Position numbers and translations under genes: made by a program | Notes under the pieces: generated by a model | Databases searched by the model: none | What the model was told of the DNA's origin: nothing | Seen by the model: the letters and a program-made list of their open reading frames with translations, nothing else | From: Verrucomicrobiota bacterium | Lineage (GTDB): Bacteria; Verrucomicrobiota; Verrucomicrobiia; Chthoniobacterales; SZAS-18 | Length of the DNA stretch: 38,283 nucleotides | Reading direction: 5' to 3' | Assembly (NCBI GenBank): GCA_025353105.1 | Contig: JANXRG010000032.1 | Coordinates: 1 to 38,283, forward strand | In this document: one piece after another, positions 1 to 38,283 of the stretch | Position numbering within the stretch: the first letter of the stretch is position 1 | Layout of the letters: each line of letters begins with the position of its first letter

Positions 1-21
1 GCCCGCGGGCTGCCAAACCCG

Positions 22-52
22 TGCCAACGCGCCCGGAGATCGCGTTCCACCT
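22..52 (-). repeat. 31-nt dispersed repeat, copy A (end of a MITE-like element)
   Basis: Read on the minus strand, this stretch matches positions 11055-11085 at 29 of 31 bases, and it resembles the reverse complement of 11218-11247. It begins aggtggaacg and runs toward the left edge of the window, so the rest of the element would lie outside. Positions 1-10 form a perfect palindrome, gcccgcgggc. The translated repeat yields the same short peptide (EI-A/S-FHL) in unrelated open frames, so those frames are not genes. Confidence 0.6.
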
Positions 53-113
53 CCTCATCCGTCGCGATTCTGGCGCTTCAATGAGTCGGCCCTCGCATTT
101 CGGCTTTCCGCAT

Positions 114-138
114 GTCGTGTCCTTCGTGCCTTCGTGGC
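114..138. repeat. Short copy of the 'ccacgaa..cacgaa' intergenic repeat
   Basis: On the minus strand this reads gccacgaaggcacgaaggac followed by acgac, a tandem of ccacgaa-like units. It belongs to the same loose family as 5324-5425 and 12461-12499. It lies directly after the stop codon of the mutase gene (position 146, minus strand). Function is unknown. Confidence 0.45.
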
Positions 139-145
139 TGATCGA

Positions 146-1915
146 TTACACCGTCGGACGGAAATGTCCCACGGTCTCATGGAGGCACTCGGTGATCTGC
201 CCGAGCGAGCAGACCTCGACGGCCTCGATCAATTCTGCGAAGACGTTGCCGCCGTTCTCCACGCAGGACGTCAGGCGCTCGAGCGCCCGCGGGACTTTGT
301 CCGCGTTGCGTCGCTTGAAGTCGCCGAGCCGCGCGACTTGCAATTCCTTTTGCTTGCGTGGCGTGCGGATCATTTCGACCTCCGGCAGGCCGGTGCTTTC
401 ATTCCAGAGCCGGTTCAAGCCAATGACCGGACGCGTGCCGTCGTAAATCTGCTGCTCCATGCGGTGGGCCGAATGCTGAATTTGCGAGCGTTGATAGCGA
501 TGCTCCACCGCGCGCAGCACGCCGCCGAGACGATCGATCTCGCGGAACTCTTCGAGAATCGCCTTCTCCACCTGCCGCTCCACCGCCTGCATGCCGTGGG
601 CTCCGCCAAAAGTGTTCATCATGTGCTTAAAGAATCCGCTTTCCTCGAGCAAGATGGCCTGCGAGTGCGCGGCGAGGCGCACGTAGTCCTCGCTCGGCGT
701 GGTAAACGGCTCGTCGGCGCTGTTGCTGTGACTCGAGTTGGTCGCGTTCATGTACGCAATCATCAACTCGGCCGCGGTGCGCACCACGTTGTTGCGGAAC
801 TCCGCGGCAATCAGCGAACGCCCGCTCGTCTGCGTGTGCAGCTTGAGCATTTGGGCTTTGTGCCCGGCGTTAAAAATCTGCTTCATGCCCACCGCCCAAA
901 TCTTCCGGCAAACCCGCGCGAGCGCGAGGTATTCGATGTCGAGACCGCAATCGAGGAAGAACGAAAGCCGCGGCCCGAACGTCTCGAGCTTCATCCCGCG
1001 CGCCTGGAAAAGTTCGACGTAGGTGAAGCCGTTCGACAGCGTGTAGGCCGCCTGCTGGACCGGCGTCGCGCCCGCCTCGGCGATGTGATAACCGCTGATC
1101 GAGATCGGATAAAAGCGCGGCATCCGTTCGTTGCAGAATTCCGCCATGTCACCGAGAAAGCGCAGCGAATCCTCCATCGGGAAGAGGCACTCATTCTGCG
1201 CCTGGATTTCCTTGAGGACGTCCGCCTGCACCGTGCCGCGCAACTTGCCCACCACCTCTGGGCCGAAACGCCGCCGCGCCGCCGCCACGTACATCGCGAG
1301 GATGGCCGGCGCCGGGCCGTTGATCGTAAGCGACGCCGAAAAGTTCGGCTGGCCCATTTCAAAGCCGGCATACAAACGCTCCATGTCCTCGACCGTGTCC
1401 ACGGCCACGCCGCCTTCGCCGATCTTGCCGAACACGCCGTCGGCATCGCTGTCCATGCCGTAAAGCGTGGGACCATCGAACGCCGTGCTCAACCGGATCG
1501 TCCGCTGGCTTCTGGTGATGAAGTGAAAACGATCATTCGTGTCCTCACTGAGCCCAAGTCCCGCGAAGAGTCGCGTCGGCTCCTCGACATGGTTCACCTT
1601 TCCGTCCGCGTCGGGAAGAGGCTCGAGGTACTGTTCGCGATACACCCCGTTCAAAAAGGGGTATTCGCCGGGCAGACCCTCACCGACGAGGAAGCGGGCG
1701 ATTTCCGCGGGTTCGTCCGTGTGCGGCAAGGCGAGGCGCGGCAGCTCGATGCCGGTCGGCGTCTTGTGCATTGGAATCGCCGCGCGGATTTCGTCCCATC
1801 GCTTCTTCAACTCCGAGGCGTATTTGCTGTCGGTGCGTGCCCGCTGGATGGCGTCGACGACGGAATCATTGTGGCCTTCCACGGCTTGGGCGATGCGGGT
1901 GAGAGTCGTGCTCAT
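146..1915 (-). CDS. IcmF-type acyl-CoA mutase, catalytic (substrate-binding) subunit
   Basis: Adenosylcobalamin-dependent mutase TIM-barrel subunit of the methylmalonyl-CoA mutase family, 589 residues. From memory it resembles the C-terminal part of fused isobutyryl-CoA mutase IcmF: EEPTRLFAG near residue 113, RLSTAFDGPTLYG near 141, TINGPAPAILAM near 197, SISGYHIAEAGA, NGFTYVE and QTSGRSL. The two residues that set substrate choice read Phe (about residue 117) and Gln (about 240). This is the isobutyryl-CoA mutase pair; methylmalonyl-CoA mutase has Tyr and Arg. No B12-binding domain is present, so the protein must work with the upstream product at 2052-3197, which carries that domain and the G-protein chaperone. 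The start chosen is the ATG at 1915; a longer frame to 1990 merely translates a palindromic repeat. The likely reaction is reversible isobutyryl-CoA to n-butyryl-CoA; related acyl-CoAs are possible. Confidence 0.9.
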   Translation of the reverse strand: MSTTLTRIAQAVEGHNDSVVDAIQRARTDSKYASELKKRWDEIRAAIPMHKTPTGIELPRLALPHTDEPAEIARFLVGEGLPGEYPFLNGVYREQYLEPLPDADGKVNHVEEPTRLFAGLGLSEDTNDRFHFITRSQRTIRLSTAFDGPTLYGMDSDADGVFGKIGEGGVAVDTVEDMERLYAGFEMGQPNFSASLTINGPAPAILAMYVAAARRRFGPEVVGKLRGTVQADVLKEIQAQNECLFPMEDSLRFLGDMAEFCNERMPRFYPISISGYHIAEAGATPVQQAAYTLSNGFTYVELFQARGMKLETFGPRLSFFLDCGLDIEYLALARVCRKIWAVGMKQIFNAGHKAQMLKLHTQTSGRSLIAAEFRNNVVRTAAELMIAYMNATNSSHSNSADEPFTTPSEDYVRLAAHSQAILLEESGFFKHMMNTFGGAHGMQAVERQVEKAILEEFREIDRLGGVLRAVEHRYQRSQIQHSAHRMEQQIYDGTRPVIGLNRLWNESTGLPEVEMIRTPRKQKELQVARLGDFKRRNADKVPRALERLTSCVENGGNVFAELIEAVEVCSLGQITECLHETVGHFRPTV

Positions 1916-1936
1916 GGGGGATCGTCGGACTTGGAA

Positions 1937-2036
1937 CCACAGATTAACGCAGATTGACGCAGATTCTTGTGAAAGGAGTTCCGATTCCACTGATTCTGCA
2001 TTCAGAAAAAGCTGCGTTCATCTGCGAAATCTGTGG
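1937..2036. repeat. 100-nt imperfect palindromic intergenic repeat
   Basis: The left arm at 1937-1962 starts ccacagattaacgcagatt. The right arm at 2012-2036 is nearly its reverse complement and ends aaatctgtgg. The arms enclose about 50 nt. Similar 'cgcagatt' palindromes are common in intergenic DNA of several bacterial phyla. This one lies between the two genes of the split IcmF and would fold as a hairpin in the shared transcript. It carries no recognisable coding sequence. Confidence 0.75.
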
Positions 2037-2051
2037 ACAAGAAATCCCAAT

Positions 2052-3197
2052 TTATTGGGTCAGCAGTTTGAAAAGTTCGTCCACACCCTTATCCCGGTGA
2101 CGCTTCGCGCAGGTCGTCACGAGTTGCTGGCCCTGCTTGTTGAACGCGATGCGCTGTTCCACCTCGGCGGTCGCGGTCTTGGCGCCGGAGTAGTCGGATT
2201 TGTTCACGACCACGATGTCGGCCACGTCGAGCATGACAATCTTCTGCAGCTGCAGCCGGCTGCCATAGTCCGGGCCCATCACAAACATCGTCTTGTCCAC
2301 CAGCTCGCGGCCGAAGGGCGCCGCTTCCTGGCCAATGCCGACCGTCTCCACCAAGATGAGATCGAAGCCCGCACTGCCCAGGAAGCGCAGACAGCGCTCC
2401 GTCGTGGGTGCAAGTCCGCCGGCCTGGCCACGTGTGCCAAGCGAACGCATGAAGACGCGTTCGTGCTGCGAGTAAATCATCGTCGCGCGATCCCCGAGCA
2501 ACGCGCCCTTGCCCAGAATGCTCGGGTCGTGCGACAGCACCGCGACGCGTCCGTTGGGCTGCAGCTTCAAGAAACGCAAGACCAACTCATCGATCAACGT
2601 GGTCTTCCCCACCCCGCCGGGGCCGGTGATACCAATGACGATGGAATGTCCGCTTGAACCGATCTTGCGTCCGGTCCATTCCGCGGGACCGCTGCCGTCT
2701 TCCGCCGCCGAAAGCGTCCGCGAGAACCGCCACTCCTCGCTCCCGTGTTTGGGCACGGTCGTCGGCCGCACTCCGCCGTAGCGCTGATCGATTTCCTCCA
2801 TCATCTGGGCCAACGGCGTGCCGGCGAAATAAATGCGGTCGGTGCCCTCTTTATACATCTGCTCGGTGTCGGCGTGCGTAATCGTGCCGCCGCCCCCGCC
2901 GAAGATCTTGATGTCATCGGCACCCGCCTCGCGCAACATCATCACGATCTCATTGAAAAACTCGATGTGCCCCCCGTTGTAGGTCGAGAGACCAATGGCC
3001 CGCACATCCTCCTGGATGGCCGCCCGCACGATCTCCTTCGCCCCGCGGTGATAACCCAAATAGATCACCTCCAAACCGTGCCTAATCAGCTCGAGATTGA
3101 TCGTGTTGATGGCGCTGTCGTGACCGTCGCAAATCGGCACGGCCGTCAAGAGTCGCGTGGGCATGGTTTCATTCTTGGGCGCGGTGGAAACGCTCAT
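2052..3197 (-). CDS. IcmF-type B12-binding domain fused to MeaB-like G-protein chaperone
   Basis: Two-domain protein of 381 residues matching the N-terminal two-thirds of fused IcmF. Residues about 15-140 are the cobalamin-binding domain. It has DGHDSA (D24, H26, the lower axial histidine), GLSTYNGGH near 69 and the Gly run FGGGGGT near 99. DGHDxA rather than DxHxxG is, from memory, usual in IcmF. Residues about 185-380 are a MeaB/ArgK-type P-loop GTPase with Walker A GPGGVGKT at 192-199, ALLGDRATM, an ETVGIGQ switch segment and the NKSD base-recognition motif. It would load and protect adenosylcobalamin and supply the B12 domain for the mutase at 146-1915, transcribed next on the same strand. 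The ATG at 3197 was preferred over the GTG at 3200. The gene is divergent from the fabG-like gene at 3296. Confidence 0.9.
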   Translation of the reverse strand: MSVSTAPKNETMPTRLLTAVPICDGHDSAINTINLELIRHGLEVIYLGYHRGAKEIVRAAIQEDVRAIGLSTYNGGHIEFFNEIVMMLREAGADDIKIFGGGGGTITHADTEQMYKEGTDRIYFAGTPLAQMMEEIDQRYGGVRPTTVPKHGSEEWRFSRTLSAAEDGSGPAEWTGRKIGSSGHSIVIGITGPGGVGKTTLIDELVLRFLKLQPNGRVAVLSHDPSILGKGALLGDRATMIYSQHERVFMRSLGTRGQAGGLAPTTERCLRFLGSAGFDLILVETVGIGQEAAPFGRELVDKTMFVMGPDYGSRLQLQKIVMLDVADIVVVNKSDYSGAKTATAEVEQRIAFNKQGQQLVTTCAKRHRDKGVDELFKLLTQ

Positions 3198-3295
3198 CAC
3201 GCTATGATGCGGGAGATTTTTGAATAATGAAGTGAGATTTATGATTAAGTGCTCTTGGATGTCACAAATCTGTAATCGAAAATCTGAAATCTGAA

Positions 3296-4057
3296 ATGCC
3301 CACCAACCCTTTCGACCTCACCGGCAAACTCGCCCTCGTCACCGGCGCCTCGCGCGGCATCGGCGCGGGCATCGCGCTGGCCCTGGCGCAGAGCGGCGCT
3401 CGCGTAATCCTGAACTATTTCGCCGACCCAGACGGGAAGAACCGCGCCGAGGCGGAGGCGATGGGCGCGCAATGCCCTGGTTCCGTGTTGATGGAGGCCG
3501 ACGTCAGCAAATCCGAGGAAGTAAACCGGATGTTCACCGTGATTGGAACCCAGCATGGCGGACTCGACATCCTCATTGCGAACGCCGGCATCATTCGCGA
3601 TCGCACGATCACGAAGATGACCGACGACGAATTTCAATCGGTGATCGACGTGAACCTGCGCGGCGTCTTCCATTGCATCCGTGCCGCGACTCCCCTTCTG
3701 CGCGAAAACGGCCGCGTCGTGACGATGGCCTCAGTCGCGGGCCAAATGGGCTTCTTCGGCCAGGCCAACTATGCGCCGAGCAAGGCGGCGGTGATTGCGC
3801 TGACCAAGGTCGCCGCGCGCGAGCTGGCGCGGAAGAAGATCACGGCGAATGCGATTGCGCCGGGATTCATTGAGACGGCGATGACCCAGGATATGCCCGA
3901 CGAGGTCACTCGCAAAACCCTCGAGCAAATTCCGCTTGGCACCAAGGGCCAGGTCGACGACATCGTCCACGCCGCGCTCTTTCTCTGCTCCCCCGGCGCC
4001 CGCTATATCACCGGCCACGTCCTCAACGTGAACGGCGGATTTTATATGGGTGCTTGA
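3296..4057 (+). CDS. FabG-type short-chain dehydrogenase (3-oxoacyl-ACP/CoA reductase)
   Basis: Classical SDR of 253 residues. It has the NAD(P)-binding TGASRGIG near residue 16, NAG near 87, a catalytic Ser in MASVAGQMG near 143, and Tyr/Lys in YAPSK near 156-160. The C-terminal VNGGFYMGA is typical of FabG-like reductases. It would reduce 3-oxoacyl thioesters to 3-hydroxyacyl thioesters with NADPH. The neighbours are an acyl-CoA mutase (divergent) and a thiolase (convergent, 13 nt away), so an acetoacetyl-CoA or 3-oxoacyl-CoA reductase role outside the core fatty acid synthase is plausible. The acyl carrier, ACP or CoA, cannot be told from sequence. The upstream 98 nt contain A/T-rich repeated 'aaatctg' units and presumably both divergent promoters. 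Confidence 0.85.
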   Translation: MPTNPFDLTGKLALVTGASRGIGAGIALALAQSGARVILNYFADPDGKNRAEAEAMGAQCPGSVLMEADVSKSEEVNRMFTVIGTQHGGLDILIANAGIIRDRTITKMTDDEFQSVIDVNLRGVFHCIRAATPLLRENGRVVTMASVAGQMGFFGQANYAPSKAAVIALTKVAARELARKKITANAIAPGFIETAMTQDMPDEVTRKTLEQIPLGTKGQVDDIVHAALFLCSPGARYITGHVLNVNGGFYMGA

Positions 4058-4070
4058 ACCTCCGGAACGT

Positions 4071-5309
4071 CTACTCCCTGCCCCACGCCATCACGACGCT
4101 GGTGGTCAGGCTACCGCCCATGTTAAACGTGAGATAGGTCTTCGCGTTCTCGATCTGGCGCGCGCCGGCTTCGCCCCGAAGCTGGGTCGCGGCTTCCACG
4201 ACCTGGCGCACGCCGGTGCCACCCACCGGGTGACCGTCGGCAATCAAGCCGCCGCCGGCGTTCACGGGGATCACCTTGGTCGCCGGCTTCGGCAGGCCGA
4301 GCGACTCGCGCACCTGCGGCAACGCGGTCGCGCCGCTCTCGGCGAGTTCGCCACCCCGGCCCATTGGCGCGAGGCCAAGCAATTCGGTTGCGACCACCTC
4401 GGTGATCGAAAAACAATCGTGCACTTCGACGCCATCCGCATCGTTTGGCTTGATCCCGCTCATGGTGTAAGCGCGTTGTGCCGCCAACCGCGCAATCGGA
4501 AATTCCGGCATCTGCTTGTCCTCGAGACGCAGATGATCCGTCGACACCCCATAGCCCAGCAGTCGCACTTTCGTCCCGGTCGCACCCAGCTTCGCGAGCA
4601 TTTTTCCGGAGACGAGCACAAGCGCCGCGCCGCCGTCGGTGATTTGCGAGCAATCGGACAGCCGCAGCGGCGACGCGATCAGCGGATTCTTTTCTGAGAT
4701 CGTACTCGCGAAATCGACCGTCATCGTGTTCTCGCGCATCTGCGCCAGCGGATTCAATTTCGCGTGCGCGTAATTCTTCGCCGCGACCACCGCAAGCTGC
4801 CGCTCGGTGAGACCACACTTCTTCATGTGCGACTCCGCAATGCGCCCAAATAATTTTGGGAACATGAAATCACCGTATTGCGAGCGCTCGTGATGGAAAT
4901 CGCCCGCCGCCGCAAGGACGTCGCCGCCATCGGCCGACGACATCGTCTTTTGCTGTTCGGCACCGACCACGAGCACCGCCTCGTGGATTCCGCCCGCGAT
5001 GAGTTGAATCGCCTGGATGACCGCGAGGCTGCCCGAGGCGCAGGCGCCTTCGACGTGGGAAGTCGGCAGGCCGCGGAGGGATTCGTCGATCTCGGTCAGG
5101 AACGCGCCGAGATGCAACTGACGCGTGAAAAGTCCGGCTGCAAAATTTCCGACCACGCCGGCCCCGAGGTCCTTGGGATCGAGACCGGAAGCGCGTAGCG
5201 CGTCGCGACCGGGCTCGACAATGGCATCGCGGAGCGACTTGCCTTCCTTCTTGAGGTTGCGTTTGAAATCAGTCCGCGCGGTGGCGATGAGATAGACAGG
5301 CTCGGGCAT
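4071..5309 (-). CDS. Thiolase family protein (acetyl-CoA acyltransferase-like, SCP-x type)
   Basis: Thiolase-fold enzyme of 412 residues. The nucleophilic Cys lies in EGACASGS near residue 86, and the C-terminal catalytic elements are EVHDCFSITE and GGLIADGHPVGGTG. The HDCF form and the overall sequence are closer to SCP-x/acetyl-CoA acetyltransferase-like thiolases than to classical FadA or PhaA. The expected reaction is reversible Claisen condensation or cleavage of 3-oxoacyl-CoA. Together with the FabG-like reductase and the IcmF subunits next to it, it suggests a local acyl-CoA interconversion set. The start is set at the ATG at 5309 (MPEPVYLIATARTDF); a longer frame to 5342 reads into the neighbouring inverted repeat. 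Confidence 0.85.
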   Translation of the reverse strand: MPEPVYLIATARTDFKRNLKKEGKSLRDAIVEPGRDALRASGLDPKDLGAGVVGNFAAGLFTRQLHLGAFLTEIDESLRGLPTSHVEGACASGSLAVIQAIQLIAGGIHEAVLVVGAEQQKTMSSADGGDVLAAAGDFHHERSQYGDFMFPKLFGRIAESHMKKCGLTERQLAVVAAKNYAHAKLNPLAQMRENTMTVDFASTISEKNPLIASPLRLSDCSQITDGGAALVLVSGKMLAKLGATGTKVRLLGYGVSTDHLRLEDKQMPEFPIARLAAQRAYTMSGIKPNDADGVEVHDCFSITEVVATELLGLAPMGRGGELAESGATALPQVRESLGLPKPATKVIPVNAGGGLIADGHPVGGTGVRQVVEAATQLRGEAGARQIENAKTYLTFNMGGSLTTSVVMAWGRE

Positions 5310-5323
5310 AAGGGGGAAGAGTT

Positions 5324-5425
5324 GGAACCACGAATTTAACACGAAATTACACGAATTCTAAAGACAAAGGACTGCCGCCGCGTCCTCAGCCGTTTGTGTT
5401 CTGTTCGTGTAAAATTCGTGGTTCC
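5324..5425. repeat. Inverted repeat of the 'ggaaccacgaa..cacgaa' family
   Basis: The left arm begins ggaaccacgaattt at 5324. The right arm ends aaaattcgtggttcc at 5425, its reverse complement. Internal acacgaa-like units occur on both sides. It fills the gap between the thiolase start and the L,D-transpeptidase stop. A degenerate half-copy lies at 12461-12499 and a short one at 114-138. This is an intergenic palindrome family, possibly REP-like or MITE-like. Confidence 0.7.
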
Positions 5426-5438
5426 TTCCCCGTCTTTC

Positions 5439-6392
5439 TTACTCGATCACGACCTTGCTGCCGACGCCGACATACTGCGGGAGCGTGATGACGTCCCAAT
5501 TCGTCATTCGGATGCAGCCGTGACTGCGGCCCTGGAACAAGGTGTCCGGCAGCGGATTGCCATGGATACCCACGCCCGCCTTGTTCAGGCCCGTCCAAAA
5601 CACGCCCACCGGATTATTCGGCCCAGGCGGGAACATGAAGAAATCCTGACTGCGCACACCCTTGTTCAGCATCTCGTCATCCCAGCGAAAAGTCGGCAAG
5701 GGTACTTGATTGATGATTTTCCAGTCGCCCTTTGGCGTGGCGTTCTGCGCCGAACCGCATGACACGGGATAATACGCCACCAGCCCTCCATTCTTGTTGA
5801 GGACCTCCAGCGTTCCGCGCTCCGACGAGATGCGCACAAAGTTTCCGTTCCCGGCGCGACCGCTCCCCTTCACGTTGAGCGCCTCAATGCGGAACGGCTC
5901 GACGTTCGGCACCACGAGCGTTTGTCCGGCGACAAGCGTCGGATTCAGCGGCAGGCCATTCAAATAAGCGACGAGCGCCTGCGAGGCATGATAACGCTCG
6001 GCGACCATCTCGAGCATCGATTCATACGTCAGGTATTTCATCTTCGCCTGACCCTCGTTGGTGCTCTCAAGCGGCCCGACGTATTTGAAATCTCCGGGGC
6101 GAATCGTATATGTCGTGTACGGCTTCGCGTCGGGTCGCACCGCCGGCGAGCCCGGGTGGGACGCGACGTATCGCTCCGTGGCGCGATTGGTGAGCGTGCC
6201 GTCACGACCATCAATCTCGCCCACCGAAAAATTCGCCTTGGCGAGCGAGAGCTGCGTCGCGACCTGGTGGTCCACATGTTCCCGGGTGCCGAAGCGGCTC
6301 GACTTGGTGACGCCGGTCCCGCCGCCGGCGCAGGCGGAGAGCATCAGCACGGTGGCAAGGGAAAGCGCAAGCAGCGGCGGCCGGAGATTCAT
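5439..6392 (-). CDS. L,D-transpeptidase (YkuD/ErfK) lipoprotein with LysM-like segment
   Basis: Envelope enzyme of 317 residues that forms 3-3 crosslinks in peptidoglycan or attaches proteins to it. The N-terminus is a lipoprotein signal with lipobox LSAC (Cys near residue 21). A LysM-like stretch around residues 125-165 includes ASQALVAYLNGLP and TLVAGQTLVVPN. The C-terminal YkuD domain has HGNPLPD and SHGCIRMTN, holding the catalytic His and Cys. The gene follows the MDR gene at 6453-7451 on the same strand, separated by 60 nt, and is followed by an inverted repeat, so it may be the last gene of that transcript. The motifs are intact and the start is well defined by the signal sequence. Confidence 0.92.
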   Translation of the reverse strand: MNLRPPLLALSLATVLMLSACAGGGTGVTKSSRFGTREHVDHQVATQLSLAKANFSVGEIDGRDGTLTNRATERYVASHPGSPAVRPDAKPYTTYTIRPGDFKYVGPLESTNEGQAKMKYLTYESMLEMVAERYHASQALVAYLNGLPLNPTLVAGQTLVVPNVEPFRIEALNVKGSGRAGNGNFVRISSERGTLEVLNKNGGLVAYYPVSCGSAQNATPKGDWKIINQVPLPTFRWDDEMLNKGVRSQDFFMFPPGPNNPVGVFWTGLNKAGVGIHGNPLPDTLFQGRSHGCIRMTNWDVITLPQYVGVGSKVVIE

Positions 6393-6412
6393 GATTTAGG
6401 AGCCAGGGAAAG

Positions 6413-6440
6413 GCGCACAACAAAAGCAATAAATGTGCGC
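6413..6440 (-). other. Hairpin (gcgcaca / tgtgcgc) in the leader of the L,D-transpeptidase gene
   Basis: Seven perfect base pairs, 6413-6419 with 6434-6440, around a 14-nt A-rich loop. It lies between the MDR stop and the transpeptidase start. There is no T-run on the minus strand, so a terminator role is weak; a processing or regulatory hairpin is equally possible. Confidence 0.3.
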
Positions 6441-6452
6441 AGATCCCGAACC

Positions 6453-7451
6453 TTACGGGACGAGTACGATTTTCCCGAACTGCTCCGCATTGTCCATCGC
6501 CGCAAAGGCCGCGTCGCCCTCGGAGAGCGGGAACACTTTGTCGGCCACTGGCACAATCTTGTGCTGCTCCACCATGGCGACCATCTCCGCAAACTCCGAG
6601 GGAGCACCCATCGTCGATCCCAACAGGCTGATTTGCTTCCAGAAGACGCGACGCAGATCGACCTCCGGCGGATTGCCCAGCGTGGCGCCGAAGAATGCGA
6701 TTCGTCCGCCCGGCGAGGCGAGATCGACCAATTTCGCAAACCCCGGTCCGCCGGCGCTATCGATGATCACGTCGAATCCCGCCGGTACCAGCGCCTTCAA
6801 GGCCTCGACCCAGTCGGAGTGTTTGTAATTCACGCCGCCGGCGGCGCCGAGTCCCACGGCGCGCGCAATTTTGTCGTCGGAGCCGCTTGTGACCCACACA
6901 TGGGCGCCGCTGGCAATCGCGAACTGGAGCGCGAACAACGCGACGCCGCCGCCAATGCCGGTGACGAGCACTCGCTCGCCGGCGCGCAGCTTCGAGCGGG
7001 TGTACAGCGTGCGGTAGGCGGTCAGGCCGGCCAGCGGCAAGGCGGCCGCCTGCTCGGGCGTCAGATGTTTGGGGGCGGCCACCACGGCGGAGGCCGGGAC
7101 TTTCACCCGCTCGGCCAGCGTGCCGTCATCCGGCAGACCCAGAATCTTGAATTTCGCGTCCTGCGCCTCGAGGCGGTTACCCCAGTTCAGGCCCGGATTA
7201 ATGATCACGGACGATCCGACAATTGATTTGTCGACGCCTTCACCGGCCTCGATCACGCTGCCGAAGCCGTCGGAACCAAGCACGATGGGAAACTTCAATC
7301 CGGCGTACAGCCCTTTCTGAATCCAAAGATCGCGGTGATTCAGCGCGGCAGCTTTGATTTGCACGACGACCTCATCCCCCCCGGGCACCGGGTCGGCGAC
7401 GTCCTCAAAGCGAAGGGATTCGTTTTTTCCGTGGAGAACAAGGGCTTTCAT
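6453..7451 (-). CDS. Zinc-free MDR-superfamily NAD(P)H:quinone oxidoreductase-like protein
   Basis: Medium-chain dehydrogenase/reductase of 332 residues. The N-terminal GroES-like domain has KAAALNHRDLWIQKG near 32 and PIVLGSDGFG. The Rossmann domain has VTGIGGGVALFA near 150. No cysteine is visible in the protein, so the catalytic and structural zinc ligands of alcohol dehydrogenases are absent. This points to the quinone oxidoreductase/enoyl reductase branch. The substrate is unknown. The start MKALVLHGKNE at 7451 was chosen because it is the usual N-terminus of this family; the frame stays open to 7733 but runs through the panC start region. It is divergent from panC. Confidence 0.85.
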   Translation of the reverse strand: MKALVLHGKNESLRFEDVADPVPGGDEVVVQIKAAALNHRDLWIQKGLYAGLKFPIVLGSDGFGSVIEAGEGVDKSIVGSSVIINPGLNWGNRLEAQDAKFKILGLPDDGTLAERVKVPASAVVAAPKHLTPEQAAALPLAGLTAYRTLYTRSKLRAGERVLVTGIGGGVALFALQFAIASGAHVWVTSGSDDKIARAVGLGAAGGVNYKHSDWVEALKALVPAGFDVIIDSAGGPGFAKLVDLASPGGRIAFFGATLGNPPEVDLRRVFWKQISLLGSTMGAPSEFAEMVAMVEQHKIVPVADKVFPLSEGDAAFAAMDNAEQFGKIVLVP

Positions 7452-7560
7452 AAGATGGGTTGATGCGCGGAATGGAATTGTGACAATGATCGTGGCAATT
7501 GCAAAGCGCAGGAGAAAAACTTTGCATGTGACACGAATTTTGCGTGAGAAGTGATCGCCG

Positions 7561-8418
7561 ATGAAGCTCGTCAAATCCTCCGCCGCCATGGCGCGCTTGT
7601 CGGCGAAGTGGGATCGTCGCGTCGCGTTCGTGCCCACGATGGGCGCGCTGCACGCCGGCCACGTTTCGCTCATCACGCTCGCGCGGAAGAAAGTTGGGAG
7701 CACCGGCCTGGTGGTCGTCAGCATCTTCGTCAATCCGCTCCAGTTCGGCCCGCAGGAGGATCTGTCTCGCTATCCGCGACCGCTCGCGGATGATCTCCGG
7801 CAATGCCGCTCGGCGGGCGTCGATTTCGTCTTTCATCCCTCCGCGCCCGATATGCACCCCTCTGCATCGAGCGTGGTTGTAGATGAAAACGCACTCGCGC
7901 TCGGGCTCTGCGGCGCGGCGCGACCCGGACATTTCCGAGGCGTCTGCACCGTGGTCACCAAGCTGTTCCATTTGGTGCGGCCGGATTTCGCGTTGTTCGG
8001 ACAGAAGGACTACCAGCAGCTCGCGATCATCCGCCGCCTGGCGCGCGAATTGAATTTCCCGGTCGCGGTCGTGGCGGGTCCGACGCAGCGCGAGCGGGAC
8101 GGCCTCGCGATGAGTTCGCGAAACGCGTATCTCACCGTCGAACAGCGGCGCGCGGCGGGGGCGCTGCGCCAGACGTTGCTTCGGGGCGCTGCTCTGATTC
8201 GCACCGGCGAGCGGAGCGCAGCCCGAATCGAAACGCGCCTGCGCAAATTGTTCCATGCGTTAGCGCCGAACGCCCGCATCGATTATCTCACCGTGGTCGA
8301 CTCAATTAACCTGCAGCGACGGCACCGCGTCGGCGGCCGCGTGGTCCTGCTGGGCGCCGCCTATTTTGGCGCGACGCGCTTGATCGACAACGAGGTGGTA
8401 ACGGTTCCCAATTCATGA
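7561..8418 (+). CDS. panC: Pantoate--beta-alanine ligase
   Basis: Last step of pantothenate synthesis: pantoate + beta-alanine + ATP to pantothenate, AMP and PPi; cytosolic. The protein has 285 residues, a normal PanC length. Visible motifs are VPTMGALHAGH near 22 (class I nucleotidyltransferase HxGH), FVNPLQFGPQEDLSRYPR, ALFGQKDYQQ near 141 and the MSSRNAYL signature near 180 (KMSKS equivalent). The stop overlaps the nadB start by 4 nt (ATGA at 8415-8418), so the two are probably co-transcribed and translationally coupled. The 109-nt gap to the divergent MDR gene must hold both promoters, though no strong match was seen. Confidence 0.96.
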   Translation: MKLVKSSAAMARLSAKWDRRVAFVPTMGALHAGHVSLITLARKKVGSTGLVVVSIFVNPLQFGPQEDLSRYPRPLADDLRQCRSAGVDFVFHPSAPDMHPSASSVVVDENALALGLCGAARPGHFRGVCTVVTKLFHLVRPDFALFGQKDYQQLAIIRRLARELNFPVAVVAGPTQRERDGLAMSSRNAYLTVEQRRAAGALRQTLLRGAALIRTGERSAARIETRLRKLFHALAPNARIDYLTVVDSINLQRRHRVGGRVVLLGAAYFGATRLIDNEVVTVPNS

Positions 8419-10019
8419 AAACCCACTACGACTTCATCGTGCTCGGCAGTGGCGTGGCCGGATTGAGTTTCGCCATCAAGGCCGCGGAACACGGCAGCGT
8501 CGCGATCATCACCAAGCGCGGCAAGGCGGAGACAAACACCGCCTGGGCGCAGGGCGGGATCGCCTGCGTCTGGGGCAAGGACGACACCGTGGAGTCGCAC
8601 GTGGCCGACACGCTCGAGGCCGGCGCGGGGTTGTGCGACGACCGCGCGGTCCGGACGATCGTCAGCGAAGGCCCGGCGCGCGTGCGCGAATTGATTTCGT
8701 GGGGGCTGCAGTTCGATGAACAGGACGTCGCGGGCGGCGGCACGGAAATCGCCCTCGGCCTCGAGGGCGGCCACTCCAAGCGGCGCATCCTGCACTTCAA
8801 GGACACGACGGGCCGCGCGATCGAGGACACGTTGCTCGCCGCGGTCGCCCGTTCGCCCAACATCGAGGTGCTCGAAAACCAGATGGCGGTCGATCTCGTC
8901 ACGACCGCCAAGCTGGGCCTCGCCTCCGAGAATCGCTGCGTCGGGGTGTACGTGCTGGACGAATCGACGGGCGAAGTCCACACGTTGCACGGCCAGCGCG
9001 TGGTCCTCGCGACCGGCGGCTGCGGCAAAGTTTATCTGTACACGACCAACCCGGACATCGCGACCGGCGACGGCCTCGCGATGGCCTGGCGGGCGGGCGG
9101 CGTCGTGGCAAACATGGAATTCATCCAGTTCCATCCAACCTGCCTGTTTCATCCGCAGGCCAAGTCCTTCCTCATTACCGAAGCGGTCCGCGGGGAGGGC
9201 GGCGTGCTCGTCGACGCCCAGGGCAAGCCGTTCATGGAGAAATACCACTACCGGCAGTCGCTCGCGCCGCGCGATATCGTGGCCCGGGCCATCGACGCCG
9301 AGATGAAGCGCACGGGCGAAAAGTGCGTGTACCTCGACATCACCCACCGGCCGGCCGAGTTCGTCCGGGCGCACTTCCCCAATATTTACGCGCGCTGCCT
9401 CGCGCTGGGAATCGACATCACCAAGCAGCCCATCCCGGTGGTCCCGGCCGCTCATTATCAATGCGGTGGCGTGCGGACCGACCTCGATGGCGGCACGAAC
9501 ATTCGCGGGCTGTTTGCGATCGGCGAGGTGGCCTGCACCGGCCTCCACGGGGCGAATCGTCTGGCCAGCAACTCCCTGCTGGAGGCTCTGGTCATGGCCT
9601 ATCGGGCCAGCTTGCGGGTCGTCCGCGACGAACCGGTCACCGCGGGCGACCCCCATGCTTGGACGATCCCCGACTGGCAGTCCGGCGACGCGCATAACTT
9701 GGACGAGCTCGTTGTCATCTACCACAACTGGGACGAGATCCGTCGGCTCATGTGGGACTACGTGGGCATCGTCCGGACCGACAAACGCCTCCAGCGGGCG
9801 GCCGCCCGGCTGCGAAACCTCCAAGCCGAAATCCAGGAGTTTTACTGGAATTTCAAGGTGACGACAGACCTGCTGGAGCTCCGCAACCTAGCCACCGTCG
9901 CGGCCCTGATCGTCGATTGCGCCCTCGCGCGGAAAGAAAGCCGCGGGCTGCATTTTACTCTGGATTATCCCGAGATCGACGACCGTCTTGCGCACCGCGA
10001 CACGCTCATCCGGCGCTGA
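8415..10019 (+). CDS. nadB: L-aspartate oxidase
   Basis: FAD enzyme that oxidises L-aspartate to iminoaspartate, the first step of de novo NAD synthesis; 534 residues. The N-terminus has VLGSGVAGLSFAIKAAE for FAD binding, followed by NTAWAQGGIA near 40. The succinate dehydrogenase-like flavoprotein signatures include EGGHSKRRILH, FIQFHPTC near 236 and GLHGANRLASNSLLE near 377. A C-terminal helical domain is present. Its start overlaps the panC stop by 4 nt. Both pathways draw on aspartate, because beta-alanine comes from aspartate decarboxylation, which may explain the pairing. No nadA or nadC is nearby. Confidence 0.96.
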   Translation: MKTHYDFIVLGSGVAGLSFAIKAAEHGSVAIITKRGKAETNTAWAQGGIACVWGKDDTVESHVADTLEAGAGLCDDRAVRTIVSEGPARVRELISWGLQFDEQDVAGGGTEIALGLEGGHSKRRILHFKDTTGRAIEDTLLAAVARSPNIEVLENQMAVDLVTTAKLGLASENRCVGVYVLDESTGEVHTLHGQRVVLATGGCGKVYLYTTNPDIATGDGLAMAWRAGGVVANMEFIQFHPTCLFHPQAKSFLITEAVRGEGGVLVDAQGKPFMEKYHYRQSLAPRDIVARAIDAEMKRTGEKCVYLDITHRPAEFVRAHFPNIYARCLALGIDITKQPIPVVPAAHYQCGGVRTDLDGGTNIRGLFAIGEVACTGLHGANRLASNSLLEALVMAYRASLRVVRDEPVTAGDPHAWTIPDWQSGDAHNLDELVVIYHNWDEIRRLMWDYVGIVRTDKRLQRAAARLRNLQAEIQEFYWNFKVTTDLLELRNLATVAALIVDCALARKESRGLHFTLDYPEIDDRLAHRDTLIRR

Positions 10020-10059
10020 CCCGGCGCCGGACGCCCCACGGCAAGAGGGGAGAAAAACC

Positions 10060-10088
10060 TTGCACAGTCGCCCCATCCCACCTAACTA
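10060..10088 (+). promoter_or_regulatory. Candidate promoter for the secreted protein gene at 10097
   Basis: A TTGCAC -35-like box at 10060-10065 and TAACTA at 10083-10088 are separated by 17 nt. The -10-like box ends only 8 nt before the ATG, so a transcript from it would be almost leaderless. The -10 match is poor. Confidence 0.3.
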
Positions 10089-10096
10089 GGGCCGCC

Positions 10097-10978
10097 ATGA
10101 GGCGACTGTTCCCCCTCGTTTTCGCGGCCTGTGCCGCCCTTGGCATCTCTCCAAGCGTCTGCGTTGAGGCCGAGGGCGCGGACCCGAACCCATACGGTGG
10201 CGCCGGCGACTTCGCCGCCCACGCGCTCAGGCTCCGCGACAACGCCCTGCTCAAGGTCGAGCCCCAGGTGGCGGTGCCGTCATCGACCGGCTGGGGCCTT
10301 CGTTTCGGCAGCAAATATCCTTGGAAGGAGAACATCGTCACCACCATTTTCTGGGTGGGCGAGCGTCCCACCGCCAACAATCCTACGCCAAACAACAAGA
10401 GTTCCTGGGACGCGGCGTGGGCGTCCAACTACGGCGGTTTCGACAATCCCGACTCCCGCAAAGGGTACGTTCCCGCGGCATTCGTGCCCCGGTTGAATCC
10501 ATTTTACTTTGCGCTGCCTTATAACGACGTCAGCCTCGGGAAGCACAAACCGGAAGCGCCAATGGTGATTCCGTGGTTCCGCCAGGCGCTCACCGAACCC
10601 GGAAAGACCGTGCTCCGTGGTCGCTGGATTGCGATCAAGAAGGGCAATCGGACCGTCTACGCTCAATGGGAGGATTGTGGTCCCTTTCGGACGGACCACT
10701 ACCAATACGTGTTTGGGACGGAACGACCGAAGGCGAATCTGAATCACGGAGCTGGGCTCGACGTGTCACCCGCCGTGCGCGATTACCTCGGCCTTGCGCC
10801 GACGGACGTCACGACCTGGCGCTTTGTGGATGAGAACGAGGTTCCGGCCGGTCCGTGGCGGCAGTACGGTGAGAACAATCCGTTTGTGCAGCGTCAGTCC
10901 GGCACGCGCATGGTGAAGATCGCGACGAGCGAGGGCGCGCTGAAGGCCATCGTGAATTCCGGCGCGCGTTCCCGCTAG
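10097..10978 (+). CDS. Secreted protein of unknown function with RlpA/DPBB-like C-terminal segment
   Basis: A protein of 293 residues with a signal peptide (MRRLFPLVFAACAALGISPS, cleavage probably near the AEG/ADP region). I do not recognise the whole family. Around residues 175-240 it has GRWIAIKKGNRTVYAQWEDCGPF, then GLDVSPAVRDYLGL. These resemble the double-psi beta-barrel core of RlpA-like proteins, where a D-x-GPF turn is followed by a D-x-S-xxA helix. The fold is inferred. A peptidoglycan or polysaccharide-related role would fit but is unproven. The frame is open upstream into nadB, and the ATG at 10097 is chosen because it gives a clean signal peptide. The gene follows nadB by 77 nt on the same strand. 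Confidence 0.75.
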   Translation: MRRLFPLVFAACAALGISPSVCVEAEGADPNPYGGAGDFAAHALRLRDNALLKVEPQVAVPSSTGWGLRFGSKYPWKENIVTTIFWVGERPTANNPTPNNKSSWDAAWASNYGGFDNPDSRKGYVPAAFVPRLNPFYFALPYNDVSLGKHKPEAPMVIPWFRQALTEPGKTVLRGRWIAIKKGNRTVYAQWEDCGPFRTDHYQYVFGTERPKANLNHGAGLDVSPAVRDYLGLAPTDVTTWRFVDENEVPAGPWRQYGENNPFVQRQSGTRMVKIATSEGALKAIVNSGARSR

Positions 10979-11054
10979 GAACGACGGTCACCGGTCTTCC
11001 CAAATTGATCTGCCACCGCTTCGACGCGGCCTCGAGGATCCGCCGCGCTGGATC

Positions 11055-11247
11055 AGGTGGAACGAGATCTCCGAGCGCGTTGGCAAGCGGTATGGACGTT
11101 TCACCGAAACGTCCCAAACTTTTCGGGCAGCGCGGCCTTCTGGATTTACCAATGATTTCGCCCGGCACCTCGCTGCGGTCAGCTTGGGACGACCGGGGAC
11201 AGTCGTCTCTGCCCATCGCCAGCGCGCCCGAAGGTCGCGTCCCACCT
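11055..11247. repeat. MITE-like element with 30-nt imperfect terminal inverted repeats
   Basis: The left end at 11055-11084 starts aggtggaacgagatctccga. The right end at 11218-11247, read on the other strand, matches it at 24 of 30 bases, and the element ends cgtcccacct. Inside are two further hairpins: 11094-11102 with 11106-11114 (9 perfect pairs, 3-nt loop) and 11186-11193 with 11202-11209 (8 pairs including one G-T). There is no coding capacity and no obvious target duplication. A copy of the end occurs at 22-52. It could be a non-autonomous element or a structured intergenic repeat. Confidence 0.55.
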
Positions 11248-11350
11248 CAATTGCGTTCGATTTCGCGGCTCTAATTCCCGTAATTTCGTCAATTTGAACA
11301 ATTTGGTAATTTGGTTCCAAACCCTGGCCCCTTCGCAAGCGCAAACAAGT

Positions 11351-11382
11351 CGCCGCGGACACCCTTTCGGATGCCCGCGGCG
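11351..11382 (-). terminator. Probable rnpB terminator hairpin
   Basis: A 14-bp stem (two G-T pairs) closed by a GAAA tetraloop on the minus strand, just after the RNase P RNA 3' end. It is followed by acttgtttg, which is only moderately T-rich. Position and stem strength support termination. Confidence 0.65.
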
Positions 11383-11387
11383 GTTTT

Positions 11388-11833
11388 GGTGACCGATTCT
11401 AAGCCGAATTCTGTCGGCCGCCCGAAGGCCGCCGGATGACCATTTCTCTGCCGCCGCCCGTGAGAGCGACGGCCCCCGCGAACGGGGTGCGACTATTACC
11501 CGAGGGTTTCGTTCCTTGCGGAGCGGGCGCAGGCGGCGCGTATCCTCTGTTCTGTCTTGCACCACGCGAGGTTTATCGTGCCCCGTCGCTTGCGCGCCGG
11601 GCGGTGGGCTCTTACCCCGCCTTTTCACCCTTACCACCGGCCTTGCGACCGGTGGCGGTATGTTCTCTGTGACACTGTCTGTTACGGCCGACTTTCGCCG
11701 ACCGTCCCCGCGCATTCTACGCGGCGCGTTGCCTTGTGGTGTTCGGACTTTCCTCTCCCGGGCGGAATCTTGCGATCCCTCCGGGAGCGGTCATCAATCA
11801 GTCGCGGACAGTCTGCCCGGATTGCCCGGTGGT
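11388..11833 (-). ncRNA. rnpB: RNase P RNA, bacterial type A
   Basis: Catalytic RNA of ribonuclease P, which matures tRNA 5' ends. On the minus strand, the universally conserved segments appear in order. They are gaggaaagtccgaacacca near the 5' side, cacagagaacataccgcc, then taagggtgaaaaggcggggt with agagcccaccg. Further on are ggcacgataaacctcg and, at the 3' end, gacagaattcggcttagaat followed by cggtca. The order and spacing give about 440 nt, normal for type A. The 5' end is approximate: P1 is taken as tttgg..acc near 11829 pairing with ggt..ccaaa near the 3' end. It starts about 11 nt after the stop of the DUF456 gene, so its promoter would lie inside that coding region. It is followed by a strong hairpin at 11351-11382. 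Confidence 0.95.
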
Positions 11834-11844
11834 GCCAAATGATT

Positions 11845-12333
11845 TCAGTTCCACCAGAGCGTGACCCAGAACACCCCGACCATCGCCACGGCAATGACGA
11901 ATTTTCCGAGCACGCCGAGGAACGTGCCCAGCAGCGTGCCCCAACTGGCCGAAGCCGCCGGCCCCAGTTCCTTGCGCGCCAGGATTAATTCGCCGGTCAG
12001 CACGCCGACGATCGGGCCGAGCACCAAACCAAGCAGACCGAAGAACAAGCCGACGATCGCACCAATAAACCCGCCCCAAACGCCCCACTTGCTGGCGCCG
12101 TACCGCCTTGCACCCAATGCGCTGGCCGCGATATCCACGACATAGGACAGCACCGTCATCAGGAACAACGCCCCGATGACCCACCAGCCGACGCCACGTT
12201 CGTTGCCAAGCATGAGTTGATGCACGATCGCTCCGGCGAGGATCAGGGCCGCGCCCGGCAGAAGCGGTACGACCGACCCGATGATGCCGACGAGCATCAG
12301 CAACGCGGTGAGAATCCAGGCAAGCGTGTCCAT
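11845..12333 (-). CDS. DUF456 family membrane protein
   Basis: Small integral membrane protein of 162 residues with about four to five hydrophobic segments, beginning LAWILTALLMLVGIIGSVVPLLPGAAL in pieces from residue 4. It has glycine-rich helices such as WGGFIGAIVGLFFG and LGTFLGVLGKF, and the loop LVLGPIVGVLTGELI. This repeated glycine-zipper pattern is characteristic of DUF456. Biological function is unknown; a role in membrane organisation is only a guess. Its stop lies 11 nt before the inferred 5' end of rnpB on the same strand. The ATG at 12333 gives a normal N-terminus. Confidence 0.85.
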   Translation of the reverse strand: MDTLAWILTALLMLVGIIGSVVPLLPGAALILAGAIVHQLMLGNERGVGWWVIGALFLMTVLSYVVDIAASALGARRYGASKWGVWGGFIGAIVGLFFGLLGLVLGPIVGVLTGELILARKELGPAASASWGTLLGTFLGVLGKFVIAVAMVGVFWVTLWWN

Positions 12334-12460
12334 GCGAGTGTCGGACCATACATTGGCCTTCGCGCCGCGGCGACAAGAGGAACGAAGTAGAAGTGCGGAT
12401 GACGTGATCCACCTGATCGATCGCCTCCGAAGGTTCGTTGCGCCGCTCGATTTCCGCGGA

Positions 12461-12499
12461 CCAAGAATTCGCGTCTTGTTCGGGTGAAAATCGTGGTTC
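12461..12499 (-). repeat. Degenerate half-copy of the 'gaaccacgaa' intergenic repeat
   Basis: On the minus strand it begins gaaccacgattttcacccga and ends acgcgaattcttgg. It aligns along its length with the left half of 5324-5425. It lies in the 192-nt gap between the DUF456 and RluE-like genes, which otherwise shows nothing recognisable. Confidence 0.4.
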
Positions 12500-12525
12500 T
12501 CGTCTGCCTCATTGCACTGTTGCGC

Positions 12526-13098
12526 TCAACTGCTGGAAAACACTTTCGCTCGCTCCGCCGCATCCAATCTCCGCCAGACACCAGGCGCCAAATCCAACGG
12601 CAGATCGAATTCACCGATGCGCGCCCGATACAAACGCAGCGTCGGAAAGCCAACTGCCGCCGTCATGCGCCGCACCTGGCGATTGCGGCCCTCGGTCAGT
12701 TCAAGCGCAAGCCACGAGGTGGGCACGTTCACCCGATGGCGAACCGGCGGCTCGCGCGGCGGCAACATGGGCGCGGGATCGAGTCGCCAAACACCGGCAG
12801 CCAGGGTTGATTCTCCCTGCACCTGTACTCCGTCCGCCAGTCGCTCCAGCGCCTCGTCGCTTATCACGCCTTCCACCTGCACCCAATACGTGCGGCGATG
12901 GCCGCCCCGCGGATCGAGCAGGCGCGAATTCAATCCGGCCTCGTCGCTCAGGAGCAGCAAGCCCTCCGAATCCAAATCGAGACGGCCGAGCGGATAGACG
13001 GTTTTCGAAAATCCAAATTCGGCGAGTGTCCGCTGGCCGGGCGTATTCGGCGTGAACTGCGAAAGGACGCCGTAGGGTTTGTGAAGCGCAAGAAGCAT
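12526..13098 (-). CDS. rluE: RluE/RluB-family rRNA pseudouridine synthase
   Basis: Isomerises a uridine in 23S rRNA, by analogy to E. coli RluE at U2457. The protein has 190 residues. It begins directly at the catalytic domain with LHKPYGVLSQFT near residue 5. The catalytic Asp is in GRLDLDSEGLLLLS near 38-51 (RLDxxSEGL). It continues with YWVQVEG, TSWLALELTEGRNRQVRRMT near 145-158 and VGFPTLRLYR. No N-terminal S4 domain is present, as in RluE. The start is the ATG at 13098; the frame is open further upstream but overlaps the divergent peroxiredoxin promoter region. RluE is the best subfamily match by eye, but related family members cannot be excluded. Confidence 0.88.
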   Translation of the reverse strand: MLLALHKPYGVLSQFTPNTPGQRTLAEFGFSKTVYPLGRLDLDSEGLLLLSDEAGLNSRLLDPRGGHRRTYWVQVEGVISDEALERLADGVQVQGESTLAAGVWRLDPAPMLPPREPPVRHRVNVPTSWLALELTEGRNRQVRRMTAAVGFPTLRLYRARIGEFDLPLDLAPGVWRRLDAAERAKVFSSS

Positions 13099-13138
13099 CG
13101 CGGGAACGCGGAATTTTCTCGAATCCGGTCCCCGGACT

Positions 13139-13166
13139 TTGACAGACTTGCCGCCCCAGTCACAAT
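13139..13166 (+). promoter_or_regulatory. Candidate sigma70-type promoter for the peroxiredoxin gene
   Basis: A perfect TTGACA at 13139-13144 and CACAAT (4 of 6 to TATAAT) at 13161-13166 are separated by 16 nt. They lie 62 nt upstream of the peroxiredoxin ATG and close to the start of the divergent rluE-like gene. Confidence 0.45.
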
Positions 13167-13228
13167 CTCGATGCACATCGTCCACCCGGGTGAGTGCAAC
13201 CAGTCCCGACCCCCCCACTCCCCATCCT

Positions 13229-13723
13229 ATGGCCCTCTCCGTTGGCACCAAAGCCCCCGACTTTAAGCTCTCCAGCAAGCAGGACGCCGGTCTCAAGCTT
13301 GTCTCGCTCAGCGAACACACGGCGAACGGTCCCGTGCTCATTCTGTTTTTCCCGATGGCCTTCACCGGCGTCTGCACCGAGGAACTCTGCTCCGTCACGC
13401 AGGGCATCGAGCAATATCAAAAGGTAGGCGCGACCGTGCTCGCCATCAGCGGCGATAATCCATTCGCACAGGAGGCCTGGGCCAAGAAGGAAAGCATTTC
13501 CCTCACGCTGCTCAGCGATTACGAGCACCTGACCGCTAAGAGCTACGACGTCTCGTACGACGCGTTCCTGCCGCAATTCAACCTCGGCATGGGCGGCGTC
13601 GCCAAGCGCTCGGCGTTTGTCATCGGCACCGATGGACTCATCAAATACGCCGAGAGCAGCGACGACCCCAAACAGCTCCCGAATTTCGCCGCCATCCTCG
13701 CCGCCGTCACCGCCTTGCAATAG
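13229..13723 (+). CDS. Peroxiredoxin (AhpE-like)
   Basis: Thiol peroxidase of 164 residues that reduces hydrogen peroxide or organic peroxides; cytosolic (no signal). The thioredoxin fold opens with GTKAPDFKL. The peroxidatic centre is PMAFTGVC (P-x-x-x-T-x-x-C) near residues 43-50, followed by TEELC, which gives a second nearby Cys. Later features are LAISGDNPFAQ and the conserved Arg/VIGTDG strand. The lack of a distal resolving Cys suggests an AhpE/1-Cys-like mechanism, with the recycling partner unknown. The ATG at 13229 gives the usual short N-terminus; the frame is open back to 13139 through a probable promoter. Confidence 0.92.
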   Translation: MALSVGTKAPDFKLSSKQDAGLKLVSLSEHTANGPVLILFFPMAFTGVCTEELCSVTQGIEQYQKVGATVLAISGDNPFAQEAWAKKESISLTLLSDYEHLTAKSYDVSYDAFLPQFNLGMGGVAKRSAFVIGTDGLIKYAESSDDPKQLPNFAAILAAVTALQ

Positions 13724-13755
13724 CGGGAAGCGCGGCCGCCGTGTCCCGCGAATTG

Positions 13756-13772
13756 GGCGGGAAAATCCCGCC
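13756..13772. other. GC-rich hairpin between the peroxiredoxin gene and acnA
   Basis: ggcggga/tcccgcc with an AAA loop, seven perfect pairs, 32 nt after the peroxiredoxin stop. No T-run follows, so it is a weak terminator candidate or a small repeat. Confidence 0.35.
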
Positions 13773-13796
13773 TGCGACAGAAATTTGCTGCACGGC

Positions 13797-13810
13797 AGCG
13801 AAATTTCGCT
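13797..13810. promoter_or_regulatory. Perfect 14-bp palindrome upstream of acnA
   Basis: agcgaaatttcgct is exactly self-complementary and ends 17 nt before the acnA ATG. It overlaps a possible -35/-10 region (ttgctg at about 13786, taactt at 13810-13815). It could be an operator for a dimeric regulator; the regulator is unknown. Confidence 0.35.
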
Positions 13811-13827
13811 AACTTGCCTTTTCCACC

Positions 13828-16668
<2,841 letters not shown>

Positions 16669-16679
16669 CCGCATTTTTC

Positions 16680-17057
16680 ATGACCGCATTTGCGAGCCGG
16701 ATCTTTTGGATTGCCGCGCTCTACGGCTTTGTCGGCATCATTCCGCAGTTCTTTCTCGAGGACAGAACCGGTCGTGACTTTCCGCCCGCCATCACGCATC
16801 CGGAATTCTTCTACGGGTTCCTTGGGGTGGCGCTGGCGTGGCAGGTCGCCTTCGTGCTCATCGCGCGCGATCCGATTCGGTATCGCCCGATGATGATTCC
16901 CTCGGCCATGGAGAAAATCGCGTTTGGCATTGCGGGCGTCATGCTCTACGCCACCGGCCGCGCCGGCTGGATGCCACTGGCGGCCGGGGCCGTCGATTTG
17001 GTCTTCTCGTCGTTGTTCTTGATCGCCTACGGCAAGACACCGAAGAAGGCGGGGTAA
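16680..17057 (+). CDS. Small multi-pass membrane protein of unknown function
   Basis: A protein of 125 residues with about four hydrophobic segments, at residues 7-25, 43-61, 77-92 and 96-115. They include ALYGFVGIIPQFFLE, FLGVALAWQVAFVLIA and GAVDLVFSSLFLIAYG. I do not recognise the family. The gene begins 11 nt after the acnA stop and is followed by a good rho-independent terminator, so it is probably co-transcribed with acnA. The strong hydrophobic pattern and start support a real gene. Confidence 0.7.
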   Translation: MTAFASRIFWIAALYGFVGIIPQFFLEDRTGRDFPPAITHPEFFYGFLGVALAWQVAFVLIARDPIRYRPMMIPSAMEKIAFGIAGVMLYATGRAGWMPLAAGAVDLVFSSLFLIAYGKTPKKAG

Positions 17058-17085
17058 CGGATTCGCGACCTAACGAGGATCGCGC

Positions 17086-17107
17086 GCCGCGGCACGCGGC
17101 AGTTTTT
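17086..17107 (+). terminator. Rho-independent terminator after the acnA operon
   Basis: gccgcg-gca-cgcggc, a 6-bp perfect GC stem at 17086-17100, followed by agttttt. It sits 28 nt after the stop of the small membrane protein. The T-run overlaps the stop codon of the convergent sua5 gene. Confidence 0.65.
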
Positions 17108-18224
17108 AGATAAAATCCCCCGACGTCCCGGCCGCCCGCGCCCCTCCCGCGCGTGTGAGTCGGTCGTTAATCGCCACGCCCAGACCCTCATTCGGTGCCG
17201 GTTCCGCGACGATCAGCGCTAATCCCGCGTCATCCAGTCGTCGCATCGCCGCGAAAAGTCGCGCCGCCCCCTCGCGCGCGTCACCGTGCTCCGTGAGGCA
17301 CTCCACTGACGCAAATAAACGCGCCAAGTCCTCGGTCAGCGTGTCCGCCCGCCACGCCAGCAGGCCCACCCGCCCAGCCGAAGCGCTCTCGCGAATCGCC
17401 ACGTGGCCCGCATGCAACACGAGCGGCGTTCGCGGCGCATAATGCGACCCCAACTGCCCCGGCACAATCGGCGCGTCGTCGCCCGAGACCGAATGCACGC
17501 TGCTTATCACCTCGGCCATTTCCGACAACACCTCCGTCGTGATCGGGCCCGGTCGCAAAATTTCCAGCCGGCCATCGTCCAGGGGCCGCACGATGGTTGA
17601 TTCGAGTCCATGGTCGGCCGGGCCCGCATCGATGACCAGCGGGATGCGAGTTTCCAATTCGGCCAACGCGTGCGCCCCGGTCGTCGGACTGATATGACCG
17701 AAACGGTTCGCGCTCGGCGCAGCGAGCGGTCCTCCAAAGGCTTCAATCACCGCGCGAAACACCGGATGGGCGCTCCAGCGCAAGGCAACGGTCGGCAATC
17801 CGGCCGCGACCAAGTCAGGCACCATGTCCGCGCGCCGCGGGAGAATGATCGTCAGCGGCCCAGGCCAGAATCGCTCGACCAGCCGCTTCACTAATTGATC
17901 CGCGGCCGGACCAATGCTCGTCGTCAACTTCTCGATCCAGTCCGCCGACGGCAGATGGCAGATCAGCGGGTCAAAGAACGGCCGCTCCTTCGCCTCAAAG
18001 ATCCGCGCCACCGCGGTCGCGTTGAGCGCATCCGCCGCGAGCCCGTAAACGGTCTCGGTCGGCAGCGCCACGGTTTCGCCGGAGCGGATTGCCTCGCAGG
18101 CGGCCCGAGCTGCCCTGGCAATCTCGGCGGGCGTGGTCGCGGAGATGATTATTGTCGGGTAAACCAACACGCAAGAAGCATACAACAGCAGGCGCAATCC
18201 GCATTGCGGCCGTGGCCGGCGCAT
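17106..18224 (-). CDS. L-threonylcarbamoyladenylate synthase (Sua5 type)
   Basis: Makes threonylcarbamoyl-AMP from threonine, bicarbonate and ATP for the t6A37 modification of ANN-decoding tRNAs. The full frame has 372 residues. The N-terminal YrdC domain shows ALPTETVYGLAADA near 54, KERPFFDPLI near 78, PGPLTIILPRR and APSANRFGHISPT. After it comes SALESTIV-like GLESTIVRP and RPGPIT. The C-terminal Sua5 domain (about 240-370) includes PGQLGSHYAPRTPL, so this is the long Sua5 form rather than short TsaC. The first 25 residues before IIISATTPAEI look atypical. A GTG at 18170, or the TTG next to it, may be the true start. The gene is divergent from the DUF1330 gene, 13 nt away. Confidence 0.92.
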   Translation of the reverse strand: MRRPRPQCGLRLLLYASCVLVYPTIIISATTPAEIARAARAACEAIRSGETVALPTETVYGLAADALNATAVARIFEAKERPFFDPLICHLPSADWIEKLTTSIGPAADQLVKRLVERFWPGPLTIILPRRADMVPDLVAAGLPTVALRWSAHPVFRAVIEAFGGPLAAPSANRFGHISPTTGAHALAELETRIPLVIDAGPADHGLESTIVRPLDDGRLEILRPGPITTEVLSEMAEVISSVHSVSGDDAPIVPGQLGSHYAPRTPLVLHAGHVAIRESASAGRVGLLAWRADTLTEDLARLFASVECLTEHGDAREGAARLFAAMRRLDDAGLALIVAEPAPNEGLGVAINDRLTRAGGARAAGTSGDFI

Positions 18225-18237
18225 TCAACCTTGGTCC

Positions 18238-18525
18238 ATGACTGCCTTCATCCTCGTTGAAATCGACATTCGCGATCCGGAAACATTCGAACGCTATAAG
18301 CTGCTCGCCCCGCCTTCGATCGCCGCGTACGGCGGCAAGTACGTCGTGCGCGGCGCGCCGGTGGAAACGCTCGAGGGCGACTGGCACCCCGCCCGTTTCG
18401 TCATGGTCGAATTTCCCACGGTCGAGCGCGCGCACGCGTGGTGGTCATCGCCCGAATACGCCGAAGGCAAGGCGCTGCGCCAGTCGTGCGCGGACACAAG
18501 GATGATCCTGGTGGAGGGATTGTGA
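18238..18525 (+). CDS. DUF1330 family protein
   Basis: A dimeric alpha-beta barrel (ferredoxin-like) protein of 95 residues. Typical DUF1330 features are the N-terminal FILVEIDIRDPETFERYK, then GGKYVVRGAP near 32-41, LEGDWHPARFVMVEFP near 45-60 and WWSSPEYAEGKALRQ near 68. The function is uncharacterised, and no catalytic residues can be assigned. The next gene starts inside its stop codon (GTGA, 18522-18525), indicating translational coupling. Confidence 0.88.
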   Translation: MTAFILVEIDIRDPETFERYKLLAPPSIAAYGGKYVVRGAPVETLEGDWHPARFVMVEFPTVERAHAWWSSPEYAEGKALRQSCADTRMILVEGL

Positions 18526-18920
18526 CCCCGCAGGCCCATCTTCGCGTCGCGCGCCCGACTGATCACCTCGCCGAAGTCGTCCGCTTTTATCGCGACGGTC
18601 TCGGCTTCGAGGGGCTTGGGCAATTCAAGGACCACGGCGGCTTCGATGGTGTGATGCTGGGCCATCGCGGCCAGGCGTATCACCTCGAGTTTACCTGCAA
18701 GCGCGGCCATCCAGCCGGCCGCGCACCGACCAAGGACAATCTCCTCGTTTTCTATCTGCCCGACGCAGCGGAATGGCGGCAAGCCCTCGAGCGCATGCAC
18801 CTCCACGGCTTCGAACCGTTGCCGTCCTTCAATCCGTATTGGGACCGCCACGGGCGCACCTTCGAGGATCCGGACGGCTATCGCGTAGTCCTGCAAAACG
18901 CCGCGTGGGGCGCGCCCTAG
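18522..18920 (+). CDS. VOC/glyoxalase-fold family protein
   Basis: A protein of 132 residues with the VOC pattern of paired beta-alpha-beta-beta-beta units. RVARPTDHLAEVVRFYRDGLGF at the start (conserved here in pieces) matches the first repeat. The second half ends with RTFEDPDGYRVVLQN, where DPDG-x-x-V is the family signature. Possible metal ligands are His and Glu in YHLEF near 50 and the DPDGY region. It could be a dioxygenase, a glyoxalase-like lyase or an antibiotic-binding protein; the substrate is unknown. The start is a GTG overlapping the DUF1330 stop. The frame continues upstream inside the DUF1330 gene but the homology begins here. Confidence 0.85.
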   Translation: MTPQAHLRVARPTDHLAEVVRFYRDGLGFEGLGQFKDHGGFDGVMLGHRGQAYHLEFTCKRGHPAGRAPTKDNLLVFYLPDAAEWRQALERMHLHGFEPLPSFNPYWDRHGRTFEDPDGYRVVLQNAAWGAP

Positions 18921-18938
18921 GGAGATTCTCCTGCAACC

Positions 18939-19436
18939 TTAAATCGACGGCAATTTCATTTTCCGCACGGCCGTGGTCTGCCGCCTCCGGAAGCCGTCGA
19001 GCTGCTTCCGGAGCCTGTCGGCACCGGAGGCCGCGGCCCACATCGAAATGGCCAGTAACGCTGCGTTCCGGGCGCCCGCCTCACCCAATGCCACCGTCGG
19101 CGCGCCACATCCAACGGCCTCCCGGAGCAGGCGCAAGCCGCTTTCGGGATCGTCCGCAACCGGTACAAAGATGAGCGGATTCGGCGAGACCAGCCGCAGG
19201 AAGCCGACCCAGTCGTCCACGCGGGTCGCGGCGTAGATCCCGACATATCGCCGCGGCAATGCGCCTGATCGCAGGGGTGAAGAGGCAGCTCCCGACCGAC
19301 CGCTGCCCCGTCCGCTCCCCACCGTGACCGCAAAGACCCGGACCTGCGGAAATTCGCTCAAAACCACCTCCGTTTTCTGAAGCGCAAGGTCCGCTGCGGC
19401 TTCGCCACTGAAGAGAACAACACAGGGATTGGGCAC
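18939..19436 (-). CDS. PurE-like (AIR carboxylase fold) protein lacking catalytic motifs
   Basis: A protein of 165 residues that follows the PurE sequence plan. There is a beta-strand/Gly turn at the start ([15 protein letters not shown]), then [34 protein letters not shown] and [10 protein letters not shown]. It ends with [20 protein letters not shown], almost the PurE C-terminal core (A-IG-AGA-NAALLA). The PurE signatures GSxSD, SAHRTP and GAAHLPG, which bind and carboxylate AIR, are all replaced. It is therefore unlikely to be the purine enzyme, though it may bind a nucleotide or be a structural paralog. The start is placed at the GTG at 19436, matching the PurE N-terminus; ATG codons at 19490 and 19499 would include a palindrome-bearing A/T-rich leader. 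The family assignment is by eye. Confidence 0.65.
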
Positions 19437-19465
19437 GGGGCCCAAACTAGCGCCGAAAAAAGTGG

Positions 19466-19480
19466 ATTCGCAATGCGAAT
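19466..19480. promoter_or_regulatory. 15-bp palindrome between the PurE-like gene and the cold-shock gene
   Basis: attcgca-a-tgcgaat has seven perfect pairs around one base, in an A/T-richer gap between divergent genes. It resembles an operator for a dimeric repressor. If the PurE-like gene starts at the upstream ATG, this lies inside its coding region instead. Confidence 0.4.
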
Positions 19481-19574
19481 TTGCTCGCATGTCGCTCAAA
19501 GAGACGGTGGTATGCCCGCCTGTCGTTTGCCGTTCCCCTCACCCCACCCCTCTCCGTCCTCAGCCCCAGTTGCT

Positions 19575-19796
19575 ATGGAAACGTCGACTCTCAACAAAGG
19601 CACCGTCAAGTGGTTCAACGAGAAGAAAGGTTTCGGCTTCATCACCGATTCCTCCGTCGATGGCGACGTCTTCGTCCACTTTTCCGTGATCCAAACTGAT
19701 GGCTTCAAGACGCTCACTGAGGGCGAGAACGTCGCGTATGAAGTGTTCATCGATGACAAGGGCGCAAAGGCTCGCAACGTCCAGCGGCTTGGTTAA
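19575..19796 (+). CDS. Cold-shock domain protein
   Basis: Single-stranded nucleic acid-binding CspA-type protein of 73 residues. Its five-stranded OB fold carries RNP1 KGFGFI near 19-24 and RNP2 VFVHF near 33-37, with the opening [11 protein letters not shown] short N-terminal tail (METSTLN) precedes the domain. It acts as an RNA chaperone in the cytosol; whether it is cold-induced cannot be told. The ATG at 19575 starts the domain; frames continuing upstream lack homology. It is followed 9 nt later by the first candidate aroK start. Confidence 0.95.
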
Positions 19797-19800
19797 CCTT

Positions 19801-19817
19801 GGCGGGTGATTCCCGCC
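19801..19817 (+). other. Hairpin covering the first candidate aroK start codon
   Basis: ggcggg-tgatt-cccgcc, a six-pair GC stem, places the GTG at 19806-19808 at the stem-loop junction. No T-run follows. It could partly end csp transcripts or limit aroK translation, or it may mean that aroK starts at the GTG at 19854. Confidence 0.45.
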
Positions 19818-20369
19818 CTGGGTTCCTCCACTCCGGCCCTGCCCGGCAGCCTCGTGCTTATCGGCCCGATGGGCTCAGGCAAATCGTCCGTCGCGCGGCT
19901 GCTGGCCGGCCTGACGGGCCGCCGCTCATCCGACACCGACCGGCTCGTCGTCATGCAAAGCGGAATGAAGATTCCGCAAATCTTTGAGCAGCATGGCGAG
20001 GTGGAATTCCGACGCCTCGAGCGCGAGGCGTTGCTTTCGGTGAAGGGTTGGTCGCGGTTGGTCATTGCCACGGGTGGCGGCATCGTGGAGCTCCCGGAAA
20101 ATATCGCATCGTTGCGCGAAATGGGGTGCGTGATCTGGCTCACCGCCCGGCCCGATTCCTTGTGGCGACGAGTTTCCGCCGACGCGAATCGCCCGCTGTT
20201 GAAAACGGTCGACCCGCGCGCCACGCTGCAGGCGCTCGTCGCCAAGCGCGAACCGCTCTACGCCGCAACCGCGCATGTCAGCGTCGACACGTCCGACATC
20301 AGCTCGAAGGACGTCGCGGACCGCGCGCTCGAGGCGGCGAGAAATTGGTTTGCCAGCCAGCCGACGTAG
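19806..20369 (+). CDS. aroK: Shikimate kinase
   Basis: Phosphorylates shikimate at O3 with ATP in the chorismate pathway; 187 residues, cytosolic. The P-loop is GPMGSGKSS near 19-27. The shikimate-binding residues are in SDTDRL near 40 and EVEFRRLE near 62, followed by ATGGGIVE near 85. The lid region includes RPLLKT near 137, and the KREPLYAATA segment holds the terminal substrate Arg region. The start is uncertain: the GTG at 19806 gives a 16-residue lead and lies in a hairpin; the GTG at 19854 (VLIGPMGSGK) would give a compact N-terminus like that of most shikimate kinases. It follows the cold-shock gene closely and may share its transcript. Confidence 0.92.
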   Translation: MIPALGSSTPALPGSLVLIGPMGSGKSSVARLLAGLTGRRSSDTDRLVVMQSGMKIPQIFEQHGEVEFRRLEREALLSVKGWSRLVIATGGGIVELPENIASLREMGCVIWLTARPDSLWRRVSADANRPLLKTVDPRATLQALVAKREPLYAATAHVSVDTSDISSKDVADRALEAARNWFASQPT

Positions 20370-20429
20370 GGAACGTGTCGACGGCCGCGCCTCCCATTTT
20401 GTCTGCGATGATTCCAATTCGACTCTGCG

Positions 20430-21503
20430 ATGTCCGCGTCAATCATCACGTCTAAAACGCAACTCCTGGCCCGGGCGAGCGAGCTGGGCTTCGCGTTGTG
20501 CCGCATCGCGCGCTGCGAGCCGCCGCGCCACGGCGAGGCGTTCCTCGCCTGGCTGGCGCAGGGCCACGCCGGCGACATGGCCGGTTGGCTGGGTCGCAGC
20601 CGCGAAAAACGCACGAATCCTGATCTCGTCCTGCCCGGCGCGCGATCCGTCATCGTCCTCGCGATGAACTACTGGCAGGGAAAAGCAGAGTCGACTGTCG
20701 ACTCCGTGTCGCGCGGCCGTGTCGCGCGTTACGCGTGGGGCGACGATTATCACGAGCTGATTCGAGAGCGACTCGCGGTGCTCGACGAATTTCTGATCGA
20801 GCATGGCGGACGGCAGCGATGCTACGTGGACACCGGTCCCGTGCTGGAACGCGACTTTGCCGCCGAAGCGGGAATCGGCTGGCAAGGGAAGAGCACCATG
20901 CTGCTGCATCCGGAGCTCGGGACGTTCTTCTTTCTCGCCGTGATGCTCACCACGCTGGAATTCGAGGTCGACTCGCCGATTCCGCCACGCTGCGGGACGT
21001 GCACCGCCTGCCTCGACGCTTGTCCCACCGGCGCCATTCGTCCGGACGCGCCCTATCATCTCGATGCGCGGCTTTGCATTTCGTATCTCACGATCGAGCA
21101 CAAGGGTGCGATTCCCGAGGCGTTGCGGCCGCTGCTCGGCGACCGGATCTACGGGTGCGACGAATGTCTCGATGTCTGCCCGTGGAATCGCTTTGCCGCG
21201 ACTTCGCGCGAAGCTGCGTTCCAGGCCCGGCCCGGGACGGTCGGATTGGCCTTGCGAGATTACCTCTCGCTCGATGACCCGCAGTTCGCCGCGTTGTTCC
21301 GCGGCTCACCGATTCTTCGCACGAAGCGCCGCGGCTTGTTGCGGAACGTCTGCGTCGCGTTGGGAAACGTCGGCACGCATCACGATCTGCCCGCGCTCGA
21401 AATTGCGGCCGCCGATCCCGAGCCACTCATTGCCGAACACGCCATTTGGGCGATTGGAAGAATCAGATCACGTCATCCGGCAGTCACCGCGCCCAGTCGC
21501 TAG
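20430..21503 (+). CDS. queG: Epoxyqueuosine reductase
   Basis: Cobalamin- and Fe-S-dependent reductase that converts epoxyqueuosine to queuosine in tRNA, the last step of queuosine synthesis; 357 residues. The N-terminal cobalamin-binding region includes PGARSVIVLAMNYW near 69 and GRVARYAWGDDYHE near 95. The two [4Fe-4S] motifs are CGTCTACLDACPTGAI near 190 and CDECLDVCPWN near 243. The C-terminus holds HEAT-like sequence (GLLRNVCVALGN). Cofactor motifs are intact. It starts 60 nt after aroK and is followed 18 nt later by the desaturase gene, so it may be in the same operon. It shares cobalamin dependence with the mutase at the window's left end. Confidence 0.95.
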   Translation: MSASIITSKTQLLARASELGFALCRIARCEPPRHGEAFLAWLAQGHAGDMAGWLGRSREKRTNPDLVLPGARSVIVLAMNYWQGKAESTVDSVSRGRVARYAWGDDYHELIRERLAVLDEFLIEHGGRQRCYVDTGPVLERDFAAEAGIGWQGKSTMLLHPELGTFFFLAVMLTTLEFEVDSPIPPRCGTCTACLDACPTGAIRPDAPYHLDARLCISYLTIEHKGAIPEALRPLLGDRIYGCDECLDVCPWNRFAATSREAAFQARPGTVGLALRDYLSLDDPQFAALFRGSPILRTKRRGLLRNVCVALGNVGTHHDLPALEIAAADPEPLIAEHAIWAIGRIRSRHPAVTAPSR

Positions 21504-21521
21504 ACGCCCGAAGCATCCGTC

Positions 21522-23012
21522 ATGTTGGAAGAAGAAACTCCGCTGCCCGCGCGCCCGCGCGTCGCCGTAATTGGGGCGGGCGTCGGCGGACTCGCCTGCG
21601 CGTTGCGCCTCGCGCACGCCGCGTACGACATCACGATCTTCGAGCGCAACGAGCGCGTGGGCGGTAAGCTCAATGTCCTGCTGCTCGACGGTTTTGCCTG
21701 GGACATGGGTCCGTCGCTCCTGACCATGCCGCACGTGTTCGACGAGCTGTTTGCCGACCTCGGGCGCCGGCGCAGCGATTATCTCAGATTTGTCCCGCTG
21801 CCTTCCACGTGCCGGTATCGCTGGAGTGATGGAACGGTCGTGGACGAGGATAAGGAATTCTGGGAGCGGCCCGACGTCGCGCGCTTTCTCGAGTACGCGG
21901 CCGGACTCTACGAAATCTCCGCGGACGCGTTTCTGCATCATCCGCTCGAGGATTGGTGGCGCCAATTGCGGCCTGGTTTCCTCCCCAAGCTGCGGCACCT
22001 GCCAAAGATTGCCTCCCGGCAAACCATGGCCGAAACGGTCCGACGCTTTTTCCCAGACAACCCATTTCTGCAGCAGCTCTTCAATCGCTTTGCGACATAC
22101 AATGGCTCGTCACCGTATATGACGCCTTCAGCCTTCAATATCATTCCCTACGTGCAGGCCAGGTTTGGCGGCTGGTATGTCCAGGGCGGCATGTACGCCA
22201 TCGCCCGCGCGCTCGTCGCCGTGGCGAAGGAAATGGAAATCACGATCCGGCTCAACACCGAGGTGCGCAGCGCCCGACGCGCCGGCGGCCGGTGGCAAAT
22301 CAACGGATCGGAGTCCTTTGATTATGTCGTGTGCAACCAGGATGTGCTCTCCGCCGTTCCCCGGTTCTTCGCTCCGGATCAAGCGCAGAAGTTCGCGACG
22401 AAACACGCCAAGCGCGACCAGCTGTCGATCTCGGGCTTCGTAATGTATCTCGGCGTGGACCGGCAGTACGACTCGCTCGACCATCACAACATTTTTTTCT
22501 CGGACGATTATCCTGCTGAGTTCCGGCAGATGTTCGACGAGCACCGCCCCGCCGACGAGCCGACGATCTACGTCGCGGTCAATGCGCGAAAGGATCCCGC
22601 CCACGCTCCCGAGGGTTGCGACAACTGGTTCGTTCTCGTCAACGCGCCCGCGCTCAACCCGCGGCACGCCATCGACTGGGCGGGCATTCGCGAAGCATAC
22701 GGCGCGCGAATCCTTGAGCGTCTCGAGCAACGGTTTGGGTTCGATAACCTGCGCTCGCACATTCGCGTGCAGCAGTTCTTTACGCCGGCAGATTTCGAGA
22801 CGCGCTACCTTGCGCAGGGCGGCGCGCTTTATGGGTTCGCGTCGCACAGTACGTTCAGCGCGTTCCGCCGGCCGGCGATTGAGCCAAGCGGGATGGAAAA
22901 TTTCTTCTTTGTGGGCGGTTCGACGCATCCCGGCGGCGGACTCCCGCTCGTGTGCCTGAGCGGCAAAATGGTTGCGGAACGAATCATCCGGCGGATTCGT
23001 CCCGCGGCGTGA
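21522..23012 (+). CDS. CrtI/CrtN-family carotenoid desaturase (phytoene desaturase-like)
   Basis: FAD-dependent desaturase or isomerase of the phytoene desaturase family, 496 residues, presumably membrane-associated. The N-terminal dinucleotide motif is [16 protein letters not shown] near 15, followed by [12 protein letters not shown] and [13 protein letters not shown] (the G-P-S/T-LL motif near 65). The middle has [16 protein letters not shown] and [16 protein letters not shown] near 212. The C-terminal signature is [20 protein letters not shown] near 461, characteristic of bacterial CrtI/CrtN/CrtD. Whether it desaturates C40 phytoene, C30 diapophytoene or a later carotenoid cannot be decided. 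The CruF-like gene follows 42 nt later; no synthase is in the window. Confidence 0.9.
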
Positions 23013-23054
23013 GGAACCCATCCTCCATCGAGGATTTCGGCTGAAGTCCCTGTA

Positions 23055-23873
23055 ATGTGCCATAAACTCGACCGCGTGTCAGATCCCGTTGTCGCTTCCC
23101 CTACCGGATCCCGATCGATCGGGGTTTCCGCGGAATCCGTCGTCGGGGTTTGGATTTGGCGCCTATTCCTAATCTGGACGGCCGTGGGCGCCGTCGTGAT
23201 GGTCGCCGGGCTGAATGCCGCAAATGTCGGGCACTGGTTCTCCTCGCCCAAGGTTCAGCCCATTGCCGCGCCATTGCTCGGCTACGCGGATCTGGTGTGG
23301 ATGACCTTCGCCACTGCAGTTGTGTACCTGCGCGTGACGGCCACCGAAGGTCTGGCCCGCGCGCGCGCGTCGGCTGCCGTCATCCTGATCGGCTCGGCGG
23401 CAATTGAGTGGTGCGGCGAGAGAACGGGAATCCCATTCGGACCGTATCTCTACACCGACGCCTTTGGACCGCTGATCCTGGGCGTGCTGCCAATCGCGAT
23501 TCCTCTCGCGTGGACCGTCACCCTGCTCGGCTCACGCATTTTGGTCCTGCACTTCCGGCCCACGATTTCTCGCTGGCAACTCGCGTTTTCGGTGGCGTTG
23601 ATCGCCGTGGCGACCGATCTCAATCTCGAATTTATCGCGTGGAAGGTGCGTGGGTATTGGATCTGGTATCCGGGCGACACGAATCCGCCCGCGTGGCCGC
23701 CTCTCCAGAATTTTCTGAGCTGGTTCCTTCTCGCCTTGGTGCTGCACGTGCTGACGCCCGCGCCCCGGCCCACGCCGCACCCGGCCCTGAAAATTCCCCG
23801 GGCCGCGCTGGTGGTCCCCATCATGAACGCGCTCTTCCTGCTCGTGCACGCCAGCCGATTCGTGCGCGGCTGA
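23055..23873 (+). CDS. CruF-like carotenoid biosynthesis membrane protein (DUF422)
   Basis: Polytopic membrane protein of 272 residues with about six to seven hydrophobic helices. Family signatures are EWCGERTGIPFGPYLYTD near 117 (E-x2-G-x2-T-G-x-PFG-x-Y-x-Y), VLPIAIPLAWT near 145, and VATDLNLEFIAWKVRGYWIW near 184-203. These match the CruF/bisanhydrobacterioruberin hydratase group that adds water across the carotenoid end group. Its position right after the desaturase supports a carotenoid role, probably making an acyclic hydroxylated carotenoid. A six-pair hairpin lies in the gap upstream (23020-23035). The N-terminal 25 residues are polar, so a later start is possible. Confidence 0.88.
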   Translation: MCHKLDRVSDPVVASPTGSRSIGVSAESVVGVWIWRLFLIWTAVGAVVMVAGLNAANVGHWFSSPKVQPIAAPLLGYADLVWMTFATAVVYLRVTATEGLARARASAAVILIGSAAIEWCGERTGIPFGPYLYTDAFGPLILGVLPIAIPLAWTVTLLGSRILVLHFRPTISRWQLAFSVALIAVATDLNLEFIAWKVRGYWIWYPGDTNPPAWPPLQNFLSWFLLALVLHVLTPAPRPTPHPALKIPRAALVVPIMNALFLLVHASRFVRG

Positions 23874-23914
23874 GAACGCGACGAATTTTTCTACGAAGAA
23901 TTTCGCTCGTTCCT

Positions 23915-23942
23915 TTGATGCGCCGCTCCAACGGGCTAGATT
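23915..23942 (+). promoter_or_regulatory. Candidate promoter immediately upstream of dnaE
   Basis: TTGATG at 23915-23920 and TAGATT at 23937-23942, 16 nt apart. The -10-like box ends 6 nt before the dnaE ATG, so it would give a leaderless transcript. This is a weak sequence match only. Confidence 0.3.
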
Positions 23943-23948
23943 GTCGCG

Positions 23949-26900
23949 ATGCCCGCCGAGTCGTTCGTCCACCTCCATCTGCACACGCATTACTCAACGC
24001 TCGACGGCGCGATTCAGGCGGACCCGTTGATGAAGCGGACGAAAGAGCTCGGCATGCCGGCGGTCGCGATGACCGACCACGGCAACATGTTCGGCGCCAT
24101 TGAGTTCTACCGCGCGGCGCACCAGGCCGGCATCAAGCCCATCATCGGTTGCGAGGTGTATCTTGCGCCCGGCTCGCGCCTGCAGAAATCGGCCGGCTCG
24201 GCGCGCGACGCGGCGTCGCATTTCACGCTGCTCGCGGAGAGTGCCGAGGGATACCAGAATCTCGCGAAGCTGGTCACCGCGGGCTTCCTCGAGGGGTATT
24301 ACTACAAGCCGCGCGTCGACAAGGAACTCCTCGCGAAACACGCGAAGGGTCTCATCGCTCTCACCGGCTGTCTCAAGGCTGAGGTGAATCAATTTCTCAC
24401 GCAGAACCAACCGGAGAAGGCGAAATCCACGCTGGCGGAACTTCGCGACATCTTCGGCCCGGAGAATCTCTTTGTGGAACTCCACAACCATGGGCTCGAC
24501 ATGCAGCGGAAGAACAATCCGCAGCTCGTCCAGCTGGCGCGGGAGTTCGGCCTCGGGCTCGTCGCGGCGAACGACGTCCACTTCCTCGAACGCTCGCACC
24601 ACGACGCGCACGACGTCCTCGTCTGCATCGGCACGGGCGCGTCCGTGCACGACCAAAAGCGGATGCACTACTCGCCGGATTTGTACTTCAAGTCTGCGGA
24701 GGAGATGCGCGAGTTGTTCCGCGAGTGGCCCGACTCGTGCGACAACACGCTGCGCATCGCGGAGCGGTGCCACCTTGAGATTGAATTCGGTCGCACCCGT
24801 TACCCGGATTTCGAACCACCGGCCGGCAAAACCCGCGAGTCCTTCCTCCGTGAGCTTTGCGACGAGGGTCTGCGCAAGCGTTACGGCGAGCGCGCGATGT
24901 CGGATCCGACGCTGCGCCAGCGGCTCGACTACGAGCTTTCCGTGCTCGAGAAATCGGGCTTCACGAGCTATTTTCTGATCGTCTGGGATTTCATCCGTTA
25001 CGCGCGCGAACGCGGCATCCCGGTCGGGCCCGGGCGCGGATCGGCGGCGGGATCGATTGCCGCCTACGTGCTCTGGATTACGGACATCGATCCGCTTCGC
25101 TTCAATCTGCTGTTCGAGCGCTTTCTCAATCCCGAGCGGGTCAGCCCGCCGGATATCGACGTTGATTTCTGCCAGAACCGCCGCAGCGAAGTCATCGACT
25201 ACGTCCGCCAAAAATACGGCGAATCGCGCGTCAGTCAGATCATCACCTACGGCACGTTAAGCTCGAAGGCGGTGCTGAAGGACGTCAACCGCGCGCTCGG
25301 CTTCAGCTACGCCGAGGGCGATCGACTTTCGAAATTAATCCCGCTCAAGGGTCAGATTCCGCACGACCTCGCCGACGCCATCAAGGTCAACGCGGAGCTC
25401 AGGCAGCTGGTCGAGAGCGACGCGAACGCGCGGCAGGTGTGGGATTACGCCCTCGTGCTCGAGGGCCTGGTCCGCAACACGGGCGTGCACGCGGCCGGCG
25501 TCGTGATCGGCGGCGAGGACCTTTCAAACATCGTTCCCCTCGCCCGGGACAAGGAAGGTCAGATTATCACGCAGTTCGACGGCAACACACTGAACGATCT
25601 CGGCCTGCTGAAGATGGATTTCCTCGGGCTGAAGACGCTGACGCTCATCGACGACGCCCTCGCGCTCATCCGCCAGCGCGGTCGGCCGGACTTCGACATC
25701 AATGCCATCCCGTACGACGACGCCCCGACCCTCGCGATGCTCAATCGCGGCGAAACGGTCGGCGTTTTCCAACTGGAATCGGGCGGAATGCTGAACTTGT
25801 GCAAGCAATTCGACATCCGTGGCATCGACGACATCATCGCGCTCATTGCGTTGTTCCGGCCGGGCCCGATGGATCTCATTCCCGACTATCTCGCGCGCAA
25901 GCGGGGCAAGACGAAGGTCAAATATGTCCATCCGCTGCTCAAGGAAGTCTGCGCCGACACCTTCGGCGTGATGATCTATCAGGAGCAGGTCATGGCCGCG
26001 GCAAATCTGCTCGCCGGCTACACGCTCGGCGGCGCTGATTTGCTCCGCCGCGCGATGGGCAAGAAGGACATCGAGAAGATGCAGCACGAACGCAGCAAGT
26101 TCGTGGAAGGCTGCCTCAAAACGAATGACATCCCGGCCGATAAGGCGAACGACATCTTCAATTTGTTGGAAAAATTCGCGGGCTACGGCTTCAACCGCAG
26201 CCACAGCGCCGCGTACGGTTGGGTGAGTTACCAGACCGCATACCTCAAGGCGAATTTTCCGGTCGAATTCATGTCGGCGGTGCTCAGCAACGCGATCACG
26301 GCGAGCGATGCCACGGACAAAATCGCGACCTTCGTCGCCGAGTGCCAGCGCATGGGCACGACGATTCTGCCGCCGGATGTGAATCTCAGCGGGCTGAAGT
26401 TCCAGCCGGAGGATAGTCCCACCGGATCGGCCATCCGCTTCGGGATGGCCGCCGTCAAGAATGTCGGGGCGACCGCGGTTGACGCAATCCTCGCGGAGCG
26501 CGCGGCGAACCGACTGTTTCGATCGCTGGATGATTTCTGCCAGCGGCTCGACGCGCGCGCCATCAACAAAAAACTCGTCGAGAGCCTGATCAAATGCGGC
26601 GCCTTCGACCGTTTCAGCGAACCGCGCGAGGCGTTGTGCGCCCGGCTCGATCAAGCGCTGGCCTCCGCCGCTCGCGCGCAACGCGAGAAAGCGAGCGGAC
26701 AGATTTCGCTCTTCGGCGATCACCCGGCGGCGGAGTCGCCCGATTCTCCCATGCCCGCGCCCTCTCCGGTGCCATTTACCCCGTGGCTGCCGGAGGAGCG
26801 CCTGGCGTTCGAGAAGGAATTGCTGGGATTCTACGTCACGGGCCATCCGCTCGATGCCTACCGCGAGATTTTCCAAAACGCGAAGTACACGCCGGTCATG

Positions 26901-27464
26901 TCGCTCGCGGAATTGGACGACAAGGCGAGCTTCCAGGCCGCCGGTTGGTTTGTCGAGGTGAACCAAAAATTTACGAAGAAGGAGGGCAAACCTTTCGCGG
27001 TCGTCGTGCTCGAGGACCTCACGTCAAGCATTGAGGCGATGGTGTGGAACGAGGTTTTCGAGAAAAGCACGGAGTTGCTCGAGCCGCGCAAGATCGTCGC
27101 GGTCAAGGGTCGCGTCGACAAACGCGGCGAGGACCTGCGCGTCGTGCTCGATGAAATCAAGGCGATCAAGGCACCACCGCCGAAGCCGGTGAACGACAAC
27201 CGGACGAATGGAAACCAGCGGCCGGCAACCAATGGTGCGATCGCCGCGCCGTTGCGGCTGCGTTTCGATCTCGCGCGGATCGACACCGCGGCGCTGCAGG
27301 CGGTGCGCGATATTCTGGGCGCGTCACCGGGAACGGAGCCGGTCGAGATCGAGTTTATCTCCGCGGACGGCACGCGTCTGGATTGCCGCGGGGGAAAATC
27401 GTTGCGGATCGCGCGGACCACCGAACTCGAGGCCCAGCTCGCGTCGTTCGTGGGCGGAACCTAA
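23949..27464 (+). CDS. dnaE: DNA polymerase III alpha subunit
   Basis: Catalytic subunit of the replicative polymerase, 1171 residues, the usual DnaE1 size. The N-terminal PHP domain has HLHLHTHYS near 8-16 and MTDHGNMFGA near 40, with metal-type His/Asp residues kept. The polymerase core has GPGRGSAAGS near 361 and PPDIDVDFC near 400, carrying catalytic aspartates. It continues with NTGVHAAGVVI, ALFRPGPMDLIPDY near 634 and GYGFNRSHSAAYG. Helix-hairpin-helix and OB-fold regions follow (AVVVLEDLTSSIEAMVW near 1017), then a C-terminal tail. The stop overlaps by 4 nt the stop of a convergent minus-strand gene (27461-27464). It starts 75 nt after the CruF-like gene. Confidence 0.97.
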   Translation: MPAESFVHLHLHTHYSTLDGAIQADPLMKRTKELGMPAVAMTDHGNMFGAIEFYRAAHQAGIKPIIGCEVYLAPGSRLQKSAGSARDAASHFTLLAESAEGYQNLAKLVTAGFLEGYYYKPRVDKELLAKHAKGLIALTGCLKAEVNQFLTQNQPEKAKSTLAELRDIFGPENLFVELHNHGLDMQRKNNPQLVQLAREFGLGLVAANDVHFLERSHHDAHDVLVCIGTGASVHDQKRMHYSPDLYFKSAEEMRELFREWPDSCDNTLRIAERCHLEIEFGRTRYPDFEPPAGKTRESFLRELCDEGLRKRYGERAMSDPTLRQRLDYELSVLEKSGFTSYFLIVWDFIRYARERGIPVGPGRGSAAGSIAAYVLWITDIDPLRFNLLFERFLNPERVSPPDIDVDFCQNRRSEVIDYVRQKYGESRVSQIITYGTLSSKAVLKDVNRALGFSYAEGDRLSKLIPLKGQIPHDLADAIKVNAELRQLVESDANARQVWDYALVLEGLVRNTGVHAAGVVIGGEDLSNIVPLARDKEGQIITQFDGNTLNDLGLLKMDFLGLKTLTLIDDALALIRQRGRPDFDINAIPYDDAPTLAMLNRGETVGVFQLESGGMLNLCKQFDIRGIDDIIALIALFRPGPMDLIPDYLARKRGKTKVKYVHPLLKEVCADTFGVMIYQEQVMAAANLLAGYTLGGADLLRRAMGKKDIEKMQHERSKFVEGCLKTNDIPADKANDIFNLLEKFAGYGFNRSHSAAYGWVSYQTAYLKANFPVEFMSAVLSNAITASDATDKIATFVAECQRMGTTILPPDVNLSGLKFQPEDSPTGSAIRFGMAAVKNVGATAVDAILAERAANRLFRSLDDFCQRLDARAINKKLVESLIKCGAFDRFSEPREALCARLDQALASAARAQREKASGQISLFGDHPAAESPDSPMPAPSPVPFTPWLPEERLAFEKELLGFYVTGHPLDAYREIFQNAKYTPVMSLAELDDKASFQAAGWFVEVNQKFTKKEGKPFAVVVLEDLTSSIEAMVWNEVFEKSTELLEPRKIVAVKGRVDKRGEDLRVVLDEIKAIKAPPPKPVNDNRTNGNQRPATNGAIAAPLRLRFDLARIDTAALQAVRDILGASPGTEPVEIEFISADGTRLDCRGGKSLRIARTTELEAQLASFVGGT

Positions 27465-27874
27465 CGATCCGTCGCCGGCCGCGGCTGCACCTTGTGCCAG
27501 TCTTCACGCGCCCGTTGCATCATCCGGTCGAATTCGACCTGCTGCTTCGGATTCAACACCGCGCGCACCCGGGTTTCCGCCTTTTCGATCGTCGCCTTCA
27601 ATTCCGGCGCCACGCGGTCGCCCACGCTCGTGACTTCCTGCGTCGCCCCGCGAAGGATTTCGCGAATGTGCGCGTCCTGGGCCGGGTCCGTTTTCAGGCG
27701 GCGCGCAAACTGCCGCGCCACGAGATTGGCCACGCCCTCTCCCCCGCCCTGAACGTACGCGCGGCGCGGCGCAGTCACGATCGCGCGAAACACCAGGAAC
27801 ATGATCAGTCCGCCCGCGATGACGCCAAGCAGGAAGACTGCGACAATGCCAAGAATGGAACGAACGCGCTTCAT
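27461..27874 (-). CDS. Membrane-anchored Spy/CnrX-like periplasmic sensor candidate
   Basis: A protein of 137 residues with an N-terminal transmembrane helix (IVAVFLLGVIAGGLIMFLVF, residues about 10-29) and a periplasmic, mostly helical remainder. That part, from about residue 58, has RLKTDPAQDAHIREILRGA, then a helix with VAPELKATIEKAE and VLNPKQQVEFDRMMQ. The 'LxPxQ' helix hairpin resembles Spy/CpxP and the CnrX/heavy-metal-sensor group. Few His, Met or Cys are present, so a metal site is not evident. Its start overlaps the stop of the anti-sigma candidate (ATGA, 27871-27874) and it ends the operon. By analogy with CnrX it could bind the anti-sigma factor. The longer frame to 28015 lies inside the anti-sigma gene and was rejected. 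Confidence 0.7.
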   Translation of the reverse strand: MKRVRSILGIVAVFLLGVIAGGLIMFLVFRAIVTAPRRAYVQGGGEGVANLVARQFARRLKTDPAQDAHIREILRGATQEVTSVGDRVAPELKATIEKAETRVRAVLNPKQQVEFDRMMQRAREDWHKVQPRPATDR

Positions 27875-28170
27875 GAGACGACGAACATTTGCACGAGAAT
27901 CCAATCCGCCAGTGAATTCGGCATCGGTGAGGCAAACTCGGAAACAGCTCCCCAACTGAACACGCCGAGCGCGACCACCGCCGCGGCAAACCAGGGCGCC
28001 AGTCGCCAACCCCAAATTCCGATCGAGTTGCGCTGCTCGTCCTTCAGGCCGGCCAGCAGGCGCGTTTCAAAGGCAAATTCCGCGCGGCTCGTCTCAGGGT
28101 GCAGCAAGCGAGCCTGGGCGAGCAGTTTATTCAAATCGTCATCGGTCATCGTTTTGTGGGGTTCATTCAT
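27871..28170 (-). CDS. Putative single-pass anti-sigma factor
   Basis: A protein of 99 residues. A polar N-terminal half (TDDDLNKLLAQARLLHPETS, residues about 9-28) is predicted cytoplasmic. One transmembrane helix follows (LAPWFAAAVVALGVFSWGAV, about 56-75) and a short periplasmic tail. There is no zinc-binding HxxxCxxC motif. The assignment rests on size, topology and position: it starts inside the end of the ECF sigma gene (8-nt overlap, 28163-28170). It could hold the sigma factor at the membrane, as CnrY does. I see no direct sequence match to a named family. The ATG at 28170 was used; a GTG at 28173 is possible. Confidence 0.65.
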   Translation of the reverse strand: MNEPHKTMTDDDLNKLLAQARLLHPETSRAEFAFETRLLAGLKDEQRNSIGIWGWRLAPWFAAAVVALGVFSWGAVSEFASPMPNSLADWILVQMFVVS

Positions 28171-28726
28171 CACGTTGGGCCTCCAGGATTTCTTTGAGCC
28201 GGGCGCGGGCCCGGCTACCTCGCGTCTTCACGTTGGCCTCGCTCCAGCCGGTGAGCGAGGCGACTTCGCGCACGGAACGATCCTCCAGTTCGAACAGCGT
28301 GAGCACGAGGCGCATGTCGGCCGGGAGCGCAGCCATCGCGCGGTTGACGACCTCGTGCGCCCGCCGGGCTTCGGCTTCGCGCTCGACCGATTCGTCGCGC
28401 ACGGCGAACTCCACGGCTTCGAGTGGTGCGTCGTCCCATCTGAATTTTGTCCGTCGCAGATAATCGTAACATCGCCGCACCGCGAGGCGCGAAATCCAGT
28501 GCTCAAACGGCGCGTCGCCCCGGAAGCCCTCGAGTTTCTGAAACACGCGGACGAAGATGTCCTGCGCCAGATCCTCGAGGTCGTGCGCGCCGCGTGCGAA
28601 CCGCGCCGCGATGCCGAAGACGCGCGACTTGTGTCGGCGCACGAGCGCGGCGAAGGCATCGCCATCGCCGCGCTGGGCCGCCCGCACGAGTGCGTCTTCA
28701 TCGGCGTCATCTCCCGGCGGCGTCAT
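28163..28726 (-). CDS. ECF-type RNA polymerase sigma factor
   Basis: Extracytoplasmic-function sigma factor of 187 residues that redirects RNA polymerase to a small regulon. Region 2 spans about residues 10-90: DAFAALVRRHKSRVFGIAAR, HDLEDLAQDIFVRVFQKLE near 48 (region 2.2 core binding), and FEHWISRLAVRRCYDYLRR near 74 (regions 2.3/2.4). Region 4 is at about 127-180 with ALPADMRLVLTLFELEDRS and a helix-turn-helix at EVASLTGWSEANVKTRGSRARARL. It is followed by the overlapping anti-sigma candidate and preceded by a Spy-like protein gene, so all four are probably one transcript, autoregulated as is usual for ECF systems. Confidence 0.93.
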   Translation of the reverse strand: MTPPGDDADEDALVRAAQRGDGDAFAALVRRHKSRVFGIAARFARGAHDLEDLAQDIFVRVFQKLEGFRGDAPFEHWISRLAVRRCYDYLRRTKFRWDDAPLEAVEFAVRDESVEREAEARRAHEVVNRAMAALPADMRLVLTLFELEDRSVREVASLTGWSEANVKTRGSRARARLKEILEAQRDE

Positions 28727-28754
28727 GATTCACGCCATGATAGTGCCGATTCAC

Positions 28755-29240
28755 TCACGGTTGCGCCAGCCAATCCGAGGCTTTGTCGAGTCCGTGGTCG
28801 ATGCGTTCCCGGATCGCCTTCTCGATCTCGCGGAGCTTGCCCGCCTGCTCCGGAGTCGTGATCTTGCGGAGGTCCGCCACGAGGCGTGACGACTCGACCG
28901 CGAGCTCAGCCTGAACCTGTCCGACGCGTCCGGCTTGGGCGCGGATCGCGCTTTCGTCGACCTTTTCGGCGGTCACGATGTCGTGCAACGCGCGACGTTC
29001 GCTGACCATCTTGCGCACCAGCGGCATCATCGTCGGCGCATGCGTCTTGAGGGCGGATTGCGCGGCGGTCTTTTGGGCCGGGGTGAAATTCAGGGCGCGC
29101 AGCTTGCCGCCCATCATCAGCGCGAACGGACGATGTTCGTCGAACGCGCCGGGGGAGGCCGCCCAGACATAAGTGGCGCTGGCAAGCAGGGCAAGTCCGG
29201 CGGCAACGGCGGTGAGAGTGAGGATACGAGGTTTCTTCAT
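28755..29240 (-). CDS. Spy/CpxP-like periplasmic protein
   Basis: A secreted helical protein of 161 residues. The N-terminal signal peptide (ILTLTAVAAGLALLASATYVWA, residues about 6-27) is followed by a His/Met-containing stretch HRPFALMMGGKLRALN. Two LTxxQ-like turns follow: NFTPAQKTAAQ near 52 and ITTPEQAGKLREIEKAI near 127. The Spy/CpxP/ZraP group are chaperone or metal-binding sensors of envelope stress. The gene is first in a four-gene minus-strand cluster with an ECF sigma factor 28 nt downstream. The product may be a target or a sensor of that regulon. The ATG at 29240 was chosen over the GTG at 29246. Confidence 0.75.
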   Translation of the reverse strand: MKKPRILTLTAVAAGLALLASATYVWAASPGAFDEHRPFALMMGGKLRALNFTPAQKTAAQSALKTHAPTMMPLVRKMVSERRALHDIVTAEKVDESAIRAQAGRVGQVQAELAVESSRLVADLRKITTPEQAGKLREIEKAIRERIDHGLDKASDWLAQP

Positions 29241-29356
29241 GCCCACTCAGACGCCAGGTCGCCGGAAAAGGTGACGAGACGGTTCAATGGCCGGCCAGCG
29301 CGACCGCCAAAAGTCATTGCAAAGATGACAACCTCGTTTCACGCTGCGCCCCTCGC

Positions 29357-30304
29357 ATGACCACGCACAACGAGATGAAGATATTCACGGGGAACGCCCA
29401 CCCCGAACTTGCGCGCCGCATTTGCAATTCCGTCGGCGTCCAGTTGGGCGATGCCACGGTCACCCAATTTGCCGACGGCGAAAGCAAGGTCCGGATCAAC
29501 GAGGACATCCGCGGGCGCGACATCTTCATCGTCCAGCCGACCTCGCAGCCGGCGAACGAATACATCATGGAGTTGCTGATCCTCGTCGACGCGATCCGCC
29601 GCGCCAGCGCCGCGCGCATCACGGCCGTGATGCCTTTTTTTGGTTACGCCCGCCAGGACCGCAAAGACCGCCCGCGCGTCCCCATCACCGCGAAGCTCGT
29701 GGCGAATATTCTCGTCGCGGCCGGCGTGAACCGTGTGCTCACGATGGATCTGCATGCGCAGCAGATTCAGGGATTCTTTGATATCCCAGTCGATCATCTT
29801 TACGCGCGGCCCGTCATGCTGCGCTACTTGCGCACGAAAAAGAATCTCGAGCCGCTCGTGGTCTGCTCGCCGGACGTGGGCGGCCTGAAGATGGCCGAGG
29901 CGTACGCGCAGGCGCTCGGCGTCGGCCTGGCCACTGTGGCCAAGCGGCGCAAGAGCGACACGGAGGTCGATCCGATTTACCTCATCGGCGAGGTGAAGGA
30001 CCTGAACGTGTTCCTCGTGGACGATCTCACGAGCACCGCCGGCACGCTGACCAGCGCGGCGCGCATCTGCAAGGAGAACGGCGCGCGTGAAGTGTTTGCG
30101 GGCGTCTCCCATTCCGTGCTCGGCGAGCTTGGATTCCAGCGCTTGCGCGACAGCGACCTGACGGAATTGATCACGACGAACAGCACGCCCATCAAGCCGC
30201 CCGCCGGAAGCAAGATCGAGGTGCTCTGCATCGCGTCACTGCTCGGCGAGGGCATCAAGCGGATCCATCACGACGAGTCGGTGAGTTCGTTGTTTGAGAC
30301 GTAA
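29357..30304 (+). CDS. prs: Ribose-phosphate pyrophosphokinase
   Basis: Makes PRPP from ribose-5-phosphate and ATP for purine, pyrimidine, NAD, His and Trp synthesis; 315 residues. Motifs: NAHPELARRI near 13, FADGESKVRINEDIRGRD near 40, FFGYARQDRKDRPR near 95 (ATP site), MDLHAQQIQGFFDIPVDHLY near 130, and the PRPP loop VDDLTSTAGTL near 221. The length is normal. The ATG at 29357 or the in-frame ATG at 29375 (MKIFTGNAH) could be the start; neither has a clear ribosome-binding site. It is divergent from the sigma cluster and heads the run prs-rplY-pth-rpsF-ssb. Confidence 0.96.
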   Translation: MTTHNEMKIFTGNAHPELARRICNSVGVQLGDATVTQFADGESKVRINEDIRGRDIFIVQPTSQPANEYIMELLILVDAIRRASAARITAVMPFFGYARQDRKDRPRVPITAKLVANILVAAGVNRVLTMDLHAQQIQGFFDIPVDHLYARPVMLRYLRTKKNLEPLVVCSPDVGGLKMAEAYAQALGVGLATVAKRRKSDTEVDPIYLIGEVKDLNVFLVDDLTSTAGTLTSAARICKENGAREVFAGVSHSVLGELGFQRLRDSDLTELITTNSTPIKPPAGSKIEVLCIASLLGEGIKRIHHDESVSSLFET

Positions 30305-30461
30305 ATCCCGCCCGGCCGCGGCATCGATCTCCGGGGGCGCACGCGTGGGCTTCCCAATCCATAGTCCCCGCAGCCTACCGATCCTAGACTCTCCTGTTGC
30401 AATCTCGACAAATGCGGCCATCTTCCCGGCCCTTTCCTCAACACGTCGCACTCCCCTTTCG

Positions 30462-31166
30462 ATGGCTACTCCTCTGAAACTTTCCGCCCAACCCCGCGTT
30501 GGCGCCGGCCGCACGGCGGTCAAACAGGTCAAATCCCAGGGGATGATTCCCGGCATCATGTACGGCAAGTCCATCAAGCCGCAGAATCTCCAGTTTATTG
30601 GCAAGGATATCGCAACGCTGCTCTCGCACGCCGCAAGTGAAAACGTCCTCGTCGACGTCGAAATCAAGGACGGCGCCGCCGCCCGCACCCAGCTCGCGAT
30701 TCTCCAGCAGGTTCAGCATCACCCGGTCAGCCGCCGCGTGCTCCATCTCGACCTCCACGCCGTCGTGGAAACTGAAGTCATTCACGCCCACGTACCGATC
30801 GAGGCTTTTGGCGAACCCATCGGCGTCAAGAGCAGCGGCGGTTTGCTCGACCAGACCCTCCGCTCGCTCGACATCGAATGTCTCCCGCGCGCCCTCCCCG
30901 ATGTCATCCGCGTCGACGTTTCCAATCTCGCACTCGGCGAATCCCTCCACGTCCGCGACATCGTCCTCCCGGAAGGCGTGAAGGTGAAGGCCGACGGTGC
31001 ATTGACGGTCTTCGCGGTGCATGAGCCCCTCGTGGTGGTCGAGCCCGTGGTGGTCGAAGCCGCACCGACGCAGCCCGAGGCGATCAAGGAAAAGAAGCCC
31101 GAGGCTGGCGCCGCACCCGCGGCCGCTCCCGCCGGTGGCGACAAGAAGCCCGCGGCGAAGAAGTAA
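30462..31166 (+). CDS. rplY: 50S ribosomal protein L25 (CTC form)
   Basis: 5S rRNA-binding ribosomal protein, long (CTC) type, 234 residues. The N-terminal L25 domain has MATPLKLSAQPRVGAGR, VKSQGMIPGIMYGK and LLSHAASENVLVDVEI. The C-terminal TL5-like domain (about 95-190) has DLHAVVETEVIHAHVPI. The tail (residues about 197-234) is rich in Pro, Ala, Lys and Glu. It continues the translation set after prs. The frame stays open back to 30294 but the family N-terminus is at 30462. The 157-nt gap after prs contains a TTGCAA-type stretch near 30397 but no convincing promoter. Confidence 0.95.
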   Translation: MATPLKLSAQPRVGAGRTAVKQVKSQGMIPGIMYGKSIKPQNLQFIGKDIATLLSHAASENVLVDVEIKDGAAARTQLAILQQVQHHPVSRRVLHLDLHAVVETEVIHAHVPIEAFGEPIGVKSSGGLLDQTLRSLDIECLPRALPDVIRVDVSNLALGESLHVRDIVLPEGVKVKADGALTVFAVHEPLVVVEPVVVEAAPTQPEAIKEKKPEAGAAPAAAPAGGDKKPAAKK

Positions 31167-31193
31167 TTTCGCGATTCGCGCGAAGCCCTCGTT

Positions 31194-31856
31194 GTGACTC
31201 TCGCCGATCCTGCCGCCGCCGCGTTGCAAGCCCGGCCCCGGCTGGTCGCGGGTCTCGGCAATCCCGGTCGCGAGTACGATCGCACGCGCCACAACATTGG
31301 TTATCTCGTGGTCGACGAACTGGCCGCCCGCGCGGGCGTCCGCCTCGAGGAAAATCGCGCGTGGAAATCGCGCCATGGCCGCACCGCCGACGGCTGTCAT
31401 TTCGTGCAGCCGCTCACCTTCATGAATCTCAGCGGCGAGGCCGTGGCCGGCATTGCGCGCTACTTCAAAATTCCCGCGGCCGAGTTACTCGTGGTTTCCG
31501 ATGACACCGCCCTGCCGCTCGGCCGGCTGCGCCTGCGCCCCGGTGGATCCGACGGCGGCCACAACGGCCTGCGTTCGATCATCGAGCATCTTGACACCTC
31601 CGATTTTCCCCGGCTGCGCATCGGCGTCGGCTCGGCGCCGGGCACCGAGCTTTCCTCGCACGTCCTCGGTCGTTTCGGTCCCGACGAGGAACCTGCCGTC
31701 CAGGCCGCCGTTCGTCGCGCCGCGGACGCGGTGGAAGTCGCGCGCACGGATGGCCTCGAGACCGCGATGAACCGATTCAACCGATCGGCGGAAGAGGTCG
31801 AGCCGAGTCCACCCCAGGCTGCGACCAAAATCACGCGTCCGAGCGAGACCGCCTGA
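31194..31856 (+). CDS. pth: Peptidyl-tRNA hydrolase
   Basis: Releases tRNA from peptidyl-tRNA that drops off ribosomes; 220 residues. Signatures: VAGLGNPGREYDRTRHNIGY near 18-37, with the catalytic His in RHNIG; QPLTFMNLSGEA near 73; DDTALPLGRLRLRPGGSDGGHNGLRS near 103 in parts; and LRIGVGSAPG near 140. It has a short N-terminal extension of about 15 residues ahead of the usual start and a C-terminal tail of about 20 residues. The start is a GTG, 27 nt after the rplY stop, consistent with co-transcription. Confidence 0.96.
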   Translation: MTLADPAAAALQARPRLVAGLGNPGREYDRTRHNIGYLVVDELAARAGVRLEENRAWKSRHGRTADGCHFVQPLTFMNLSGEAVAGIARYFKIPAAELLVVSDDTALPLGRLRLRPGGSDGGHNGLRSIIEHLDTSDFPRLRIGVGSAPGTELSSHVLGRFGPDEEPAVQAAVRRAADAVEVARTDGLETAMNRFNRSAEEVEPSPPQAATKITRPSETA

Positions 31857-31896
31857 ACGCATCGCTTTCCATTCACCAAGAAACCAACCATATTAA

Positions 31897-32211
31897 ATGA
31901 CCATGAAGAAACGTTACGAAGCGCTGCTGGTGCTCGACACCAAGGGCCAGGAAGACACCGTCAAAGACACGATCGAACGCCTCGAGAAGGAGTTCGTGAA
32001 AGAGGGCGCGGAGGTGGAGCTCATCCAGAAAATGGACAAGCGCCAATTCAGCCATGTCGCCGGCCCGCTCGATTCCGGCTATTACGTAAATTATATTTTC
32101 CACGCCGAATCGGGCGTGCTGGACAAGCTCCAGGCCAAGTTCAAACTCGACGAGTCGGTTTACCGTCAGTATTATTCGAAGCTGAAGCCGAAGGCCGCCG
32201 CCGCGAAGTAA
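31897..32211 (+). CDS. rpsF: 30S ribosomal protein S6
   Basis: Central-domain 30S protein of 104 residues. The S6 fold shows YEALLVLDTK near 6, then a helix ending in FVKEGAEVELIQKMDKRQF. SGYYVNYIFHAESGVLDKLQ contains the strand-helix that in other bacteria contacts S18. The tail is AAAAK. Starts at 31897 (ATGACCATG) and 31903 are both possible. It is followed by ssb 46 nt later. In many bacteria rpsR (S18) and rplI (L9) follow ssb; neither is present here. Confidence 0.95.
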   Translation: MTMKKRYEALLVLDTKGQEDTVKDTIERLEKEFVKEGAEVELIQKMDKRQFSHVAGPLDSGYYVNYIFHAESGVLDKLQAKFKLDESVYRQYYSKLKPKAAAAK

Positions 32212-32257
32212 TTCGCCGCTCTCCCGCCGGTTCGCCAACCCCTAACTTCTCTCCGCC

Positions 32258-32749
32258 ATGGCCAGCTTGAACAAGGTGATGTTGATCGGAAACCTGACCC
32301 GGGATCCCGAGGTCAAGTACACGCCAAAGGGCACCGCGGTCGCGGAAATCGCGATCGCTATCAACCGCAATTTCACGGGTGCCGACGGCCAGAAAAAGGA
32401 AGAGGTCACGTACATCGACGTGACGCTGTGGGAGCGCCTCGCGGAGATCGCGGGTGAATATCTCAAGAAGGGCCGGCCCGTCTTCATCGAAGGTCGGCTG
32501 CAACTTGACACCTGGGACGACAAGGCCACGGGACAAAAGCGCAGTCGACTGCGCGTTCGCGCCGAGCAGATGCAGTTACTCGGCAGCCGCGAGAGCGGCG
32601 GCGGCGGATCGCAACCTGCCCCGCACGACGAGGAAGAAGGCGGCAGCAGCCGGCCGGCCTCCCCGCCACGCTCGGCTCCGCGTCCCGCCGCGCCTGGACG
32701 ACCGAAGCCCGCCGAACCGGACGAGGAAGCGGACGATATTCCGTTTTAG
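32258..32749 (+). CDS. ssb: Single-stranded DNA-binding protein
   Basis: Tetrameric OB-fold SSB of 163 residues that coats ssDNA in replication and repair. The N-terminal OB domain opens SLNKVMLIGNLTRDPEVKYT near 3 and continues with GTAVAEIAIAINR, EEVTYIDVTLWERLAE and GRPVFIEGRLQLDTWDDK. A Gly/Pro/Ser-rich linker (about 110-150) leads to the acidic partner-binding tip EADDIPF at the C-terminus. All parts are intact. It follows rpsF, a common arrangement. Confidence 0.97.
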   Translation: MASLNKVMLIGNLTRDPEVKYTPKGTAVAEIAIAINRNFTGADGQKKEEVTYIDVTLWERLAEIAGEYLKKGRPVFIEGRLQLDTWDDKATGQKRSRLRVRAEQMQLLGSRESGGGGSQPAPHDEEEGGSSRPASPPRSAPRPAAPGRPKPAEPDEEADDIPF

Positions 32750-32844
32750 GACGGGTTCAGCCCTCAAGGCCTCATTTCGCTCGACTTGGAGTGGTGGACT
32801 GGGCATCCGAAATCGTCAACCTGAGGGCCGAGTAAAGTGGGAGT

Positions 32845-33288
32845 ATGCTGAAGTTTTTCAACCTGACTGCCCGACAGTCGCCGTCGGTGCTTTTGCGAAG
32901 CACCCACCCGTATTTTTGTCCGCCGCTGGTGGACGGCGACACAGGCGACTCGGTTCTTGCCGGTCTCGACCCGGAGCTTTCGCCCATTCAAATCGTGGCG
33001 CTTTGCGCGAACCACCGCGAGGTGAACGAAGCGGAATGGGACGAAGTCGTGTGGCTGTGGACGCGTCGTCCGCGCGCGTCGCTGCGGCAGGCGCTCGTGC
33101 GCCAAACGGGTATGTGCGGCATCATCCTGATCGCGGTGAGCGTCTTTCTGATTTTCATGGACCAACCCGTCCCGCTTTTCGCGTATTGGTTTCTGGTGCT
33201 CCTGCTCGCCGTGCTCCTGACAATCCAGGAAACCGAGTATCGGCGCTGGCACACGGATTATTGCGCCGCGGTGAGGCGCGCGCTTTAG
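32845..33288 (+). CDS. Small membrane protein of unknown function
   Basis: A protein of 147 residues. A soluble N-terminal half contains IQIVALCANHREVNEAEWDE. Two adjacent transmembrane segments follow: GIILIAVSVFLIFM near 91-104 and FAYWFLVLLLAVLLTIQ near 112-128. The tail is basic, RRWHTDYCAAVRRAL. I do not recognise a family. It is separated from ssb by 95 nt and is followed by a palindrome-bearing gap. The membrane pattern and clean start make it a likely gene. Confidence 0.6.
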   Translation: MLKFFNLTARQSPSVLLRSTHPYFCPPLVDGDTGDSVLAGLDPELSPIQIVALCANHREVNEAEWDEVVWLWTRRPRASLRQALVRQTGMCGIILIAVSVFLIFMDQPVPLFAYWFLVLLLAVLLTIQETEYRRWHTDYCAAVRRAL

Positions 33289-33294
33289 GCGAAT

Positions 33295-33306
33295 GCGATT
33301 AATCGC
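33295..33306. promoter_or_regulatory. 12-bp palindrome gcgattaatcgc
   Basis: Perfect self-complementary site in the gap between two small unknown genes, followed by TTGACG at 33310-33315. It may be an operator near a promoter, but no good -10 box is visible. Confidence 0.3.
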
Positions 33307-33404
33307 GCATTGACGCGCTGGTCCGCGGGTGTTTGGATCCTCGCAACCCGCGTTCGACGGCCCCGGATGGGACCATCGCGCGCGCGCAACCAACCCGCCG
33401 CCAT

Positions 33405-33686
33405 ATGAAAGCCATCGCCCGCCGGATTTCCGCGATGCTGACCCCGAGTCAGATCGATCTCGGGGCCGACGGAATGCCGGAGCTTCAGGCCTCAGCGGAG
33501 CTTCCCGACGCGCCGGAAGCACCCGGCGCGGTGGCGGAATTACAATCTTGGGACGAACCGATTCACGAGCGCGGCCATCGCGTTGGTTTCATGACGGAGG
33601 ACGATCCGACCATCGCGGAATACCTCGTGCAGCAGGGAGCAAACGAGGCCGATGCGGAGATTCGTGAACTCGACGAGGAGGGCTGA
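33405..33686 (+). CDS. Small acidic protein of unknown function
   Basis: A protein of 93 residues. A short basic N-terminus (MKAIARRISAMLTPSQIDL) is followed by a strongly acidic, Pro/Ala-rich body (AELPDAPEAPGAVAEL) and an end with EDDPTIAEYL and ADAEIRELDEEG. No signal, membrane segment or known motif is visible. It could be a real small protein; composition alone does not prove it. A longer frame starts at 33333 but has low-complexity sequence there. Confidence 0.4.
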   Translation: MKAIARRISAMLTPSQIDLGADGMPELQASAELPDAPEAPGAVAELQSWDEPIHERGHRVGFMTEDDPTIAEYLVQQGANEADAEIRELDEEG

Positions 33687-33768
33687 CGGATCGATGACTC
33701 GGGCGGACAGCCTCAAACCCGCCGCGATCGCGAATTGACGCCACCGCATGCTGGTGTTTGGCTTGGAC

Positions 33769-34314
33769 ATGCCCGCGTATGAACTGAAGGTTAACGGCAG
33801 CGTCCGCAAGGTGGACGTGCCAGCCGATACTCCCCTCCTCTGGGTGCTCCGCGACGCGCTCGACCTCGTCGGTACGAAATTCGGCTGCGGCATGAGCCAG
33901 TGCGGCGCCTGCACGGTGCATTTGAACGGCGACGCGGTCCGCTCCTGCACGACGCGAGTCTCCGCCGCGGTGTCCGGCACCATCGTCACAATCGAGGGCC
34001 TCTCGCCTGATGGTTCCCATCCGTTGCAACGCGCGTGGATCAAGTACGACGTCCCGCAATGCGGCTATTGCCAGGCCGGGCAAATCATGACGGCCGCCGC
34101 GCTGCTCGCGCGCAACCACAAGCCCACCGACACCGAAATCGACGAGGCTCTCACCGGAAACATCTGTCGCTGCGGCACGTACCCGCGCATCCGACGCGCG
34201 GTGCGCGAGGCCGCTGCCGCGATGCGGGGCGAAAAGCTCACCGACACCGGAGTCGATGTCACCGCTGGTCTCGCCTCCACGACCTCCTGCCGCCAAGAGG
34301 AGGTGCGCGCATGA
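33769..34314 (+). CDS. 2Fe-2S subunit of an IorAB-type molybdenum dehydrogenase
   Basis: Small electron-transfer subunit, 181 residues, of a xanthine-oxidase-family hydroxylase. The plant-type 2Fe-2S domain has [12 protein letters not shown] near 43 and a further Cys at VRSC. The second helical 2Fe-2S domain has [10 protein letters not shown] near 98 and [12 protein letters not shown] near 137. It passes electrons from the molybdopterin subunit encoded next, whose start overlaps its stop (ATGA, 34311-34314). The start [10 protein letters not shown] matches the family; an ATG at 33748 adds seven residues. The physiological substrate is unknown. Confidence 0.92.
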
Positions 34315-36518
34315 AAACGGATTCCACCCACATGGATCGACGCAGCTTCCTGCGCGTCACGGCGCTGACCGGCGGTGGACTGTTGCTCGGTTTTTCGCTC
34401 GGTCCGCGGCCCGGGGCCGACGCGGCGGAAACCGTCGGCGGAATGTTTACGCCGAATGCGTTTATCCGCATCACGGCCGACGGCAGGATCACGCTCCTGG
34501 CCAAGAATCCTGAATGCGGCCAGGGCGTAAAGACGTCGCTGCCGATGATTCTCGCCGAGGAACTGGGCGTCGATATTTCCGTGGTCTCGATCGAACAGGC
34601 GGGAGTTGACGAAAACGTCTTTGGCCGGCAATTCGCGGGCGGCAGCCGCTCGACGCCGGATAATTTTGACGTGCTCCGCCGCGCGGGCGCCGCCGCCCGC
34701 ATCATGCTGGTGCAGGCCGCCGCGGAAACTTGGGGCGTTCCGGTGAACGAATGCGAGGCAGGCGCGGGCACGGTGATCCATGGCGCGTCGAAGCGCAGCC
34801 TGAGGTACGGCGAACTGGCCGGCAAGGCCGCCAAGCTTTCGCCGCCGGACGAAAAATCCATCCCGCTCAAGGCCACCGCCGATTTCAAGTTGCTCGGCAC
34901 GCGCGTGGGCGGCGTGGACAATCCCGCGATCGTCACCGGCCGCCCGCTTTTTGGCATCGACCAAAACCTCCCGGGCATGGTGTACGCGGTCTTCGAGCGA
35001 TGCCCCGTGCCCGGCGGAAAAGTGAAGAGCTCGAATCTCGATCGCATAAAAACCCTGCCCAGCGTGCTCGACGCGTTTGTGCTCGAAGGCGGTGACGATC
35101 CCACGGGACTTATGCCCGGTGTCGCGATCGTGGCGGTTTCCACTTGGGCCGCGATGTCCGCGCGGCGACAATTGCAGGTGACGTGGGACGACGGCGACAT
35201 GGCGGCGCACAGCACCACCGCGTACGATGAACGCGCGGCGGAATTGGGCGGCAAGCCCGGACGTGAAATGCGCAAGGACGGAGACGTGGACGGTGCGTTC
35301 GCCGCCGCGAAAGCCGTGGTCAAGAGCGCGTATTCGTATCCGTTCCTTTCGCATGCGACGCTCGAGCCGCAGAATTGTACCGCGCATGTGCGAGGGGATT
35401 CCGTCGAGATTTGGGCGCCCACGCAGACTCCCGGCGGCGGGCAGGATCTCGTCGCGAAAACGCTCAAAATCCCGAAGGAAAAGATCACGGTCCACATGAC
35501 GCGCATCGGCGGCGGCTTCGGTCGGCGCCTGATGAATGACTACATGGTCGAGGCCGCCGCGATCGCGCATCGCGTCAAGGCGCCCGTCAAGGTCACTTGG
35601 ACCCGCGAGGATGACATGCGGCACGATTTCTATCGTCCTGCCGGCTGGCATTTCATCGAGGGCGCGGTCGATGCGCAGGGCCGCATCGCCGGGTGGAAGA
35701 ACCACTTTGTCACCCTCGGCAACAAGGAGGCCGTCGAACCGGTGCGCAGCGCGGCGTTGAGCACGGACGAACTCCCCGCGCGCTTCCTCGCCAACTATCG
35801 GCTCGAACAATCGCTGATTCCAACCGTGGTCCCGACGGGCTTTTTGCGCGCCCCGGGCAGCAACGCCATCGCGTTCGTGATGCAAAGTTTCATCGACGAG
35901 CTCGCGCACGCTGGCGGACGCGATCCGCTCGCCATTCGGCTCGAACTCCTCGGCGAAGACCGTACCATCCCGCCCGCGGCAACCGGCCGCGGTCCCGCCT
36001 ACGACGTTGCGCGGATGAAGGGCGTGGTGCGTCGCGTCGCCGCGAGCGCAAATTGGGGCAAGAAATTCGAAAAGGGCCGCGGCCAGGGTATCGCGTTCCA
36101 TTTCAGCCACAGCGGCTACGTGGCGGAGGTGGCCGAAGTCTCCGTGGCGAAGGACGGCACGCTGGTTGTGCACGACGTGTGGTGCTGCGCGGACGTGGGG
36201 CCCATCATCAACCGCAGCGGCGCCGAGGCGCAGGTGGAGGGCTCGATCATCGACGGGCTGAGCGCCACGTGGCGGCAGGAAATCACGATCGATCGCGGCC
36301 GCACGGTCCAAGGCAACTTCAACGATTATCCGCTCCTGCGCATCGCCGACATCCCGCGCGTCCATGTCGACTTCATCGAGAGCGCGAACCCGCCGACTGG
36401 CCTTGGCGAGCCCGCGCTGCCGCCCGTCGCCCCGGCGGTCTGCAACGCCATCTTCGCCGCGTGCGGCAAACGGCTGCGTTCACTCCCCGTGTCGAAGACC
36501 GATCTGCGGTGGAGTTGA
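34311..36518 (+). CDS. Molybdopterin-binding large subunit, isoquinoline 1-oxidoreductase (IorB) type
   Basis: Mo-hydroxylase subunit of 735 residues exported by the Tat pathway: [15 protein letters not shown] near residue 9 is a twin-arginine signal. The cofactor-binding core has [10 protein letters not shown] near 63, [12 protein letters not shown] near 400 and [11 protein letters not shown] near 508. The active-site Glu is in GLGEPALPP near 700. This is the IorB/aldehyde dehydrogenase-type single large subunit without an FAD partner. No cytochrome c or maturation gene is next to it, so the electron acceptor is unknown. It has a good ribosome-binding site (aagaggagg) within the upstream gene. 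Confidence 0.93.
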
Positions 36519-36629
36519 CCCCGCCGCCACCCGTCCCCGGTTGCGATTTCGAAATCGTTGCGCGCGAGGTCGCCCGCGTCTGGGTAGAGCTCTCCGTGAC
36601 GATTTTCCATTCCGGTTCGAAAGTATCAA

Positions 36630-37850
36630 ATGGGAGGAGATGATCCCCGGGCCCTTAGCGACGACGAATATGTGCTCGCAATAAACGCGGGCTCTTCCAG
36701 CTTGAAATGCGCGTTGTTTCAATGGGTCGGGACCACCCTTCGCAATGGCGGATACCCGACGGAGTCATCCGTTTCGCTGCCTGCCCTCGAGCGGCTGCAT
36801 CTGGAAGCAGGCCCGGGCACCGAGTCCCGAACGGCAGCCGGACTGCAGGGTCTCCTCGAGCGGCATTCGATCGGCGAAAAGCCCGACCGGCTTCGCGGCG
36901 TTGGGCATCGCATCGTCCACGGCGGCACGCGCTACACGCAGCCCGCCGTGATCACCCCGGAAATTCTCGCGGACCTGCGCCAGCTCACGCCGCTGGCTCC
37001 GGAACACGAGCCCGCCGAGCTGGATCTTGTCGCCACCCTCCTCGCTCGCCTTCCCAGCGTGCCGCAGGTGGCCTGCTTCGACACGGCGTTCCATCGGGAC
37101 CTTCCCCGCCGGGCTCGCCTGTTGCCGATTCCCCGCCGTTATTTTGACGCCGGCATTCGCCGCTATGGCTTCCACGGTTTGTCGTACGAGTTTTTGATGG
37201 AGGAACTCGTCCGCCTCGGCGACCCAGCAGCGACCCACGGTCGCGTCATTCTCGCCCACCTTGGCAACGGCGCGAGTCTGGCCGCCGTGCGCGACGGAAA
37301 ATGCGTGGATACCAGCATGGCGTTCACGCCCGCGGCGGGGCTGGTCATGGGTCGGCGTTCCGGTGATCTCGATCCCGGGCTCGTCTCTTATCTGGCGCGG
37401 ATGGAGCGCATGACGCCCCAGGATTTTGACGCGATCATCAATCACGAATCCGGGATGCTCGGCGTTTCGGAAACCAGTTCCGATATGCGGGAGCTTCTCG
37501 CCCTTGAAAGCACGGACTCCCGAGCGGCCGACGCCATCGCGTTATTTTGCTATCAAGCCAGTAAATGGATCGGAGCCTTTGCGGTCGCACTTGGGGGGGT
37601 CGACACGATCGTTTTTGCGGGCGGCATCGGGGAACATTGCGCGCCGGTTCGCCAGCGCATCTGCGCCGACCTCGGATTTCTCGGCGTCGATTTCGACCAC
37701 CTGCGCAACGACGCGCAGGCACCGGTCATTTCAAAGGATGCGAGCCGCTTGACGGTGCGAGTCATTCCGACGGACGAGGAACTGATGATCGCGCGCTCGG
37801 TCTGCCGCGTCCTCGCCCTCGGCACGTCCGTGCAAAAGTCGACCCCATGA
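36630..37850 (+). CDS. ackA: Acetate kinase
   Basis: Converts acetyl phosphate and ADP to acetate and ATP; up to 406 residues. ASKHA-fold motifs: [15 protein letters not shown] near 16, [13 protein letters not shown] near 93, [10 protein letters not shown] near 150, [10 protein letters not shown] near 174, [11 protein letters not shown] near 208, [11 protein letters not shown] near 239, and the adenosine loop [10 protein letters not shown] near 328. The start is uncertain: the ATG at 36630 or a GTG near 36671 ([10 protein letters not shown]). Its stop overlaps the start of the phosphoketolase gene by 4 nt (ATGA, 37847-37850). Together they make and use acetyl phosphate. Confidence 0.95.
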
Positions 37851-38283
37851 ATCAAGAATCAACAACCCTCAGCCCGGAAATGCTCCGCTTGATCGACCGT
37901 TATTGGCGGGCCGCGAACTACCTTTCCGTCGGTCAGATCTATCTCTACGACAATCCGCTTTTGCGGGAACCACTCCAGCTGGATCACATCAAGCCGCGGT
38001 TGCTGGGCCACTGGGGCACGACGCCCGGGCTCAATTTTATCTACGCCCACCTTAACCGCGTCATCAAGGAGCGCGATCTAAACGTCATCTACATTGCCGG
38101 GCCGGGTCATGGCGGGCCGGGAATCGTCGCGAACACGTATCTCGAAGGCACGTACACCGAGGTCTATCCCAACATCACGCAGGACGAAGATGGAATCCGG
38201 CGGCTCTTCAAGCAGTTCTCCTTTCCCGGCGGGATTCCGAGCCACGTCGCACCCGAGACGCCCGGATCGATCCACGAAGGCGG
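37847..38283 (+). CDS. Phosphoketolase, N-terminal part (cut by window edge)
   Basis: Thiamine-diphosphate enzyme splitting xylulose-5-phosphate (or fructose-6-phosphate) with phosphate to acetyl phosphate and glyceraldehyde-3-phosphate (or erythrose-4-phosphate). The first 145 codons are present, reading to the right edge without a stop. They start with [20 protein letters not shown], followed by [18 protein letters not shown] near 55-72, the signature [18 protein letters not shown] near 84-101, and [20 protein letters not shown] near 125-144. These match the Xfp N-terminus. The start codon overlaps the ackA stop, so the two are translationally coupled. Substrate preference cannot be judged from this part. 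Confidence 0.93.

Follow-up and report, generated by a model that had tools for sequence, protein, structure and literature searches.

Results

Two genes following the IcmF domain order

The window, i.e., the whole stretch of DNA analysed here (38,283 nt from a Verrucomicrobiota bacterium), carries close to its first position two consecutive genes on the minus strand. The upstream gene (2052-3200) encodes a 382-aa protein in which a B12-binding domain is fused to a MeaB-like GTPase (B12-G), as matched by the Pfam families B12-binding (E=4.5e-13) and MeaB (E=2.4e-39). The downstream gene (146-1915) encodes the mutase barrel, or large subunit, of 589 aa, which is recognised by Pfam (MM_CoA_mutase, E=2.3e-111), NCBIfam and PDB matches and whose reading frame lacks a B12 domain. 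B12-G starts at a GTG at 3200, with an ATG (3197) as its next codon and a further possible start at the ATG of residue 13, and the barrel starts at an ATG at 1915 in a frame that is open up to a GTG at 1990. Positions 3-392 of the NCBIfam IcmF model match the B12-G protein and positions 486-1074 match the barrel, so these are two genes in the IcmF domain order, as an earlier note on this DNA had proposed. The two halves score 287.8 and 537.5 bits against this model (NF045497), below its equivalog cut-off of 1500 bits, which is set for single-chain IcmF. IcmF is also the best PDB match of both proteins (barrel against 4xc6, E=7e-126), and both are 77-86% identical to relatives in the genus.

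The barrel is read in a different frame from B12-G, and 136 nt lie between the B12-G stop and the barrel ATG (1916-2051). A dispersed palindromic repeat is represented once in this spacer, at approximately 1937-2030. With up to one mismatch allowed, its arm, TCTGCGTTAATCTGTGG, has 13 genomic sites and none in a reversed control, and the arms often form inverted pairs approximately 80-140 bp apart. A repeat search found no exact inverted repeats in the spacer, the arms being imperfect. The dispersed repeat probably explains the unusual length of the gap.

Searching the rest of the window's genome (a 97.6% complete assembly) for a fused IcmF with a separate chaperone, which the earlier note had named as a sign that the pair is unrelated, returned neither a second MM_CoA_mutase-family barrel nor a second MeaB-family protein. 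As far as the assembly shows, the pair is therefore the cell's only mutase of this family together with its chaperone. The genome also encodes one PF01923 adenosyltransferase and one further B12-binding protein, a 942-aa frame which, from its length, we take to be MetH.

Domains and motifs of the B12-G protein

The B12-binding domain occupies residues 11-142 (2775-3170, minus strand), with DGHDSA at residues 25-30 corresponding to the motif DxHxxA. The last position of this motif is A in 23/23 proteins of the split type, i.e., those with B12-G and barrel on separate polypeptides, and A, S or T in all fused IcmFs, while all eight three-gene and MCM rows have G (DxHxxG). A GGGG stretch is likewise common to split and fused proteins and gapped in the three-gene rows. 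The GTPase domain (residues 177-382; 2055-2672, minus strand) retains the P-loop K199, switch II E285, switch III Q317 and K320, and NKxD. It ends at the G core, with tails of 0-36 aa in relatives, and lacks the C-terminal extension of MeaB, which has a role in dimerisation (PMC9974510).

Within switch III (residues 310-321; 2238-2273, minus strand), Q317 and K320 are the counterparts of Q341 and K344 of IcmF and are invariant across all split and fused rows. In IcmF, switch III props the mutase open, the K344A variant has no detectable GTPase activity and Q341A has lowered activity (PMC10481361). An AlphaFold2 model of B12-G (pLDDT 87, pTM 0.88) superposes in one piece on residues 21-413 of IcmF (Z 47, 2.3-2.4 Å over 366-368 residues). 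This is to be expected, the IcmF structures having been part of AlphaFold2's training data, and the fold match is not independent support.

The barrel and the site of the cut

Two positions of the barrel are tied to substrate specificity in the mutase family. Here they are F117 (1565-1567, minus strand), the counterpart of Tyr89 of MCM, and Q240 (1196-1198, minus strand), the counterpart of its Arg207. F and Q stand at these positions in 45/45 split and 73/73 fused barrels, and the pair is Y/R in MCM and I/Q in HCM-type rows. The active-site histidine, H277 (1085-1087, minus strand), is invariant in all groups. The AlphaFold2 model of the barrel was of low confidence (pLDDT 70) and was left unused.

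At the barrel N-terminus, residues 1-31 (1823-1915, minus strand) form a helix, MSTTLTRIAQAVEGHNDSVVDAIQRART, that corresponds to the linker helix of IcmF (consensus RYLxEIAExxRxYxxxVxxQxxiA). Aligned with hhalign, split barrel N-termini match IcmF linkers with 90% probability (E=1.4e-6; reversed control 2.9%), and profile comparison found no linker-helix match in the three-gene mutases. In fused IcmFs, at least 81 residues separate the G core from the barrel profile, with a median of 94 in one set; the split pair lacks a connector of approximately 30 residues that precedes the linker helix, and its remaining linker is shorter than in IcmF. Judging from the alignments, the missing connector would correspond to approximately residues 414-444 of Cupriavidus metallidurans IcmF, which agrees with the two rigid bodies, 22-442 and 443-1093, that were docked into cryo-EM maps of IcmF (PMC10481361). 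Two other readings of this region were rejected. The IcmF linker is not entirely missing from the split pair, whose barrels retain its helix N-terminally, and an origin of the IcmF linker in the MeaB C-terminal extension found no profile match (0.3%).

Neighbouring genes

Upstream of B12-G lies a divergent gene for a short-chain reductase (SDR) of the 3-oxoacyl/acetoacetyl-CoA reductase type (3296-4057, plus strand; NCBIfam), a divergently oriented homologue of which accompanies B12-G in most of the order's relatives for which the flank is long enough. It is followed by a gene for a thiolase-family acetyl-CoA acetyltransferase (4071-5342, minus strand; NCBIfam), a probable pathway neighbour with homologues upstream of B12-G at four loci (L018, L022, L160 and L167) in three genomes of a sister genus. 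A reductase and a thiolase would fit a route from isobutyryl-CoA through n-butyryl-CoA to acetyl-CoA.

Distribution and linkage of the split layout

Among 147 genomes of the same order, B12-G is present in 40 and at least part of a matching barrel in 39 of these, counts that were tallied by hand from tables; the exception, G003, has B12-G with no barrel detected, perhaps through incompleteness of the genome. In 384 genomes of the same class, 29 of 30 matches were of the split type, and the remaining one, G1011, is an ordinary fused type of 42% identity cut by a contig end. B12-G and barrel are separate in all examined relatives of the split clade, whose named members are Verrucomicrobia MAGs and Opitutaceae, and approximately 1,000 distinct genomes sampled held no fused relative on the split branch. 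A survey of 396 genomes from the phylum of G524 and G528, in which nearly the same genomes were drawn twice, gave no split-type B12-G and only fused-type matches, the short frames in G773 and G814 being cut by contig ends. The conservation of separate halves across dozens of genomes excludes a sequencing frameshift or chance. The earlier note had described the separate chaperone-B12 gene as an unusual intermediate layout; the separation holds, but the layout is no oddity of one genome and is conserved clade-wide in the Verrucomicrobiota relatives surveyed.

In genomes with linked genes, a 4-nt stop-start overlap, suggestive of translational coupling, was found in 18/41, and the other spacers range from 0 to approximately 300 nt, with 1.8 kb in G039. 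In G046, from the window's genus, the barrel is on another contig, and the B12-G contig (236 kb) carries the gene at 148 kb, with at least 87 kb between it and either end, so neither fusion in cis nor adjacency is needed. B12-G and barrel are also on different contigs in G030 (window's genus) and G013 (same family), and simple adjacency across a contig break is no explanation for these.

Some features of individual genomes were also recorded. In G039, a relative at the family level, B12-G and barrel are separated by three genes, one of PD-(D/E)XK type and two unknown ORFs (L160:3082-6636), with an HNH/NUMOD4 gene directly upstream and the barrel in two overlapping frames. By family, classical MCM, with a barrel approximately 35% identical, and the split mutase are largely mutually exclusive across the order: the split form occurs in families f1, f4 and f8, MCM in f2, f10, f11, f12 and several members of f5 and f6, and few genomes (G070, G022) have both. 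Two members of the order, G007 and G017, are single-contig genomes of 0.9 Mb, which may point to reduced symbionts and would be in keeping with Chthoniobacterales (Xiphinematobacter-like). Among fused-type IcmFs, that of a Saprospiraceae MAG (L134:5932-9309) is interrupted by a single in-frame stop precisely where the G domain gives way to the barrel, leaving 439 and 686 aa, which points to a recent split, to readthrough of the stop or to an error in the assembly, and that of a Holophagaceae MAG (L087:5677-9329) has its barrel broken by a frameshift.

Phylogeny

Trees were inferred with IQ-TREE under a mixture model for the barrel (50 rows) and for B12-G (57 rows). The fused IcmF sample was large and drawn by patterns from a mixed alignment, with Planctomycetota and other deep phyla outside deliberate sampling. 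The split proteins form one clade in the barrel and B12-G trees (support 100/100 and 99/96), as do the fused IcmFs (100/100 and 100/99), and in both trees the two clades are sisters, apart from three-gene mutases, HCM-type proteins and MCM; a further tree of 76 rows agrees. The barrel thus stands beside fused IcmF rather than with MutB/HcmA, the placement that would have counted against the earlier note. The further claim of that note, that the motifs of the pair are closer to IcmF than to MutAB/MeaB or IcmAB, is borne out as to closeness to IcmF, with the refinement that the pair is the sister of fused IcmF and lies outside it.

Split and fused barrels are divided by long branches (0.8-1.2), and AU tests rejected six alternatives, each grouping the split clade with a different fused subgroup (p from 5e-9 to 1.2e-4). 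A recent fission inside IcmF is ruled out by the trees and these tests. The trees were rooted on MCM/HCM by assumption, a rooting supported by features common to split and fused proteins only, namely DxHxxA/S/T, GGGG, the B12-G fusion, the absence of the MeaB extension and the linker helix.

Discussion

Function and mechanism

We read the pair as a two-subunit, IcmF-type, AdoCbl-dependent acyl-CoA mutase that is the sister of fused IcmF, with a history that is simplest if B12 and G domains fused first; on the sequence evidence, we give this reading a probability of about 80%. The barrel subunit would bind the acyl-CoA, and the second subunit would unite the B12 domain with a GTPase chaperone of its own on one chain. 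B12-G is predicted to dock to the barrel in trans, and two B12-G subunits, paired through their G domains in a GTP-driven step, would hold the B12 domain off the barrel, giving an open state in which the cofactor may be loaded, removed or exchanged with the adenosyltransferase. GTP hydrolysis would then close the B12 domain onto the barrel, as proposed for MeaB/MCM and IcmF. In fused IcmF, G-domain pairing builds higher-order oligomers (PMC10481361); in the split system, the second G domain could come from a free B12-G subunit. The formation of the complex in trans and its GTP gating are inferred here, as are the substrate and the direction of evolution.

The F/Q pair and the neighbouring genes point to isobutyryl-CoA/n-butyryl-CoA as the putative substrate pair. 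It is conceivable, if unlikely, that the same architecture acts on another substrate, e.g., another branched C4-C5 acyl-CoA. The length of the branches between split and fused barrels would accommodate this, as would barrel position 154 (before DSDADG), which is I/M/L/V in split and mostly E/N in fused proteins. However, the main specificity positions are F and Q without variation in both groups, and the thiolase and 3-oxoacyl reductase genes beside the pair fit a C4 route.

Evolutionary history

The history that we consider probable is a stepwise fusion, in which B12 and G domains were joined in the common ancestor and the barrel was added only in the IcmF line. It is the simplest account, since it takes two events against three for full fusion followed by fission, and three-gene mutases with the order B12-MeaB-barrel (L155, L072) demonstrate that the gene order can precede fusion. 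An ancient fission would instead start from a complete IcmF in the common ancestor, which the Verrucomicrobiota line later broke after the G domain and before the linker helix; placed on the stem of the split clade, it would produce an identical tree. The linker helix counterpart at the barrel N-terminus is as a cut upstream of it would leave, and the two genes, mostly neighbours and in many cases with a 4-nt overlap, are arranged as they might be after a frameshift split. Nevertheless, such a fission requires the additional event, though only one, the split branch yielded no fused relative in the genomes sampled, G1011 being of the ordinary fused type, and the three-gene order already exists in unfused mutases; we regard it as the less likely history. 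That the pair reflects a recent frameshift, an assembly error or a decaying IcmF pseudogene in the window's genome can be practically dismissed: the dispersed repeat in the spacer does mark a disturbed region, but the same separate layout recurs in dozens of genomes from several families, all catalytic and GTPase motifs are kept in both proteins, and their identity to genus relatives is high (77-86%).

Under stepwise fusion, the split pair might keep an intermediate in the assembly of IcmF, a self-loading B12-chaperone module that would dock onto a separately made barrel and, being free, could pair via its G domains and exchange there without the chain-forming oligomers of fused IcmF; we offer this tentatively, at somewhat less than even odds. 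The pair also suggests in which order the domains of IcmF may have been fused. As its natural cut falls at the boundary between B12-G and barrel, G-domain-driven loading of B12 becomes testable in a system where the module must first find its barrel, and the need for higher-order oligomers becomes directly testable. The split branch will also escape NCBI's IcmF model, given the single-chain architecture and 1500-bit cut-off of that model.

Comparison with known systems

No description of the two-gene form was found in the literature searched, which did not cover the original IcmF and pivalyl-CoA mutase papers, so that an earlier mention is possible. The closest known system is IcmF of Cupriavidus metallidurans (4XC6), which shares the B12 - G - barrel order, the F/Q pair, DxHxxA/S, GGGG, the Q and K of switch III, the linker helix and the lack of a MeaB-type C-terminal extension, but is one polypeptide rather than two, has the connector that is absent here and belongs to the sister clade at about 35-44% identity. 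HcmA/HcmB with a MeaB-like GTPase (Methylibium, Xanthobacter plasmids) resembles the pair in having the barrel on its own polypeptide and a chaperone encoded nearby; its B12 domain and GTPase are, however, two genes, its specificity pair is I/Q, its barrel falls in another clade and it has no linker helix. The three-gene mutases of Sinorhizobium (L072) and G347 (L155) share the gene order B12 - MeaB - barrel, whereas none of their proteins are fused and their barrels lie outside the clade of IcmF and split proteins. In G347, from the same phylum but outside the class, the three genes overlap or nearly do so (L155:2727-5771).

MutAB with MeaB has a homologous barrel, B12 domain and GTPase; unlike in the pair, the B12 domain of MCM is C-terminal on the barrel, MeaB is separate and carries its C-terminal extension, and the specificity pair is Y/R. 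In IcmA/IcmB-type and PCM-type mutases, the small subunit is a B12 domain alone, in contrast to the B12 domain with GTPase found here. Finally, MeaB with the isolated B12 domain of MCM (8DPB) combines B12 domain and GTPase without a barrel and so resembles the natural B12-G subunit, although it is a minimal laboratory system of two chains from which the barrel was removed.
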